Shown here: positions 1 through 47,540 of the stretch, one piece after another
Position numbering within the stretch: the first letter of the stretch is position 1
Layout of the letters: every line of letters begins with the position of its first letter
Source of the DNA: a virus
DNA length: 47,540 nucleotides
Reading direction: 5' to 3' (one strand)
IMG/VR virus record: IMGVR_UViG_3300031857_014260
Coordinates: 1-47,540 of that record
Made by a program: the position numbers and the translations under genes
Notes under the pieces: generated by a model
Databases searched by the model: none
Told to the model about the DNA's origin: nothing
What the model saw: the letters and a program-made list of their open reading frames with translations, nothing else

Positions 1-20
1 GCCTGAAATGTGGCTTTTTT
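1..20 (+). terminator. Possible truncated terminator at left edge
   Basis: A short GCC/GGC stem (1-3 with 12-14) is followed by six T residues. The left arm probably begins outside the window, so this may be the end of a plus-strand unit located to the left. Only a fragment is visible. Confidence 0.3.
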
Positions 21-44
21 GCAACTTTATTTTTTATTAACAAG

Positions 45-65
45 AAAGGACCCGATGGGTCCTTT
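45..65. terminator. Hairpin downstream of porin gene
   Basis: A perfect 9-bp stem (45-53 with 57-65) with a 3-nt loop lies just past the 3' end of the minus-strand porin gene. The T tract is imperfect on both strands, so it could act weakly in both directions. Confidence 0.5.
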
Positions 66-111
66 TGTTACGGGTTACGAGTTCCCGCAGCACTCTATAA
101 ATGTGCTCGAT

Positions 112-1524
112 TTAAAAACTAAGTTGACTTCTTAACATAACAGCACGTTCGCCATTTACACGACTACCTGAACTGCCAACTAATGCATCAAACTTTGTGT
201 CTACATAGTTTAACATAAAACGTAGGTTGTCTGTAGCGAACCAAGTGACGCCATATGTCATAGCAGTAGCACGATTAGATTTGCCTGTAGCTACTGAGAT
301 GTCACTAGCATCAAACTCGCTCATACGTACACCAACTTGCCAAGCACCACGTCCACCTTTGTCAGTAGGATTATTTGGTTTGATCCAACCAAATGTACCA
401 TCTTTGTATGCGTGTGATTCACCTGTTAGGTTGTATACAGCTTGAACATAGTATCCATTTATTTTCTGATCGTTACCTGTAGTAGGATCATAATTAAATT
501 GGAATTGCTCACCTTGTACCTTTAGACCGTTGTAGGCAAATGCTGCTTCAAGACCTTGACGTGTTCTTGTTGTGTTGCCTGATAACGCAGAACCTGTGAA
601 CCAACCTGATTGTGTTCGTGCCTCAGTTCTACCGCTAGCTGGTATTACACCACTTTTGATATCACCTGTACTGTATGCTGCTCCTAGGTGTAACACATAG
701 GCCTTGCTACCTTGTAGTTCGGCAACGTTTGTTGTTACGCGACCGATGTAGTCAAATCCGTCATTGGTAGCGTCTTTATTAGCACGACCGCGGCTTAATG
801 CTAAAGCATAAGTTAAGCCAGGTTTAGGAATACCGTGTAACATAAAGCCAGTTTCCTTAGCAGGAATAAACTCACCGTCAGTATTACCAATTAAACTACG
901 CTCCATAAAATCAATATTATTAGAACTAGTTAATTGCTCTAAGCTGAAAGGCATTTTAAATAAACCAAACTGAAATTGCATTTCAGGATTAGCCGCATAG
1001 TTTACCCACATTTCGTCTGCTGTGGTTGTAGTAGAACTTGAACCAGCATCATTACCAAAGTTAGCCAACAACTGATATTTGAAGTCTTTGGCAAACTGTC
1101 CACGAACACCAAATCTAGCACGACGAACTTCTGCTAGGTTCTGATACGAATCTGTGGTTTGACCTGTACCATAATCCGGGGAGTACTGACGATAGTCCAT
1201 ATGTAGTCGACCTGTAAGCTGGATGGTATTGTTGCCATCTTTGCTTTTGAGTCCGATTCCGTTTTCTGTAACTGAACCATCATTAGCCTTTGTAAATCTT
1301 GAATTGTTGTTATCACGTAAATCTTTATCAATACGAGCAGCATTGAACTGTTTGTTCTCTAAACGCTCAGTGTGTGCTTCAATTTTTGTATTGTACTCTT
1401 GTTGAGTAATAATACCTTTTTGCAGTAAAAGATCAAGTGTATCTTTGTATTCATCGGCCATGGCCGGCGCCGTAAAGCAAAATGCCAAAGAAGTGGCAAG
1501 TGCTAATTTTGTAAATGTTTTCAT
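112..1524 (-). CDS. Phosphate-selective porin-like outer membrane protein (OprO/OprP family)
   Basis: The 470-residue product has a signal peptide (about 1-23, ending APAMA), then a short helical region containing LLLQKGIITQQEYNTKIE, which is typical just after the signal in the phosphate-selective porin O/P family. The rest is rich in alternating beta-strand sequence and ends in ...RSQLSF, with the terminal Phe expected of an outer-membrane beta-barrel. The predicted role is anion or phosphate entry across the host outer membrane. The start has a good Shine-Dalgarno (AAGGA). It lies directly downstream of pstS on the same strand, separated by a terminator-like hairpin, so a phosphate role is likely. 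It could be a general porin; substrate selectivity cannot be read from the sequence. Confidence 0.8.
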   Translation of the reverse strand: MKTFTKLALATSLAFCFTAPAMADEYKDTLDLLLQKGIITQQEYNTKIEAHTERLENKQFNAARIDKDLRDNNNSRFTKANDGSVTENGIGLKSKDGNNTIQLTGRLHMDYRQYSPDYGTGQTTDSYQNLAEVRRARFGVRGQFAKDFKYQLLANFGNDAGSSSTTTTADEMWVNYAANPEMQFQFGLFKMPFSLEQLTSSNNIDFMERSLIGNTDGEFIPAKETGFMLHGIPKPGLTYALALSRGRANKDATNDGFDYIGRVTTNVAELQGSKAYVLHLGAAYSTGDIKSGVIPASGRTEARTQSGWFTGSALSGNTTRTRQGLEAAFAYNGLKVQGEQFQFNYDPTTGNDQKINGYYVQAVYNLTGESHAYKDGTFGWIKPNNPTDKGGRGAWQVGVRMSEFDASDISVATGKSNRATAMTYGVTWFATDNLRFMLNYVDTKFDALVGSSGSRVNGERAVMLRSQLSF

Positions 1525-1537
1525 TGTGTGTCCTTAT

Positions 1538-1575
1538 AAAAAACCGTTAGCATTATAACATTAAATGCCAACGGT
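1538..1575 (-). terminator. Rho-independent terminator or attenuator between pstS and the porin gene
   Basis: On the minus strand an 11-bp stem with one G-U pair (1565-1575 with 1543-1553) is followed by TTTTTT. It sits between the pstS stop and the porin Shine-Dalgarno, leaving almost no room for a separate porin promoter. It may therefore lower porin expression relative to pstS. Confidence 0.7.
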
Positions 1576-1586
1576 TGTCAAGTTGA

Positions 1587-2612
1587 TTACTTCCAAATTG
1601 GATTGTTGTCTGGGCCTTTTAGATCCCGTTTCCAGTTGTCTTGTACTAGTTTGATAACTGATTGTGGCAAGTGAACATATTCTAAATCTTCACTCATCTT
1701 GCTACCGTTCTTGTAACTCCAGTCAAAGAATTTAAGTACAGCACGACCTGTTAATGCGTCTGACTGTTGTTTATGCATAAGAATGAAACTGGCACCAGTA
1801 ATAGGCCAAGCATCCTTGCCTTTCTGATCTGTTAGTAACAAATACATTCCTGGAGCACTGTTCCAGTCTGCGTTGGCTGCTGCGGCCTTGAATGTGTCAT
1901 CGCTAGGCTGTACAAAATTACCGTCACGATTTTTGACTTGTGCGTGTGGAATCTTGTTGCGCTTGGCATAGGCATACTCCACATAGCCAATGCTGTTCTT
2001 GAGTTGTTGAACTACGGCACTTACACCTTCGTTACCTTTGCCACCTACGCCAACTGGCCATTTCACTGCTGTGCCATCTTTAACTTTATCTGCCCATTCC
2101 TGATTAGTCTTACTTAACCAGTTAGTCCATATAAAGGTTGTACCTGAACCATCACTGCGGTGAACCACAGAGATATTTGCGTTAGGTAATTTAAGTCCTG
2201 GGTTAATTGCTGTGATACTAGGATGATCCCATTTAGTAATCTTGCCCATATAGATATCAGCAATAACGTCTGAGGTAAGTTTAAGTTGTCCGGCACTAAC
2301 ACCATCGATGTTGACGACTGGTACAACTCCTCCAATGATCGCTGGGAATTGCATTAGACCTTCTTTGTCTAATTCATCTTGTTTTAGTGGCATATCACTA
2401 GCACCAAAGTCTACAATCTTAGCTTTGATTTGACGGATGCCACCGCCACTACCAATTGATTGATAATTTAAACCAATACCAGTTGCGGCTTTGTATGCTT
2501 CGGCCCATTTGCTATAGATTGGATATGGAAATGTAGCACCTGCTCCTGTTAGATCGGCTGCTGATGCCAGGGAGGATACTGCTAATAAAACTGTTGCGAT
2601 TAAGTGTCGCAT
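1587..2612 (-). CDS. pstS: Phosphate ABC transporter substrate-binding protein PstS
   Basis: The 341-residue product has a signal peptide (1-18, ending LASA). Mature-protein motifs fit the PstS family: GAGATFPYPIYSKWAEAY near the N-terminus, SIGSGGGIRQI near residue 53 and HRSDGSGTTFIWTNW near residue 150, all of which contribute to the phosphate site. It should bind phosphate in the periplasm and feed the host PstCAB transporter; no permease or ATPase gene is in the window. PstS is a known auxiliary gene of marine T4-like phages. A strong Shine-Dalgarno (AGGAG) precedes the ATG. Three direct repeats resembling a Pho box lie 55-90 bases upstream, suggesting control by host PhoB. Confidence 0.95.
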   Translation of the reverse strand: MRHLIATVLLAVSSLASAADLTGAGATFPYPIYSKWAEAYKAATGIGLNYQSIGSGGGIRQIKAKIVDFGASDMPLKQDELDKEGLMQFPAIIGGVVPVVNIDGVSAGQLKLTSDVIADIYMGKITKWDHPSITAINPGLKLPNANISVVHRSDGSGTTFIWTNWLSKTNQEWADKVKDGTAVKWPVGVGGKGNEGVSAVVQQLKNSIGYVEYAYAKRNKIPHAQVKNRDGNFVQPSDDTFKAAAANADWNSAPGMYLLLTDQKGKDAWPITGASFILMHKQQSDALTGRAVLKFFDWSYKNGSKMSEDLEYVHLPQSVIKLVQDNWKRDLKGPDNNPIWK

Positions 2613-2660
2613 TGTGTGTCTCCTATTTGAGTGTTGTAAGACGACCCTGTCTTACACAAA

Positions 2661-2702
2661 TATTTAAACACAAAATGATTACAAGCGTGTTACAAATTAC
2701 AA
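2661..2702 (-). promoter_or_regulatory. Pho-box-like direct repeats upstream of pstS
   Basis: Read on the minus strand, three 7-nt units occur at exact 11-nt spacing: TTGTAAC (2689-2695), TTGTAAT (2678-2684) and TTGTGTT (2667-2673), with a further TTGTAAT at 2696-2702. A TAAATATT element that could be a -10 box follows the last unit. The 7+4 periodicity is that of PhoB-binding Pho boxes. The same arrangement is found upstream of the plcP-like gene, which argues for real regulation. Confidence 0.6.
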
Positions 2703-2723
2703 TTTTTTTACTCAAATATTACA

Positions 2724-3443
2724 TTATGACCAATACTTGTTATGAATTGATTTTTTCCAGTATGACGGATTTTTTAAATTGATAAAATTTTTTATCATGT
2801 ACCATGCCATTCCAAAATATCCCATTTTTTTAAATCTGCGACTATCTTGGCCATAATAGTGATTAATGATTTTAAATTTTTTCACATCGTATTTTGATGA
2901 TAAAAAAAAGTCTTCTGATGTTGTGAACTGCTCAGGAAATCCCCCAAACTCGTCAAACTTGTCTTTTCTAGTAAGCATAAAAGCACCTACCGCAAAGGGT
3001 GAAAAGTATTTCAAAATGTGATTAAGTTGATTGAAAATGAAGAAACTAAGTTCTGCTCTCCAGTCATTTTCATAGCATCTAATATTAGCACCTATTAAGT
3101 CTAAATTATCCAATTCAAATTCAAACACAGCATCTCGAATTGTAGAGCTGTCAAAAAATATTACATCAGCATCTATAAACAATATGTAAGGTGTAGTAAC
3201 TAATTTAGCTGCACTGTTTCTTGCCATAGCAACAGGTCCACCGTCAATGATCTCTACATTAAGAAATGAACGATTGTTTGTTATTATATCTCTAGTACTA
3301 TCAGTTGAACAATCGGCAATAATTATTCTTGTATTGCCTACCTTTTGTAGTCGTAATGAATCAAGCAACTGGCCTATATATCGTTCTTCATTTTTACAAG
3401 GAATTATAATAGTGAGTTTTTCACTTAGGATATTTTTTGACAT
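2724..3443 (-). CDS. Family 2 glycosyltransferase
   Basis: The 239-residue GT-A fold protein starts with LTIIIPCKNEERYIGQLLDSL (about 9-29), continues with IIIADCSTDSTRDI, and has the metal-binding DxD motif in LFIDADVIFF (about 93-102). These are hallmarks of GT2, which transfers sugar from a nucleotide-sugar to an acceptor. There is no clear transmembrane segment, but basic and aromatic C-terminal sequence could associate with membrane. It is the last gene of the operon led by the plcP-like gene. In phosphate-starved alphaproteobacteria PlcP makes diacylglycerol that a glycosyltransferase (Agt) turns into glycolipid, so that role is a candidate. A wall or surface glycan acceptor is the alternative. 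The start has an AAGGA Shine-Dalgarno. Confidence 0.8.
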   Translation of the reverse strand: MSKNILSEKLTIIIPCKNEERYIGQLLDSLRLQKVGNTRIIIADCSTDSTRDIITNNRSFLNVEIIDGGPVAMARNSAAKLVTTPYILFIDADVIFFDSSTIRDAVFEFELDNLDLIGANIRCYENDWRAELSFFIFNQLNHILKYFSPFAVGAFMLTRKDKFDEFGGFPEQFTTSEDFFLSSKYDVKKFKIINHYYGQDSRRFKKMGYFGMAWYMIKNFINLKNPSYWKKSIHNKYWS

Positions 3444-3598
3444 TTTCCTTCTACCTTAAAATTTTCAAACTTTAACCAATAGGTCATTGACTGTAATGTC
3501 TGCTCACATTGCTGCTGTGTTTGGAATTGTAATGTGATCTTTCCGGGTATATCTTTAGGATCGTTTATGTGTACTGCTATCAATATCATCATCCACAT
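3425..3598 (-). CDS. Small membrane-anchored or exported protein, MW-hydrophobic/2-Cys family
   Basis: The 57-residue product starting at MWMMILIAVHI has one hydrophobic N-terminal segment, then a polar region with the pattern F.T...C...L...V.G.C. It overlaps the 3' end of the plcP-like gene by 44 bases and the 5' end of the glycosyltransferase gene, so it is translationally embedded in that operon. A longer start at 3655 is open but would lie deeper inside plcP. A relative with the same pattern is encoded at 42511-42708, which supports both as real genes. The function is unknown; a lipoprotein-like or inner-membrane location is likely. Confidence 0.65.
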   Translation of the reverse strand: MWMMILIAVHINDPKDIPGKITLQFQTQQQCEQTLQSMTYWLKFENFKVEGKCQKIS

Positions 3599-4352
3599 TG
3601 TCTGAATCCTTAGTCCAAAATACAATTTCCCAACGACCGTCATGATGTTCGACAAGAGCCGTACAGCTTTCTACCCAATCACCGTCATTCATATATGTTA
3701 CACCATCAATCTCTTTTATTTCAGCATTGTGTATATGACCGCATATTACTCCGTCATATCCTCGTTTTTTACAATAAGCTGCTAGAGTTTTTTCAAATTC
3801 AAAAATAAAATCAACAGCTTTTTTTACCTTGTGCTTAAGGAAACGGCTAAGACTAAAATAGCCAATACCCATTCTATGTAGGATCCAATTAACTCTATTA
3901 TTAACTGATAAGATGAAGTCATAGGCTTTGTCTCCTAAAAATGTTAGCCAAGGTGCTATACGAGTTATGCCATCAAATAAATCTCCGTGAATTACTAGAT
4001 AACGTTTTCCGTCTTTGCCAATATGATCATATTGATTACACACTGTGATCATATCAAAATTAATATTGTAATTAAGGAATGGTCGTATGAATTCGTCGTG
4101 ATTACCTAAGACGTAGATTATCTTGGTATCTCTTTTTGCGTGACCTAATACTCGACGAACTACATTAGTATGACTTTGTTTCCAACGCCATTTATTTTGT
4201 TTTATTTTCCATCCGTCTATTATGTCACCTACTAAGTAAAGTTGTTCACAGCTATTATGTTTTAAAAAATTATTTAAAATCTGTGCTTTACTATCTTTCG
4301 CTCCAAGATGCACATCTGATATAAAAATACTTCTGTAAGTTTTTGTGTACAT
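3555..4352 (-). CDS. plcP: PlcP-like phospholipase C (LpxH-related metallophosphoesterase)
   Basis: The 265-residue calcineurin-like phosphoesterase shows the metal-site motifs in order: FISDVHLG (D-x-H), YLVGDIIDGW (GD), VLGNHDEF (GNHD), VIHGD and VICGHIHNAEI (GHxH). The C-terminal stretch NDGDWVESCTALVEHHDG is, from memory of the family, characteristic of the alphaproteobacterial group often annotated as UDP-2,3-diacylglucosamine diphosphatase that includes PlcP, the phospholipase C used for lipid remodelling under phosphate starvation. The start used is the ATG at 4352; an upstream TTG at 4370 lies inside the Pho-box-like repeats and is less likely. The likely reaction is release of the phospho-head group from membrane phospholipids. 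LpxH activity is the main alternative. Confidence 0.8.
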   Translation of the reverse strand: MYTKTYRSIFISDVHLGAKDSKAQILNNFLKHNSCEQLYLVGDIIDGWKIKQNKWRWKQSHTNVVRRVLGHAKRDTKIIYVLGNHDEFIRPFLNYNINFDMITVCNQYDHIGKDGKRYLVIHGDLFDGITRIAPWLTFLGDKAYDFILSVNNRVNWILHRMGIGYFSLSRFLKHKVKKAVDFIFEFEKTLAAYCKKRGYDGVICGHIHNAEIKEIDGVTYMNDGDWVESCTALVEHHDGRWEIVFWTKDSDNVDDDIDSSTHKRS

Positions 4353-4353
4353 A

Positions 4354-4392
4354 ATCTTATTTAAACACAAAATGATTACAGCAGTATTACAA
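4354..4392 (-). promoter_or_regulatory. Pho-box-like direct repeats upstream of the plcP operon
   Basis: On the minus strand three 7-nt units occur at exact 11-nt spacing: TTGTAAT (4386-4392), CTGTAAT (4375-4381) and TTGTGTT (4364-4370), followed by TAAATAAG. The block is nearly identical to the one upstream of pstS, including the spacer CATT and the trailing TTTAAATA. This places the plcP-like gene, the small protein and the glycosyltransferase in a predicted phosphate regulon. Confidence 0.6.
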
Positions 4393-4411
4393 ATCTAATT
4401 TTTTTAAAAAA

Positions 4412-5053
4412 TTAATCAATTACAGTAACAAATTTATCTAAAGGTTTTCTAACTTTTTTAAGATTTTCTAGCCAGTCTTGTCCTGATTCTCGATAACCAA
4501 TTGACATCAGTGCTACACTTTTTAAACCTTTAGAATTTAAATCTAAAATTGCATCTACTGCCGGAGGATGAAATCCCTCCATCGGAGTACTGTCAACTTC
4601 TTCAAATGCAGCAGCAATTAATGCAGATGACAATGCTAGGTAAGCTTGTCTAGCAGCATGTTCAAAGTTCGTTAATTTATCTCTGTTTAGATACGTAGTC
4701 AACAAATGATGTCTATAACCTTCCCAACCTTCATTAGTAAATCCTCTTTCGCTGTTAGTAAGATCAAACATATAATTAATTCTATCAGCAGTATATGTGT
4801 CCCATGCCGCAAATACTAATAAATGAGATCCTTCTGTAATTTGAGATTGGTTATTAGCTGCTTCTTTAATTTTGTTTCTAATTTCTGAGTTAGTAATACA
4901 AATAATTTCAAATGGTTGAAGTCCGCTAGAAGTGGGGGTAAGTCGAGCTGCTTCTAAGATTTTATCTACTTTATCTTGAGGCACTGATTTATTAGGATCC
5001 ATTTTTTTTGTAGCATAGCGCCACTGTAATTTATTAAGTAGGTCTGACATCAT
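4412..5053 (-). CDS. Nitroreductase-family flavoprotein (NfsB-like)
   Basis: The 213-residue product is the usual length for a single-domain FMN nitroreductase. It has RYATKKMDP near the N-terminus (FMN phosphate contact region), AARLTPTSSGLQPFEI (about 35-50) and a C-terminal SIGYRESGQDWLENLKKVRKPLDKFV typical of the NfsB/dihydropteridine reductase branch. It would reduce nitro, quinone or pterin-like substrates with NAD(P)H; the physiological substrate is unknown. The Shine-Dalgarno AAGGA precedes two adjacent ATG codons (5053 and 5050). It is transcribed in the same direction as, and just upstream of, the plcP operon and its Pho-box-like repeats. Confidence 0.85.
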   Translation of the reverse strand: MMSDLLNKLQWRYATKKMDPNKSVPQDKVDKILEAARLTPTSSGLQPFEIICITNSEIRNKIKEAANNQSQITEGSHLLVFAAWDTYTADRINYMFDLTNSERGFTNEGWEGYRHHLLTTYLNRDKLTNFEHAARQAYLALSSALIAAAFEEVDSTPMEGFHPPAVDAILDLNSKGLKSVALMSIGYRESGQDWLENLKKVRKPLDKFVTVID

Positions 5054-5100
5054 TATTCCTTTTATTAATATAATATATAGTTGTTAAAAGCTACAGGATT

Positions 5101-5751
5101 TTATTTGTTGTTCGATTTCATCAAATAGTCAACAAAATTTAATAATAGGTCGTGTTGCCCGCCATGCCACTCACGTTTCATCCAAGATTGTAACTGATAC
5201 CAGTTATATTCGGCTTCAGGATGGCAACCAATTAATCCAATACGTCCTTGAATTATAGCCATCGGATCGCCATTTGAGTAAGTGGCTACTGTTTCAAATT
5301 TAGTCGAATCACCAACTAGAGCGCAGCCATCGTAGAAATACATTTTTAGTTGTTCACCGAACCATGTTACTGGCATGGCTTTAGCGTGTGGTCTACGAGT
5401 ACAAGTGTTAGGTCGTGTAATGTATTGTACTGCATCTACATTATTGAGTATATTGAAGTAGTGCGACCCTGCCCAATATGCTCCCATACATATACCAAGA
5501 TAGCGGCCACCGCGAGCCACAAATTTACGTATTCTTGGAGCATGATGTGTCATAAGATAATGCCAAGATTCTGAGTCACCATCTCCACCTGGAAACGCAA
5601 CAATATCTACGTCGTCAAAAAAATCATCTTCAAGTTCGTGTTTGGTGAAAACTTTAAGATTATAGTTGTCTTCAAATGCTTTGATCATTCCATTTGCGCA
5701 TTGAATTGAACATCTAGGTTGGTGCAGGAATAAAGCTATTCTAGGTTTCAT
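5101..5751 (-). CDS. Class I glutamine-amidotransferase-like protein (BPL_N type)
   Basis: The 216-residue protein has a flavodoxin-like glutamine amidotransferase fold: IVAFPGGDGDS (about 51-61), the nucleophile elbow GGRYLGICMGAYW (Cys about 88) and a late GCHPEAEYNW containing the His-Pro-Glu of the triad. The arrangement resembles the N-terminal domain found in some biotin-protein ligases (BPL_N) more than biosynthetic amidotransferases. No partner synthetase domain is fused or adjacent, so the substrate is unknown. It lies just downstream of the tmRNA terminator, with a TAAATA motif 24 bases before the start and a weak Shine-Dalgarno. Confidence 0.75.
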   Translation of the reverse strand: MKPRIALFLHQPRCSIQCANGMIKAFEDNYNLKVFTKHELEDDFFDDVDIVAFPGGDGDSESWHYLMTHHAPRIRKFVARGGRYLGICMGAYWAGSHYFNILNNVDAVQYITRPNTCTRRPHAKAMPVTWFGEQLKMYFYDGCALVGDSTKFETVATYSNGDPMAIIQGRIGLIGCHPEAEYNWYQLQSWMKREWHGGQHDLLLNFVDYLMKSNNK

Positions 5752-5774
5752 GATATTATGTTAGCACATAATAG

Positions 5775-5780
5775 TATTTA
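5775..5780 (-). promoter_or_regulatory. T4-like late promoter candidate (CTAAATACT)
   Basis: TAAATA on the minus strand lies 24 bases before the amidotransferase-like gene and just past the tmRNA terminator. It is a weaker match to the RATAAATA motif repeated elsewhere in the window. Confidence 0.35.
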
Positions 5781-5781
5781 G

Positions 5782-5805
5782 TAAAACAGGGTCCGAAGAC
5801 CCTGT
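5782..5805 (-). terminator. Rho-independent terminator of the tmRNA gene
   Basis: A perfect 8-bp stem with a TTCG tetraloop (5798-5805 with 5786-5793 on the minus strand) is followed by TTTTAC. It lies immediately after the coding piece of the permuted tmRNA and would end that transcript. Confidence 0.85.
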
Positions 5806-5844
5806 AACTATTTTTGGTAATAAGGCATAGCTGCCCCAGCATGG

Positions 5845-5880
5845 CTATCAAGCAGCCATTGCGTAGTAACTGTCGTTTGC
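5845..5880 (-). other. tmRNA tag reading frame (ANDSYYAMAA)
   Basis: The resume codon GCA at 5880 begins ten codons, ANDSYYAMAA, ended by tandem stops TGA TAG. With the tRNA-borne Ala the tag would be AANDSYYAMAA. It is close to the gammaproteobacterial AANDENYALAA but ends AMAA rather than ALAA. It should mark proteins from stalled ribosomes for ClpXP or ClpAP; the Leu-to-Met change is next to the C-terminal residues that ClpX reads. Confidence 0.9.
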
Positions 5881-5912
5881 AGTTATAGTTTTGCTTCTTT
5901 TACGGAGATCGC

Positions 5913-6062
5913 CTACCGTGTAGATCCTTTGAATACTTGCTCGTCAATCGATACTATTTCCGGCCCATCAATAAGATTCTCTTTGAACTCTTCCAACCAT
6001 TCGTTAAATAACGAATAGTTCCACAAGTTTAAGGGAGGTATATAATTATCCCATTGATCCAT
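5913..6062 (-). CDS. Candidate small ORF overlapping the tmRNA intervening segment and coding piece
   Basis: A 49-codon ORF starts at ATG 6062, 12 bases past the CCA end of the acceptor piece. It crosses the whole intervening segment and ends inside the coding piece upstream of the tag. It reads MDQWDNYIPPLNLWNYSL and onward: acidic, with three Trp and a normal protein-like composition. The upstream AAAAAGA is a poor Shine-Dalgarno. An ORF this long can arise by chance at this GC content, so its status is open. If translated, ribosomes would compete with tmRNA processing. Confidence 0.35.
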   Translation of the reverse strand: MDQWDNYIPPLNLWNYSLFNEWLEEFKENLIDGPEIVSIDEQVFKGSTR

Positions 6063-6171
6063 AAAAATCTTTTTGGTGGACCGGCCGGGTACCGCCCCCG
6101 GGTCTTGTCCAATCTTTCTTCTTAGGCGTTGTACTACAATATCTTCCTACCTTTAGAATAACCTAAAGATA

Positions 6172-6285
6172 TTATTTCTTGCGAGATATCCGGATATTTT
6201 TATTGTACAAATATGTAGTGAAACAAATGCTTAAAATCACACTAACTATTAATACTACTATCCAGATTATTAATGACTTGATCAT
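6172..6285 (-). CDS. Tiny single-pass membrane protein
   Basis: The 37-codon ORF begins MIKSLIIWIVVLIVSVIL, one long hydrophobic segment, followed by a short basic tail (NKNIRISRKK), predicting N-out/C-in topology. It directly precedes the tmRNA acceptor piece and follows another tiny membrane protein with only a few bases between them (stop 6288, start 6285). The function is unknown. A holin-like, toxin-like or accessory membrane role is possible but unsupported. Confidence 0.6.
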   Translation of the reverse strand: MIKSLIIWIVVLIVSVILSICFTTYLYNKNIRISRKK

Positions 6286-6287
6286 AA

Positions 6288-6398
6288 TTACCACAACTCG
6301 CAGTTTTTTATTTTTTCGTCGTCTAATGTTTTATCTCGTGAAAGATATAATACCCCAAACACTAGCCAAAATAGTAAAAATAAAATATAACCGGTCAT
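6288..6398 (-). CDS. Tiny single-pass membrane protein
   Basis: The 36-codon ORF begins MTGYILFLLFWLVFGVLYLS, a hydrophobic helix, then an acidic and basic tail ending KNCELW. A good Shine-Dalgarno (AAGGAAG) lies 6 bases before the ATG. It is paired with the next tiny membrane gene at 6172-6285 and lies between the basic peptides and the tmRNA, apparently in one transcript. No family is recognised. Confidence 0.65.
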   Translation of the reverse strand: MTGYILFLLFWLVFGVLYLSRDKTLDDEKIKNCELW

Positions 6399-6431
6399 TA
6401 AACTTCCTTACAACGGACCTAGGGGGATATA

Positions 6432-6512
6432 TTATCTCCGTTTCGCTTTGCGTAGAACTCTACGTGCAGTAGCTTTAATACTGCGAGGATGATGTGCTCT
6501 AAACTTAGCCAT
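6432..6512 (-). CDS. Tiny highly basic peptide B
   Basis: The 26-residue product begins MAKFRAHHPRSIKATARRVL and ends RKAKRR. It overlaps the previous ORF by TAATG (stop and start share bases), implying translational coupling. It resembles that peptide (xFRAxxPxxxKAxARRxLRK pattern), so the two look like a duplicated pair. The charge suggests binding to RNA, DNA or the ribosome. No known family is recognised. Confidence 0.65.
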   Translation of the reverse strand: MAKFRAHHPRSIKATARRVLRKAKRR

Positions 6513-6580
6513 TATTTTTGCCTTTTACGTAGTGCTCGACGTGCTGCTGCTTTAACTGGTGATTTTGCTCTATAACCCAT
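6512..6580 (-). CDS. Tiny highly basic peptide A
   Basis: The 22-residue product starts MGYRAKSPVKAAARRALRKR. A strong Shine-Dalgarno (AGGAGACC) precedes the ATG, and an AATAAATAAT late-promoter-like motif lies about 33 bases upstream. It is first in a small operon of basic peptides, membrane mini-proteins and the tmRNA. It is likely a nucleic-acid-binding mini-protein; the family is unknown. Confidence 0.65.
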   Translation of the reverse strand: MGYRAKSPVKAAARRALRKRQK

Positions 6581-6612
6581 TTTGGTCTCCTAAGTAATTA
6601 AAACATGTATAT

Positions 6613-6618
6613 TATTTA
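6613..6618 (-). promoter_or_regulatory. T4-like late promoter candidate (AATAAATAAT)
   Basis: The RATAAATA motif on the minus strand lies about 33 bases before basic peptide A. It would drive the small-gene and tmRNA operon. Confidence 0.5.
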
Positions 6619-6655
6619 TTCACTGCTTGTGTTTGTCAAATCATTAACTCTCATT

Positions 6656-7192
6656 TTAGCAAAGATTGGCTACGATTTCTTCAAAACTGTAATTTACCCA
6701 ATTGTAACTGATAAACTTTCTAGTTCCTGGATTTGGGCTGTACACTGAATGAATTTTACTTACATTAAGAACATATGCATCATTCTTTTCAGCAGTGAAT
6801 TGTGCAACTTCTTCTACATCGTCAATTCGATAAAGATTTGCATTTTCTTGTCCTGGATACAATTTTGCTGCTGCAGATTCTTTTGGTATATGAAAGCTAG
6901 TTGTCGAACCATTTGGTTCAAAATAATAATTGATACAACATTTAATAGTATGGTCAACATGCGGATCTAGCAATCCCTGTCCTGTTACTTCTGTAATAAA
7001 TGCTCCTTCAGGACGAATTTTACAAAATGGTTTTGGATGTAGGGATATAAATTTTTCTAAGTTAGTAGGCATGTAGTAATGAATACCTGTTCCGTTTTCT
7101 TTCGAAACGAACTCAGTAAAAAGATCCCCTTTGAGACTTTCATAATCAAATGGATATATCTCTAAATGAAATTTGTGAAAATAGTTGTTCAT
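6656..7192 (-). CDS. 2OG-Fe(II) oxygenase-like protein 1
   Basis: The 178-residue protein has a possible facial triad: PHVDHT (His78, Asp80) and SKIHSVY (His148), with Arg158 in GTRKFISYNW as the likely 2-oxoglutarate ligand. Spacing fits the double-stranded beta-helix of 2OG-Fe(II) oxygenases. The substrate is unknown. The start has an AAGGA Shine-Dalgarno and an AATAAATATC late-promoter-like motif 19 bases upstream. It is divergent from the plus-strand operon that encodes two further proteins of this kind. Confidence 0.65.
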   Translation of the reverse strand: MNNYFHKFHLEIYPFDYESLKGDLFTEFVSKENGTGIHYYMPTNLEKFISLHPKPFCKIRPEGAFITEVTGQGLLDPHVDHTIKCCINYYFEPNGSTTSFHIPKESAAAKLYPGQENANLYRIDDVEEVAQFTAEKNDAYVLNVSKIHSVYSPNPGTRKFISYNWVNYSFEEIVANLC

Positions 7193-7210
7193 AGTATTCC
7201 TTGTTTTTGA

Positions 7211-7216
7211 TATTTA
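7211..7216 (-). promoter_or_regulatory. T4-like late promoter candidate (AATAAATATC)
   Basis: The RATAAATA motif on the minus strand is 19 bases before the divergent oxygenase-like gene. Confidence 0.5.
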
Positions 7217-7257
7217 TTGTTTTTTTTGAGCTCTAAAAATTTAAAAGTAAATAAGGT

Positions 7258-7818
7258 ATGAACAAATTTTGTAGAAAAATTCAATTACCTTTTGAAGTAA
7301 ATCTTAAAAATTTTCCTCCGACAAATTACGAAGAACGAGTGTACATGATTAGACCGCCCTGGTCTACTATTGATAAAAAATTGATTAGTTTTTTATCTTC
7401 AAAAAATCTTCATGTAAAATTTTATGAAATTTTTTACACTCCGCCACAACAAGAATTATACATTCATGTGGATAGAAATGTCTACAGCAATATGACCAAA
7501 TTAAATTTTTGTATCTGTGATCCGTTGAGTGTAATGAACTGGTTTACCCCTAAAGAGCAGTTTAAGAAAAAGATGGCTTCTCAAACTATGCTCAAAACTG
7601 ATTATTTAAGATTCAAATCTGAAGAAGTTGATTTAGAATATACAGAGTGTATTGCAGGTTGGTATTTGGTTAATGCTGGAATTCCGCATAATGCAACTAA
7701 TTTTACCGACAAACAAAGATGGACTCTTAGTTACACTTTACTTGATTTAAATAATGATCCTGCAGATCATTTAGAATTTGATCGAGCCCTTGAAATTTTT
7801 AAAGAATGCCTTATATGA
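7258..7818 (+). CDS. 2OG-Fe(II) oxygenase-like protein 2
   Basis: The 186-residue protein has IHVDRN (His70, Asp72), AGIPHNAT (His144) and KQRWTLSY (Arg154), the HxD...H...R order of 2OG-Fe(II) oxygenases. It is the first gene of a plus-strand operon whose next gene starts within its last codons (7806). The Shine-Dalgarno is weak (AAGG). A role as hydroxylase of a peptide or small molecule is inferred; it may lack activity. It is distinct in sequence from its two neighbours but shares the motif layout. Confidence 0.6.
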   Translation: MNKFCRKIQLPFEVNLKNFPPTNYEERVYMIRPPWSTIDKKLISFLSSKNLHVKFYEIFYTPPQQELYIHVDRNVYSNMTKLNFCICDPLSVMNWFTPKEQFKKKMASQTMLKTDYLRFKSEEVDLEYTECIAGWYLVNAGIPHNATNFTDKQRWTLSYTLLDLNNDPADHLEFDRALEIFKECLI

Positions 7819-8357
7819 AAAACTTTAGACATATTGAAATTAATAATTTACAAATTATAACAGAAAAAGCTTTAAAGGTAATAGAGGATGGCGGTTTACC
7901 TTCTCATACTCACCTTTACTACTTAGACGACTATAATTTTTTGCCAGATAGATTTAAAAAAATTCCAGAGTTAGCTGAAGAAATGAAACGATTAGGTTGG
8001 TATGATTATTGGATCGGAACAGCCATTGTGGTTAACTATCAAGATCTTCCTATACATCAAGATACTGGTGATTTTGAATACAGTTTAAATTTACCAATTA
8101 AGAACACTAAAGATACTTACACTGCATTTTATGAAGTGTCGGCACCTGCCACAATGAAAGTTGTACCCAACACATCTGTAACATACATGAGTTTTGATCC
8201 AGAGATCAGTACCCTTATTGAAAAAGTTGAAATAATTCAGCCTACTTTATTAAATGTAAAAACTCCGCACAATGTAGTATTAAAAACAACTAACCTACCA
8301 AGAATTACTATAGCTCTTCGATTAGGCAAAAACTTTAAATTAGAAAGTGAACAATGA
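7806..8357 (+). CDS. 2OG-Fe(II) oxygenase-like protein 3 (aspartyl/asparaginyl hydroxylase type)
   Basis: The 183-residue protein has LPIHQDTGDF (His84, Asp86), KTPHNVV (His155) and NLPRITIALRL (Arg166). IHxD followed by a long beta section and PHxV is reminiscent of small phage aspartyl-hydroxylase-like oxygenases. It overlaps the gene before by 13 bases and the SDR gene after by 4 (ATGA), so the three are translationally coupled. The substrate is unknown. Confidence 0.65.
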   Translation: MPYMKNFRHIEINNLQIITEKALKVIEDGGLPSHTHLYYLDDYNFLPDRFKKIPELAEEMKRLGWYDYWIGTAIVVNYQDLPIHQDTGDFEYSLNLPIKNTKDTYTAFYEVSAPATMKVVPNTSVTYMSFDPEISTLIEKVEIIQPTLLNVKTPHNVVLKTTNLPRITIALRLGKNFKLESEQ

Positions 8358-8920
8358 GAACATTAGCCATTGTTGGTAATAGTACTCTAGCAAGATCGTT
8401 CATAAAAAAATATCAAGATAAATTTTCTATCAGTACATTCTTTAGACCAGATTATGATATTTCAGATAAGGAATCTTGTCAAACATTAATATCAGAATTA
8501 AACAAGTTTGATCTAGTTGTTCTTACCGCTGGTATCATGTCTTCAGATTTATGGGAAACTTATCTTACTAATACTGTTGGTACAAATTACATCGCTCACG
8601 CTTTATACGAATCTTCTCAAGTTGACAGAGTTATCGTCGTTAGCAGTTATGCTGGAACTTGGACAAGTTGGCCTAATATTGAAAAAGATCGATTGTTCTA
8701 TAATTCTAGCAAACAGGCTGTTACTAATTTTTTAATGTCAATGAGCCATAGTGGAACCAGTAATACTAAAGTCACTGCATTTGATCCATCAGCTTTTGTA
8801 AGTAATATGAATCCATCTATGGGTATGAAGATAGATCATGTAATTGATACATTATACTACCTTTGTACTCTGCCCAGCGGCATAGATGTTTTAAATATTA
8901 AAATTAAGAAATCACAATGA
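8354..8920 (+). CDS. Short-chain dehydrogenase/reductase
   Basis: The 188-residue Rossmann protein starts TLAIVGNSTLARSFI, an atypical glycine-poor version of the nucleotide-binding motif. It continues with VVLTAGIM (equivalent of NNAG) and carries the catalytic VVSSYAG Ser and YNSSK (YxxxK). It is shorter than typical SDRs (about 250), losing part of the C-terminal substrate region. It overlaps both neighbours by 4 bases in ATGA junctions, so it is part of the oxygenase/radical SAM operon, perhaps oxidising or reducing a product of those enzymes. Confidence 0.75.
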   Translation: MRTLAIVGNSTLARSFIKKYQDKFSISTFFRPDYDISDKESCQTLISELNKFDLVVLTAGIMSSDLWETYLTNTVGTNYIAHALYESSQVDRVIVVSSYAGTWTSWPNIEKDRLFYNSSKQAVTNFLMSMSHSGTSNTKVTAFDPSAFVSNMNPSMGMKIDHVIDTLYYLCTLPSGIDVLNIKIKKSQ

Positions 8921-10011
8921 CTCCATACTTATTTGATAGCATAGAATGGGAAATTACATCTGCTTGTAATGCAGCTTGTCCTCAATGTCCTAGAAATTAT
9001 TACGGTAGTTATACATGGCCTAATCTTCCTATTGTTCAAATTGACCTAGACTGGGTTAAGAAATATTTGCCAGAATCTGTTTGGTTATCAATGAGACGTA
9101 TTGATTTCTGCGGAACCTACGGCGATCCAATTATGAATAATAATTTAATATCTATTATTGAATGGATTAAAACTGTTAATCCTAAAGTTAAAATAGAAAT
9201 TAAAACTAATGGCGGAATTAGAGATAATCATTGGTGGAAAAAATTAGCCAGTGTGTTATCAGATAAAGATCATGTTGTGTTTGGAATTGACGGTCTTGAA
9301 GATACTAATCATCTGTATAGAAGAGGAGTAAATTACGAGAAGGTAATAGAAAATGCAAAGTCTTTTATTTCTGCTGGCGGCAAGGCCTACTGGAGTTTTA
9401 TAGTTTTCAAACATAACCAGCACCAAGTTGACGAAGCTAGATTGTTATCTAAAGAACTTGGATTTCAAGATATTATTGTAAAAAAGACATGGAGATTTTT
9501 TAATAAAAATCATGAATATCAAGATAGGTATGCAGTATTGTCAAAAGATGAAAAAGTAGAATACTACTTAGAAATGCCTTCTAACTCTGATTATATTAAC
9601 GAAGGCTATCAAACAATAAAATTTTTAGATAAAAAATACAATAACTTTAAAAATTATTTACAAACCACTGAAATAAACTGCCACGAAAAAGCAGCTAAAC
9701 AAATTTACATCAGCGCCGAAGGACTGGTATTTCCCTGTGGGTGGATACATGATCGTATGTATGGATACGAAGCTGAACAGCACAGTGATCACGATAAATT
9801 ATACGATATTATTGATCGTGCTGGAGGCATGAAAATGTTGAATCTAAATTATAGTAATTTGAATAGTATTGTTTCGGGCGAGTTTTTTAGACTGTTTCAG
9901 GACAGTTGGACAAATAACAGCAGATTAGAGAGATGCAGTTTGATTTGTGGTACTGAGCTAAATGGCATAAAATCTCAAAATCAGCATAACAGCACTCTTG
10001 AATCAAAATAA
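8917..10011 (+). CDS. Radical SAM protein with C-terminal SPASM/twitch-like cysteines
   Basis: The 364-residue protein has the CxxxCxxC motif at Cys17, Cys21 and Cys24 (CNAACPQC) for the [4Fe-4S] cluster that cleaves S-adenosylmethionine. FCGTYGDP follows as the likely SAM-contact loop. The C-terminal third has further cysteines: INCHEKAA, VFPCGW and RCSLICGTE, resembling an auxiliary-cluster (SPASM or twitch) domain. Such enzymes often modify ribosomal peptides or sugars. The gene is coupled to the SDR gene before it and followed after 22 bases by a gene for a 10-cysteine mini-protein, which makes a peptide substrate worth testing. Confidence 0.8.
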   Translation: MTPYLFDSIEWEITSACNAACPQCPRNYYGSYTWPNLPIVQIDLDWVKKYLPESVWLSMRRIDFCGTYGDPIMNNNLISIIEWIKTVNPKVKIEIKTNGGIRDNHWWKKLASVLSDKDHVVFGIDGLEDTNHLYRRGVNYEKVIENAKSFISAGGKAYWSFIVFKHNQHQVDEARLLSKELGFQDIIVKKTWRFFNKNHEYQDRYAVLSKDEKVEYYLEMPSNSDYINEGYQTIKFLDKKYNNFKNYLQTTEINCHEKAAKQIYISAEGLVFPCGWIHDRMYGYEAEQHSDHDKLYDIIDRAGGMKMLNLNYSNLNSIVSGEFFRLFQDSWTNNSRLERCSLICGTELNGIKSQNQHNSTLESK

Positions 10012-10033
10012 ATAAAGTTTCCAGGAGTAAATT

Positions 10034-10195
10034 ATGGAGCTAGTTTTCGACGATAATACTTCGTACATAAAACCTAATAAATGTTCGTGCGGATGTCATA
10101 AGCACTGTGGTCATAGTTGTCTTACAGATGATTGCGATTGTAATGAATGTCTATGCATAGATTGTAAAAATAATGAGGAAGAAATAAATGGCTAA
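10034..10195 (+). CDS. Ten-cysteine mini-protein (metallothionein-like or peptide substrate)
   Basis: The 53-residue product has Cys at 17, 19, 21, 25, 29, 34, 36, 39, 41 and 44 plus His22, His24 and His27. C-x-C repeats are typical of metallothioneins. A strong Shine-Dalgarno (AGGAG) lies 6 bases before the ATG. The N-terminal 16 residues are cysteine-free, which would also suit a leader peptide. It follows the radical SAM gene and overlaps the next small gene by 8 bases. Metal or cluster binding is the simplest reading; being a radical SAM substrate is a more speculative one. Confidence 0.75.
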   Translation: MELVFDDNTSYIKPNKCSCGCHKHCGHSCLTDDCDCNECLCIDCKNNEEEING

Positions 10196-10328
10196 AGCAA
10201 AAGGTACTGGTGCACTGGCACACACGTCTGTTGTAAAATTAACTAAGCAGGGCGGAAAAGTTAAAACAAGTTCAATGAATAAAACTGAAAAAAAGACTCA
10301 TAAAGCTTATCGAGGTCAAGGGCGTTAA
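10188..10328 (+). CDS. Small basic protein
   Basis: The 46-residue Lys/Thr/Gly-rich product starts MAKAKGTGALAHTSVVKLTK and ends HKAYRGQGR. It overlaps the Cys-rich gene by 8 bases, with GAGGAAG as Shine-Dalgarno. Its strong positive charge suggests nucleic acid or ribosome binding. No family is recognised. Confidence 0.65.
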   Translation: MAKAKGTGALAHTSVVKLTKQGGKVKTSSMNKTEKKTHKAYRGQGR

Positions 10329-10345
10329 TCTTTTTTCAGCATAGT

Positions 10346-10426
10346 TTATCTTTGCGGAGTACGGTAAGGCTCCGGTGGAGAGGGTGGTGTTGGGTAACGT
10401 TTAGATTTGTGCGAGAACCATGACAT
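10346..10426 (-). CDS. Tiny proline-rich basic peptide
   Basis: The 26-codon ORF starts MSWFSHKSKRYPTPPSPPEP, preceded by a good Shine-Dalgarno (GGAGTAAAAT). It follows the terminator of the 10462-10800 gene on the same strand and lies between convergent operons. The function is unknown; the ribosome-binding site is the main support. Confidence 0.45.
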   Translation of the reverse strand: MSWFSHKSKRYPTPPSPPEPYRTPQR

Positions 10427-10433
10427 ATTTTAC

Positions 10434-10463
10434 TCCAAAAAAAAGCCTGGACTAACCAGGCTT
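10434..10463 (-). terminator. Rho-independent terminator
   Basis: An 8-bp stem (10456-10463 with 10443-10450 on the minus strand, 5-nt loop) is followed by eight T residues. It directly follows the stop codon of the exported protein at 10462-10800. Confidence 0.85.
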
Positions 10464-10800
10464 ACTTATAAATTACTCTAGTTCCTATACTTAAATTATT
10501 AAGCGGACTTTCTTTAGGTGTATAAATTTCTTTGCCTACACCTATCATACAATATTCGTCTGTTTGTAAATCGTGTATAAACCAACTACTTGTGTGTGTT
10601 TCAAAATTTACGTAGAGTAAATTAACAGTGAGTTCATTAGGAGCTTGAGTAGCTATAACTAACTTTTCTCCGTATTTTTCCATAGTTGCTTCTACATCTT
10701 CAAAGCTTCCGCACATGGCTTTAACTTGTCTGCTTCTAGGTTCAGCGTTAGCTGCTAGAGTGACGGTAGCCAGTAAGATGGCAGCTAACAAGGTCTTCAT
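10462..10800 (-). CDS. Exported protein of unknown function
   Basis: The 112-residue product has a clean signal peptide (1-19, ending ANA). The mature part has two cysteines (CGSFEDVE and DEYCMIG) that could form a disulfide. It is the last gene of a minus-strand group of exported and membrane proteins (10462-13640) and is followed by a strong terminator. An AATAAATAAA late-promoter-like motif lies 19 bases before the start, so it may also be expressed alone. No known family is recognised. Confidence 0.75.
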   Translation of the reverse strand: MKTLLAAILLATVTLAANAEPRSRQVKAMCGSFEDVEATMEKYGEKLVIATQAPNELTVNLLYVNFETHTSSWFIHDLQTDEYCMIGVGKEIYTPKESPLNNLSIGTRVIYK

Positions 10801-10818
10801 TTTAGGTCCCTAAAACTT

Positions 10819-10824
10819 TATTTA
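10819..10824 (-). promoter_or_regulatory. T4-like late promoter candidate (AATAAATAAA)
   Basis: The RATAAATA motif on the minus strand is 19 bases before the exported protein gene. Confidence 0.5.
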
Positions 10825-11448
10825 TTAATTGGCTAGAGGATTATCCAAGGCTTTTTTAATCTTATCGTCAATTTCCCGTCGTAGTTGTTTAATTTCTTGT
10901 TGTGTTTCTTTTTGGTTACGTGTAAGTTCTTGATTGATCTCTTTGATAGTTTGATCACTGTAACGACGTATATCTTTAATGGCGTTGTCGCTTTCTTTAC
11001 GTATTTCTTTTACAGCCGAATCAACTTCTTTTTTAGTGCTGTTTACTGTTTGGTCAGCATCACGCAGCCCACTTTTGCTACTACGTTCTACGTTCTCGAC
11101 TACAGTTTCTAAACGACGTATATCATTCTTTAAATCGTTTTTAATATCCTGTGTATATTCTGTACTCTTGTTTACACTAGCTTCAATAACTTCTAATTTC
11201 TTTTCAAGTTCGCTAAGGTCAGGTGCTACATAGTTTGCTATCTTATCTTTCATATCCATGTAATCTTTATACACTTCAAATGCTCCATAAAGACCACCTA
11301 GTATAGTACTGACTATAGTACCAGCTATCATTAGTTTAGCAGGTGTAAACTCATATCCACCAATACTAATCACAGTGTTAGCACTAGCATATTTTTCTGC
11401 TGCTTCTTCTAATTTGTCGACTTGTTCGTCTATGTTTTTGTTACTCAT
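10825..11448 (-). CDS. Membrane-anchored coiled-coil protein
   Basis: The 207-residue protein has one hydrophobic segment (about 36-58, LMIAGTIVSTILGGLYGAF) followed by a long heptad-rich coiled coil from about residue 78 to the end, with repeated K/E/D-I-R patterns. It looks like a membrane-tethered rod, perhaps a spanin-like or envelope-spanning protein. It lies in the exported-protein group between two secreted proteins. No enzymatic motif is visible. Confidence 0.75.
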   Translation of the reverse strand: MSNKNIDEQVDKLEEAAEKYASANTVISIGGYEFTPAKLMIAGTIVSTILGGLYGAFEVYKDYMDMKDKIANYVAPDLSELEKKLEVIEASVNKSTEYTQDIKNDLKNDIRRLETVVENVERSSKSGLRDADQTVNSTKKEVDSAVKEIRKESDNAIKDIRRYSDQTIKEINQELTRNQKETQQEIKQLRREIDDKIKKALDNPLAN

Positions 11449-11449
11449 A

Positions 11450-12898
11450 TTAATTTCCTATGTTATACTGTTGTTCTATCATCATCTGATGTAGAACATC
11501 GCTCTTACCATTTAAAAAACGTTCAGCTCTAGCATTATCTACTGTACGCTGTCCCTTATAAATTTCTTTAGGTGTGTAAAACTGTCCATCGCGCATACCA
11601 TTCATGTACAACTCAAATCCTTGTGGTGTTTGTGCTATTGCGGCAATGTCCATGTTGCCGGCTGCTGTATTTGGTTGTACATTTTTATTTACAGTTGGCC
11701 CTGTAGTTTGAGTGGATGTATCTGCTGGTTTAGGATTAGAACTTTGATTTATAGAATTTAAAGGTCCTGATTGTGTAGAACTACTCGGCTGAGTAACCGT
11801 CTCTGAAGTACCTGTGTCATTTCTTTTTTGTACAGCTTGTTCTCTTAAAATAGATTCTACTACACTTTGTTGTTCAATTACCGATTGTAACAAACTCTGT
11901 TCTTGAATATTTTTAATTATACTTTGTTCGCGTTTTTCATTTTTAGCAATAGTGTTTAATGCTATAGAATTAGACATTGATATTATCTGTTGTTGCTGTT
12001 TTTTATTTTCTTTTGATGATTCTTTTGTTACAGTAGGAACGCCATCAGGAGCACTTAATTCTCCTGAAGTTGTTAATTCAACACCACCGGCATTTTGCAC
12101 AGTAGGATCTGTACGTGTACTATCAGGTGCTAGATTTATATTAGTATAACCAGAAGCTGCGTTATAAGTTACAGTAGGTGTACTGGCAGTATTTGAATTT
12201 AGAGATGCTACAAAGGCAGCGCCGTACCCTGAACAACTAGGACTATACAAAGGATTAGAAACGCAAGGATCTACACTATAATTTAGACTAAGACTGAAAT
12301 TCATAAATTCTGGCCCGTAGTGTCCTGCCCAATATCCAGAGTCTCGACTAGTAACTGCTAATTGTATATTGCTTACTGCCGATAAAGAGTAGGGATTGTC
12401 ATATGTTCTTGTTCCAGAGAATGAAGTCCAATTTGGAATATGATAACCATAATTATATCTGTCATTAACTAATAATGAACCTGTATTACTATAGAGATTA
12501 ACATCAACGTAGGTGATAGGATCAAACCCGCCTGGTTGCTGTCCGTTGATGTTAGAATTTTTTACACTCCAGGAATAATTATAACCATTAATTTGTAAAC
12601 CTGTGCCAGCATTGGCTAATGCTTGATTAATGGCTATAGTCTGACTTAGAGTATATTGGCCATAACTAAAAATAATTTGCCCGGTACTGGAATCGTAACC
12701 TGGACAAGGACCACCCGATGTTCCTCCCCAGAAAGATCCACTCTGGTTGGTATAACAGCCGGACCAGGCATTTCCAGTATTACCTACTAAATTATTAGTA
12801 GTATAGACCTGTGAAGGATCTAATTCCTGAGCGTTAGAACAGACTGAAAAGAAGGATGCCAAGTAAAGCACCCCAACCAGTTTTCTTATAGAAATCAT
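11450..12898 (-). CDS. Large exported protein with Gln/Ser-rich coiled coil
   Basis: The start chosen is ATG 12898, which gives a signal peptide MISIRKLVGVLYLASFFSV...SNA; the open frame upstream to 13057 is only overlap with the previous gene. The 482-residue product has an N-terminal region of about 250 residues rich in Tyr, Ser, Asn and Gly with likely beta structure and several Cys, a Gln-rich coiled coil (about 310-375), a low-complexity Ser/Thr/Gln/Pro linker and a conserved-looking basic C-terminus. It overlaps the preceding surface-protein gene by 65 bases. Placement on the host surface or on the virion are both possible. Confidence 0.7.
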   Translation of the reverse strand: MISIRKLVGVLYLASFFSVCSNAQELDPSQVYTTNNLVGNTGNAWSGCYTNQSGSFWGGTSGGPCPGYDSSTGQIIFSYGQYTLSQTIAINQALANAGTGLQINGYNYSWSVKNSNINGQQPGGFDPITYVDVNLYSNTGSLLVNDRYNYGYHIPNWTSFSGTRTYDNPYSLSAVSNIQLAVTSRDSGYWAGHYGPEFMNFSLSLNYSVDPCVSNPLYSPSCSGYGAAFVASLNSNTASTPTVTYNAASGYTNINLAPDSTRTDPTVQNAGGVELTTSGELSAPDGVPTVTKESSKENKKQQQQIISMSNSIALNTIAKNEKREQSIIKNIQEQSLLQSVIEQQSVVESILREQAVQKRNDTGTSETVTQPSSSTQSGPLNSINQSSNPKPADTSTQTTGPTVNKNVQPNTAAGNMDIAAIAQTPQGFELYMNGMRDGQFYTPKEIYKGQRTVDNARAERFLNGKSDVLHQMMIEQQYNIGN

Positions 12899-13640
12899 CA
12901 CTCTTTGGTTCCTCGTATTTTGGCCACTTGTTAGTATTTTCGTTCCATGCCACGCGAGCCTGCTCGCCAATTGCACCCTCGTAGGGACAAGGTGTACCAG
13001 CATTCCACATAGCATCAAACACACGACGATCTTGACACATGATAGACACCGCAGCAACTTTCATTCCCATATCATAAAGTGTCTTGGCGTTCTTTAATCT
13101 TTCGCAATTCATATCACGTATTGTACCTCCACTACTGATACCTAGTATCTGTGTTTGTACAGCACCACTAGTTCCAGTAGTACATAAGTCATTATTGCCG
13201 CCACTCATCATTGCCGGAGCAATAGCAGTCGGCGGAGGTTGTATAACCTTCTGTGTTATATTACTATCATTGATATTACGATTAGTCATATCACCAGAAT
13301 TAACATTTGTGTTTATATTATTACTGGTTGTAGAATTAATGTTACGATTAGTCATATCACCAGTGTTTACATTATTGTTATTAAATGTTTGAGTTCCACT
13401 GTTTATATTGTTATTTGTATTAACACTTGTACTGGTATTTTGATTTATGTTAGTATTAGTGCTTGTACTGTTAACTGTAGTATCATTAACATTATTACTT
13501 GTACTAGTGCTATTACTATTGACCGTACTGGTACTAGTGCTAGTGCTATTTGTATCTACTAGTGTGCTACTATCATATGTCTGGGCCAAAGACCCAGACA
13601 TAGCAGCCATCAATGTTATTATTGTTATTTTGTTCTTCAT
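12834..13640 (-). CDS. Exported Asn/Thr/Ser-repeat protein with C-terminal membrane segment
   Basis: The 268-residue product has a signal peptide (1-19), then about 110 residues of nearly pure Asn, Thr, Ser, Val and Ile with a duplicated GDMTNRNIN unit, then a Cys-containing globular region (about 150-240) and a hydrophobic C-terminus (WGALLGILLFSLF). The repeats recall amyloid-like or adhesive surface proteins, but the curlin spacing is not seen. It is the first gene of the 10462-13640 group, and the large exported protein overlaps its end. Confidence 0.75.
   Translation of the reverse strand: MKNKITIITLMAAMSGSLAQTYDSSTLVDTNSTSTSTSTVNSNSTSTSNNVNDTTVNSTSTNTNINQNTSTSVNTNNNINSGTQTFNNNNVNTGDMTNRNINSTTSNNINTNVNSGDMTNRNINDSNITQKVIQPPPTAIAPAMMSGGNNDLCTTGTSGAVQTQILGISSGGTIRDMNCERLKNAKTLYDMGMKVAAVSIMCQDRRVFDAMWNAGTPCPYEGAIGEQARVAWNENTNKWPKYEEPKSDDFYKKTGWGALLGILLFSLF
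13276..13363. repeat. Two 22-bp direct repeats within the Asn/Thr/Ser-repeat gene
   Basis: Identical 22-bp copies lie at 13276-13297 and 13342-13363, 66 bp apart and in frame. They encode the duplicated GDMTNRNIN unit. Confidence 0.85.
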
Positions 13641-13702
13641 AGTTGATTCGCTCCCAACTTATTTTATTTAAGTAGGAGCGAATCAAAAATTTTGCGAGTG
13701 TT

Positions 13703-15130
13703 TTATGGTACTTTGAAACTAATCTTACCAATAGGTTTACGTGTAGCCATATAATTATTACCTGCTACAACTTTGATAACTCCATTAAACACAGGAGGAT
13801 AGATGACATTAAAATTATTAAAGTTGGCACCGCCTTGGCCTTTTTTCATGGCAGATTTAACCTGTATCATTGTACTACGTTCTAGTACAGCTTTGAAGAA
13901 GTTACTAATGCCAGGCATTTTGTTTAAATGATCAGCAATTAATTCTGCAACACCAGCCAATACATGATATCCCATGTCATAGGCTGGGTCAGTAAACTTT
14001 GCACCTTTTCTGTTTAAGGCCATTTGTATTCCAGGAGTTGCAGCCCACGATGCTTTAGGATTAAATTTTTCACCTTGACCTAATTTACTTAAAATTAGTT
14101 GACCTTCTTCTGAGGATATAAATCCAAATTGTATTGCTAACTGTATTGGGCCGTCTTTGGCACTATAGTCAGCAACTGTTTTTATAATTTTTAATATTTC
14201 TTGATATTGTTTGTTTTTAGTAATTCCAGAGAAACGAGCTGGATTTTCTTCAATATCCTTAACTAGACCAGTAACTGCGGCAGCAGCCCCGCCCTTCTTA
14301 TCTTTACTACTAACTTTAAGAGTTGTATTTTCAGTTAAACGGAGATAACTGTCGTATAATAAATTAGATCCTGCGCCCGGAAATAGAACACTGTTAATAT
14401 CTTGCCATGACAGTCCTAAGGGCGTTAATAGTGCAGATTCTGCTTCTTTGTAGCTACCGCTGACAAAGTTACCGGTAGCTAATGCAATAGGTGCGGCACT
14501 TTCTCCTAGGTCAACTTCGTAAGTTGTTATATATTGATCAGCACCAGCGACTGGTGTATCATCACCGTTAGTAACATTAGATAATAGTTGTTTAATCTGT
14601 TGATTAATTTCTGGACTAAGATCAGTACGTTGTTTTACAGTACCTGCTAGCTCAGTGATAGAAATATCAACATCTGTAGGAAATAATTCATTAGGTTTTA
14701 ATTTAAACTGAGCACGTTCTGCTATCTTACTATTAATCTGTGAGAAACCAGTGTCACGGCCAAAGTCAGCATTTGTCCAAGTAATAGGAAATGCACCGGC
14801 TTTTTTAGTGTTGGCAAACTTAACAAAAGCCAAACGTTGATTAGTAGTTTGATCATGCCATACTGTAATAAGTGCAGCACCAGACTTTGGATTTACTGGA
14901 CTATAGTATAGTACAGTCGGGTTGCCGTTTGCTGCCAGCGTATCTTTTAAAGAAGCTCTAAGATCATCTTGTACATCATAACGTAGTTCGTTCGCTGGTA
15001 ATACTGTTGTACCGACTAGATTGATCTGTTGATCACCTTTAGCGAAGGTTATAGTTTTGCCTTGTGAAACCTCTTGTCCACGCCGGATAATTCCACCTTC
15101 AGATTCTTTAATAAATTCTAATGCTCGCAT
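13703..15130 (-). CDS. Virion-type protein with T4 internal-protein-like N-terminus
   Basis: The 475-residue protein begins MRALEFIKESEGG, very like the T4 capsid-targeting sequence MKTYQEFIAE that is cleaved by the prohead protease. The body is mixed alpha/beta with no motif I recognise. A basic glycine-rich C-terminal section includes KSAMKKGQGGANFNNFN. It closes the dnaK-to-pcyX transcriptional block but is the only apparent structural gene in it. It could be carried in the head and injected. There is no strong Shine-Dalgarno; CTAAATATT lies only 8 bases before the ATG. Confidence 0.6.
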   Translation of the reverse strand: MRALEFIKESEGGIIRRGQEVSQGKTITFAKGDQQINLVGTTVLPANELRYDVQDDLRASLKDTLAANGNPTVLYYSPVNPKSGAALITVWHDQTTNQRLAFVKFANTKKAGAFPITWTNADFGRDTGFSQINSKIAERAQFKLKPNELFPTDVDISITELAGTVKQRTDLSPEINQQIKQLLSNVTNGDDTPVAGADQYITTYEVDLGESAAPIALATGNFVSGSYKEAESALLTPLGLSWQDINSVLFPGAGSNLLYDSYLRLTENTTLKVSSKDKKGGAAAAVTGLVKDIEENPARFSGITKNKQYQEILKIIKTVADYSAKDGPIQLAIQFGFISSEEGQLILSKLGQGEKFNPKASWAATPGIQMALNRKGAKFTDPAYDMGYHVLAGVAELIADHLNKMPGISNFFKAVLERSTMIQVKSAMKKGQGGANFNNFNVIYPPVFNGVIKVVAGNNYMATRKPIGKISFKVP

Positions 15131-15140
15131 AGTTTAATAT

Positions 15141-15821
15141 TTAGCGTATTTCAGGGAACAGACAATCCTGTATAAAAATACGTACATCTTCTTCATTAAG
15201 CCCTAAACTTGCCATTACTTTAGGAGTATGCGGATTCTGTTTTTGATTTTCGCAGTAGTAGTTTTGATTACTAGTAGTATTTTTATGTGTAAAATTAGTT
15301 TCTGCTACGGCACTTAGATAATGTTTAATACTAAGATTAGCAAAATTAAAAATTTGAGCAAGTTCTTGATCGTCCTGGACATTACCTGCTGCAACCATAC
15401 TGCCAGTAAAAATACGTTCAGCCCAGTCGGGTAATTTTCTAGTCTTGTTCCATTGCAGTTTAGCAGCTTCGCTGGCAAACCAATCTATTAAAGGATGCTC
15501 ATGATCTCCTGCTGGGCTAAAGTCATGAAAACAACCAGTAATTTTGTGTTTACCGGCAATCACATCAAACCCATAGATTGGGGCAGGATTATGAAGATGC
15601 GGGAAAATACAACAATGCATCATCCAAAGACCTTTTGTATCTCTAGCATCAACTACATCTATGTGTGCTCTGCGATAACGATCGCTATTCCATACGCGAT
15701 TGACCCAGCCAGGCTGATTAAAACGATCCATACCAGGCTCATGTATTTCTGTTCCTGTTTCATTAAATTTTTCTTCTAATAAATTTTGTATACCTATTAA
15801 TGTATCCCATACATTATTCAT
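15141..15821 (-). CDS. pcyX: Ferredoxin-dependent bilin reductase (PcyX-like)
   Basis: The 226-residue product fits phage bilin reductases in length. HCCIFPHLHNP and IYGFDVIAG place His69 and Asp86 at the positions of PcyA His88 and Asp105, the catalytic pair. ITGCFHDFSP and a C-terminal YYCENQKQNPHTPKVMASLG are family hallmarks. Retention of the His argues for PcyX or PcyA over PebS. PcyX reduces biliverdin to phycoerythrobilin in marine phage metagenomes linked to alphaproteobacteria. It overlaps the heme oxygenase gene that would supply biliverdin by 8 bases. The exact product is inferred. Confidence 0.85.
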   Translation of the reverse strand: MNNVWDTLIGIQNLLEEKFNETGTEIHEPGMDRFNQPGWVNRVWNSDRYRRAHIDVVDARDTKGLWMMHCCIFPHLHNPAPIYGFDVIAGKHKITGCFHDFSPAGDHEHPLIDWFASEAAKLQWNKTRKLPDWAERIFTGSMVAAGNVQDDQELAQIFNFANLSIKHYLSAVAETNFTHKNTTSNQNYYCENQKQNPHTPKVMASLGLNEEDVRIFIQDCLFPEIR

Positions 15822-16353
15822 CTTTGACCAACGCTTTCATAATTTTGATAGCCCACTGAAAAGCGACTCGGGCTTCGTCACCTAGGTCATCTGTGAGCTC
15901 TGCTCTAATTGCAGTCTTTAAATTTTCTGCATCTTTAAATTGATAGAATTTTCCTGACCCTGGACATTTTTTGGCAATAATCTGTCCGCCAAATAAATCT
16001 CCCATATGTCTGCAATATAAGTGAGCTTTAACTAGATGCTTGTTATCACTATAACTTAAAGCTAAAAGATATTGATAGTATTCGATTGTTTCAGGTAACC
16101 ATTTTAAGTTATGATTAGGTCCTACAAGTTCAATGCAGTCTTGATAAATTTTATGTGCTCGTTCGATATCAGGTAAGTTTTTAAGCATACCTTGACCTTT
16201 AGCTGCTACTTCGATGCCGTTATAAACAAGAACCATTTGCCAAAGATAGTTTGCATATTCTTCTTTAGTAAATGATCCAGTTACAAGTTTTTTAGCAAAG
16301 ATAGTTCTTTCTGCATCTGCGTGTAGATCTTTGGTTATTTCTCTAAGACTCAT
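15814..16353 (-). CDS. Heme oxygenase
   Basis: The 179-residue protein has the proximal heme ligand in KDLHADAE (His11) and the distal-helix signature HLYCRHMGDLFGGQ (about 111-124) with its glycine-rich bend. It should open heme to biliverdin, releasing Fe(II) and CO. It overlaps clpS upstream by 4 bases (ATGA) and the bilin reductase downstream by 8 bases, so the two pigment enzymes are co-translated. In a non-photosynthetic host the benefit may be iron release, heme removal or making a phytochrome chromophore. Confidence 0.9.
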   Translation of the reverse strand: MSLREITKDLHADAERTIFAKKLVTGSFTKEEYANYLWQMVLVYNGIEVAAKGQGMLKNLPDIERAHKIYQDCIELVGPNHNLKWLPETIEYYQYLLALSYSDNKHLVKAHLYCRHMGDLFGGQIIAKKCPGSGKFYQFKDAENLKTAIRAELTDDLGDEARVAFQWAIKIMKALVKDE

Positions 16354-16655
16354 TCTTCCTCTTCCATTTTTGCTTGGAGTGGGAATCCATTAGCTCTAGC
16401 AAGATTTATAGTTTCTACTAATTTTATTTCAGCGATTTCATAACAATAGCTGCCTGCAACTCCCTTACCAGCCTCGTGTACTTCTATCGTAATTTCTTTC
16501 GCTCTCTCTATACTATGTTTGTAAATTTCCATTAACACAGAAATTACAAACTCCATCGGAGTTTGATCGTCATTAAGGAAAATGACTTTCCAATTTTTTG
16601 GCTCTGTAATCTTAACAACGATTTTCTTATCTAATTTTACATCTGAAATAGCCAT
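16350..16655 (-). CDS. clpS: ClpS adaptor protein
   Basis: The start chosen is ATG 16655 because GGAG lies just upstream; an upstream start at 16691 would overlap the preceding gene. The 101-residue protein has KVIFLNDDQTPMEFVISVL, with the NDDxTPMEFV signature that binds N-degron residues, and the C-terminal CYEIAEIKLVETINLARANGFPL of the ClpS core. ClpS hands N-degron substrates to ClpAP and inhibits degradation of ssrA-tagged proteins by ClpA. It is in the dnaK/hsp20 operon and the same genome encodes a tmRNA, so protein turnover is a clear theme. Confidence 0.92.
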   Translation of the reverse strand: MAISDVKLDKKIVVKITEPKNWKVIFLNDDQTPMEFVISVLMEIYKHSIERAKEITIEVHEAGKGVAGSYCYEIAEIKLVETINLARANGFPLQAKMEEEE

Positions 16656-16674
16656 ATTATAATCTCCATTTTGT

Positions 16675-17550
16675 TTAAGGTAAAGTACCACTTTTTAAAT
16701 ACTTAGCAAAGCACAAACGATTAGTATTGTTACCACGATTATACATGGGGTATCGAAAAAGGTCAATACCAAATATAACACTATTACTTGGTTCAATCCC
16801 TAACTCGTGACAAAATTTCTTTTGCTGTATAGACCAAGTAGCCCAATTGTGATCAGGACTGAACTTCATTAATTCGATACCTAGTAATGCTCCGAACTTA
16901 TTAGTATAATTTGCTTTGTTTGATACAAACAGACTATCGTCGTCATCTACTCTACTACACCGCATTCCTATTCTATAGTGTGCAACTGGAAAACTTTTAG
17001 ATAGACTAAAGGTTATATCTGTAATACAACTATGATTAAAATTAAAATCTATATTTGCACATATACCAAAAAATGCACAATCTACTAATACTGGTACAGA
17101 TAACTTAGAACATAAAGCAAGTAATGCTTCTGTGCTGTCGTGCTTGTTACCAGTGTCGCTAAATGGTAGACTAATAACTACTGCATCGTTTTCTTCAATA
17201 TCTAAATTTTCAATAAACTTCCAATTAGGAAAATAATTTCTCCATGCTAATTGATGATACAAATATTCTCCAGGGAAACATCTAAATCGTCTAGTGTTGT
17301 TTTTTAAATAAAATTTATCAAACGCTTCAGTTGTACCATTTGAATATGCAGTTATAGGAAAATTATCTAATCCTTGGATTTTATTAAACTTCGTAGATTT
17401 TATCCATTGAACATAACTGTCTAAAAAGACTTTAGTTACGGAGTCGTCTCTCATGTTTTCTAATGCTATTAGAGAGGACGATTTTACGAATTCTTCCATT
17501 TGAGGATCATTAATAGCCCATGCTCCTCCGTAGGGTAAATTTTTAGACAT
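16675..17550 (-). CDS. PLP-dependent aminotransferase-like protein
   Basis: The 291-residue fold type I protein shows YSNGTTEAF (about 69-77) at the phosphate-binding loop, VLVDCAFFGI (Asp157) for the pyridine nitrogen and FSLSKSFPVAHYRIGM with Lys185 as the likely Schiff-base lysine. It is shorter than typical aminotransferases (about 380 or more), so part of the small domain is missing or reduced. It is coupled to the 2OG oxygenase gene before it with a 1-base overlap. The two may act on one amino-acid-derived substrate, which cannot be identified here. Confidence 0.75.
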   Translation of the reverse strand: MSKNLPYGGAWAINDPQMEEFVKSSSLIALENMRDDSVTKVFLDSYVQWIKSTKFNKIQGLDNFPITAYSNGTTEAFDKFYLKNNTRRFRCFPGEYLYHQLAWRNYFPNWKFIENLDIEENDAVVISLPFSDTGNKHDSTEALLALCSKLSVPVLVDCAFFGICANIDFNFNHSCITDITFSLSKSFPVAHYRIGMRCSRVDDDDSLFVSNKANYTNKFGALLGIELMKFSPDHNWATWSIQQKKFCHELGIEPSNSVIFGIDLFRYPMYNRGNNTNRLCFAKYLKSGTLP

Positions 17551-18287
17551 TATCTATTTGATCTGACGTCGTAAGGTTCTCTAGTGGTTTCATCTATCCA
17601 ATAAAGACTTCTGTGTGGTAATTCTTCGGGAGTAGAATTACTTTTAAAGTAGAAGAGTCTTAGCCCGTCTCGACTTACGTTTTCAGGACAGGTTAATGGA
17701 GTAGGATGCCCGTGAAATAGTTTTGAATGATAGTTCCATAACAGTAGTCTGTTCGGTTTACATTCAATTTTGTGTACTAGATTTTCTCTTTTGAAATCCC
17801 AAAATTCAAGTCCGCCGTGCCAAGAACTATCCCATTCTGGATGGATGTATAGTATTAAACTAAGACATCTATTTAAGTGTAATTCTTCATTCCAATTGAA
17901 GTCTGTGTGAAGTTTTAAACTATGTCCAGTATAACATCTCATTAGGCCAGCACCGATAAGATGCGGATCCGGTATAACTTTGTTAATACCAGTTAATTCT
18001 TCTAGCCAACTGATAAATTCAGAACTATTAAGATTTAAAGTAAGGTCTCGTATTGTGGGGCAATAATCATGAAGCTTGTTACATTCTTCCATAAAGCTTC
18101 CATTCCTAGTAAAATGTGTCCACATATACTTTGGAATTTGATTGATTTCTGCTTGTACTTTTTTTAGTAATTCTTCTGGTAAGAAATCATCGAAAAATAG
18201 CCAGGGAACAGGAGTCCCCTGGCTATAGTCCATTGAATAGTCTTTGGACTTAAACTTTTTTGTTATTTGTTCTATATAGTGCATCAA
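17550..18287 (-). CDS. 2OG-Fe(II) oxygenase (prolyl-hydroxylase-like)
   Basis: The 245-residue protein has SLKLHTDFNW (His127, Asp129), KLFHGHPTPL (His192) and SRDGLRLFYF (Arg210 or Arg206), with HGGLEFWD between them. This matches the 2OG-FeII_Oxy_3 group that includes prolyl and ribosomal-protein hydroxylases. It is translated directly after hsp20 in the chaperone operon and just before the PLP enzyme. It is the clearest 2OG enzyme of the four in this window. A protein substrate is plausible but unproven. Confidence 0.85.
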   Translation of the reverse strand: MMHYIEQITKKFKSKDYSMDYSQGTPVPWLFFDDFLPEELLKKVQAEINQIPKYMWTHFTRNGSFMEECNKLHDYCPTIRDLTLNLNSSEFISWLEELTGINKVIPDPHLIGAGLMRCYTGHSLKLHTDFNWNEELHLNRCLSLILYIHPEWDSSWHGGLEFWDFKRENLVHKIECKPNRLLLWNYHSKLFHGHPTPLTCPENVSRDGLRLFYFKSNSTPEELPHRSLYWIDETTREPYDVRSNR

Positions 18288-18719
18288 CTATTTAATCGTA
18301 ATTAGTCGAGGCTTTAACTCTTCTGGAACGATTACGTTGATCTTGATTTTTAACATGCCGTTAACCACTTCGGCATCTTGAACTACATGATGTTCCATGA
18401 GTGTAAATATACGCTCAAAGCTTCTTGCAGCCAATCCTCTATGAACATATTTAGAGGCATCTTCTTCGTTTATTTTGTTTCCTCTAATGATAAGTTCATT
18501 TTGATTTACTTCGACAGTGATGTCATCTTTATCGAAACCGGCTACTGCCAATTCAATTTCATAATGACTGTCGTCGTGTTTTAGAACATTGTATGGTGGA
18601 TAGTTCGAAGTTTGATTTGCAAACCTTGATTCGTAGTTATTAAAAATACGATCAAATCCAATTAATGCTCTATTAAGTTGAGCAAGTGCTGTGGTGTCTA
18701 GTCTTTGTAACGAGTTCAT
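18288..18719 (-). CDS. hsp20: Small heat shock protein (Hsp20/IbpA family)
   Basis: The start is set at ATG 18719 (MNSLQRLDTTALAQLN), which has a strong AGGAG Shine-Dalgarno; the longer frame to 18770 runs through the dnaK-hsp20 spacer hairpin. The 143-residue product has an alpha-crystallin domain with YEIELAVAGFDKDDITVEV, a GLAARSFERIFTL segment and a C-terminal LKPRLITIK. It is an ATP-independent holdase that should pass clients to DnaK, whose gene lies just upstream in the same operon. Hsp20 is common in marine T4-like phages. Confidence 0.95.
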   Translation of the reverse strand: MNSLQRLDTTALAQLNRALIGFDRIFNNYESRFANQTSNYPPYNVLKHDDSHYEIELAVAGFDKDDITVEVNQNELIIRGNKINEEDASKYVHRGLAARSFERIFTLMEHHVVQDAEVVNGMLKIKINVIVPEELKPRLITIK

Positions 18720-18749
18720 AATTTTTCTCCTTTTATTAAGCAAGAATAT

Positions 18750-18797
18750 TGTGCGGCCCCACCCGGGCACCGCACATAGTAAGAGCTAACTGTTAGC
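18750..18797 (-). other. Hairpins in the dnaK-hsp20 intergenic region
   Basis: A GC-rich stem (TGTGCGG/CCGCACA, 18770-18776 with 18750-18756) and a smaller GCTAAC/GTTAGC hairpin at the dnaK stop occupy the gap. There is no clean T tract, so they may be RNA processing or stability elements that set the dnaK to hsp20 ratio. Confidence 0.5.
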
Positions 18798-20673
18798 CCT
18801 TAACTTCTGTAAATTCAGCATCTACTACAGCATCGTCTGAAGATTTTTTAGATCCCTCAGTTTTAACTTTTGCTTCTTGGATGACTTGACTAGCATTTAC
18901 TAGATCATTTAGCGTACTATCAATGGCTGCTTTGTCATCGCCAGCAACTGCGGCTTCAACTGAATCAATTGACTTTTTAATTGTATCTTTTTGTTCTTCG
19001 GTTAGAACTGACTCAACTTCGGTCATGTCTTTTCTAATTTGATGAACAATATTATCAGCTGCATTTCTAGCTGTAATTAATTCTTTTTTCTTATTATCTT
19101 CTTCTGCATTAGCTTCAGCATCTTTGATCATTGCATCAATTTGGTCTTTAGATAATCCAGAATCAGACTTGATGGTAATTTTGTTTTCTTTGCCTGTATT
19201 TTTATCTTTAGCATTGATATTCATAATGCCGTTGGCGTCAATATCAAAGGTAACTTCAATTTGTGGCATACCACGCGGCGAAGGTGCGATACCTTCTAGA
19301 TTAAATTCCCCAAGCAATTTATTGTGCTGTACAAAATCTCGTTCTCCTTGGAAGACTTTAATTGTAACAGCAGGTTGATTGTCTTCTGCTGTGCTAAAAG
19401 TTTGACTGGCCTTAGTTGGGATAGTTGTATTCTTTTGTATTAATTTAGTCATTACTCCGCCTAGTGTCTCAATACCAAGACTCAATGGAGTAACATCTAG
19501 TAAGAGAACATCTTTGCGATCGCCTGCTAAAACACTTCCCTGAACAGCAGCACCAACTGCAACTGCTTCATCAGGGTTAACATCTTTGCGTGGTGCTTTA
19601 CCGAATAGTTTTTCAACTTCTTCTTGCACCTTAGGCATACGTGTTTGACCACCAACAAGAATAACTTCGTCAATATCAGCAGCAGTGATACCTGCGTCTT
19701 TGATTGCTTGACGGCAAGGTGCTAGACTACGTTGAATTAAATCCTCAACTAGGCTTTCTAATTTACTACGAGTAATTTTAATATTGAGATGCTTAGGTCC
19801 GTTCGCATCAGCAGTAATATAAGGAAGGTTAACATCTGTTTGTGCGCTATTAGATAGTTCAATCTTCGTGCGTTCAGCTGCTTCCTTTAGACGCTGTAAT
19901 GCCATAACGTCTTTGCTTAGATCAACACCCGACTCTTTCTTAAATTCAGAGACTAGGTAATCCATGATGCGATTATCAAAATCTTCACCACCTAAGAACG
20001 TGTCGCCATTAGTGCTTAGAACTTCAATTTGTTTGTCTCCATCAACATTAGCAATTTCAATAATACTAACATCAAATGTACCACCGCCTAAATCATAGAC
20101 AGCAACTTTACGATCCTTGTTATTTTCTTTATCAACACCATAAGCCAATGCTGCTGCTGTAGGCTCGTTAATAATACGCAAAACTTCTAAGCCAGCAATC
20201 TTACCAGCGTCTTTGGTTGCTTGGCGTTGACTGTCGTTGAAGTACGCAGGCACGGTGATAACTGCTTGGGTAACTTCGCTACCTAAATAGTCCTCTGCGG
20301 TCTTCTTCATCTTGCGAAGAACTTCTGCTGAAATTTGTGGAGGTGCTAATTCTTTATCGTTGGCTCTTACCCAAGCATCGCCGTTCTTTGATTCCATAAT
20401 TTCATATGGCATTAATTCGATGTCTTTTTGCACTGCCTGTTCTTGGAACTTACGTCCAATTAAACGCTTAGATGCATAAATTGTGTTTTTGGGATTTGTT
20501 ACTGCTTGTCTTTTAGCTGACGCACCGACAAGAATCTCATCGTTAGCATATGCTACAATACTAGGTGTAGTACGAGCACCTTCTGAGTTTTCAATTACTT
20601 TGGGGGTTCCGTTTTCGATGACTGCTACGCAGCTATTGGTAGTACCTAAATCGATACCGATGACTTTGCTCAT
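18793..20673 (-). CDS. dnaK: Full-length Hsp70 chaperone DnaK
   Basis: The 626-residue product is collinear with bacterial DnaK. It has [14 protein letters not shown] at the start, [27 protein letters not shown] and the linker [19 protein letters not shown], then a complete substrate-binding domain and an acidic C-terminal tail ending DAEFTEVKG. All ATPase motifs look intact. No DnaJ or GrpE gene is nearby, so host co-chaperones would be used. A Shine-Dalgarno (AAGGAG) precedes the start and GATAAATAAA lies 78 bases upstream. Whole-length DnaK is unusual in a phage; it heads an operon with hsp20 and clpS. Confidence 0.97.
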
Positions 20674-20749
20674 AATATTTTTCTCCTTTAAGTAAGCAAG
20701 ATTTTTTGGACTCTTGTCCTTTGTATAGCCCTATTGGCGCTAGACAAAT

Positions 20750-21277
20750 TTATTTATCTTGTAGTAATTTTTTGTAGACATTTTGTACACCTATTGCTTG
20801 TCTACGAGCATCTTCTAATGCTTGGTGTTTGTTAGCTTGAGGCATTTCTGGATCTATGCCCAAATCAAAAATTGTTCTAGTATCCCTAACTTGCCAGAAA
20901 TTCCACGGCGGTGCTTTTTTTAATGCCCTATAATACTGTTCAATAATAACAATATCAAAGGCTGCTCCGTGACTCCAAAAATTAGAGCAATGCCAAGAAA
21001 ATTTGTGGAATCGGTCTATAGCTTCTTGTATGGAAATTCTATCTCCATCTCCGAATGCTTCGTCCTGCGCTTCTGGTGCTTGCGTACTCCACCATTCGAT
21101 TGTTTTGTTATCAACAGTCATGCCAAGTTCAGTTACAGATTCAAGATCTACTCTCGCATAAAATTCATCAAAAATTTTATCTGTTTTAGGATCAAAAGTA
21201 ACTGCGCCTATTGTTAAGATAGCAGCATCGGGAGTGGTGGCAAGGGTTTCTAAATCAACCATTAAATGTTTTGACAT
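20750..21277 (-). CDS. dexA: DEDDh 3'-5' exonuclease (DexA-like)
   Basis: The 175-residue protein starts HLMVDLETLATTPDAAILTIGAV (Asp8 and Glu10 of motif I), has WSHGAAFDIVIIEQYY (motif II Asp) and ends with ANKHQALEDARRQAIG (motif III His and Asp). This matches the Rv2179c-like/T4 DexA family. Substrates may be single-stranded DNA or RNA. It is shorter than T4 DexA (227). It lies between the bS21 gene and dnaK on the same strand. Confidence 0.85.
   Translation of the reverse strand: MSKHLMVDLETLATTPDAAILTIGAVTFDPKTDKIFDEFYARVDLESVTELGMTVDNKTIEWWSTQAPEAQDEAFGDGDRISIQEAIDRFHKFSWHCSNFWSHGAAFDIVIIEQYYRALKKAPPWNFWQVRDTRTIFDLGIDPEMPQANKHQALEDARRQAIGVQNVYKKLLQDK
20751..20756 (-). promoter_or_regulatory. 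T4-like late promoter candidate (GATAAATAAA)
   Basis: The RATAAATA motif on the minus strand overlaps the end of the exonuclease gene, 78 bases before dnaK. Confidence 0.35.
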
Positions 21278-21286
21278 AGTGTAATT

Positions 21287-21526
21287 TTAATATAATTTTT
21301 TAGGAAGTTGTTGTTTTTCGAGCTTTTTAACAAAACGCTGACGTCCAGCTGCTTTGTCTTTTCTGCGGGTTGTTGTGGGTTTTTCGTAATACTCTTTTTT
21401 TTGAAGGTCTTTTAATTTTCCGCCTTCTTCAATTTTGTTTTTAAGTTTTTTTAATGCACGATTGACATCATCATTTTTGACGTAGACAATACTACCTGCT
21501 AATTTCCATTCCTCTCTATTGCTCAT
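21287..21526 (-). CDS. rpsU: Ribosomal protein bS21 homolog
   Basis: The core SIVYVKNDDVNRALKKLKNKIEE is followed by KEYYEKPTTTRRKDKAAGRQRFVKKL and a C-terminal LPKKLY. It matches bS21, including the EKPTxxRRKxK stretch and the final LY. The start at 21526 (MSNREEWKL, 79 residues) has AGAGGA upstream; a start at 21547 with AAGGAG is equally possible and adds 7 residues. It overlaps the preceding gene. Phage bS21 is documented in marine phages and could replace host bS21 at the mRNA-binding site of the 30S subunit to favour phage messages. Confidence 0.9.
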   Translation of the reverse strand: MSNREEWKLAGSIVYVKNDDVNRALKKLKNKIEEGGKLKDLQKKEYYEKPTTTRRKDKAAGRQRFVKKLEKQQLPKKLY

Positions 21527-21929
21527 CTGTGTCCTCTTCTTCGTCATCGTCTCCTTGAAGATTTTTAACTACCCAGTCTAAGTCGTAAATTCTATTTTTA
21601 CTAATTAACCCCCATGGAGTTAAATCATCATTAGTAATATAATAAACATTTTGTTCAGCTAGTAAAAAGCTGATGAACATTTTAGTTGTTGAATCACAAT
21701 TATCTATATCTATAATAATTTCATCGACTTGATGAGCAACACTAAGCAGCCATTCTATATTGCTTTCTTCCTGATCGTACACGAAAACATTTAGATCGTG
21801 ATCAATTGAACTTAATATTGTTTGAAACTGCATTTTAATTTTAGTCGAAGGCTTAACTAAAAGGTAACTTAAATTATTATTAAAAAGCTTATCCGGAGGA
21901 GTGATAAGATTAATTTTTCCTAGATTCAT
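21516..21929 (-). CDS. Hypothetical protein with acidic tail
   Basis: The 137-residue protein has mixed alpha/beta character: a central DEIIIDIDNCDSTTKMFISFLL and a very acidic C-terminus (DDDEEEDTDEQ) that overlaps the bS21 start. The ATG overlaps the stop of the large membrane protein gene upstream by 4 bases. No catalytic motif or family is recognised. The coupling to bS21 is the only functional hint. Confidence 0.7.
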   Translation of the reverse strand: MNLGKINLITPPDKLFNNNLSYLLVKPSTKIKMQFQTILSSIDHDLNVFVYDQEESNIEWLLSVAHQVDEIIIDIDNCDSTTKMFISFLLAEQNVYYITNDDLTPWGLISKNRIYDLDWVVKNLQGDDDEEEDTDEQ

Positions 21930-23590
21930 ATGTTCCTATTTTTTATTCTGTTCCAAATAGAATTTTCACTTTGTTCTTGATTTTGAACATATTCTATTTC
22001 TTCTCTACTTTTTCCTTCTGTATCTGTCTGTCCTGAAGCATTACTATGTATGTAGTTTTTTTTTTGGTCTTCTTCTGATGATTCTGATTGTTCGATATTT
22101 TCCTCTGGTTTCTCATTTAGTTGATCATCTAATTGCTCAACTGCTTCCCAAGGAAGATTTTCGATAGCGCCAATGGCATACAAGTGTTTAATTTCTTTAA
22201 GGTTTACATCCGGATGTTCTTCCTTCCATTTTCTCTTTAAAGAATTTTCTTTTAATTCTTCCATATCACTGGCCATCTCTTGATCTGTATCATCGTTGGT
22301 CCAGATTAAGTCTTTAGAGGTAGGCCATGTCCATTCAGCAGTTTCTTCACCTGACTTTATTTTAGATTCTGCTATCTCATTTAATTTTTCTAATGTTTCA
22401 TTTTTTTCTGCTAACTCTGCCGCTATTTTAGCATCGCCTTCTAGAGGACGTTCCGTTGGAAATGGATAATATTCTACAGGTTCCTCGGTCTGATCTAGTT
22501 CTTGTTTTGCTAATTCACGTATCTGAGCAATTTGCTCATCAGTTAACGGTCCATCATCTTGTTCGTACTCGGCAATTTTTTCATTAGCTTCGGCAGCGCG
22601 GTCCTCTTCATCTTCTTTTCTAGAAATATTTCTTAAATGATTAAAAAACTCAGTTACTTTAGGATCTACATTGCCGTATAAGTTATCAACTACATCGCAC
22701 TCTTTATTAGGGCAGAAAGGTCCAATACCGGGTGCTTCTATAATCTCTGTACCGCACTTAGGACAGTGTGTTAATTCTTCTTGAGTTTCAACTAACGCAG
22801 TTTCAACTGGAACTTCTTTCGCTTTTTTACGGTCATCCTTCCACCAGAAGTAACTCATTTGTGCCGCAATTAATAGCAACACTGCTAACGGATCAAACAC
22901 AATAACTATCATTATGATGACCCAAGTTACTGCCTTTTCTAAAATATTAGCATCTGGATTATCACCGTATATAAACTTAGCAATATATTTGATCGGTCCA
23001 ACTTCTGCTTCTATTTTTCTATTTTCGGCTGCGATCGGAGCACGTAACTCATTTAATTTGGTAATGTTCTTTTGTTCTTGTGCAATTTCTGATTGTAGTC
23101 TTGCACGTTCTTTGGCTTGATTTCTTCTAATTTGTACAGCACGTTCAGCCCCTCGTTCTGTATCAGTCCTTCCTAACATCTGATCTACTTGCGCATCCAT
23201 TTGTTGGAGAGCTTTTCTGTTAGTTTCTATATTGTCCTTGGAGGTTTTAATCTGCTCATCATAGACAGCCAATCTACTTAATACATCACCACTTACTAAA
23301 CTTTGATCAGAATGAGCTTTGCTTAAAAAACCAAAAATACCCATGCTGGTAATCACCATTAGTACAATGACAGCTGCCAGCATGTAACTTTTTAGTAAGA
23401 TAGGAATTCTTGCCCAATAAGCTTTAAGCCAAGTGGCGGCAACTAACTTGGCTAGTTCTAGGCTGATGCCCATGACTATAATTGGATAAAAGGCTGCTGC
23501 AAAGATAGCAGTCAGACCCATTACCGAATAATAAATGGCAACAGACGATATAGTTAAACCGGTTAACAGTAGTAGTATAGCAAAGACCAT
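21926..23590 (-). CDS. Multi-pass membrane protein with coiled coil and zinc ribbon
   Basis: The 554-residue protein has three or four transmembrane helices in the first 100 residues, a coiled coil (about 115-195), another hydrophobic segment (about 220-245, AVTWVIIMIVIVFDPLAVLLLI) and a CPKCG...CPNKEC zinc-ribbon-like pair of Cys knuckles (about 275-300). A long acidic, disordered C-terminal half follows. The topology suggests an inner-membrane protein with a large cytoplasmic tail. The function is unknown; a host-envelope remodelling or takeover role is possible. GATAAATATT lies only 7 bases upstream of the start. Confidence 0.75.
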   Translation of the reverse strand: MVFAILLLLTGLTISSVAIYYSVMGLTAIFAAAFYPIIVMGISLELAKLVAATWLKAYWARIPILLKSYMLAAVIVLMVITSMGIFGFLSKAHSDQSLVSGDVLSRLAVYDEQIKTSKDNIETNRKALQQMDAQVDQMLGRTDTERGAERAVQIRRNQAKERARLQSEIAQEQKNITKLNELRAPIAAENRKIEAEVGPIKYIAKFIYGDNPDANILEKAVTWVIIMIVIVFDPLAVLLLIAAQMSYFWWKDDRKKAKEVPVETALVETQEELTHCPKCGTEIIEAPGIGPFCPNKECDVVDNLYGNVDPKVTEFFNHLRNISRKEDEEDRAAEANEKIAEYEQDDGPLTDEQIAQIRELAKQELDQTEEPVEYYPFPTERPLEGDAKIAAELAEKNETLEKLNEIAESKIKSGEETAEWTWPTSKDLIWTNDDTDQEMASDMEELKENSLKRKWKEEHPDVNLKEIKHLYAIGAIENLPWEAVEQLDDQLNEKPEENIEQSESSEEDQKKNYIHSNASGQTDTEGKSREEIEYVQNQEQSENSIWNRIKNRNI

Positions 23591-23592
23591 AA

Positions 23593-24018
23593 TTAATATT
23601 TATCTGAAAAACGCCATGCATTTGTACTCGGATTATAACAAGCGGTATCAGAGAATGGTCTATTAAACTTTTCAGTTTGTATTTGACCATAGATTCTACG
23701 ACAACTAAGTCCGCCGTTCATCCAAGTCATTGCAACTTGCACATGGCCGTTACTATTAGTTCTAGGATTATACCATTTGATTAACTCGCCGTTATCTAAA
23801 TGTTCCAATGCATAATAGACCGCATGTTCGTGTTTTTGTTTATCACTTTCATTTATACGATTAGAAAAGGTATTCCACATGTTATAAACTAATGCAGGAA
23901 TACTATCTGATCGTACATAATCATCTCTACTAGGAGAGTCCCAAGATTGAGCGTAACAGTTAGTACAGAGCGTAAAGATCAATAACTTCCCAAGTACCAT
24001 CCGGTTTAAGGCAAGCAT
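23593..24018 (-). CDS. Exported surface-antigen-like protein
   Basis: The start is set at ATG 24018 (MLALNRMVLGKLLIFTLCTNCYAQ), giving a signal peptide; 24000 is an alternative and the open frame to 24129 is overlap with the gene before. The mature domain has YYALEHLDNGELIKWYNPRTN, CRRIYGQ and SDTACYNPSTNAWRF, the pattern of the RT0821/Lpp0805-type domain in rickettsial 17-kDa surface antigens (ALE...WxNP...CRxY...ACRxPDGxW). Periplasmic or outer membrane location is expected. It overlaps the lipoprotein gene upstream. Confidence 0.7.
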   Translation of the reverse strand: MLALNRMVLGKLLIFTLCTNCYAQSWDSPSRDDYVRSDSIPALVYNMWNTFSNRINESDKQKHEHAVYYALEHLDNGELIKWYNPRTNSNGHVQVAMTWMNGGLSCRRIYGQIQTEKFNRPFSDTACYNPSTNAWRFSDKY

Positions 24019-24301
24019 ATGCTGTGCTTTCAATAATTTGGCCATTTTTATATCTTCTAATAGGACTTTCGCCGCAAAACTTTGCAACTCCAATCTTAGT
24101 TTGATAAATTCTGTCGAATCGATTATCACTGCACTTCATTACTTCGACAGTCTTCTCGTCTTTGACTTGTCCGAAGTCTCCTTTAACTACAACAGTTTCA
24201 GATCTTAAATCACAAAACTGTTCAGATGTTTTAATAGGAGGATTCGAACTGCAGGCACTTAGGCCTGCAGTCAAACAAATAATGAGAAATAAATTTTTCA
24301 T
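23960..24301 (-). CDS. Small lipoprotein
   Basis: The 113-residue product begins MKNLFLIICLTAGLSACSSN with a clear lipobox (LSAC), so Cys17 should be lipidated. The mature part ends AYACLKPDGTWEVIDLYALY, echoing the C-terminal ACxxPDGxW motif of the surface antigen-like protein encoded next. The two may be distant relatives. Its first base overlaps the stop of the LPP20-like gene. An envelope role is likely. Confidence 0.75.
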   Translation of the reverse strand: MKNLFLIICLTAGLSACSSNPPIKTSEQFCDLRSETVVVKGDFGQVKDEKTVEVMKCSDNRFDRIYQTKIGVAKFCGESPIRRYKNGQIIESTAYACLKPDGTWEVIDLYALY

Positions 24302-24897
24302 TATTTTCTCGATTGTTCGAGAACTTCAGCCGCAGTCTCGTCTACAGTTTTACCTGCAACTCGATTCTGTAGTTTAATTTGTTTGTTCTCGTCAAACGTT
24401 CTTGCCATTTCTTGAATATCTTTTTGACTAATCTTCATTAGTACAAAAGCTCGATAGTGTCTCATTTCTGGACTATAGACTACCATCTTCTTATCTAAGC
24501 CATAAGTCCTAAGAACACTTTCAGCAACTAGATTAACAATGACATCTTGATTGGCTTGACGTCCGTTAACTTCCTCAGGCCCGCCGGCTTCATTATAGGT
24601 CATTGTGGTACGATTATTCATTTCGCCGTTGACTCGATCAATCAACTTTGCTTTAGCTTTGAGTGTAGCTTTCTTCATAGCCATTTCCATCGATGGGCTA
24701 ACGTCTTCTGCTACAGCATAAAAATAACCTTTTCGATCCCAGAATTTGAAACCGTCCATTTCTTTACCGGAATCAGCATGTTCCAAATACCAATCTGGTA
24801 CTTCACGTTTACTGATATTTTCAGTACGCAGTTCTTTCATTCCAGAACATGCTGTCAGTGATAATGCTAGAGTTGTTAGTACGAGTGCCTTTTTCAT
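24301..24897 (-). CDS. LPP20-like lipoprotein
   Basis: The 198-residue product starts MKKALVLTTLALSLTACSGM with a lipobox (LTAC). The mature domain includes VPDWYLEHAD, FYAVAEDVSPSMEMAMKKATLKAKAKLIDRV and VYSPEMRHYRAFVLMKI, the pattern of LPP20/FlgP-type lipoproteins (Y..G.......A...A...A...L). It is probably outer-membrane-anchored and facing the periplasm. It starts a run of three exported proteins. No curli secretion gene (CsgG) was recognised beside it. Confidence 0.75.
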   Translation of the reverse strand: MKKALVLTTLALSLTACSGMKELRTENISKREVPDWYLEHADSGKEMDGFKFWDRKGYFYAVAEDVSPSMEMAMKKATLKAKAKLIDRVNGEMNNRTTMTYNEAGGPEEVNGRQANQDVIVNLVAESVLRTYGLDKKMVVYSPEMRHYRAFVLMKISQKDIQEMARTFDENKQIKLQNRVAGKTVDETAAEVLEQSRK

Positions 24898-24919
24898 TTT
24901 TGCCTTTCAAAGTGTGTGT

Positions 24920-24959
24920 AAAAAAATAAAACCTCTACAGCTATACTATACTGTAGAGG
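24920..24959 (-). terminator. Rho-independent terminator
   Basis: A 9-bp stem (CCTCTACAG/CTGTAGAGG, 24951-24959 with 24932-24940 on the minus strand) is followed by TTTTATTTTTTT. It ends the sleB-membrane protein unit before the lipoprotein genes. Confidence 0.9.
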
Positions 24960-24982
24960 CTAATAAAAGTCAACAGTTTTGG

Positions 24983-25288
24983 TTATTTGAAAAGTATCAA
25001 AGCGGCCAAAGATGCTTGTACAAAAAAGCCAATGCCGATAGTTACAACATTCAGCATGTCCTTTTGGATAGCAGCTTTGATAAAAAACAACACCAAACCA
25101 AGCCAAGTTAAAAGAAAGAGATCTACAGGAGGAAACTTTTCTGTAACACCTGTAAGTACAGCCAATAATGTAGGAATAGTTGACAGATGAATAATCATTA
25201 CTGCTACCCATCCTAATGCTTCTGCAGACAAGTGGCTTAGATTTTCTTTGAGAACTTCTACAAATTTATTAATGTGTTCGGCTACCAT
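24983..25288 (-). CDS. Small membrane protein, holin candidate
   Basis: The 101-residue protein has three hydrophobic segments (about 25-47, 56-73, 80-100), with an amphipathic charged N-terminus and a C-terminal Lys. Size and topology fit a class I holin. It lies 8 bases after the SleB-like wall hydrolase gene and is followed by a terminator, so the two form a lysis-like cassette. There is no family-specific motif, and small membrane proteins of other kinds look the same. Confidence 0.65.
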   Translation of the reverse strand: MVAEHINKFVEVLKENLSHLSAEALGWVAVMIIHLSTIPTLLAVLTGVTEKFPPVDLFLLTWLGLVLFFIKAAIQKDMLNVVTIGIGFFVQASLAALILFK

Positions 25289-25296
25289 GTGATTCC

Positions 25297-25824
25297 TTAA
25301 TTATAAAAAATGTGTTGACCAATTTTTGCTACTCGCTCTCGACCCCACTTTGGATCAACATAATCTGCGTGATAGTAGAGAGCGGTTTTTAGACTAGGAA
25401 GTCTAAATCCTTCAAGTAATACTTGTTTTGCAACTTCGTAACTTTCTTTGTATGCCGGCTGGTTAACTGGCCTACGTACTGCTGGGGAGTTACAATACCA
25501 ACTAAACTGGCAAATAACTTTGTTGTAAACAACATTCCTTTGATGAATTACTGCACATACATCTGATGGGAATTGTCCACTTTTTACTCTATTCATTGTA
25601 ACTTGTGCAACTGCTACCTTTCCTTCAAAAGGTTCGTAACCAGCTTCGTAATAGATATTTTGAGCTAGACACTCTAACTGTTTATTACGTACTTCTGCTG
25701 TGACGTGACTGGTCTTGTGAAAGACGTCAACTTTATTCAGCTTATAGTTTATAGCCACTTGTGCTATAGAAGCAACCATAAAGGCGGCCAAAAGTATAAG
25801 CGAAGCTTTAATTAATCTAATCAT
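25297..25824 (-). CDS. SleB/CwlJ-type cell wall hydrolase
   Basis: The 175-residue product has an N-terminal membrane or signal-anchor segment (about 5-24). A Hydrolase_2 domain follows: CLAQNIYYEAGYEPFEGKVAVAQVTMNRV with the catalytic Glu in YYEA, then FPSDVCAVIHQ, CQFSWYC and ALYYHADYVDPKWG. It should cleave peptidoglycan after export, acting in lysis or entry. Signal-anchored endolysins are known. The start has an AAGGAG Shine-Dalgarno. Confidence 0.9.
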   Translation of the reverse strand: MIRLIKASLILLAAFMVASIAQVAINYKLNKVDVFHKTSHVTAEVRNKQLECLAQNIYYEAGYEPFEGKVAVAQVTMNRVKSGQFPSDVCAVIHQRNVVYNKVICQFSWYCNSPAVRRPVNQPAYKESYEVAKQVLLEGFRLPSLKTALYYHADYVDPKWGRERVAKIGQHIFYN

Positions 25825-25845
25825 ATTTTTCTCCTTTGATTGTTC

Positions 25846-25886
25846 GAGTATAAAAGAAATATTTTAATTGCTAAAAATTTATACTC
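25846..25886. repeat. 9-bp inverted repeat upstream of sleB-like gene
   Basis: GAGTATAAA and TTTATACTC arms (25846-25854, 25878-25886) flank 23 AT-rich bases. The minus strand reads TATAAATT, close to a late promoter. It could be an operator, promoter or weak terminator. Confidence 0.35.
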
Positions 25887-25888
25887 TA

Positions 25889-26275
25889 TTACCTACGCAT
25901 CTTAGAAATGTCTTTAGCAGCATCGTCACTAAAAATAGGAACTGCGTTAGACTTATGCATAGTGCCAATTCCGATAATTTTATCTCCAGTGTAGGTTGGA
26001 TTTGGCTTCTTAGTGCATGGTGCCCATGTTGTCACCAGGCTATTATATTTACGACTTTCCTCTAATCTGGGGTTGATTTTCGGCTGATAAACGTCATTTT
26101 TGACACTTTTTTGGTGTTTTTTAACATTTGGATCAACTCCCCATTTTGATTTAAGGTCATTCCAGCTTTCTTCCAGCTCTCTTGTTAAACGAGCTTGTTC
26201 TGCATTACGAAACTTTTTTTTGCCTTTTTTCTTACCAGTCATGCTCAAACTGGGATGGTGTAAGTGCATAGTCAA
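25889..26275 (-). CDS. Conserved-type phage hypothetical protein
   Basis: The 128-residue basic protein has a Lys-rich N-terminal section (GKKKGKKKFRNAEQARL) and a C-terminal block YNSLVTTWAPCTKKPNPTYTG followed by GIGTMHKSNAVPIFSDDAAKDISKMR. From memory this block recurs in hypothetical proteins of many tailed phages. The function is unknown. A downstream ATG within the first 11 codons could be the true start. Confidence 0.7.
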   Translation of the reverse strand: MTMHLHHPSLSMTGKKKGKKKFRNAEQARLTRELEESWNDLKSKWGVDPNVKKHQKSVKNDVYQPKINPRLEESRKYNSLVTTWAPCTKKPNPTYTGDKIIGIGTMHKSNAVPIFSDDAAKDISKMRR

Positions 26276-26333
26276 ATCAAGTCTCCTTTAATAACAAACA
26301 AAATATAAGTTTAAAGGAAAAATTTGATTTTGT

Positions 26334-26660
26334 CTAGTAATTTGGTAGGTCTTTGATTACTTTAGATAAAAGCTCTTCGTGGTCCAAATTTAGTAAATCT
26401 TTGGACAGCTCAAATGTAGAATTATCGTTAACGTGTTCTTCAAATCCTAAAATTTCAAAAACTTCGTTTTTTGTAAGCTCTTCGCCACGCATATGACTTA
26501 CCCAAACCAATGTCATAACATAGCACATGAAAACAGCAGCATCGTTAAAAATACAATGCTCCTCACACCATTCTTCGGTAATTTTTAAATAATATTCAAA
26601 ATCATATAACCTATGTTCTATTTGAAACAACCAATCTTTTGTGTTATTTCTAGTCCACAT
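26334..26660 (-). CDS. Hypothetical acidic protein
   Basis: The 108-residue, mostly helical acidic protein has Trp/Cys/His in its first half (EEWCEEHCIFNDAAVFMCYV). No motif is recognised. It lies 3 bases after iscA on the same strand, so it may be the last gene of the Fe-S operon. Confidence 0.65.
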   Translation of the reverse strand: MWTRNNTKDWLFQIEHRLYDFEYYLKITEEWCEEHCIFNDAAVFMCYVMTLVWVSHMRGEELTKNEVFEILGFEEHVNDNSTFELSKDLLNLDHEELLSKVIKDLPNY

Positions 26661-26663
26661 GAT

Positions 26664-26993
26664 TTATACCCTAAAAGATTCTCCACAACCGCAATGATCT
26701 CTTGCTTGAGGATTATTAAATTCAAAACCTTCATTTAGACCTTGACGTTTAAAATCAATTTCCATTCCTTGCAAATACGGCAAGTTTTTTGGACTTACAA
26801 AAATTTTAACTTCTCGATCTTCAAACAAATGATCTGTAGGGTCAACTTCATCAACATACTCAAGGGTATAGGCTAGTCCAGAACAGCCTGTTGTCCTAAC
26901 ACCAATTTTGATGCCAATACCTACTCCTCTTTTTTCTAAATATCGTTTAATTTTATTAGCGGCGGTATTAGTAACTGAAATATTATCAAACAT
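26664..26993 (-). CDS. iscA: Iron-sulfur carrier IscA/ErpA family
   Basis: The start is set at ATG 26993 (MFDNISVTNTAANKI); the longer frame overlaps iscU further. The 109-residue product has the three conserved cysteines: Cys37 in RTTGCSGLAY, and Cys101 and Cys103 in DHCGCGESF. It should carry Fe-S clusters or iron from the scaffold to apoproteins. It overlaps the end of iscU by 8 bases, so the two are co-translated. Likely clients include the radical SAM enzyme and other Fe-S proteins. Confidence 0.93.
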   Translation of the reverse strand: MFDNISVTNTAANKIKRYLEKRGVGIGIKIGVRTTGCSGLAYTLEYVDEVDPTDHLFEDREVKIFVSPKNLPYLQGMEIDFKRQGLNEGFEFNNPQARDHCGCGESFRV

Positions 26994-27366
26994 TATGTTT
27001 GGCCTTGTAATCAGCAATCGCAGATTTTATTGCATCTTCCGCTAATATTGAACAGTGAATTTTAACTGGAGGTAACGCAAGCTCCTCCGCGATTTGCGTA
27101 TTTTTAATAGCAGACGCCTGCTCGAGAGTTTTACCTTTAACCCATTCCGAAACCAGCGAACTACTTGCAATCGCCGATCCGCAGCCATAAGTTTTGAATT
27201 TGGCATCTGTAATTATCCCTTCGTCAACTCGTATTTGAAGTTGTAGCACATCACCGCAAGCAGGTGCGCCAACTAATCCTGTTCCTACTCTAGGATCATC
27301 CTTATCTAGTTTGCCTACATTTCTAGGGTTTTCGTAGTGGTCTATAACTTGATCACTGTATGACAT
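26986..27366 (-). CDS. iscU: Iron-sulfur cluster scaffold IscU
   Basis: The 126-residue product is full length. The cluster ligands are present: Cys37 and Asp39 in GAPACGDV, Cys62 in TYGCGSA and Cys105 in KIHCSIL. The LPPVK motif (98-102), the recognition site for the HscA/HscB chaperones, is intact, so the protein should engage host Isc machinery. It starts within the end of the alpha/beta hydrolase gene and overlaps iscA. No cysteine desulfurase gene is in the window. A phage IscU is unusual and would sustain cluster assembly during infection. Confidence 0.95.
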   Translation of the reverse strand: MSYSDQVIDHYENPRNVGKLDKDDPRVGTGLVGAPACGDVLQLQIRVDEGIITDAKFKTYGCGSAIASSSLVSEWVKGKTLEQASAIKNTQIAEELALPPVKIHCSILAEDAIKSAIADYKAKHNV

Positions 27367-27943
27367 TTTTTAACTCCCCCATTTTAGATTTTATTATTTC
27401 TACAATTAATGGACTCATTACGACTTCATAATGGTTGTAATTTACTTCTATCAATTCCATATCGTCACCGTGATGTTGCATACTTTGAATTGTAACTACT
27501 CCATCATTTGGTTCAAGAATAAACGGACTTTTTCCTCTAGTTGTTACTACATTAGTCCAAGGATGTTGAACCTTTATTCTTGAGGCTATTTTCATGGGAT
27601 CGCTATTAGGACCAATGTCTCTCATTAGTCTACTAAATGGTAAGAAGTATCTAGCATAATCTGCTTCTCTGCTACCACCGTACGGAGTAGAAATAGTTAC
27701 TGCACCAATTACTTGATCAGGATAATGATTCGCTAAATGCAGAGAATAAATCCCGCCTAAACTATGTGCTACAAAAAACACATTGTCAAGATGTTTTAAT
27801 TTTTCTTTGAATATTTCTAAATTATTAAGAAAGCCGTTACTGCTGTCGTAGTTAAAAGATATACTAGGAACATCTAGGTGATCCCTAATATAATTGAAAC
27901 TTTCTTCGGTTGCACTTGCACCGTGGATATAAACTATTTGCAT
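27353..27943 (-). CDS. Alpha/beta hydrolase (lipase-like)
   Basis: The 196-residue protein has VYIHGASATEESF (oxyanion loop HGxS), FFVAHSLGGIYSLHLA (nucleophile Ser in HSLGG), an Asp in EPNDGVVT and a late His in VNYNHYEVV. This is a minimal esterase or lipase fold. The substrate is unknown. It overlaps iscU by 14 bases. AATAAATATT lies 9 bases upstream, too close for a normal leader. Confidence 0.8.
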   Translation of the reverse strand: MQIVYIHGASATEESFNYIRDHLDVPSISFNYDSSNGFLNNLEIFKEKLKHLDNVFFVAHSLGGIYSLHLANHYPDQVIGAVTISTPYGGSREADYARYFLPFSRLMRDIGPNSDPMKIASRIKVQHPWTNVVTTRGKSPFILEPNDGVVTIQSMQHHGDDMELIEVNYNHYEVVMSPLIVEIIKSKMGELKNVIQ

Positions 27944-27954
27944 GATACAAATAT

Positions 27955-28245
27955 TTATTGTGCTAGCATCCTTACTAGCCCAAGTGCATCAATACTAACT
28001 AATAACAGGTAATTTGCGAGCATACCGAAGCTCCTACGAGTCCAAGAAGCCCAAACGTACAAAGCACACCCAGTAATCCAAAACGGGTAGAGTATGAGAA
28101 GAGGTGGGCTAGGCACAGTGAGAGCCATAGTAACGCTGCAACCAATAGAAATAGCCCAAGCCAGCAGCTCAATACAAAAACGAGTACGGCTGGAATAATA
28201 GTCAGTCCTAATCCAAGAAAAAATTCCATAAAATAAATCGTTCAA
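27955..28245 (-). CDS. Small polytopic membrane protein
   Basis: The 96-residue protein has three hydrophobic helices and a conserved-looking YPFWITGCALYVWASWTRRSFG segment. The start is a TTG directly after the PAAR stop, with GGGGGA as Shine-Dalgarno inside the PAAR gene. An overlapping ORF in another frame (27999-28229) is rejected. The C-terminal RRSFGMLANYLLLVSIDALGL recalls small phage membrane proteins of unknown function. Confidence 0.7.
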   Translation of the reverse strand: MNDLFYGIFSWIRTDYYSSRTRFCIELLAWAISIGCSVTMALTVPSPPLLILYPFWITGCALYVWASWTRRSFGMLANYLLLVSIDALGLVRMLAQ

Positions 28246-28536
28246 TTATCCCCCAGCGAACACATCTTTAGATCCTGCTGCTACAGAAGAGCCACAGCCT
28301 ATAGGATCGCCAATACGTCCAATTTGTTTATTGTTTACAAAAACAGATCCACTACCCGAGGACAAAGAACTATCATGGCAACTAGGTTCTGGATTGCAGT
28401 GTGTCACCCAATGATCGCCCTGTCTATGTACTTTAATATTATTGCAGAATACATCGTCGCTGGCTGAGTCATTTACCCTTGGTGGCCAACTGCCGTGCCC
28501 TGTACATCCATCACCTAATCTTGTAACTGCTGGCAT
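28246..28536 (-). CDS. PAAR-domain spike tip protein (T4 gp5.4-like)
   Basis: The 96-residue Gly/Cys/His-rich protein starts MPAVTRLGDGCTGHGSWPPR and ends GDPIGCGSSVAAGSKDVFAGG, the PAAR-repeat pattern that forms the sharp metal-binding tip on the central tail spike of contractile phages. It overlaps the preceding gene (TAATG). It punctures the outer membrane at injection. This supports a myovirus. Confidence 0.92.
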   Translation of the reverse strand: MPAVTRLGDGCTGHGSWPPRVNDSASDDVFCNNIKVHRQGDHWVTHCNPEPSCHDSSLSSGSGSVFVNNKQIGRIGDPIGCGSSVAAGSKDVFAGG

Positions 28537-28985
28537 TATACTGATCCTCTCGACAACGCTTGCACCATTTGAGCTTTACCAGTGTCCCAATTATTTTGTA
28601 TAGTTTGAGTCACGGAAGCTGATCCTGATGTAGTACTTATGGTATAAGTAATCGTTTTACTTAAAATTTTTGACGGGTTAAACTGGGTAAGAGCGTAAAT
28701 TTTAGGAGGTATATCTTGATATGGAGTTATATCTACTTCTTTTTGTGGTTCAGTTGTTAGATATTCAAAAGTTTTTTCTGTGAATATATTGATGTATCTT
28801 CCGGAAATAGTAACATTAGATCCGCTATAGTTTATAGTCAATCCCTCTGTGGATAAATTTGCACTAACACCAGTTACCGTAGCAGCGATTGGTTCTAAAA
28901 ATCCTACATCCTCTACACTTATACTTTGAGTAAAATTTTGAAATTCTTCCACAGTTGTAAGTATAGAGGGAGATGCAGTAGACAT
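28536..28985 (-). CDS. Probable baseplate or tail-associated protein
   Basis: The 149-residue protein is rich in Thr, Ser and beta-strand sequence (GLTINYSGSNVTISGRYINIF). It is coupled to the PAAR gene, which suggests a virion baseplate or spike accessory role. No named T4 homolog is recognised. Confidence 0.6.
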   Translation of the reverse strand: MSTASPSILTTVEEFQNFTQSISVEDVGFLEPIAATVTGVSANLSTEGLTINYSGSNVTISGRYINIFTEKTFEYLTTEPQKEVDITPYQDIPPKIYALTQFNPSKILSKTITYTISTTSGSASVTQTIQNNWDTGKAQMVQALSRGSV

Positions 28986-28986
28986 G

Positions 28987-29277
28987 TTAAGCTAGTTTAA
29001 TTCCAGAAGTTTGTTCTAAAAATGTTTTAGCAAACTTTTCATCAGATGCTTCAGCTACTGTGACAGTTTTCTTTTGCAATTTGATTTCTTTGTCTGGGTC
29101 TACTGTGAACAAGTAGGGCATCAGACCGGGACCTTGTTGCCCCATACCAATTACCATTGGTCTTGATAGTTTATAATGTAAATCATTTTCTTCAATCAGT
29201 TTAGCTACGATTTCTTCGCCTGATGTTAGTTTTAGAGTAATTACTTCGCCTACGGATACGCCTTTATCAATTAACAT
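28987..29277 (-). CDS. Conserved-type phage protein, possible Sm-like fold
   Basis: The 96-residue protein has GEVITLKLTSGEEIVAKLIE in its first half, the bent-strand pattern seen in Sm-like proteins (xVxLxSGxxxxGxL), then RPMVIGMGQQGPGLMPYLF. It lies one base after glutaredoxin. RNA binding is possible but not shown. Confidence 0.6.
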   Translation of the reverse strand: MLIDKGVSVGEVITLKLTSGEEIVAKLIEENDLHYKLSRPMVIGMGQQGPGLMPYLFTVDPDKEIKLQKKTVTVAEASDEKFAKTFLEQTSGIKLA

Positions 29278-29278
29278 G

Positions 29279-29503
29279 TTAACCTTTCAAAAATTGTTTA
29301 AGTTCTGTGAATCCACCAATTAATTTATCATCTAAAAAAATCTGTGGAACTGTACGTGCTGTTGGTACTGCTTCTAATAAATCTTCTTTACTATACCCAT
29401 CGCCAATTTTACGTTCTTCAAATTCAATACCTTTTAACGTAAGTAGTGCCTTTGCTTGATCGCAAAATGGGCAATGATATTTCGACCATACTACTGCTTT
29501 CAT
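29279..29503 (-). CDS. grx: Glutaredoxin
   Basis: The 74-residue protein has the dithiol active site KYHCPFC (Cys11, Cys14), the TVPQIF cis-Pro motif and GGFTELKQFL at the end. It should reduce the phage ribonucleotide reductase, whose genes lie directly upstream on the same strand. T4 nrdC is the functional parallel. Confidence 0.95.
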   Translation of the reverse strand: MKAVVWSKYHCPFCDQAKALLTLKGIEFEERKIGDGYSKEDLLEAVPTARTVPQIFLDDKLIGGFTELKQFLKG

Positions 29504-29514
29504 TTATTTCTCCA

Positions 29515-30618
29515 TCATAATTCTGGTAATTCTTCATAGTCAACGGCATCTGACATGACACCTATAACATAATTAGTCGATTCGTTCTCTTGCAATGCAG
29601 TTTGTTTCTTGCTAGTATCGCTATGCTTGTTAAACCAAGGAATGGGTGTAGTTTTTGGTGCAGGGCGCTGATACTTAATACCAATATCTTTTAAAGCACC
29701 TGCGGCTGTATAATCTACAAAATCTTTTAATATATTTGCATTAAGTCCAATCACAGGACCTTTCTTAAACAAATAATCTGCCCATGCTTTTTCTTCGCGT
29801 ATGACGTCTTCATACATAGAATACACTTCAGCTTCACATTCAATCTTTACTCGCTGAAAACGTTCATCGTCTTTTACCACTGTATTAATTAGCAAAGCAG
29901 TCCATTCTTTGTGTAGAATTTCATCTTGCAAAATTAAACTGATAATGTTACCATTTCCGATAAAGATTTTATTCTCAACCATTGCTAAACTTGTAGCGAA
30001 CGATACCATAAAGCGGAATGCTTCTAGTGCATAACTGGCATTTAGTGCTAACCAAATGGCTCGAATGTGTTGCTCTTCAGACACTGGAGGACTACCTAAT
30101 TCTTTTGCACAATTAATTGTGTGTAGTTGATCGTAATACTTGCCTACACTTGATGCCATATTGACAATTTCTTCAGTGTCGTGAATAGTGTTGAACACTT
30201 CCTTAGGCACGTTGTAGATATTACGAATAATATGACTGTAACTGCGACTATGTATATTAGTTTCAAAGAAACTCCAATTATACATTAATGCTTCTAACTC
30301 AGGCAAGCTAACACACGGTGTGAATACCTGTGCTGGGCCTCGACCCTGTAAGCTGTCTAAGGCTGTCTGTCTTAATAAGTTACTGGTAAAAATGTGTTTG
30401 ACCGCATCGCTAGATTCTTTGAAGTCTCCGGCATCTTTAGTTAAACTAATTTCTTCAGGAACCCAGTAGAACCCTCGTGCTGTCTGTTCTATTTTTTGTA
30501 TCTTAGGATACTTAACTTCTTCAAATCGCTGAATTGTAACCGGACCTTCTGGGTCTAGAAACATCTTACGATGTAAGTAGTCTGTCTTTGTGTTTAAATC
30601 ATACTGAGCTTTGCTCAT
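29515..30618 (-). CDS. nrdB: Ribonucleotide reductase class Ia small subunit NrdB
   Basis: The 367-residue product is the R2 subunit. It has DSLQGRGPAQVF, ELEALMYNWSFFETNIHSRSYSHI with iron-ligand Glu and His, and LILQDEILHKEWTALL with the later Glu and His ligands. The C-terminal VDYEELPEL is the acidic tail that docks on NrdA. It overlaps nrdA by 4 bases. It forms the tyrosyl radical for dNTP synthesis. The length and C-terminus resemble T4-like phage NrdB. Confidence 0.96.
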   Translation of the reverse strand: MSKAQYDLNTKTDYLHRKMFLDPEGPVTIQRFEEVKYPKIQKIEQTARGFYWVPEEISLTKDAGDFKESSDAVKHIFTSNLLRQTALDSLQGRGPAQVFTPCVSLPELEALMYNWSFFETNIHSRSYSHIIRNIYNVPKEVFNTIHDTEEIVNMASSVGKYYDQLHTINCAKELGSPPVSEEQHIRAIWLALNASYALEAFRFMVSFATSLAMVENKIFIGNGNIISLILQDEILHKEWTALLINTVVKDDERFQRVKIECEAEVYSMYEDVIREEKAWADYLFKKGPVIGLNANILKDFVDYTAAGALKDIGIKYQRPAPKTTPIPWFNKHSDTSKKQTALQENESTNYVIGVMSDAVDYEELPEL

Positions 30619-32945
30619 AGTTTACATGCCTCGCAATCATCATCTTCTAATACTTCATGAAACCCGTTGTACTTCATTTCTAACGGTGTTTCTTCCTTTT
30701 CTGCCTTGACGCCTGTTTTGTTAATAAGGCTATAATAGAAAGTTTTCAATCCCCAATAGTGAGCCATCATTAAGTTTTTAGCAATCAATGTAGTTGGTAC
30801 TTTACGATCTGCATAGTGCGCAGGATTGTAGAATGTGTTTGTGCTAATACTTTGATCAACATATGCAGCTAGAACTGCCGCAGTCTTGATGTATCCTGCA
30901 CAATCTTTTTGATCCCACATTAGCTGATATTTGTTTTTTAATTTATGATACTCAGGAACAACTTGAGTAAACGAACCAGCTTTGCTTTCTTTAACGCTAA
31001 TCAAGCTCATAGGCATTTCAATGCCATTTGTACTATTAATAACAACACTACTAGACTCAACTGGAGCAATAGCCATAAGAGTAGCATTTCGTACACCATA
31101 TTGTTTCATCTCCTTCCTAAGAGGTTCCCAATCTAGTTCTGGTGTAAAATTAGTTAATTTATTAACACCGTCGGCTCTTAATTCCCAAGGAAAAATACCT
31201 TGACCGTAACGTGTTTGATCACTATCTTTGCACTTGCCTCTTTCTTTGGCTAGTTCAACTGTGGCTTCTGTTAGGTAGTAAGCTTGATGCTCGATCCAGG
31301 ATTTAACCTCTCCCAATGCATCGGCTTCACCGTATCGTAGGCCGCGTTTAGCATGCCAATAAGCAAGATTAGTAACACCAATACCCAAAGGCTGAATTTC
31401 GTCATTGCTTAGTTTACTCTGAATTGATAAGAAATCTTGATAGTCCAGTATGTTACATAGACTACGTTGTAAAATGCGACAAGCACGTCGCATATCTTCT
31501 GGGTTACGGAACGCTCCCCAGTTAACACTACCCAAGGTGCATAAGGCAATACGTCCTTCATCATCATCAAGTCTCTTAAATGGTTTAGTAGGTAATAGAA
31601 TTTCGCAGCATAGGTTACTTTGATAAATGGTATGATACTCAGGATCAAATGGTCCTTGATTCATTACATTATCAATAAACACAAGATAGATACGACCTGT
31701 GTCTGTACGTTCTTTTAGAATTCCACTCTTAAAAACTTCTTCTGCTGATATAGTTTTCTTGCGCAGGCCAGGTACTTTCTCGTACTTGACGTATAGATCT
31801 TCAAACCGTTTCGAGTCTCTATAGAAAGCTTCATAAAGGTCTGGTACTTCATTGGGATCAAAGAAAGTAATGGATTCTTTATTTTTAAATCTGCGCCAGA
31901 AGAAAGCAGACAATACCACCCCGTAGTCCATGTGTCTAACTCGGGTTTCGTCTGTGCCTTGATTATTCTTAAGCACGATAAGATCATCAAACTGATGATG
32001 CCAAATAGGATAAAAAACTGTAGCACTAGCATTACGTATACCACCTTGACTGCAACTCCTTAAATCTGCGAACCACTTTTTCAAAAAAGGAATCATGCCA
32101 GTGTGCATGATTTCACCACCACGTATAGGACTGCCTAATGGACGTAGTCGACCAATCTCTAAACCAATGCCTGCACGTTTGCTGGCATACTTGGCCATCA
32201 TTTCTCCTGAAGCAAAAATGCTATCCAGGTCGTCATCACTGCGGATAAGAACACAAGAACTAAACTGTTTAGTCGGAGTGCCAAGACCAGCCAACACAGG
32301 TGTTGCAAGAGTAAACAAGCCGTCAGATGCGGCGGTATAATACTCTTTGATATATCGCATTCTTGCTGAATTGGGTTCTTCTCTATGGAAGACTGTTGCC
32401 GCTGCCACCATGTATCTAACCTGTGGAGTTTCATAAATTTCCTTTGTGCTACGATTCTTAACTAGATATTTTTCAATTAGTTGTTCAATAGACGCATATC
32501 CATATTGTTCATCTTTGGAATGATCGATCATATCATTCATTTTATTCCAGTCTTCTTCACTATACCACTCTAATAGCTCATTAGTATACAACCCCGTAGC
32601 TACGTTTCTTTTTACGATTTCGTAAAGGTGGGGAGGCTCGTATTGGCCATATACATCCTTACGTAGCATACTCAAACGTTGTTTGCCTGCTACATATTGA
32701 TAATTGGTGTGTCCTAGATCTGGATTGCTTTCGATATCGATAAGGTCCACTATTGCTCTTAGTGTTATTTCATCGATTTCTTTGGTTGTAATTCCATCGT
32801 AGAAGTGCGGTTGACTTTTAATTTCAATCATTGACTGACTAACGTCAGCGATTTCCTTGCATACTTTAGCTATCTGTGTCTGCCATTTTTCAATCATTAA
32901 TGGCTCTTTTTTTCCGTCGCGTTTAATTACTGTTATGTTTGTCAT
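30615..32945 (-). CDS. nrdA: Ribonucleotide reductase class Ia large subunit NrdA
   Basis: The 776-residue product has an N-terminal ATP-cone (ITVIKRDGKKEPLMIEKWQ), the active site cysteines in SSCVLI and NLCCEILLP, the radical-chain MAIAPVESSSVVINSTNGIE, and a C-terminal CEACKL redox pair that glutaredoxin would reduce. It is complete. An AATAAATAAG late-promoter-like motif lies 24 bases before the start. It reduces ribonucleoside diphosphates for phage DNA synthesis. Confidence 0.97.
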   Translation of the reverse strand: MTNITVIKRDGKKEPLMIEKWQTQIAKVCKEIADVSQSMIEIKSQPHFYDGITTKEIDEITLRAIVDLIDIESNPDLGHTNYQYVAGKQRLSMLRKDVYGQYEPPHLYEIVKRNVATGLYTNELLEWYSEEDWNKMNDMIDHSKDEQYGYASIEQLIEKYLVKNRSTKEIYETPQVRYMVAAATVFHREEPNSARMRYIKEYYTAASDGLFTLATPVLAGLGTPTKQFSSCVLIRSDDDLDSIFASGEMMAKYASKRAGIGLEIGRLRPLGSPIRGGEIMHTGMIPFLKKWFADLRSCSQGGIRNASATVFYPIWHHQFDDLIVLKNNQGTDETRVRHMDYGVVLSAFFWRRFKNKESITFFDPNEVPDLYEAFYRDSKRFEDLYVKYEKVPGLRKKTISAEEVFKSGILKERTDTGRIYLVFIDNVMNQGPFDPEYHTIYQSNLCCEILLPTKPFKRLDDDEGRIALCTLGSVNWGAFRNPEDMRRACRILQRSLCNILDYQDFLSIQSKLSNDEIQPLGIGVTNLAYWHAKRGLRYGEADALGEVKSWIEHQAYYLTEATVELAKERGKCKDSDQTRYGQGIFPWELRADGVNKLTNFTPELDWEPLRKEMKQYGVRNATLMAIAPVESSSVVINSTNGIEMPMSLISVKESKAGSFTQVVPEYHKLKNKYQLMWDQKDCAGYIKTAAVLAAYVDQSISTNTFYNPAHYADRKVPTTLIAKNLMMAHYWGLKTFYYSLINKTGVKAEKEETPLEMKYNGFHEVLEDDDCEACKL

Positions 32946-32968
32946 TGCTTTTTATTTTTTAAGAAACT

Positions 32969-32974
32969 TATTTA
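32969..32974 (-). promoter_or_regulatory. T4-like late promoter candidate (AATAAATAAG)
   Basis: The RATAAATA motif on the minus strand is 24 bases before nrdA. Confidence 0.5.
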
Positions 32975-33013
32975 TTGATGCCAAAAACGAGAATAAAACT
33001 TCTGTTATTAATT

Positions 33014-34633
33014 TTAAATATTTTTATAAATTGCTGCAAATGAATAATATAATTCTCCCGAATCATTGTAAGTTAAATTTTTGTACTTGATAATAATAGT
33101 ATCATAACTTGAAGCACCGTCAGTATCAACTAACTGTGCAGAAAAAGTTAAATCCAAATCGCCGCCGGACGCACCTGTAAAATCATAATCATCACTTAAT
33201 ACTAGATTATTACGAGCAGCATCTAGTGCAATCTTAATTGTACCTTTTCTCATTAGTACTGAGTTCGAACTTCTGTAGATATAAGATATTTCGTAACCAG
33301 CTAAGTCATAAGCGGGCAATCTAAATAAATCTGTAAATATCGGTGTTTGTGTTAAGATAACTTTTTGTGTTTGACTAATTTTGTACTCAGAGATACCAGC
33401 AACTTCTGCAATATACGGTTCAGTTGAACCAGAATCAGATAAAATAGTCGACCTGTCAAAAATACAATCATTACTATTATTACCAATAATGTCAAATCTA
33501 ATTTGGTTATAGATAGGAACACTGCTATTACCAAGATCATTACCTACATTATTAAAGAAGCAATGGCTAACAAGATTATTGGTTCCCTTTTGTACTAATA
33601 CACCTTCTTGATATATTCTTTCAAAAAAGCATCTAGAAATAATATTAGATCTAGGTCCGTAAATTTCCCCTGTACTAATACCGTCGGTGTTAGCACCAAA
33701 GGAGACAGCAACTCTGCTGTCAGTGATATTACAGTTTTCAATGATATTGAACCGAATATCGTTGTCTGAATGGATTCCGCAATCTACACCACTGATTGTG
33801 ATATTATTAAATGTATTATTTCTACTGGTAACTAACGCACTTAAGGCATTAAGAGATATACCTCTTGATATTGCTGTTTCATCTTGTACTGTAGGAGTCC
33901 AATCTCCTTCAATTTTGATATCTTCAAAATATGATTCTTTGGCAGCATCTAAAATAATACCGCTAGTAGATGCATCGTTTAATTTAATACTAAACCCTTT
34001 AAGAGTAATTCTTTTAGGCTGTGTTCCCAGTGTTGCACTAGCAATAGGTGCAGGATCTCCTTGATCACTATTATCGTTTACACATCTAAATGCAGCGTCG
34101 TATCCTTCACCTACAAAGTTAAAAATAACTTTATCAGTACCAGCACCTACTAGATTGCAATAACTTGGAATATAAATTGTTCTATCGATGTCGTATGTAC
34201 CTGGCCCAACTTCTAAAATGTATCTATTGGTAGTAGTATCTCTTGTAGAAATATTTAAGAAAAGTTGATCAATGGCTCTTTGCAGATTATCTCCACAGAC
34301 AGTACCATTAATAACTGCAAAACTAGCTACTGTAATGTGTTGATCTAATCTACTTTGTAAAGTAGTTTGAATCGGATAGTTGATGTCGTCACTAGTTTGT
34401 ATAGTGCTATCCATTTTTCTGTATTCATATTGATCAGACAGATCAAGTATATTATCGTGTTCGGTCAATATTTTAGTGTTCCCCACATACGGAGACCCTT
34501 CTGCAACTGAGCCGTTACCGATAAACAACTCTTGGGTATCTATCGCCCATGCAATTTCACCACCCGAAAGTTGGGGTAGATCTTCTCTTATACCTCTACG
34601 ATTTTGTATTTTGCTAATTTGAACAACGGCCAT
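33014..34633 (-). CDS. Tail fibre/spike protein with right-handed beta-helix
   Basis: The 539-residue protein begins VVQISKIQNRRGIREDLPQLSGGEIAWAID, an N-terminal virion-attachment-type segment common in phage tail proteins. A pectate-lyase-like beta-helix follows from about residue 140: DRTIYIPSYCNLVGAGT, ITLKGFSIKL, NNTFNNITISGVDCGI and NIIENCNITDSRVAV show the repeated coils. The last 130 residues form a separate domain. It may bind or cut host surface polysaccharide. GATAAATACT lies 22 bases upstream. Confidence 0.85.
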   Translation of the reverse strand: MAVVQISKIQNRRGIREDLPQLSGGEIAWAIDTQELFIGNGSVAEGSPYVGNTKILTEHDNILDLSDQYEYRKMDSTIQTSDDINYPIQTTLQSRLDQHITVASFAVINGTVCGDNLQRAIDQLFLNISTRDTTTNRYILEVGPGTYDIDRTIYIPSYCNLVGAGTDKVIFNFVGEGYDAAFRCVNDNSDQGDPAPIASATLGTQPKRITLKGFSIKLNDASTSGIILDAAKESYFEDIKIEGDWTPTVQDETAISRGISLNALSALVTSRNNTFNNITISGVDCGIHSDNDIRFNIIENCNITDSRVAVSFGANTDGISTGEIYGPRSNIISRCFFERIYQEGVLVQKGTNNLVSHCFFNNVGNDLGNSSVPIYNQIRFDIIGNNSNDCIFDRSTILSDSGSTEPYIAEVAGISEYKISQTQKVILTQTPIFTDLFRLPAYDLAGYEISYIYRSSNSVLMRKGTIKIALDAARNNLVLSDDYDFTGASGGDLDLTFSAQLVDTDGASSYDTIIIKYKNLTYNDSGELYYSFAAIYKNI

Positions 34634-34654
34634 ATTCTTAACTCCAGTAGACAG

Positions 34655-34660
34655 TATTTA
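34655..34660 (-). promoter_or_regulatory. T4-like late promoter candidate (GATAAATACT)
   Basis: The RATAAATA motif on the minus strand is 22 bases before the beta-helix tail protein gene. Confidence 0.5.
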
Positions 34661-35377
34661 TCCGTCTATTTTGTAATACTGACTCACTCTATCGCACCAG
34701 CGATTTGTCCACATATCAAAGTCTTTTGGTTCTAAAATAAACTGCTGATATTCTGGTTCTCCCCACTTTCCTGGCTCTATTTCAGGAGGACGTACACACA
34801 TCATAATTACACCCTTGCGTATATTAGTCCCGTGTACTTCGTTGTGAGCTAGTGCATATGCAGTAAGCTGCAAGAAATAGTCACCAATCCACTCTAATTT
34901 TTTAGGCTTATTAGTTTGTTTAAAATCTAATATACTTTCTTCACCTTCGTGAAGTCCTACGCAGTCTGTGGTACCAGCATATAATGAGGGGAAATATAAA
35001 GGTACTTCACTACCCCATACTTCATCTACTTTAGGAAAACCTACTTCTATAACTTTTTGAGCCATAAGTAGACTTTGTTGTGCATATGGATTAGTAAGAC
35101 TTTCTCTAAGTTGTTCACCTTTGATGTAGTCTTCTAAAAACTTATGCATACGTGTCCCACGTCCGGCAGCTTCAGTAGTTATTTCTTGAGCTCGTTTCTC
35201 CCCAACTGCTTTTTTCCAGTTGGCAAGAGCTTCTTTTGCTTCGGCTGGTTTGGTACGATCCAATATTGTGGTTACGCTAGGAACACTGTCGCCGGCTGGT
35301 GTTGCATATAGCCGGCGTCCGTTTATTTCTTGTCTAGATATTTTTTCGTATACAAATTTGTGTTTTAATAGAGTCAT
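34658..35377 (-). CDS. PD-(D/E)XK nuclease (RecB-like exonuclease)
   Basis: The 239-residue protein has TEAAGRGTRMHKFLEDYI (motif with the RGTxxH of Cas4/RecB-type nucleases), LYAGTTDCVGLHEGEESILDFKQTNKPKK (Asp, then D-x-K) and FLQLTAYALAHN (QxxxY). These fit the active site. It may degrade host DNA or process phage DNA. The last codons overlap the late-promoter motif for the next gene. Confidence 0.88.
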   Translation of the reverse strand: MTLLKHKFVYEKISRQEINGRRLYATPAGDSVPSVTTILDRTKPAEAKEALANWKKAVGEKRAQEITTEAAGRGTRMHKFLEDYIKGEQLRESLTNPYAQQSLLMAQKVIEVGFPKVDEVWGSEVPLYFPSLYAGTTDCVGLHEGEESILDFKQTNKPKKLEWIGDYFLQLTAYALAHNEVHGTNIRKGVIMMCVRPPEIEPGKWGEPEYQQFILEPKDFDMWTNRWCDRVSQYYKIDG

Positions 35378-35408
35378 ACTCTATTATTACATCTTTGTAA
35401 ATGAAATG

Positions 35409-35725
35409 TCAAGTCTTTAATTCTTTTGCAGCAGCACGTTTAGCCATACTATCTAAATTACTGGTTTTTTTATTAAGAGTAACTTGATCGTTGGCCTTGG
35501 CTTTAGTTTTGAGGACTACGCCATTTGCGTCATACTTTTGGACTAAATTTTTTATTCTTGGATCAGAATTATAAATTTTATCAAAAGAATTGTAATCAAG
35601 AGCAGTGCCATCGTCGAGACTATTACTGATATCTAACCAAGTATGGACAGAGGTTTGTCTTTTTGAATCTGCACTGTTTTGGAAGGTATTAAGAATGCGG
35701 AAAAGATCTTCCGCATCCTCATTTA
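35409..35725 (-). CDS. ORF in -1 frame after A10 run; frameshift extension or start-less gene
   Basis: From about 35720 to the stop at 35409 runs 103 codons of protein-like sequence (for example TSVHTWLDISNSLDDGTALD, then LVQKYDANGVVLKTK, ending AKRAAAKELKT). It has no ATG, GTG or TTG near its beginning; the first Met is near the end. It enters in the -1 frame exactly at the poly-A run that ends the upstream gene, where A AAA AAA is a classic slippery sequence. Either a -1 frameshift makes a fusion of about 410 residues, or the homopolymer length was miscalled, or an ATA/ATT start is used. Confidence 0.65.
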
Positions 35726-36634
35726 TTTTTTTTTTGAAGAAAGAATTTGTCCGATTCTTCGGCTGTATTCAATGCTTTCTCTTTTGGCACGACCTGCAAC
35801 TTCAGTTCCGCCTGCTGCTGGTGCGCTAGCTGCAAATTCATCAGTTGCTGGCTCTTCTGGTCCCATTGCTGGTTCCTCGGTAGCACCAGATGTAGGAACT
35901 TCATTACCCATTGATGGTCCAGGTGGTTCTTCGCCTGTTAACAATCCCATTCCTGAGCTTAATGCTTGACGCTGTGTTTCTAAAGATGCTTGTAATTCTG
36001 ATAAGGCCGGTTTTACAATTTCGCTAAATCTAGTACTAACATCTGATCCCATATTTTGCTTGATACTGTCAAGTAGTTGCAATAATGATTCAGATTGCAT
36101 AGATGCAACGTCTTCGATCCAACCAGTAATGCGATCAACCATGTCTTTTCCTGACATGATAATACTAGCCTTGTCTTCTTCACTTTCTCTAAGAATTTTT
36201 TCACTGAGAACTGTTTTAAGAAGATCCATTGCTTCTTCTACTGATTCTTTCTTTGCCATCTTAGTAGCAGTGGCATGCATCACTTCGTCTCCTCTTTCGC
36301 CGTAGCGTTTAGAAAAGTCGCCCTTAACTTTTTTCATACCTTTAAAGTATTTTTCTTTTTTAGACTTTTCTTCAGGGGAAAGTGTTCTTTCAGTAATAGC
36401 TTGACTGATAACATCTAAAAATGCACGAGTTTTTTGATAATCATGATTCTCTACGACAGAGTCATAACTTTCAGTCATTTCGTAGTTATAGATCTTGTTT
36501 TTTAATTTAGCAGCAGCTTGGTATAAATCCTCAACTGTTAAATCCTCAAGTTTTAAGCTATATCCAAAAGTTTTAGCTAAATTTTCATTTAGCTTTTTGC
36601 TACTAACTGGTTTGGAAAATTCTGTAATTTGCAT
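35723..36634 (-). CDS. Virion-associated (scaffold/internal-like) protein
   Basis: The 303-residue protein starts MQITEFSKPVSSKKLNE, loosely like a capsid-targeting sequence. It has a helical body including YFKGMKKVKGDFSKRYGERG followed by DEVMHATATKMAKK, a basic motif I associate with marine T4-like phage head or internal proteins, and VLSEK (an LxE site). It ends with an acidic Pro/Ala/Glu-rich tail and RIGQILSSKKK. The final codons are the A10 run. CATAAATAAT lies 27 bases upstream. A prohead core role is plausible. Confidence 0.65.
   Translation of the reverse strand: MQITEFSKPVSSKKLNENLAKTFGYSLKLEDLTVEDLYQAAAKLKNKIYNYEMTESYDSVVENHDYQKTRAFLDVISQAITERTLSPEEKSKKEKYFKGMKKVKGDFSKRYGERGDEVMHATATKMAKKESVEEAMDLLKTVLSEKILRESEEDKASIIMSGKDMVDRITGWIEDVASMQSESLLQLLDSIKQNMGSDVSTRFSEIVKPALSELQASLETQRQALSSGMGLLTGEEPPGPSMGNEVPTSGATEEPAMGPEEPATDEFAASAPAAGGTEVAGRAKRESIEYSRRIGQILSSKKK
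35726..35735 (-). promoter_or_regulatory. Candidate -1 ribosomal frameshift site (A10)
   Basis: On the minus strand TCA AAA AAA AAA TAA contains A AAA AAA immediately before the 0-frame stop. Slippage by -1 would enter the 103-codon ORF. Confidence 0.45.
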
Positions 36635-36660
36635 GTCAATTGTTCCTAAATTGTTTTTAT

Positions 36661-36666
36661 TATTTA
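36661..36666 (-). promoter_or_regulatory. T4-like late promoter candidate (CATAAATAAT)
   Basis: An ATAAATA motif on the minus strand is 27 bases before the virion-associated protein gene. Confidence 0.5.
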
Positions 36667-36668
36667 TG

Positions 36669-37112
36669 TCAGAAATTGGTTTTAAATAGAGATGCTATTT
36701 CTGTTTTGTAGCGTTTAGCTCGGCCCAGACTTAGTTCATATCTCCATGTAAACACATCTCTTTTTACTAGATCATTAGTTATTTTTCTATAATGATTAAA
36801 GTAAATTGTATCAGTTGCATTTTGATTGTATTTATGGTCTAATTCTTTTATCTGTAAGTATTTTTTAAAATTAAAACTTTGATACGTTTTAGCTGCTAGC
36901 AAGGCTGTTGCTTTGAGGTAAAACGTATCAATTACATCACTGGTATTTTTCAAGCTATAAAGAGCCCAATTTTTATTTTTATCTTGTACAATAGCAAAGT
37001 CTTTGTATTGTATGCTTCCATCATTAAAAACAGTTATGGGTAGCTTTTTTTCAAAAACTTCTTTTATAAAAGTTTCAAATTCTTCAAATTGTTTTTTATT
37101 CTTCTTTTTCAT
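36669..37112 (-). CDS. Hypothetical basic protein
   Basis: The 147-residue Lys-rich protein has two-part sequence: ITVFNDGSIQYKDFAIVQDKNKNWALYSL, likely beta, then a helical half ending RAKRYKTEIASLFKTNF. No known motif is present. It overlaps the gene before by 17 bases and lies among virion genes. Confidence 0.65.
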   Translation of the reverse strand: MKKKNKKQFEEFETFIKEVFEKKLPITVFNDGSIQYKDFAIVQDKNKNWALYSLKNTSDVIDTFYLKATALLAAKTYQSFNFKKYLQIKELDHKYNQNATDTIYFNHYRKITNDLVKRDVFTWRYELSLGRAKRYKTEIASLFKTNF

Positions 37113-37302
37113 TAGCGATTATATAAGGATTGTCGTGTCCTACTTTAATTACCAAACTTTTACGAATCAACCCCTCAATAATGAATCTTTCCCTTTCCGA
37201 AAAGCTTAAAAAAGATCTAGCTGAATCTAACTTTTTAAGAATCTCTTTTTCCTCGTTAGTAACGTATATTTCAAAATTCTTAATTAGCTCATTAATTTTC
37301 AT
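37096..37302 (-). CDS. Small hypothetical protein
   Basis: The 68-residue protein starts MKINELIKNFE, sharing the MKIN(E/D) opening of the upstream gene (MKINDIVLSE). The body looks like a small winged-helix-type segment (LSFSERERFIIEGLIRKSLVIKVG). It overlaps both neighbours. It may regulate or bind DNA, but the evidence is thin. Confidence 0.6.
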   Translation of the reverse strand: MKINELIKNFEIYVTNEEKEILKKLDSARSFLSFSERERFIIEGLIRKSLVIKVGHDNPYIIANEKEE

Positions 37303-38789
37303 TTTAACCCAGATAATCTCTTAATAGCAGATAATTCAGATTCTTGGAATCTTCCGTAGCCACCAGCTGGTGGATTTGGTCCAGTAACTGTTGTAGGTTG
37401 TGTGCCTTGACCCTGCTGAGGGTTAGGAGCTGCTGGTTGACCTTTATCTTTCTTCATGAAGTTAGGAGTAATACTGCCTAAAAATCCTCCTTTACTTGGA
37501 GCCCTTGCAAGAATAAATTTGTCAGTTGGATCTCCTTTACCAATCCATTTTTGATCTTCTGGTGATAACGCTGCCCATGCTGCTGCCTTAGCCGGGTCTT
37601 TGCCTTCCCAAGGATTCGCTCCAGAAGCTGCTAGGGCTTTATCTGCTGCCCTAGTAGTCGCTCCGGTTTTTGGATCCCAATTACCGGGTCCAGGATACAT
37701 GCCTCTGTTAGCGAAAGAACCACCGTTTTTAGCTACCCATGCTAGTTCGTCATCTGAACTGCTAGTTACATTTCCGCCTGTGCCTGTTTTAACTGCCGGT
37801 GCTACTGTTGGATCTTTAGCTGGTTGAGTTGCTTGTCCTGTTTGTGTATTAGGGTTGTCTCCTGCTGCTACAGCCTGTCCCTGTTGTGAGCCTCCAGTAA
37901 AGTTACCATAGCCGCCGCCTGCTGCTTGTGCTGTTACTCCTAATGCGTTAGTTTTAGGCTCTGGTGTAGTAGATGTGCTCGATCTTGAAGCCATAGCAGA
38001 TGCAGCATTACCAGTTGATGGATTTTCGGGTGCTGGTGCTGGTGCTGGTGCTGGTGCTGGTGCTGGTGCTGGTGCTGCTGCCACTGGGGGTTGATTTCCA
38101 CCTATGGCTAATTGTTTCATTCTATCAAGCTCAGCAGAAGCTCCAGCTGACGGTTGTGCCATTTGCACGTTAGGATCTTTATTTGGATCATATGGATCTA
38201 TCGATGGATCAGCTTGTTGTGCTGCGGCTTTAGGAGTACCATCTGGATTGTGTGTTGCTCCGTATTTCTGTAACCATGCCTGTCCTTTAGGACCAGTAGA
38301 TGGTTTGCCACCTAATGTAGGTTGTGGGGCAACACTTCCAGGAGCTCTATTCTGAGTGCCTTGACCTGATTTTTTTGTTGCTGTCTTTGCCGGTGCTGCT
38401 GGTGCCTTAGTTGCTGCTGCCGGTGCTGCTGGTGCCTTAGTTGCTGCTGCTGGTGCTGCTGGTGCCTTAGTTGCTGCTGCTGGTGCCCGCGGTCTACCTG
38501 CAGCCGCATCTTGTGCTGCTTTTAACTGTTGAGCATTCATTGTTTTGGGCGCTGATGTTGATGGAACCGGTTTAGGAACACCAGCAGCTGGAGTTCCTGT
38601 ATTTGTTGCACCCGTTAAACCTGTTGCTCCGGGTAATTTATTCATAGTCGCTTGTCTTTTATTGAAATCCGCAGCTAACCTGTCTGACTCTGCATCCGCT
38701 GCCGCATCTTGCCTAGCGATATCTGCTTGCGCTGCTGCTGCTTGAGCAGTTTTTGGAGCTTCACTTAATACAATATCGTTAATTTTCAT
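37299..38789 (-). CDS. Ala/Pro-rich low-complexity virion-type protein
   Basis: The 496-residue product starts MKINDIVLSEAPKT, which fits a capsid-targeting peptide with cleavage after VLSE. Much of the protein is low complexity: three ATKAPAAPA-type units (about 105-135), an alternating Ala-Pro run near 240-255, and Thr/Gly/Gln-rich stretches. More ordered segments lie near the C-terminus (DPAKAAAWAALSPEDQKWIG). Glycine/proline-rich linkers suggest a flexible protein in the head or tail. Function unknown. Confidence 0.65.
   Translation of the reverse strand: MKINDIVLSEAPKTAQAAAAQADIARQDAAADAESDRLAADFNKRQATMNKLPGATGLTGATNTGTPAAGVPKPVPSTSAPKTMNAQQLKAAQDAAAGRPRAPAAATKAPAAPAAATKAPAAPAAATKAPAAPAKTATKKSGQGTQNRAPGSVAPQPTLGGKPSTGPKGQAWLQKYGATHNPDGTPKAAAQQADPSIDPYDPNKDPNVQMAQPSAGASAELDRMKQLAIGGNQPPVAAAPAPAPAPAPAPAPAPENPSTGNAASAMASRSSTSTTPEPKTNALGVTAQAAGGGYGNFTGGSQQGQAVAAGDNPNTQTGQATQPAKDPTVAPAVKTGTGGNVTSSSDDELAWVAKNGGSFANRGMYPGPGNWDPKTGATTRAADKALAASGANPWEGKDPAKAAAWAALSPEDQKWIGKGDPTDKFILARAPSKGGFLGSITPNFMKKDKGQPAAPNPQQGQGTQPTTVTGPNPPAGGYGRFQESELSAIKRLSGLK
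38029..38076. repeat. Hexanucleotide repeat, eight GGTGCT copies
   Basis: Eight tandem ggtgct units lie within the Ala/Pro-rich gene and encode its alternating Ala-Pro run. Such tracts can change copy number. Confidence 0.9.
38392..38482. repeat. 30-bp tandem repeat, three copies
   Basis: Units starting at 38392, 38422 and 38452 are nearly identical and encode repeated KAPAAPAAAT-type units of the Ala/Pro-rich protein. Confidence 0.85.
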
Positions 38790-38798
38790 AATTTTTCC

Positions 38799-40046
38799 TT
38801 ATCTTAATCCAGCTAATCTTAAAATGTCTTCCTGGGCAGCTATTTCAACATCGTCGCCTACCTTAGGAGCATCTGGATCATTAGAAGTTTGTTGTCCTCC
38901 TGACCCTAATGCTCCCTTGGACTTAGTATTTAACACTAGCTTACCTGAAGCATCTTTAGTTAACGCAGAAGGATTCTTTTTTAAATCAAGTTGGGTTTTT
39001 GTTCCATTACCGTGATCAATCTCAGCAGCAACTCCGGGTTGAAGTGCTGATAGTTTTCCGGCCATAATTTCTTCTACTGTAGGCTCAGTACTTTCTTTTG
39101 GTACACAGTTAGGAACTGTGCGGCCGCCTTTTTTCTTTGTACCCACAGGCTTGTAACCCTTCCAACAAGGATTGTCTTTCGGGTCGCGTAATCCTTCGCC
39201 TAATAAATCTTCAATTTTCATATCGTCTACCTTTTTAGGCACTGCAGGTCCAATAAGTGTATCTGACTTTTTCTTTGTACCATTTAGTGCTTGAGTTTTT
39301 TTTGCGTATTTTCTAGCTCTAAAACCTTTTTTATGTTCCGCTAATCCTAGTCCTTGGCTTTCTAAATCTATTATGTGTTTACGAAGTTTTTCAATTAAAC
39401 CTCTAGATCTTAAAACTTTAAAAGTTAAGTTCTCTACACTAAATTCGCCTTCTCTAGCTAGACCAGCTTTTCTAATCTTTGCTATCTCATCTTTGACAAT
39501 TTCTGCAACTTCAATATCTTTTGATTTTAAGGCCTGCTGAATTTTATCAATATAGCTATTTACCTTATTTTCTACGTCATCATCGTTAATATTTACACGC
39601 TCTGCCTTGGGTTCATTGATCCAGCGATTATCTAGTACACTGTAAATTCCAGCACTGTGGTGGGGTTGTTGATCGTCTTGTACATATAGTTCTACATCTA
39701 TACCTTTTATTTTTATATTATGTTTAAAGTTATAGTGATTCTTTTTAGCATCAAATAAAGATTTGAGCTGTAGTTCTTGATCTGCTGGAATGTTTACAAT
39801 TAGATGTAGATCTAGATCGCTGTAGGGAGTATATGTGTAGGCAGCATTTGATCCGCTGATTGTGATATCTTTTAAATTTATTTCTGGAATATCAATAAAG
39901 TTGATAAAGTGTTTAGCTATAGCTAATAATTTATAACGTATCTGTGATTTAAGACTATTATTTTTCCAAAGGGCAGGATTTAGTTCATCATGAAAGATAA
40001 CTGCACTGTCTAAAATTCCTTCTTGTGTAAATTCTCTCAAATACAT
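38799..40046 (-). CDS. Nucleotidyltransferase-fold virion-type protein with Cys module
   Basis: The 415-residue protein starts MYLREFTQEGILD, like a capsid-targeting sequence. From about residue 60 it has ITISGSNAAYTYTPYSDLDLHLIV, the GS...SDxDLHL signature of the polymerase-beta-type nucleotidyltransferase fold, and IKGIDVELYV with a third carboxylate. A basic middle region follows, then DLLGEGLRDPKDNPCWKGY and TVPNCVP, a two-cysteine module that follows an LGE site. Nucleotide transfer to RNA or protein after injection is possible. Confidence 0.75.
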   Translation of the reverse strand: MYLREFTQEGILDSAVIFHDELNPALWKNNSLKSQIRYKLLAIAKHFINFIDIPEINLKDITISGSNAAYTYTPYSDLDLHLIVNIPADQELQLKSLFDAKKNHYNFKHNIKIKGIDVELYVQDDQQPHHSAGIYSVLDNRWINEPKAERVNINDDDVENKVNSYIDKIQQALKSKDIEVAEIVKDEIAKIRKAGLAREGEFSVENLTFKVLRSRGLIEKLRKHIIDLESQGLGLAEHKKGFRARKYAKKTQALNGTKKKSDTLIGPAVPKKVDDMKIEDLLGEGLRDPKDNPCWKGYKPVGTKKKGGRTVPNCVPKESTEPTVEEIMAGKLSALQPGVAAEIDHGNGTKTQLDLKKNPSALTKDASGKLVLNTKSKGALGSGGQQTSNDPDAPKVGDDVEIAAQEDILRLAGLR

Positions 40047-40052
40047 CGTTCA

Positions 40053-40436
40053 TTATTCTAATATTTTAAGTAAGGTATCCCAATATGCTGATAACCAACC
40101 TATTACTGCTACACCGCCTAGACCCATATAAGTCCACTTGGCTCTAAACTTTTCTAAATCAGATATCTTATCAGCTAATTCATGATGTTGTGCTGTTTGT
40201 TGCTTGTGTAACTCGTCGGCATGAGCATAAAACTTGTCTCTAGTTGTTCTGTACTCGTCTAACATAGTGTCTAACTTTTCATTGACTTGATCTCTAGTAC
40301 GATCTAGACAGTCATGCATGTCTTTTACATCGACTTTTAAATCATCTAACTTTTCGTCAATTGCTTCTACTTTAGTTTCTAGTACACTTACACGTTCCTG
40401 TGTGGGTACTGAAGCTATTTTTGCCACTCGTGCCAT
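40053..40436 (-). CDS. Coiled-coil protein with C-terminal membrane segment
   Basis: The 127-residue protein is almost wholly heptad coiled coil (about 12-95), ending with one hydrophobic helix (WTYMGLGGVAVIGWLSAYW) and a short tail. It resembles XhlA-like or spanin-like tail-anchored proteins. AATAAATATA lies 73 bases upstream. Function unknown. Confidence 0.7.
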   Translation of the reverse strand: MARVAKIASVPTQERVSVLETKVEAIDEKLDDLKVDVKDMHDCLDRTRDQVNEKLDTMLDEYRTTRDKFYAHADELHKQQTAQHHELADKISDLEKFRAKWTYMGLGGVAVIGWLSAYWDTLLKILE

Positions 40437-40508
40437 TTGGGCATCTCCTTAAATTTAATGCTATTTTTTTAGCCAAAAAAAGTAGTGCCTAAATTGTGCC
40501 TTATTTTA

Positions 40509-40514
40509 TATTTA
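40509..40514 (-). promoter_or_regulatory. T4-like late promoter candidate (AATAAATATA)
   Basis: The RATAAATA motif on the minus strand is 73 bases before the coiled-coil gene, just before the stop of the gene upstream. Confidence 0.4.
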
Positions 40515-40916
40515 TTGTTTAATTTTAAAAACAATATTCAGTCCTGTTCCCTGTGTTATAAAAATTGGTTTTTGTATTATTGCAGTTTCATCTAAATTTG
40601 TGATAAAAGGTACAAACTGAAAATCTTCAATTAGTTGCCCTATGTGGTTTTCGTCTTTGATGTACACATCTACTTGTTCTGTTTCCCATTCAAAGTTCCA
40701 TATTTTTTGTTCTGATGTCGAATTGAATCCGTAGTCGGATGCTTTTTCAATTAAGACTGCGGGCTTTTTGTCATAGCTGATATTACTTCTTAATTCTAAG
40801 GTTTGTATAACAGTATCAAAATTCTGTTGTTGATTTCTTTGTAATTTTTTATCTGGTTCGTTTCTATATTGACCAGTATAACTGATATCCACTAATGTAT
40901 ACAGACTATATTTCAT
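40512..40916 (-). CDS. Probable structural protein
   Basis: The 134-residue protein starts MKYSLYTLVDISYTGQYRN and has a beta-rich body ending TQGTGLNIVFKIKQ. No named family is recognised, but it sits among virion genes with strong terminators on either side. A head-tail or baseplate accessory role is possible. Confidence 0.65.
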   Translation of the reverse strand: MKYSLYTLVDISYTGQYRNEPDKKLQRNQQQNFDTVIQTLELRSNISYDKKPAVLIEKASDYGFNSTSEQKIWNFEWETEQVDVYIKDENHIGQLIEDFQFVPFITNLDETAIIQKPIFITQGTGLNIVFKIKQ

Positions 40917-40931
40917 CTAGTACTTATCAGA

Positions 40932-40961
40932 CAAAAAAATAGGGCAGTAAAAACTGCCCTA
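40932..40961 (-). terminator. Rho-independent terminator
   Basis: An 8-bp stem (TAGGGCAG/CTGCCCTA, 40954-40961 with 40940-40947) is followed on the minus strand by TTTTTTT. It ends the structural gene at 40990-41406. Confidence 0.9.
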
Positions 40962-40989
40962 CCCTTCCCATCCCTAGGAAATCTCTAAA

Positions 40990-41406
40990 TTAAGAGAATG
41001 TTAAACCAGTTGGAGTAACTGTTGCCATTGTGCAAGCAGTTGCGCCAGTTACGGTTGCTACGATAGCAGCTTCAGCTGCGCCATAGCTAGCATCAGCTAC
41101 TGCTGGATTAGCAGCTGAACCGTCATTACCGGTGTTGTCATGAACCATAACTAAACCAACGCTTGGGTTTGCGTTTGTAAACCCACCAACATAATAGATC
41201 TCAAATTGACCTTGTAGAGCACGGATAGCTTGGCTTAATAAGCTGTTGCTGATTGTTGGGGTTGTGCTTAGGTTAGCGTCAGCTACAGAAACACTGATAG
41301 CTTTAAGTACTGGTGTACCAAAATTGCTAATAGGGGTTGCTGGAACTTTACGGGTATTAGCACCTACTGTGGTGCTACCTACGGTACTTGTATAGATACT
41401 TGGCAT
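40990..41406 (-). CDS. Probable virion surface or decoration protein
   Basis: The 138-residue Ala/Thr/Val-rich protein has few charges and strong beta content (KAISVSVADANLSTTPTISNSLL, IVATVTGATACTMATVTPTG). It stands alone between a late-promoter-like motif (GATAAATAAT, 53 bases upstream) and a strong terminator, the arrangement of a highly expressed virion protein. An exact identity cannot be given. Confidence 0.65.
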   Translation of the reverse strand: MPSIYTSTVGSTTVGANTRKVPATPISNFGTPVLKAISVSVADANLSTTPTISNSLLSQAIRALQGQFEIYYVGGFTNANPSVGLVMVHDNTGNDGSAANPAVADASYGAAEAAIVATVTGATACTMATVTPTGLTFS

Positions 41407-41458
41407 AATATTTTCTCCTCAATATGCTTTTACTCACGCTCTGTGAGTATTGTAATAT

Positions 41459-41464
41459 TATTTA
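41459..41464 (-). promoter_or_regulatory. T4-like late promoter candidate (GATAAATAAT)
   Basis: The RATAAATA motif on the minus strand is 53 bases before the probable decoration protein gene. Confidence 0.5.
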
Positions 41465-41487
41465 TCCAGAAGTCAAAAAAACGGCTT

Positions 41488-41748
41488 TTAGTTGTTGTTT
41501 TGTCGTCCTTCTTGAATCTTTTTGATTCCTCGTTTAAATTTAGCGGGTTCGGCAGTACGTATAGCATTAATAAATCTGCGCTCTAATTCAGCAGCAGTTT
41601 CTAAGTCATATTGTTCTCTAATTAGAGTTAATAGGTTAACGGCGCTGTCAATAAGATTGGCACCGCGACTTTCAATTATAGCATCGGTATTACGATTTAC
41701 ACCTACTTCAGTTAAACCCTGTAAAATTGACCTAGTACTCTTTCTCAT
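41488..41748 (-). CDS. Small helical protein
   Basis: The 86-residue basic helical product has SAVNLLTLIREQYDLETAAELERRFINAIR in the middle and ends KIQEGRQNNN. An unrecognised family, but it reads as a real gene. It diverges from the small plus-strand gene at 41824. Confidence 0.65.
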   Translation of the reverse strand: MRKSTRSILQGLTEVGVNRNTDAIIESRGANLIDSAVNLLTLIREQYDLETAAELERRFINAIRTAEPAKFKRGIKKIQEGRQNNN

Positions 41749-41789
41749 CGATATTCCCTTTTGTATATTTAATCGTTTTTTAATATTAC

Positions 41790-41795
41790 TAAATA
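41790..41795 (+). promoter_or_regulatory. T4-like late promoter candidate (CTAAATACT), plus strand
   Basis: TAAATA lies 28 bases before the 51-residue gene on the plus strand, one of few plus-strand examples. Confidence 0.35.
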
Positions 41796-41823
41796 CTTTT
41801 ACACATTGACACAGGAGTTAAAA

Positions 41824-41979
41824 ATGTTAGATCTTTTAAAAAAGATGATCCAAAGTCTCACTGGTTCGTATCAAAACGAACTAGATCAGTATATCAAAGA
41901 ACGCAATCCTAAAAACGCCGCAGATGTTGAACGTATAGTACAAGAATATACCTACAGACAAATGAGAGGCTGGTCATGA
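41824..41979 (+). CDS. Small protein resembling DUF3563
   Basis: The 51-residue product has LLKKMIQSLTGSYQNELDQYI followed by ADVERIVQEY, the layout of DUF3563 proteins (LxxxL......QxELDxYLxxxxDxxDLERR). A strong Shine-Dalgarno (AGGAG) lies 6 bases before the ATG. Its stop overlaps the next start (ATGA). The function is unknown. Confidence 0.7.
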   Translation: MLDLLKKMIQSLTGSYQNELDQYIKERNPKNAADVERIVQEYTYRQMRGWS

Positions 41980-42134
41980 TCTGCAAGCTAATTCAAGCTA
42001 TCGCTGAATATAAGCAACGTCAGGCCGATCTATATCTTAGAAATTTGACCTGGCAACCTATGACTGATGACGAAGTTGAGTGGGTGAATAACCCCACGAA
42101 AATCCCCAATAAAGATTGCAAGTCTTTAAAATAA
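41976..42134 (+). CDS. Small hypothetical protein
   Basis: The 52-residue product starts MICKLIQAIAEYKQRQADLY and continues LRNLTWQPMTDDEVEWVNNP. It is translationally coupled to the DUF3563-like gene by ATGA. It reads as a helical N-terminus with an acidic-aromatic second half. No family is recognised. Confidence 0.65.
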   Translation: MICKLIQAIAEYKQRQADLYLRNLTWQPMTDDEVEWVNNPTKIPNKDCKSLK

Positions 42135-42190
42135 GATATATAATACTGTATGCGTAACAGCATATAAGACATACACACAAGGAGAAAATA

Positions 42191-42460
42191 ATGTCACAAT
42201 TTGAAACACCAAAACTACCAGAAGTAAAATTCAACAAGAACGGCTACGAAATCCGTACAGATATTCTTGGCATGGCCAAGGATCTAATACAATCAGAACA
42301 TTCAACTAAGTTTGCTGGTTGGGAAATGTCAGCCAAGCGTGACGAGAAGACTGGTCAGATCGTTACCACAGTAGGTATGCCAGAATTTCCAGGAATTGAT
42401 AAAGTGTTAGAAGCCGCAGAAAAGATGTACAACTTTGTAAATCAAAGCGCAAAGAAGTAA
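42191..42460 (+). CDS. Conserved-type small phage protein
   Basis: The 89-residue protein starts MSQFETPKLPEVKFNKNGYE and includes LGMAKDLIQSEHSTKFAGWEMSAKRD; a good Shine-Dalgarno (AAGGAG) is present. It has its own strong terminator just downstream. It resembles small proteins seen in marine T4-like phages, function unknown. It is the last plus-strand gene of the window. Confidence 0.7.
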   Translation: MSQFETPKLPEVKFNKNGYEIRTDILGMAKDLIQSEHSTKFAGWEMSAKRDEKTGQIVTTVGMPEFPGIDKVLEAAEKMYNFVNQSAKK

Positions 42461-42476
42461 TTAACCTAAATCAAAC

Positions 42477-42502
42477 AAAAAGGACTCTTCGGAGTCCTTT
42501 TT
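42477..42502. terminator. Bidirectional rho-independent terminator
   Basis: A 6-bp GC-containing stem extended by A/T pairs (AAAAAGGACTC TTCG GAGTCCTTTTT) lies between convergent genes and has T tracts in both directions. Confidence 0.93.
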
Positions 42503-42510
42503 CTTTATCA

Positions 42511-42708
42511 CTAAAAAGTTTTATTTGGAGTGAGGTAATCTCTAAAACTACAACTACCTGTTACTTGAGTATTTTTTAAGTACAACGCTTGTATGGCTTT
42601 GGCTAACTCTTTTTGACATTCAGCTTCAGAAGTGTAAAAGTTTTGAACACTTCCTTTATGTCTATAAGGAGGTTCTGAACTTAAGACTATAATGAGTAAA
42701 AGCCACAT
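42511..42708 (-). CDS. Small membrane-anchored or exported protein, MW-hydrophobic/2-Cys family
   Basis: The 65-residue product starts MWLLLIIVLSSEPPYRHKGS with one hydrophobic segment, then FYTSEAECQKEL and VTGSCSF. It shares with the small protein encoded at 3425-3598 the MW(L/M) start, F.T...C and V.G.C pattern. Function unknown. Confidence 0.65.
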   Translation of the reverse strand: MWLLLIIVLSSEPPYRHKGSVQNFYTSEAECQKELAKAIQALYLKNTQVTGSCSFRDYLTPNKTF

Positions 42709-42711
42709 GTT

Positions 42712-43350
42712 TTATTCCCATGCTACCATCTTAAATCGTTCTCGGGGTGTGCCAAAGTAATTACACTTCCACTCACTTTGTGCAAAAAAATCTAAGTGAT
42801 GCCATTCTGCTTTACGTCGTAATACATTTACAGCAGCATCCTCCCAATCAATACTGGCTAGTATAGGCTCTACATACTGTTTCATCCACAGCATTTCTTC
42901 GTAGTCAAAGCCATCATACTCCCAGTGTAGCAATTCAAAACAATTGCCATAACAATCTACATAGTCCATGCTGTAATCTAATCCCCATTTAGGTCTTAGA
43001 CTGATCAGTTGCCATATGCGAGGAAAGTATTTGGTCCACATCTTGAGTTGGCTTAGTGCTTCGTCTTTGTATCCCTTACGTTCAAATAGCAAACTGTGAT
43101 TTAGGATAGCACCTTCTAGTTTGTCTGATTGATCGAACCAAGGTTGTTTGATTGCTGTGCGGTGACTGCGATGTAGCTGTGTTTCAGTTAAGTTTGCCGC
43201 AGCATACATCTTTTCTAATTCAGTTAGATCGTAACCGTTTTGATCAAATAGTTCTAAGTGAGGTATTTTAGGAGCAAAATATCCTTCTATAGGAATTGTC
43301 CAATACCCTTGTGCGTTCCAGGTATTGTCTGTAAGTATTACATCCTTCAT
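42712..43350 (-). CDS. Hypothetical aromatic-rich protein
   Basis: The 212-residue protein is unusually rich in Trp, Tyr and Phe (for example DNTWNAQGYWTIPIEGYFAP and CFELLHWEYDGFDYEEMLW), ending CNYFGTPRERFKMVAWE. No catalytic motif is recognised. It overlaps the HAD-LysM-GH19 gene by 4 bases. Confidence 0.7.
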   Translation of the reverse strand: MKDVILTDNTWNAQGYWTIPIEGYFAPKIPHLELFDQNGYDLTELEKMYAAANLTETQLHRSHRTAIKQPWFDQSDKLEGAILNHSLLFERKGYKDEALSQLKMWTKYFPRIWQLISLRPKWGLDYSMDYVDCYGNCFELLHWEYDGFDYEEMLWMKQYVEPILASIDWEDAAVNVLRRKAEWHHLDFFAQSEWKCNYFGTPRERFKMVAWE

Positions 43351-45488
43351 TTCTTACGACCACTTTTCATATTTGCACACCAGTGATACATTTTTGCTCG
43401 TTCACCGGATGCATCTTTAGCACGTTGACGTAATGATGTTACTGAGCCGTCGCAGCTGGCGCCAGCATTTTGTACACGACCCGGACGACTCTTGCCTTTG
43501 ACTTTACCGTCAGCAAAGTTTTCAGCAACATTAAATGTTGGATCAGTCTTCTGACGCTTCATACCTTTAGGCTGACGAGGATCAACAGGGTCAATGTCAG
43601 TTGTAGTGAGTCCTGTTTTTTCTAAGTCGTTGATATATTTGTGTTCTTCTTCTTCGCTACCAAACGAAAAAATAGTACTGGGCGGTCCTTTGCCAAAATC
43701 ATGTTTACCTAAGCCCTTCATATTACTAATATGCTGGCCTAATTTATACCAATCATACACATCATCAACATCTACTCTAACTGTGCCTGCTGGCATGGTT
43801 GGTTTAGTCTCTGGTCCCGGAGGAGTAGCATTAGGATGATAATCTTCCTTGGCGGTATTCATAGTTTTTAGATAATTTTGAAATATACCATGACGTCTTT
43901 GTAGACCTAATAGACCAGGATTGATGTAACTAGTCACAGCTCTTGTATCTGTAAAATTTTTAACATTAGGTTGTACACGGTTTTTCCAAAACCATACACT
44001 GGCTTTAGCAGCAACATCGGGCCTTTCTAACAGTTGAGGTTTTTGATCTAAAGGCAGACCTAATGCTTGCCCTGCTTGTGTATAATTCCAGCGACCGGTT
44101 AATTGAATAAATCCTCTACCTTTAAAACGCTCACCATCGCCTGGGTTAGTGTTTCCTAATTTTTTAGCTTTTTCTGGATTATACTTTAAATCGTATTTTT
44201 TTAAAAAATCTTGCGGATCACCAAACTCTGTAAGAGTGGCAAAATTAGCAGTCTCGTGTGCGCACTGTGCTAAAAATTGTGCTAGTTCTTGTCCTTTAAT
44301 TCCGGCTTTGATAGCAAAATCTCTTAAAGTAGTTTCTAGCGAGCTGTCAGTAATTGTTGCTGGTTGTGTTCCCTGACCTGATATATTAGTTGGTTGTTTT
44401 GTAGTCTTAGTATTAGTTGTTGTTGTTTTTTGAGGGATTTTTACTTCTTGTCCAGGTTTTAATTTAGTGTCTTTATTGAAATTATTAAATTTCATTAGTA
44501 CTACAGGATCCAAATTATTTTGTCGTGCAATAGAATACACAGTATCACCAGGTTCTGCGAATTGACTAACATCACCTATTTTTTCATTAACACTTTTGCT
44601 TGTTGTATTTTTTCCTGATTGTCGTGCTTGCCGGCCAGCACAATGAGCTTTTTGACTAAACCCTTTAGGATTACTACAGTCGATGCTTTTTTTGTATTTC
44701 TTAGTCCATGATTCCTCAAACCCGCCGCCGTCGCCTCCCCCGGCATCTCCTGCGCCGCTGTCGCCGCTATATCCTGAATAAAATCCGTAGCCGCCAAAAG
44801 GACCAGGACCATAGGCAGGAACTGTGACTCTTTTTTTCTTCTTTTTTCGTTTAGCTTCACCTAACATACTAGCAGTTAAGTTATCTAAAAATTCTTCTTT
44901 TATGAGTTTAATGCTACCGTCAGGTTTTACAAAAATTGCTTGAAAAGAAATATTTGGATATTCATCTTTTAGAGAATTAAACACTCTTAAATTACTCATG
45001 CTATCATCATAAAGACTGACTCTATTAAATTTTCCGGTATTTAGATATCGGCGAACCCATATAGCTTTCTTTTCTGCTGGGATTGCATTTCCTGCTAGAT
45101 TGCCGGCTCTATGCACATGCACTTGACTCATGTCAATCCCGTATTTGGCAAACGTGTTTAAAAATAAGTCTCTATTATCAAAATCTGCTCTAGCAGTCAG
45201 CATGATTACTTTGCTATTTCCTGCATTGTCTAGGATTGCTTTAAGCTTTTCGATCATTGGCTTTATAGGCCTACTTTCTTTATTGAATTTTTCAGCTGAT
45301 CGAAATTCGCCAAAATCAAATTCTTCGCCGGGTAACAATGTATAGTTGTTAAATTCTTGATTGGTTAGACTTCTAACCACTTTGCCATCTCTAACTACTT
45401 TAATTTTAGCAGTGGTGTGAAATAGAGTATCATCTATATCAAATATAGTTAATCCTCTAGTGGTATTATCAAAGTCACTCAATCTCAT
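43347..45488 (-). CDS. HAD phosphatase-LysM-GH19 chimeric protein with Cys modules
   Basis: The 713-residue product has, in order: a HAD-like domain (1-205) with TIFDIDDTLFH, VIMLTARADF and VSLYDDSMSNL; an LGE site at about 210-212 and a KRKKKKK segment; a Gly-rich linker; a SIDCSNPKGFSQKAHC Cys module (about 267-283); LysM (VYSIARQNNLDPVVLMKFNN, about 315-355); a GH19 chitinase-like domain (about 385-540) with AQCAHETANFATLTEF and GRGFIQLTGRWNY; and a C-terminal CDGSVTSL...YHWCANMKSG module. The wall-active part could aid entry or lysis. TTAAATAAA lies 27 bases upstream. Confidence 0.85.
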   Translation of the reverse strand: MRLSDFDNTTRGLTIFDIDDTLFHTTAKIKVVRDGKVVRSLTNQEFNNYTLLPGEEFDFGEFRSAEKFNKESRPIKPMIEKLKAILDNAGNSKVIMLTARADFDNRDLFLNTFAKYGIDMSQVHVHRAGNLAGNAIPAEKKAIWVRRYLNTGKFNRVSLYDDSMSNLRVFNSLKDEYPNISFQAIFVKPDGSIKLIKEEFLDNLTASMLGEAKRKKKKKRVTVPAYGPGPFGGYGFYSGYSGDSGAGDAGGGDGGGFEESWTKKYKKSIDCSNPKGFSQKAHCAGRQARQSGKNTTSKSVNEKIGDVSQFAEPGDTVYSIARQNNLDPVVLMKFNNFNKDTKLKPGQEVKIPQKTTTTNTKTTKQPTNISGQGTQPATITDSSLETTLRDFAIKAGIKGQELAQFLAQCAHETANFATLTEFGDPQDFLKKYDLKYNPEKAKKLGNTNPGDGERFKGRGFIQLTGRWNYTQAGQALGLPLDQKPQLLERPDVAAKASVWFWKNRVQPNVKNFTDTRAVTSYINPGLLGLQRRHGIFQNYLKTMNTAKEDYHPNATPPGPETKPTMPAGTVRVDVDDVYDWYKLGQHISNMKGLGKHDFGKGPPSTIFSFGSEEEEHKYINDLEKTGLTTTDIDPVDPRQPKGMKRQKTDPTFNVAENFADGKVKGKSRPGRVQNAGASCDGSVTSLRQRAKDASGERAKMYHWCANMKSGRKK

Positions 45489-45513
45489 TGTAAATCTCTG
45501 TTAAAATATATCT

Positions 45514-45918
45514 TTATTTAACTATAGGGCCGCCAGTGATCCATAGTTCACAACTACGCTCACCTGCGCATTTAAAATGCAGTAGATTACAGTAACCTAA
45601 GTCTGCTGCTTCACGAGTCTTTTCTGCTTGGTATGCTTCTGCGCCCATACCGTCATGTATACACTTATACATAGCATCCGTGATATTAAAGGCAGCACAG
45701 TTAGCACACTTCATAGTCCGAGCAGTCTTTTCATCGATGCCCCATTGTTTAGCTGATTCCTTCCAGTACGATTTTGGTTCTTTAGGATTAGCAGGTCCAT
45801 AGTGATGTTTGTCTATGGCCGCCTGACGATTTTTTACATTAGTTTCTAGATCGTGTGTGGCAATAGGACAGCCCTTGTTGGCTGCTTCTACTATGTTGAT
45901 ATATTTTCTATAGGTCAT
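45514..45918 (-). CDS. Cys-rich probable metalloprotein
   Basis: The 134-residue protein has cysteines at 17, 71, 74, 86, 110, 117 and 123: KCANCAAF, YKCIHDG, GYCNLLHFKCAGERSCELW. The CxxC plus later Cys pattern recalls high-potential iron-sulfur or zinc proteins. It begins MTYRKYINIVEAANKGC. It overlaps the structural gene before it by 4 bases. The metal is unknown. Confidence 0.65.
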   Translation of the reverse strand: MTYRKYINIVEAANKGCPIATHDLETNVKNRQAAIDKHHYGPANPKEPKSYWKESAKQWGIDEKTARTMKCANCAAFNITDAMYKCIHDGMGAEAYQAEKTREAADLGYCNLLHFKCAGERSCELWITGGPIVK

Positions 45919-47267
45919 CTCTGTTCAATCCAAGTCATTGTAGCCACAGCATTCTTGTTGGCATTTTTGGCAGCGATAGCCAGGGTCAAGTTATCGCTGA
46001 CTGTGCCCAAACCACTTCGGCCAAGTTGATAAACTGTGTCAGTGTCCACTCTAATCTGCCCGGCACCAGCGCCCGAGGTAATCATACCTGCTGACAGTTC
46101 AACACCGTCTGTGATAGCACCTGTTGAAGTATAGTTGTACTGTGTGAAAGCATTGGGATCTGGATGATCCACCCACGTGCCATTCACTGTAGCGTTGCGT
46201 ATAAGTTTATAGTAAATGTCAGTGTTGTCTAGTGTGCCTGCTTGGAAATAGGTAGGCAAGACAATGCCCGTCAATGCTGTGCTTTTTATTCTAATACTGA
46301 CTATGGGATAGAATGTGTTGGCATTGGGCATGTTGATACCAGTTAACGGTGTTAGAATACTTTCAGCAATGCCTAACTTTTCAACAGTACCTTCTGCTAG
46401 GATACTGTTGGATCCTTGCCATAGATAGTGTGTGCCTGCGGCTCCAGTGAGATTTTCTATCTCCAGTCTGATGGGCAAGAATGGAGTTTTTGCCCAAGGA
46501 CTCTGTAGTCTATTACCGTGGTTAAAGGTGTGTATAACTCTGGGCAAGCCGTTCATCACAAACATAAACGATACCTGTCCAGCACCATACCATTCGTAAT
46601 CCATCATGACTAACTGCTGTGCTTGAGGATCTGCTGTGAGACCGCTGGGACCGTTACCATCTAGTTTATCGCCGTTCCAGTCTTTGCGATAGATTCTTTC
46701 CACTGTGGGTGTAGCACCATCACTGTTGATAATCACACAGGCATACTGTGGCTCACCTGTTACTGGATCAACAGTTCCACAGTCTTCAAAGAAAAATCCA
46801 TCAGTGCCATCAAACATTCCAAACCTACGACGGATGCCAGTTGCTGGTGTTTGTAATCTAACAGCGAATGCTATACTTTGTGTTCGACCTGGAGTATAAC
46901 GCTGAACGTTACGAGTTTGTCGTATAACCTTGGATCCCAGTTGATTGGTTACCTGCATACGCACTTGACTGAATGAAGTGTCAAATACTGCGGAAGCACC
47001 GTTGACTGCGCTCTCATCCCACACATCAGTTTCTTTACCATACTGGAATGTGTTGAAGAATAGAGTTTGTTGTGTCTGGACTTTTAGACGACCTTTGCTG
47101 TCTATGCTGGAACTAACTCCAGAACCTTCGCCTGAGCCTACTAGGTTAACGTTGGCACGAAGCACAGGTTGCCCAATAGCATTGTACTCCATAGCCTTAT
47201 GCAGATTAAGAAGATTAGGCTCGTCCGCATGAATATAGTTTGTTGAGTTAGGGTTTCGAACGCCCAT
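45915..47267 (-). CDS. Large structural protein
   Basis: The 450-residue beta-rich protein starts GVRNPNSTNYIHADEPNLLNLHKAM and has MFDGTDGFFFEDC and LRSTALTGIV-like repeats of jelly-roll character, with few enzymatic features. It is likely a baseplate, neck or fibre-associated virion protein; no exact T4 counterpart is recognised. Upstream and downstream genes are in the same direction with minimal gaps. Confidence 0.7.
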   Translation of the reverse strand: MGVRNPNSTNYIHADEPNLLNLHKAMEYNAIGQPVLRANVNLVGSGEGSGVSSSIDSKGRLKVQTQQTLFFNTFQYGKETDVWDESAVNGASAVFDTSFSQVRMQVTNQLGSKVIRQTRNVQRYTPGRTQSIAFAVRLQTPATGIRRRFGMFDGTDGFFFEDCGTVDPVTGEPQYACVIINSDGATPTVERIYRKDWNGDKLDGNGPSGLTADPQAQQLVMMDYEWYGAGQVSFMFVMNGLPRVIHTFNHGNRLQSPWAKTPFLPIRLEIENLTGAAGTHYLWQGSNSILAEGTVEKLGIAESILTPLTGINMPNANTFYPIVSIRIKSTALTGIVLPTYFQAGTLDNTDIYYKLIRNATVNGTWVDHPDPNAFTQYNYTSTGAITDGVELSAGMITSGAGAGQIRVDTDTVYQLGRSGLGTVSDNLTLAIAAKNANKNAVATMTWIEQR

Positions 47268-47268
47268 C

Positions 47269-47540
47269 TTATGGTCCAGTGGTCCATGGACGGCCTTGAA
47301 CTAGTCCACCTGTGTTTGGATTTTCGTCTGGATCTACATCATTGTCGTTATAAGGATTAGGTAACTGTGTAATGTCGTAAGTTGCTCTAGCATTGCCGCT
47401 GGCAGCACGATCCAATGCAGATAAATCTAATTTTGCTATTTGTCTTAATTCTTTAGTAGCTAGCCTTGCAATTTTATTATGAATTCTTAACTGCGAACCT
47501 TCCACTATACCATAAGAACCTATAGTTTGTGCAGTATCTA
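47269..47540 (-). CDS. Partial structural protein at right edge
   Basis: The frame reads from the right edge without a stop (DTAQTIGSYGIVEGSQLRIHN...) to 47269. An internal GTG at 47505 could be read as a start, but open sequence continues to the window end, so the gene is probably truncated by the window. The C-terminus is acidic and polar (NPYNDNDVDPDENPNTGG). It is likely a virion protein. Confidence 0.6.
   Translation of the reverse strand, partial: DTAQTIGSYGIVEGSQLRIHNKIARLATKELRQIAKLDLSALDRAASGNARATYDITQLPNPYNDNDVDPDENPNTGGLVQGRPWTTGP

Follow-up and report, generated by a model that had tools for sequence, protein, structure and literature searches.

The window, that is the whole 47.5-kb stretch of DNA analysed here, is a viral contig, from an aquatic phage, that encodes a ribonucleotide reductase, an endolysin and virion structural proteins. 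On its minus strand, five genes follow one another in the order of transcription: plcP, a small ORF (sORF) of 57 aa, a GT2-family glycosyltransferase gene, pstS and a porin gene (Table 1). The first three form one overlapping run, since the sORF overlaps both of its neighbours, and the whole island is laid out as Pho box, plcP, sORF, GT2, Pho box, pstS, porin. The esterase and glycosyltransferase (GT) genes reported in an earlier note, made from the sequence alone, are both present as minus-strand ORFs. Both are under purifying selection, with dN/dS values of ~0.08 for plcP and ~0.06 for the GT gene, as determined against one close relative. Elsewhere in the window (6656-10011), three small proteins left unassigned are clustered with one SDR-like and one radical SAM/SPASM protein.

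Table 1. Features of the plcP-GT2-pstS-porin island, in window coordinates.
Feature	Position	Strand	Evidence or remark
Pho box 1, TTGTAAT-N4-CTGTAAT	4375..4392	-	upstream of plcP; one of two 11-bp-period dimers in the window
TAAATA element	4358-4363	-	5 bp before the plcP ATG, after Pho box 1
plcP, PlcP-type metallophosphoesterase, 265 aa	3555..4352	-	Pfam PF00149 E 1.7e-12, phylogeny, identities, motifs
sORF, conserved 57-aa protein	3425..3598	-	overlaps the plcP 3' end and the GT gene 5' end
GT2-family glycosyltransferase (predicted GT-A fold), 239 aa	2724..3443	-	PF00535 E 5.8e-20, AlphaFold2, plcP adjacency
Pho box 2, TTGTAAC-N4-TTGTAAT	2678..2695	-	upstream of pstS
TAAATA element	2661-2666	-	after Pho box 2, pstS side
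pstS, phosphate-binding protein of Pst transporter	1587..2612	-	NCBIfam NF008171, 437 bits, above curated cut-off
OprO/OprP-type (phosphate-selective) porin	112..1524	-	PF07396 E 9e-57

The esterase belongs to the PlcP clade

The earlier note had taken the esterase for a PlcP-like enzyme, and this was borne out. It is 55% identical to the PlcP of P. aeruginosa and 48% identical to that of S. meliloti, whereas its identity to LpxH is 20%, over one segment only. A phylogeny, which the note had proposed as a check, was made by maximum likelihood on 74 rows, with E. coli LpxH outside. In this tree the phage esterases nest together with the PlcP of P. aeruginosa, the S. meliloti enzyme branches nearer the base and E. 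coli LpxH is a far outgroup, so that the window esterase lies outside LpxH and inside the clade of characterised PlcPs. The gene of the S. meliloti protein adjoins luxR/luxI-type genes, and we take this protein to be SMc00171, from the sinR-sinI locus. The gene next to that of the P. aeruginosa protein carries a family 1 glycosyltransferase annotation, which matches PA3219-PA3218, the characterised plcP-agt1 pair of this species (PMC8528852). We regard the window esterase as a PlcP-type enzyme, predicted to strip phosphate off membrane lipids.

In databases, the esterase family is labelled 'UDP-2,3-diacylglucosamine diphosphatase', and the solved folds closest to the window protein are those of LpxH, with no PlcP structure among the matches. 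An LpxH-like enzyme, or another nucleotide-lipid hydrolase, would yield no diacylglycerol, but such an activity is very unlikely. The calcineurin-like fold and the metal motifs of the dinuclear site are common to LpxH and the phage esterase (in the alignment DxH, GD, GNHD, HGD and GHIH are all intact in the window protein), whereas in place of the E. coli LpxH signature GNRD the window has GNHD, as do all aligned rows except a single one with GNHE. Scores against curated LpxH models were far under the cut-offs (41.5 bits for a cut-off of 134, and 31 bits for a cut-off of 190). Together with the tree position and the low, one-segment identity, these scores rule out that the esterase is LpxH itself. 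Moreover, sister phages have agt-type genes as neighbours of the esterase gene.

Promoter motifs and small elements of the island

The Pho-box-like repeats mentioned in the earlier note are real: they consist of two heptamers 11 bp apart, and are located before plcP (TTGTAAT-actg-CTGTAAT) and before pstS (TTGTAAC-acgc-TTGTAAT). Exactly two heptamer dimers of this period are present in the 47.5-kb window, for 0.05 expected. The Pho consensus published for P. aeruginosa is CTGTCATNNNNCTGTCAT (PMC8528852). A strict box at 100 bp or less from the plcP start was found in 32 of 156 distinct loci, with a period of 11 in all 32 pairs, and boxes are ~160-fold enriched before plcP relative to elsewhere. 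Similarly, pstS is preceded by a box in 26 of 37 related loci. Some of the loci devoid of a strict plcP box have plcP placed behind pstS and the porin gene, which accounts for part of them only. A chance origin of the boxes is ruled out by their number in the window and by their enrichment.

In the window, a TAAATA element follows each box, and the element lies at a fixed distance past the box for 26 of the 35 boxes listed. It may be a PhoB-class -10 element, in which case the plcP mRNA would be almost leaderless, or a late promoter element as in T4-like phages.

The sORF, the product of which starts with MWMMILIAVHINDPKDIPGK, is present in 57 GT2-type and 84 GT4-type loci, with identities of 64-89% among the rows displayed, and is retained between plcP and the GT gene in loci of both types. 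Inspection of related loci also revealed a small RNA motif that likely forms a pseudoknot, AAUCGR-[stem]-GAU-[stem]-CUGGA-YCGUAACCAG (L013:5940-5990, L017:7893-7943, L046:7614-7664 and 37 other related loci). Its position is directly before plcP, past the GT cassette, or ahead of terminators, and the GGA in its hairpin could be a ribosome site. Its variable stem covaries, 43 cells being changed on both sides for a shuffled mean of 13.7. The pattern gave zero matches in the window, and the motif zero matches in Rfam.

GT2 and Agt-like GT4 enzymes share one slot beside plcP

Agt is a GT4 enzyme of GT-B fold, 334 aa long in SAR11 (PMC8231724). The earlier note had placed the window GT in the GT2 family, which stands, and had considered it in terms of a smaller Agt, which does not, the window enzyme being a GT2 with a predicted GT-A fold. 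Its AlphaFold2 model (mean pLDDT 92) has GT2 enzymes of GT-A type as structural neighbours, with Z values of ~20, among which TarS, TarP, WrtF and PcManGT. These neighbours settle the fold, though not the acceptor, and those with known acceptors mostly make polysaccharides, cell-wall glycopolymers and other glycans. Pairwise comparison with P. aeruginosa Agt1 revealed no sequence similarity, and neither the GT4 assignment, nor the GT-B fold, nor the motifs GRVAxEKN and FPSxTDTFG that define Agt are found in the window GT. The PF00535/GT2 assignment, the predicted fold and the absence of similarity to Agt1 thus rule out that it is an Agt. A hydrophobic-moment scan of the window GT gave no decisive membrane-binding helix. 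Its nearest relatives are plcP-adjacent genes of phages and of SAR86, which bears only indirectly on the O-antigen clade named by the earlier note as refuting its reading.

Glycosyltransferases beside plcP were compared over more than 200 viral loci. In a scan with the esterase only, 80 loci were kept among the matches listed, of which two were cut by contig ends. Exactly one GT gene was adjacent to plcP in 77 of the 78 informative loci among these matches, the gene being GT2 in 44 of them and an Agt-like GT4 in the other 33, and one locus had neither. No locus with both was found over all scans. These overall counts contain some contigs fetched twice; when duplicates are removed by counting distinct esterases, there are 83 with GT4, 53 with GT2 downstream, 23 with GT2 upstream and three with none. 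Conversely, a scan with GT2 only gave 71 loci, in 68 of which plcP is adjacent; both gene orders occur, and the two genes frequently overlap. Whole records gave the same picture, GT2 being absent from 11 GT4-type phages, and GT4 from 11 GT2-type phages. The window GT2 therefore fills the slot next to plcP in which sister phages carry an Agt-like GT4.

When the GT type was placed on a tree of 103 esterase rows, a minimum of about 16 changes was counted, a number to be taken as an estimate since the tree was a quick one with many weak branches; at least four of them are forced by strongly supported branches. Alignment of three pairs of loci (L027/L319, L017/L019 and L017/L046) revealed that homology spans plcP, is lost at the GT gene, and comes back at the GT stop codon. 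In two pairs, it also spans the porin gene. This shows that the GT gene is exchanged as a cassette beside a constant plcP.

The GT4-type proteins beside phage plcP are 329-345 aa long, and the one compared with P. aeruginosa Agt1 was 37% identical to it over the full length. Their motifs, mostly SRVSKEKN and FPSxWETFG, are related to those of Agt. However, 78 of 89 phage GT4s have a Glu where the SAR11 enzyme GTcp has its catalytic Asp, and in GTcp an Asp-to-Glu change decreases activity by more than 90% (PMC8231724). The Agt label of the phage GT4s therefore also rests on homology.

Judged by family, one of the two enzymes should be a retaining and the other an inverting glycosyltransferase, which would give opposite anomeric linkages. 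The simplest reading is that both GT2 and GT4 consume the diacylglycerol made by PlcP, and we propose that the GT2 is a diacylglycerol glycosyltransferase that stands in for Agt without being homologous to it. Diacylglycerol is known as a substrate of some GT2 enzymes, such as cyanobacterial MgdA and mycoplasma MG517, both of which are larger than the window GT. GT2 enzymes as a whole take many acceptors, a point against diacylglycerol in particular. A DNA-glycosylating GT was also considered; the linkage to plcP argues against it.

Hosts, proposed role and alternatives

A permuted (two-piece) tmRNA of the beta-proteobacterial type is encoded on the minus strand of the window at 5782-6181 (RF01850, 99.8 bits; RF04321, 122.7 bits), a position missed by ARAGORN. 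The same tmRNA type is present in L020, L027 and L046. It points to a host that is probably a member of the Betaproteobacteria, and probably not SAR11. The host genus is left unnamed, because a tmRNA search of 229 genomes gave one genome only above the cut-off, and PstS matches to genomes reached 62% at most.

In a scan of 84,980 species, with one genome per species, nearly all close relatives of the window GT2 came from SAR86, both single-cell genomes and MAGs, at 57-62% identity. There, the GT2 gene overlaps with a PlcP-type esterase gene, as a pair. In one SAR86 genome (L157:5998-7435), this pair adjoins the gene of a PhoX alkaline phosphatase, and is bordered on its other side by genes for a CMAS-type methyltransferase and a beta-lactamase-fold hydrolase. 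In L238, a further genome from that order, plcP is instead beside a GT4 gene, and a GT4 was present within the flank in 22 of the 41 bacterial plcP loci examined. The GT2-plcP pair beside phoX suggests that lipid remodelling takes place in SAR86.

The earlier note had read the pair as possible phage-encoded membrane lipid remodelling by PlcP and a glycosyltransferase, on the model of bacterial PlcP and Agt. The gene context, the PlcP assignment and the Pho boxes strengthen the remodelling part of this reading, and the view of the GT as a small Agt is abandoned. We think it probable that the window carries a phage-borne, PhoB-responsive island for lipid remodelling and phosphate uptake. The enzyme activities, the diacylglycerol acceptor, the control by PhoB and the benefit to the phage are those that we infer, as follows. 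Upon infection of a phosphate-starved host, the phosphorylated PhoB of the host would turn on both promoters. By the action of the phage PlcP, host phospholipids would yield diacylglycerol as well as a phosphorylated headgroup, the phosphorus of which could feed phage DNA synthesis. The GT2 would glycosylate the diacylglycerol, so as to replace the lost phospholipid by a phosphorus-free membrane lipid, and in this it would do the job of the unrelated GT4 Agt of bacteria and sister phages. PstS and the porin would contribute the uptake of external phosphate. For the family at large, we lean towards the view that aquatic phages carry an exchangeable cassette that writes lipid headgroups, made of a constant plcP and either an Agt-like GT4 or a new class of GT2 diacylglycerol glycosyltransferase; it could yield alpha- or beta-linked glycolipids while phosphorus is mined. 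The GT2-plcP pair is also present in a few SAR86.

Phage glycosyltransferases are usually read as modifying the cell surface, as in pelagimyophages (PMC7029224), and the best PHROG of the window GT is the GtrB-like phrog_841, with a weak match that covers residues 8-58 only (E 8e-5). The GT2 might then modify LPS or O-antigen and merely lie near plcP, the receptor change blocking superinfection. This is improbable given that plcP adjoins 68 of the 71 GT2 loci, which span 34-92% identity and both gene orders, that Agt-like GT4s are strictly excluded from these loci and exchanged in the same slot, and that phoX is nearby in SAR86. With these observations, a proximity of GT2 and plcP due to chance is hard to sustain. 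An advantage of another kind is a less distant prospect, though still an unlikely one: the pair would work as proposed, with a change of membrane charge or receptor, relevant to superinfection or host defence, as its main benefit. The repeated exchange of two unrelated GTs, with the opposite linkages expected from them, suits selection on lipid chemistry, and lipid remodelling alters how susceptible a bacterium is to predators (PMC9457565). However, the Pho boxes and the linkage to pstS and the porin gene point to phosphate, and the scavenging of phosphorus from host lipids is the benefit that we prefer.

Remodelling by PlcP and Agt is established in bacteria (PMC4796936, PMC8528852, PMC9239053). 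The window island resembles the bacterial systems (S. meliloti, Phaeobacter, SAR11, PA3219-PA3218 of P. aeruginosa, Methylosinus) by the adjacency of plcP and a GT gene, by a PhoB-type promoter and by the PlcP clade. It differs from them in that it is phage-borne and has a 57-aa ORF between the two genes, and in that GT2 replaces the GT4 Agt, as in over half of the loci listed in the esterase scan. Among the phosphate genes known from cyanophages and other phages (pstS, phoA, phoD, ugpQ; PMC3037559, PMC10987575), it has pstS in common, and cyanophage pstS is likewise flanked by regulatory signals. What the window island is predicted to add to these is the scavenging of phosphorus from lipids of the host membrane. 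The survey PMC10987575 mentions neither 'plcP' nor 'phospholipid' in its text, and no description of a phage plcP-agt operon was found in the literature searched, which misses most subscription journals. The family is common, relatives of the esterase being encoded by at least 598 viral stretches and those of the GT4 by 438. In the SAR11 phage Mosig, a PlcP-type gene lies beside the phosphate-transporter gene and bears the annotation UDP-2,3-diacylglucosamine hydrolase, and the 'LpxH' label probably hides these genes in surveys of phage genes.

In oligotrophic water, phosphorus is a main factor limiting the production of phages, and the phosphorus genes known in phages import or release environmental phosphate. 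The repeated swapping of two unrelated enzymes beside one gene constitutes a natural experiment, and a function is now proposed for an uncharacterised GT2 clade common to phages and SAR86. If the proposal is true, host membrane lipid would be a store of phosphorus under phage control, and infected, phosphate-starved cells would be expected to switch to glycolipids.

Follow-up and report, generated by a model that had tools for sequence, protein, structure and literature searches.

A permuted tmRNA gene of recombinant halves in a freshwater virus of bacteria, with a spacer that probably serves as a slot for small protein genes

Permuted tmRNA genes are known from aquatic phages, among them Melnitz and the Pelagibacter phage Mosig, whose tmRNAs are linked to a glutamine riboswitch; the paper describing them counts 53 two-piece tmRNAs in phage records, of which 50 are aquatic (PMC9004378). 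Genes within the removed part of a tmRNA gene are also on record: a curated permuted tmRNA set of 11,946 sequences reports a tRNA-Ala inside the intervening sequence of one permuted tmRNA and, in other tmRNA genes, group I introns that carry homing endonuclease genes (PMC11915505). Like these cases, the phage spacers described here place a gene where maturation of the tmRNA removes sequence. Unlike the group I intron cases they are spacers of permuted genes and encode many unrelated small proteins, without endonuclease or intron. In the accessible part of the curated set we found no permuted spacer described as containing a protein gene, and the accessible text of the Melnitz and Mosig paper held no mention of a spacer ORF. 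Some early tmRNA papers aside (Sharkady and Williams 2004; Mao et al. 2009), we found no report of a spacer protein gene in the literature.

The locus analysed here is read from the minus strand of an IMG/VR record of 47.5 kb (47,540 nucleotides, hereafter the window), which comes from a freshwater bacterial virus. Among the proteins encoded in the window are DnaK, both subunits of ribonucleotide reductase, porin-like and PstS-like proteins, an endolysin, head proteins and a bilin reductase. The last is a ferredoxin-dependent bilin reductase (PF05996, E 3e-14; 15141-15821, minus strand), a phage pigment-synthesis gene. Two similar, very basic tiny ORFs stand in tandem at 6439-6600 on the minus strand (MGYRAKSPVKAAARRALRKRQK, MAKFRAHHPRSIKATARRVLRKAKRR). 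The protein encoded at 33014-34633 (minus strand) combines a major tropism determinant N-terminal domain, scoring below the curated cut-off, with a beta-helix and is a possible receptor-binding protein. A permuted tmRNA was present in 26 of the 50 viral contigs (up to 400 kb) that encode a related DnaK.

A sequence-only reading of the window had described a two-piece tmRNA of permuted order, carried by the phage and bearing a phage-specific tag, and the Rfam searches bore this out. The permuted model (tmRNA_permuted, RF04321) matched over its full span at 5848-6138 (122.7 bits against a cut-off of 47, E 1e-23), with the acceptor/T-arm piece upstream of the tag-coding piece. The beta_tmRNA model (RF01850) was also matched full-length, at 5782-6181 (99.8 bits against a family cut-off of 84; 89.8 bits for the trimmed match), and the alpha model (RF01849) scored lower, at 88.5 bits. 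Of the tmRNA programs proposed in that reading as a check, the Rfam models thus recognised the gene and ARAGORN did not detect it. The cyanobacterial tmRNA model had no match in the gene, and no Rfam match to the glutamine riboswitch was found in the window. The acceptor end, T arm, D-loop-like motif, tag with tandem stops and terminator that had been picked out in that reading are all present on the minus strand (Table 1), as is the 7-bp acceptor stem formed with GGGCCGG, which has the G-U at pair 3 for alanine and an encoded CCA. The whole precursor folded better than shuffled sequences (z -3.4).

Table 1. Features of the permuted tmRNA gene and adjacent small ORFs, in window coordinates
Feature	Position	Strand	Evidence
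Permuted two-piece tmRNA gene (precursor; approximate ends)	5782..6141	-	RF04321 and RF01850 matches
P2 strand TGTAG, acceptor piece; partner CTACA at 5923-5919	6134..6138	-	Pairing across 68 relatives
T arm CCGGG-GGCGGTA-CCCGG	6085..6101	-	Same 17 nt in several alphaproteobacterial hosts
3' acceptor strand CCGGTCC (6084-6078), discriminator A and encoded CCA (ACCA 6077-6074)	6074..6084	-	
107-nt spacer, predicted to be removed in maturation	5967..6073	-	
5' acceptor strand GGGCCGG, with the predicted RNase P cut ahead of 5966	5960..5966	-	Stem conservation
D-loop analogue AGTATCGATTG	about 5945..5955	-	
Short hairpin/PK1 region, beta-type as in most relatives	5902..5919	-	
Tag frame ANDSYYAMAA (5880-5851) and tandem stops TGA TAG (5850-5845)	5845..5880	-	
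Beta-type 3' region GGGGCAGCTATGCCTTATTACC	5808..5840	-	RF01850 alignment; comparison with hosts and phages
Intrinsic terminator hairpin ACAGGGTCTTCGGACCCTGT and T run	5786..5805	-	
Spacer ORF, 49 aa, MDQWDNYIPPLNLWNYSLFNEWLEEFKENLIDGPEIVSIDEQVFKGSTR (begins MDQWDNYIPPLNLWNYS)	5913..6062	-	Homologs in spacers and outside tmRNAs; codon-position pattern
Free-standing 36-aa membrane-type ORF MTGYILFLLFWLVFGVLYLSRDKTLDDEKIKNCELW, upstream of the tmRNA	6288..6398	-	Homolog inside the L135/L368 spacer
37-aa membrane-type ORF MIKSLIIWIVVLIVSVILSICFTTYLYNKNIRISRKK, directly upstream of the tmRNA	6172..6285	-	Sequence reading

Stronger evidence came from comparison with relatives, in a MAFFT alignment of 68 distinct phage genes with slid pairings as controls. 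The acceptor stem was paired in 99.6% (74 double-sided changes) and the T stem in 100%, percentages that lean upwards because the gene-finding script itself required both pairings. P2, whose pairing played no part in locating the genes, was paired in 87% with 46 double-sided changes; the slid controls reached 21-71%. The G-U at acceptor pair 3 was found in 67 of the 68. In blastn comparisons of the window tmRNA with phage records, matches were limited to 35-42 nt of the T arm. An exact 25-nt tmRNA pattern gave zero matches in viral contigs, and a degenerate pattern did give matches.

The permuted order had been taken to suggest capture from, or adaptation to, an alphaproteobacterial host, and the T loop GGCGGTA had been called atypical. 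The latter does not hold: the Rfam alpha model has GGCgGUA as its consensus, the proposed comparison with alphaproteobacterial ssrA found GGCRGTA in Pelagibacter, Sphingopyxis, Sneathiella and Fokinia genes, and of the 29 distinct bacterial genes used for comparison 23 have GGCRGTA/G. Assembly error was ruled out as the source of this loop, since relatives L148/L360 and L357, from other samples, share it. The window gene is like RF01849 in its GGCRGUA T loop, its AUCGA D loop and a T arm of which all 17 nt are identical in several alphaproteobacterial hosts, and unlike it in its lower score and in a 3' region without GGCAACAGAA. With the betaproteobacterial two-piece tmRNA (RF01850) it shares the pseudoknot, tag and 3' region; it differs in having the alpha kind of T and D loops (GGCGGTA and AGTATCGATTG rather than TTCGAYT and GGTTTCGAC) and a tRNA-like half common to phages with other mRNA-like halves. 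The 3' motif is of the beta type and not that of an alpha-type mRNA-like domain and 3' end, and grouping of the mRNA-like half with alphaproteobacteria, a test chosen post hoc, was rejected (AU p 0.005). The alphaproteobacterial affinity is thus half right: on the T and D loop characters it would apply to the tRNA-like half, and it fails for the pseudoknot, tag and 3' half.

Most phage relatives carry a tmRNA that is beta-type from end to end, and in several phages the T and D loops shift jointly to the alpha form. The tRNA-like half of the window gene is 97-98% identical to that of L148/L360 and 94-97% identical to that of L357. The mRNA-like half of L148 matches L135/L368 (PK1 92%, tag 98%), and that of L357 matches L350 in PK1 (100%) and L123 in the tag (100%); all of these partners have beta-type tRNA-like halves. 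In trees tested for groupings that were chosen post hoc, with the data already seen, the tRNA-like half united the window gene, L148 and L357 (support 100/99) and rejected L148 with L135 (p 6.6e-5), and the mRNA-like half united L148, L135 and L147 (100/99) and rejected the first trio (p 0.001). Immediately upstream of the swapped half, L148 retains GAATTGTTGTATGAAGGG, a strand of beta-like kind that we read as an insertion scar. Since a near-identical tRNA-like half sits on other mRNA-like halves in two relatives, the window gene is, by these sequence comparisons, a recombinant: its tRNA-like half, whose T arm is alphaproteobacterial in type, is joined to a pseudoknot, tag and 3' half of betaproteobacterial type. 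The permuted order makes the T arm, acceptor, spacer, acceptor and D arm contiguous, so that one exchange could move the tRNA-like half together with the spacer. The first pseudoknot region likewise has two forms, one short and one long (L137, L139, L140, L141, L144 and L145 as against other relatives), apparently a further mosaic module swapped among otherwise similar genes.

The origin of the tRNA-like half has a rival account, in which that half is a divergent beta-type sequence that reached GGCGGTA by convergence and is no alphaproteobacterial piece. The trio is weakly placed in the tRNA-like tree, where its grouping with the beta-like set was not rejected (p 0.48), as this account would allow. 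Identity of the 17-nt T arm with several alphaproteobacterial hosts and the joint change of T and D loops in several phages argue against it, and we regard convergence as a real but rather unlikely possibility. Half-swapping among phages stands on the sequence comparisons whether or not convergence occurred.

The spacer of the window gene contains an ORF, a protein gene of which the earlier reading made no mention. Its ATG lies 11 nt past the CCA, and the frame crosses the 5' acceptor and the D loop and ends at TAG 5915-5913. By itself the window ORF is weakly supported (single-sequence null p 0.115; weak Shine-Dalgarno AAAAAGAT), and the case is carried by the family to which it belongs, named here PPLNLWNY after a shared motif. 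We scored a spacer as filled when an ATG or GTG frame began within 30 nt of the CCA, a criterion set after the first examples had been seen; TTG starts were dropped from the scan as they gave many trivial matches. Among spacers of at least 85 nt, 19 of 23 distinct phage spacers were filled against 2.5 expected from shuffles, with some mutual relatives scored separately in this count. Spacers of 60-84 nt behaved like shuffled sequence (10 of 25 filled, 9.0 expected), and the few bacterial spacers of testable length had no filling ORF. A Shine-Dalgarno-like triplet lay within the first 14 nt past the CCA in 24 of 29 long spacers versus 5 of 32 shorter ones. The spacer ORFs typically begin about 10 nt past the encoded CCA and end at or beyond the 5' acceptor, often at the TGA within a conserved TGAT that precedes it, and their proteins fall into a dozen or so unrelated families of 22-101 aa.

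Differences within spacer families were concentrated at third codon positions. Counts at positions 1, 2 and 3 were 21/12/44 for a 24-aa membrane peptide family, 36/36/108 for a 64-aa family and 75/41/149 for the PPLNLWNY family, the last taken only from the part before the tmRNA 5' piece. The final 17 codons of the window ORF overlap conserved RNA structure, and part of the similarity there is therefore not protein constraint. The PPLNLWNY pair L378/L388 differed at 0, 0 and 8 sites. dN was well below dS in families for which dS could be estimated; most PPLNLWNY pairs were saturated in dS and gave no ratio. With the Melnitz-type family described below, these alignments show codon-level purifying selection in all four families tested.

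Three spacer families also have homologs as ordinary genes outside tmRNA. Members of the 64-aa family lie in the spacers of L394-L398, whose tmRNAs have T loops of four kinds, and the family recurs at 52% identity as an ordinary gene in L399-L403. PPLNLWNY proteins occupy at least six distinct spacers (window, L145, L350, L376, L378, L388) and occur outside tmRNAs at seven loci (L374, L379, L381, L383, L386, L392, L393); in L392 the gene immediately precedes a tmRNA whose spacer is 27 nt long. Matches to the pattern PPLNFWNY in L372, L380, L382, L384 and L387 were discarded as one unrelated sequence, and that in L389 was taken as chance. In L386 and L375 the PPLNLWNY motif is N-terminal in a longer protein bearing a GGDHYKNKAIQPWDYI motif, which we take to resemble DUF3310. 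In the window itself, the free-standing 36-aa ORF upstream of the tmRNA is 54.5% identical over 33 aa (E 7e-9) to the 35-aa spacer protein of L135/L368. Upstream of the tmRNA in L132 lies a sequence that matches the 24-aa peptide weakly (E 0.008). No significant homologs of the window, 84-aa, 64-aa or 36-aa proteins were found in isolated phages.

A cultured phage provides a parallel case. Melnitz (L406, MZ577097.1; host OM43 strain H5P1) is like the window in having a permuted ssrA with an alpha-type T loop and a spacer ORF in an aquatic phage; the mRNA-like half of the window gene, unlike that of Melnitz, is beta-type. A 54-aa ORF with the Shine-Dalgarno sequence TTGGAGA lies at 752-916 on the plus strand, inside the annotated SsrA spacer, and the record has no CDS annotated over it. 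Relatives of this ORF were present in 18 marine-type contigs (L407-L424), and three more matches covered the tmRNA part alone. Codon-position differences in the family were 324/298/660, with dN below dS in most informative pairs and an in-frame 24-nt insertion in one group; the last third differs in the most divergent members (L420-L424). Among other isolates, the Xanthomonas phage XacN1 (L405, AP018399.1), a jumbo phage of a gammaproteobacterium, carries an unannotated permuted beta-type tmRNA at 860-1279 on the plus strand (123.2 bits permuted model, 107.8 beta; tag ANANTFDYALAA), in whose spacer no filling ORF was seen by eye.

We consider it probable, at roughly 0.78, that the phage permuted tmRNA is a gene of recombinant halves whose spacer serves as a slot in which small cargo genes share the transcription of the tmRNA. 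A putative upstream promoter would yield a single precursor ending at the terminator. Host enzymes would cut it 5' of G5966 and 3' of the CCA, and the resulting pieces would pair via the acceptor and P2 helices, be charged with alanine by the host alanyl-tRNA synthetase and bind host SmpB. Translation of the spacer protein could take place on the precursor or on the spacer once it is excised, and the phage would thereby obtain two products per short transcription unit. Genome packing would account for this most economically: the spacer tolerates insertions, so that a small gene placed there shares the tmRNA transcript.

A closer coupling of cargo and tmRNA can also be imagined. In the window, in L145, L350, L376 and L388, and in most of the Melnitz group, the spacer ORF stays open up to the predicted RNase P cut, so that the spacer would become a nonstop message once excised. 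It might then act as a built-in substrate of the tmRNA, or as a ribosome sensor controlling maturation. Melnitz-type members vary in having a stop before the predicted site, and forms with such a stop would be uncoupled. We hold processing-coupled cargo to be improbable.

An alternative that we judge very unlikely is that the tmRNA is decaying, or inhibits host trans-translation in the manner of the DS6A RNA, which has only a tRNA-like domain, and does not rescue ribosomes. There is precedent for a phage tmRNA that lacks a tag and inhibits tmRNA (PMC11915505, PMC4131195). SmpB was found in none of 31 phage records by a search that was positive in 10 of 14 control genomes; host SmpB would therefore have to serve, and the RNA could titrate it. 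Against decay or inhibition, nearly all members of a set of 75 distinct phage genes have an open tag frame with a hydrophobic-Ala-Ala or similar ending, the alanine-identity G-U pair was retained in 74 of the 75, and the stems covary. The match to a permuted model and the conservation of stem and tag in relatives, on which the sequence-only reading had staked its proposal, were thus both found, and the window gene is most likely a functional permuted two-piece phage tmRNA. The AMAA ending, from which a different turnover of tagged proteins had been proposed, occurred in 3 of the 75 phage tags; host tags with AIAA, AVAA, RFAA and FAAA endings exist. Tags of 23-32 aa, against the usual 10, were seen in L124, L131, L134-L136, L138, L147, L148, L351-L353 and L359, some with an internal tag-like start such as ANVSTFKFWQSPVSVAANDEAFALAA.

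Also very unlikely is an ordinary phage-captured permuted tmRNA whose spacer ORFs are chance frames in AT-rich sequence with no coding role, as the 60-84-nt spacers, the few bacterial spacers and the window ORF taken alone would permit, but the excess of filled long spacers, the third-position excess in four families and the homologs outside tmRNA genes speak against it.

A recombinant gene with a cargo slot would have consequences for how phage tmRNAs are read. A protein gene nested in the discarded part of a structured RNA gene is apparently unreported, and the dozen or so spacer families are easily overlooked by annotation, as the unannotated Melnitz example illustrates. Host history was inferred from tmRNA phylogeny for Melnitz; because tmRNA halves recombine in phages, tmRNA phylogeny alone is a poor guide to phage host history. 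The cultured pair of Melnitz and OM43 H5P1 makes the spacer-gene idea testable.

Follow-up and report, generated by a model that had tools for sequence, protein, structure and literature searches.

Why phages of bacteria that lack phycobilisomes should make phycobilins is acknowledged to be an open question (PMC11480375). It is raised again by two adjoining genes in a 47,540-base IMG/VR virus record, an incomplete fragment that was analysed at full length and is called the window here. A heme oxygenase gene (hemO, 15814..16353, minus strand) is followed by a bilin reductase gene (pcyX, 15141..15821, minus strand), the end of the first and the start of the second sharing eight bases (15814..15821, minus strand). 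An earlier reading of the sequence alone had located both open reading frames and their overlap exactly. Phage hemO–pcyX pairs outside cyanophages have already been published, in pelagiphage Mosig and by Wegner et al. 2024 (PMC11480375), and the window pair is a further case. What goes beyond the published cases is that, in many phages, the two genes come as a cassette, both together or not at all, and occupy one constant position behind clpS. Our best reading, to which we give roughly even chances, is that in a T4-like phage of a proteobacterial host hemO–pcyX drives heme turnover and the bilin serves as a redox or biliverdin sink, not as an antenna pigment.

The 179-residue HemO is of the HO-1 type. 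It matches PF01126 (E 5.4e-19; 69.2 bits against a cut-off of 23) and, in a PDB search, many heme oxygenase structures. Its conserved columns retain the proximal histidine (His11) and the GDxxGG helix (Gly118, Asp119, Gly122 and Gly123). The 226-residue reductase matches the ferredoxin-dependent bilin reductase (FDBR) family PF05996 above cut-off (E 3.2e-14). Its best solved relative is PcyX_EBK42635 (PDB 5owg; E 2.1e-71, residues 4-224), followed by cyanobacterial PcyA (E 2.7e-14). Alignment to 5owg and 16 relatives places Asp55, His69 and Asp86 of the window reductase on the same three residues of PcyX. His69 and Asp86 also align with the catalytic pair of PcyA, as the sequence-only reading had said in favouring a PcyX-like enzyme, whereas the hallmark glutamate of PcyA (Glu76, position 55 in PcyX numbering) is Asp in the window protein. 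Asp55 has been named as the PcyX-specific residue that sets PcyX (yielding the pink pigment phycoerythrobilin, PEB) apart from PcyA (yielding PCB), and the FDBR of phage CB_2, which has no Asp55, is reported to make PCB and not PEB; the role of residue 55 in setting the product was inferred there from a small number of enzymes (Wegner et al. 2024, PMC11480375). Homology and Asp55 together suggest PEB as the product of the window reductase. Compared with its relatives, pcyX has a dN/dS of about 0.05-0.14, indicating purifying selection, and the values for pcyX and hemO against close relatives are mostly 0.03-0.14. Given this selection and the long run of co-directed genes, the two are not chance reading frames.

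Two phylogenies were calculated. In a FastTree phylogeny of 150 sequences, PebS included, the window reductase lies inside an 84-leaf clade in which every leaf carries Asp55, His69 and Asp86, and PebS falls far outside. In an IQ-TREE phylogeny of 57 rows, with PebS left out, phage FDBRs are split from cyanobacterial and cyanophage PcyA with support of 100/99. The companions of the window enzyme are thus phage FDBRs and the PcyX that has been characterised, and cyanobacterial PcyA and PebS stand apart from it. This placement, the 5owg match and the three residues argue that PcyX-type is the correct name. PebS identity was considered and rejected, since the FastTree phylogeny gives no clustering with cyanophage PebS, the outcome that the sequence-only reading had named as refuting its assignment. 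The same trees bear on the idea that the pair, like the pigment genes of cyanophages, serves light harvesting. HO and FDBR genes do occur in cyanophages, but the window reductase does not fall with the PcyA or PebS of cyanophages, the tmRNA is of an alpha- or betaproteobacterial type, and a phycobilisome-family search of 31 records found no antenna gene. Nor did the scanned window proteins reveal any gene for a photosystem, an antenna or a lyase, in agreement with the earlier inspection. Already contradicted by the reductase trees, light harvesting is hardly credible here, and both the non-cyanophage context and the improbability of such a role, as first proposed, hold up well.

The tmRNA is an ambiguous guide to the host. 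It is permuted (two-piece; 5782..6181, minus strand; tag ANDSYYAMAA), was missed by ARAGORN and was detected by Rfam models. Beta and alpha models were both scored on 30 records, and for the window they are nearly tied (beta_tmRNA 89.8-99.8 bits, alpha_tmRNA 88.5 bits). Clear beta-type scores are common among the relatives (154 versus 52 and 144 versus 31 bits are two examples), whereas for G002, the nearest large relative, the alpha model comes out ahead (62.7 versus 40.5 bits). Mosig, whose recorded host is SAR11, also leans alpha (67.6 versus 50.7 bits). A DNA search with the tmRNA against phages found nothing. A firm betaproteobacterial host was dropped because of the near-tie and the alpha leaning of G002; the alphaproteobacterial host that the tmRNA had first been taken to indicate was likewise not confirmed, the beta model scoring slightly above alpha. 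OM43 phage Melnitz has an alpha-type tmRNA, and tmRNA need not match the host (PMC9004378). A cyanobacterial host is unlikely.

The pair is part of a larger conserved block. Directly upstream of hemO, with a 4-base overlap, lies a ClpS-type N-end-rule adaptor (16350..16658, minus strand; PHROG 27368, E 1.5e-23). Beyond it, both supported by synteny, are an Hsp20 small heat-shock protein (18288..18719, minus strand; PHROG 432) and a DnaK chaperone (18793..20673, minus strand; called DnaK from its sequence, PHROG 22485 carrying no function name). A tblastn search of 92 loci with the window proteins detected HemO in 88, ClpS in 84, Hsp20 in 83 and DnaK in 80, and the order is DnaK-Hsp20-ClpS-HemO-PcyX on one strand. 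Between Hsp20 and ClpS the window has two inserted genes (16675..18284, minus strand), for a 291-residue protein and a 2OG-Fe(II) oxygenase (PF13640), which occur only in contigs near-identical to the window. The 291-residue protein (16675-17550, minus strand) has no Pfam or PHROG match and by eye resembles a fold-type I PLP enzyme.

HemO was found in 111 loci, with ClpS upstream in 110. An FDBR follows in all 102 that have downstream sequence; the other nine end too soon, and no locus with at least 2 kb of room has HemO without an FDBR. Starting instead from DnaK, and taking loci with at least 4.5 kb downstream, 35 have the full block, 12 have DnaK-Hsp20-ClpS with neither HemO nor FDBR, four have none and no locus has HemO or FDBR singly. 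Such searches are biased towards sequences close to the query and include many near-identical contigs, and the proportions are valid for this phage group and do not count independent events. In the empty-site phages that were examined, unrelated genes come after ClpS. Being always paired, HemO and FDBR behave as one cassette and one evolutionary unit in the slot behind ClpS. Across loci L001-L080, HemO divergence is decoupled from that of PcyX: where PcyX identity is 72-88%, that of the accompanying HemO ranges over 39-91%, and hemO seems at times to have been exchanged independently inside the fixed slot.

Within this one ClpS-HemO slot, residue 55 of the FDBR is mostly Asp, Glu in about 20 sequences, and otherwise Ser, Asn or His. 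Sequences with Glu55 branch within the phage FDBRs and not within cyanobacterial PcyA. If Asp or Glu at this position sets PEB against PCB, the product has changed while slot and partner stayed constant, and PEB itself seems not to be strictly kept. The E/S/N/H variants may also differ in function. Such variation suggests that bilin reduction, and not one chromophore, is what is kept, and it is mainly for this reason that we doubt a role requiring one specific chromophore. This weighs on the proposal that a host protein, such as a phytochrome or bilin-binding globin (BBAG), uses the bilin as chromophore or ligand, or that a host bacteriophytochrome is blinded when biliverdin is removed. In E. 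coli, HemO together with PcyA from phage CB_2 yielded a Cph1 phytochrome that was functional (PMC11480375), and BBAGs of non-photosynthetic bacteria bind such bilins (PMC10151467). However, none of the 31 phage records (the window and 30 others) has a PHY domain or a phycobilisome-family match (PF00502) over cut-off; the three PF00502 matches, all below cut-off, lie within frames of 756-2305 residues. By PF00502, no bilin-binding globin of the kind seen in pre-PcyA/BBAG clusters was found. FDBRs are also rare in bacteria, occurring in three of 369 genomes of Shewanella's class, with the centre genome counted among the three. The supply of a bilin to a host phytochrome, suggested earlier, finds no support in the phage records, which have no PHY domain. 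A host bilin-binding protein is a conceivable partner of the phage bilin, but we judge this explanation distinctly improbable.

The pcyX gene has been called phage-only. Cultured Shewanella surugensis DSM 17177 has hemO and then a truncated pcyX-like gene (74 residues, then stops; L093, 9453-10225), with an apparently open FDBR elsewhere (L230). Another genome of the class, G385, has three FDBR genes (L229, L232, L233), which could reflect cyanobacterial contamination or real acquisition. No PcyX was found on plasmids.

Another explanation is that the cassette is kept for iron. HemO would then draw on host heme to supply the iron proteins of the phage, namely ribonucleotide reductase, 2OG-Fe(II) oxygenase and Fe-S scaffolds, and the only task of PcyX would be to remove biliverdin. 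The window does encode NrdA/NrdB-like, 2OG oxygenase and IscU/IscA-like proteins, a ferrochelatase gene and several genes for 2OG-Fe(II) oxygenases adjoin the Mosig pair, and an iron role is discussed in PMC11480375. Yet HemO alone would suffice to release iron, and in the 102 loci with downstream sequence it is never found without an FDBR. AlaS (5-aminolevulinate synthase) is present in 15 of 33 related records; it would feed heme synthesis and so consume iron. Iron release alone, one of the options raised at the outset, fits less well for these two reasons, although the iron-using phage proteins keep it a serious rival; we rate it as unlikely but by no means negligible.

AlaS in related phages is consistent with sustained heme flux. 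Weighing against a sink, no TIGR01821 match was found in the incomplete 47.5 kb window fragment, and AlaS is also absent from the nearest larger relative. The window fragment accordingly does not contain the three-gene hemO-pcyX-valaS arrangement with AlaS near the pair. Of 15 DnaK-anchored records, 12 lack an FDBR altogether; AlaS was not found in these 12, several of which are short fragments. In the viral contigs L202 (3820-5672), L212 and L191, AlaS is followed directly by PcyX with a 4-8 base overlap (4 bases in loci such as L202 and L212) and no HemO adjoins.

We return to the sink reading. Heme oxygenase would open the heme ring, as is the function of its family, giving biliverdin IXalpha and setting iron and CO free. 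No ferredoxin (Fer2) was found in the 17 phage records searched, so the electron donor would have to come from the host, and PcyX would take four electrons from host ferredoxin to reduce biliverdin to phycoerythrobilin. The cassette, inserted as one unit behind clpS in a dnaK-hsp20-clpS block, would drive heme turnover during infection, with biliverdin cleared in the form of a reduced bilin that acts as a redox or antioxidant sink. A parallel exists in animals, where biliverdin reductase serves heme oxygenase in this way. Such a role fits the constant pairing of HemO and FDBR, the variation tolerated at residue 55 and the presence of AlaS in related phages.

A wider proposal can be put forward only tentatively: the slot would be a widespread phage heme-flux module in non-photosynthetic hosts, with AlaS in some phages and ClpS-HemO-FDBR as the fixed part, whose reduced bilin, of unconstrained identity, acts as a redox or biliverdin sink or as a small-molecule effector, and whose ClpS may steer proteolysis of host glutamyl-tRNA reductase. 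Clp proteases (ClpAP, Clp) control this reductase in Salmonella and plants (PMC5801465, PMC7966870). By this analogy ClpS and HemO might be functionally coupled, but the 12 empty-site relatives keep ClpS without HemO or FDBR. Natural comparisons for separating the iron, specific-chromophore and sink explanations are offered by the strict pairing of the two genes, by the relatives with an empty site and by the D/E/S/N/H series at residue 55 in one slot.

Among 50,697 phage records searched, only Mosig (Pelagibacter phage EXVC030M) has close relatives of both HemO and PcyX. As in the window, its PcyX directly follows HemO with overlapping ends, its host is non-cyanobacterial, and its reductase, like EBK42635/5owg, has Asp55, His69 and Asp86. 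Identity to the window proteins is 52% for PcyX but only 29% for HemO, and the oxygenases and ferrochelatase stand upstream of the Mosig pair where the window has ClpS, Hsp20 and DnaK. The hemO-pcyA/X-valaS cassettes of Wegner et al. 2024, CB_2 among them, also place hemO beside pcyA/X in aquatic phages (PMC11480375); they differ from the window, which has no AlaS, and about half of the related records have AlaS elsewhere. PcyA of cyanobacteria and cyanophages shares the FDBR family and the His/Asp pair, but has Glu at 55 and forms a separate clade. PebS of cyanophage P-SSM2 is a single-enzyme PEB synthase from a phage, as PcyX of the window would be, but is very distant in sequence, has Asn at the position aligned with His69 and comes from a phage with a cyanobacterial host. 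No description of a ClpS-anchored hemO-FDBR cassette was found in the literature searched, which did not extend to the original PcyX papers (Ledermann 2016, 2018).

Three further loci of the window, all on the minus strand, have counterparts in related phages. Overlapping genes for IscA/ErpA-like and IscU-like Fe-S scaffolds (26664-27366) are kept in about 25-31 related loci. An OprP-type phosphate-selective porin beside a PstS-like phosphate-binding protein (112-2612) makes up a phosphate-uptake pair, with 85-97% identity in related phages L008 and L009. An Asn/Ser/Thr-rich, secreted-looking protein (12834-13640; PHROG 20531) has 58-75% identity in other loci near the block and is possibly curli-related, as in pelagimyophages.
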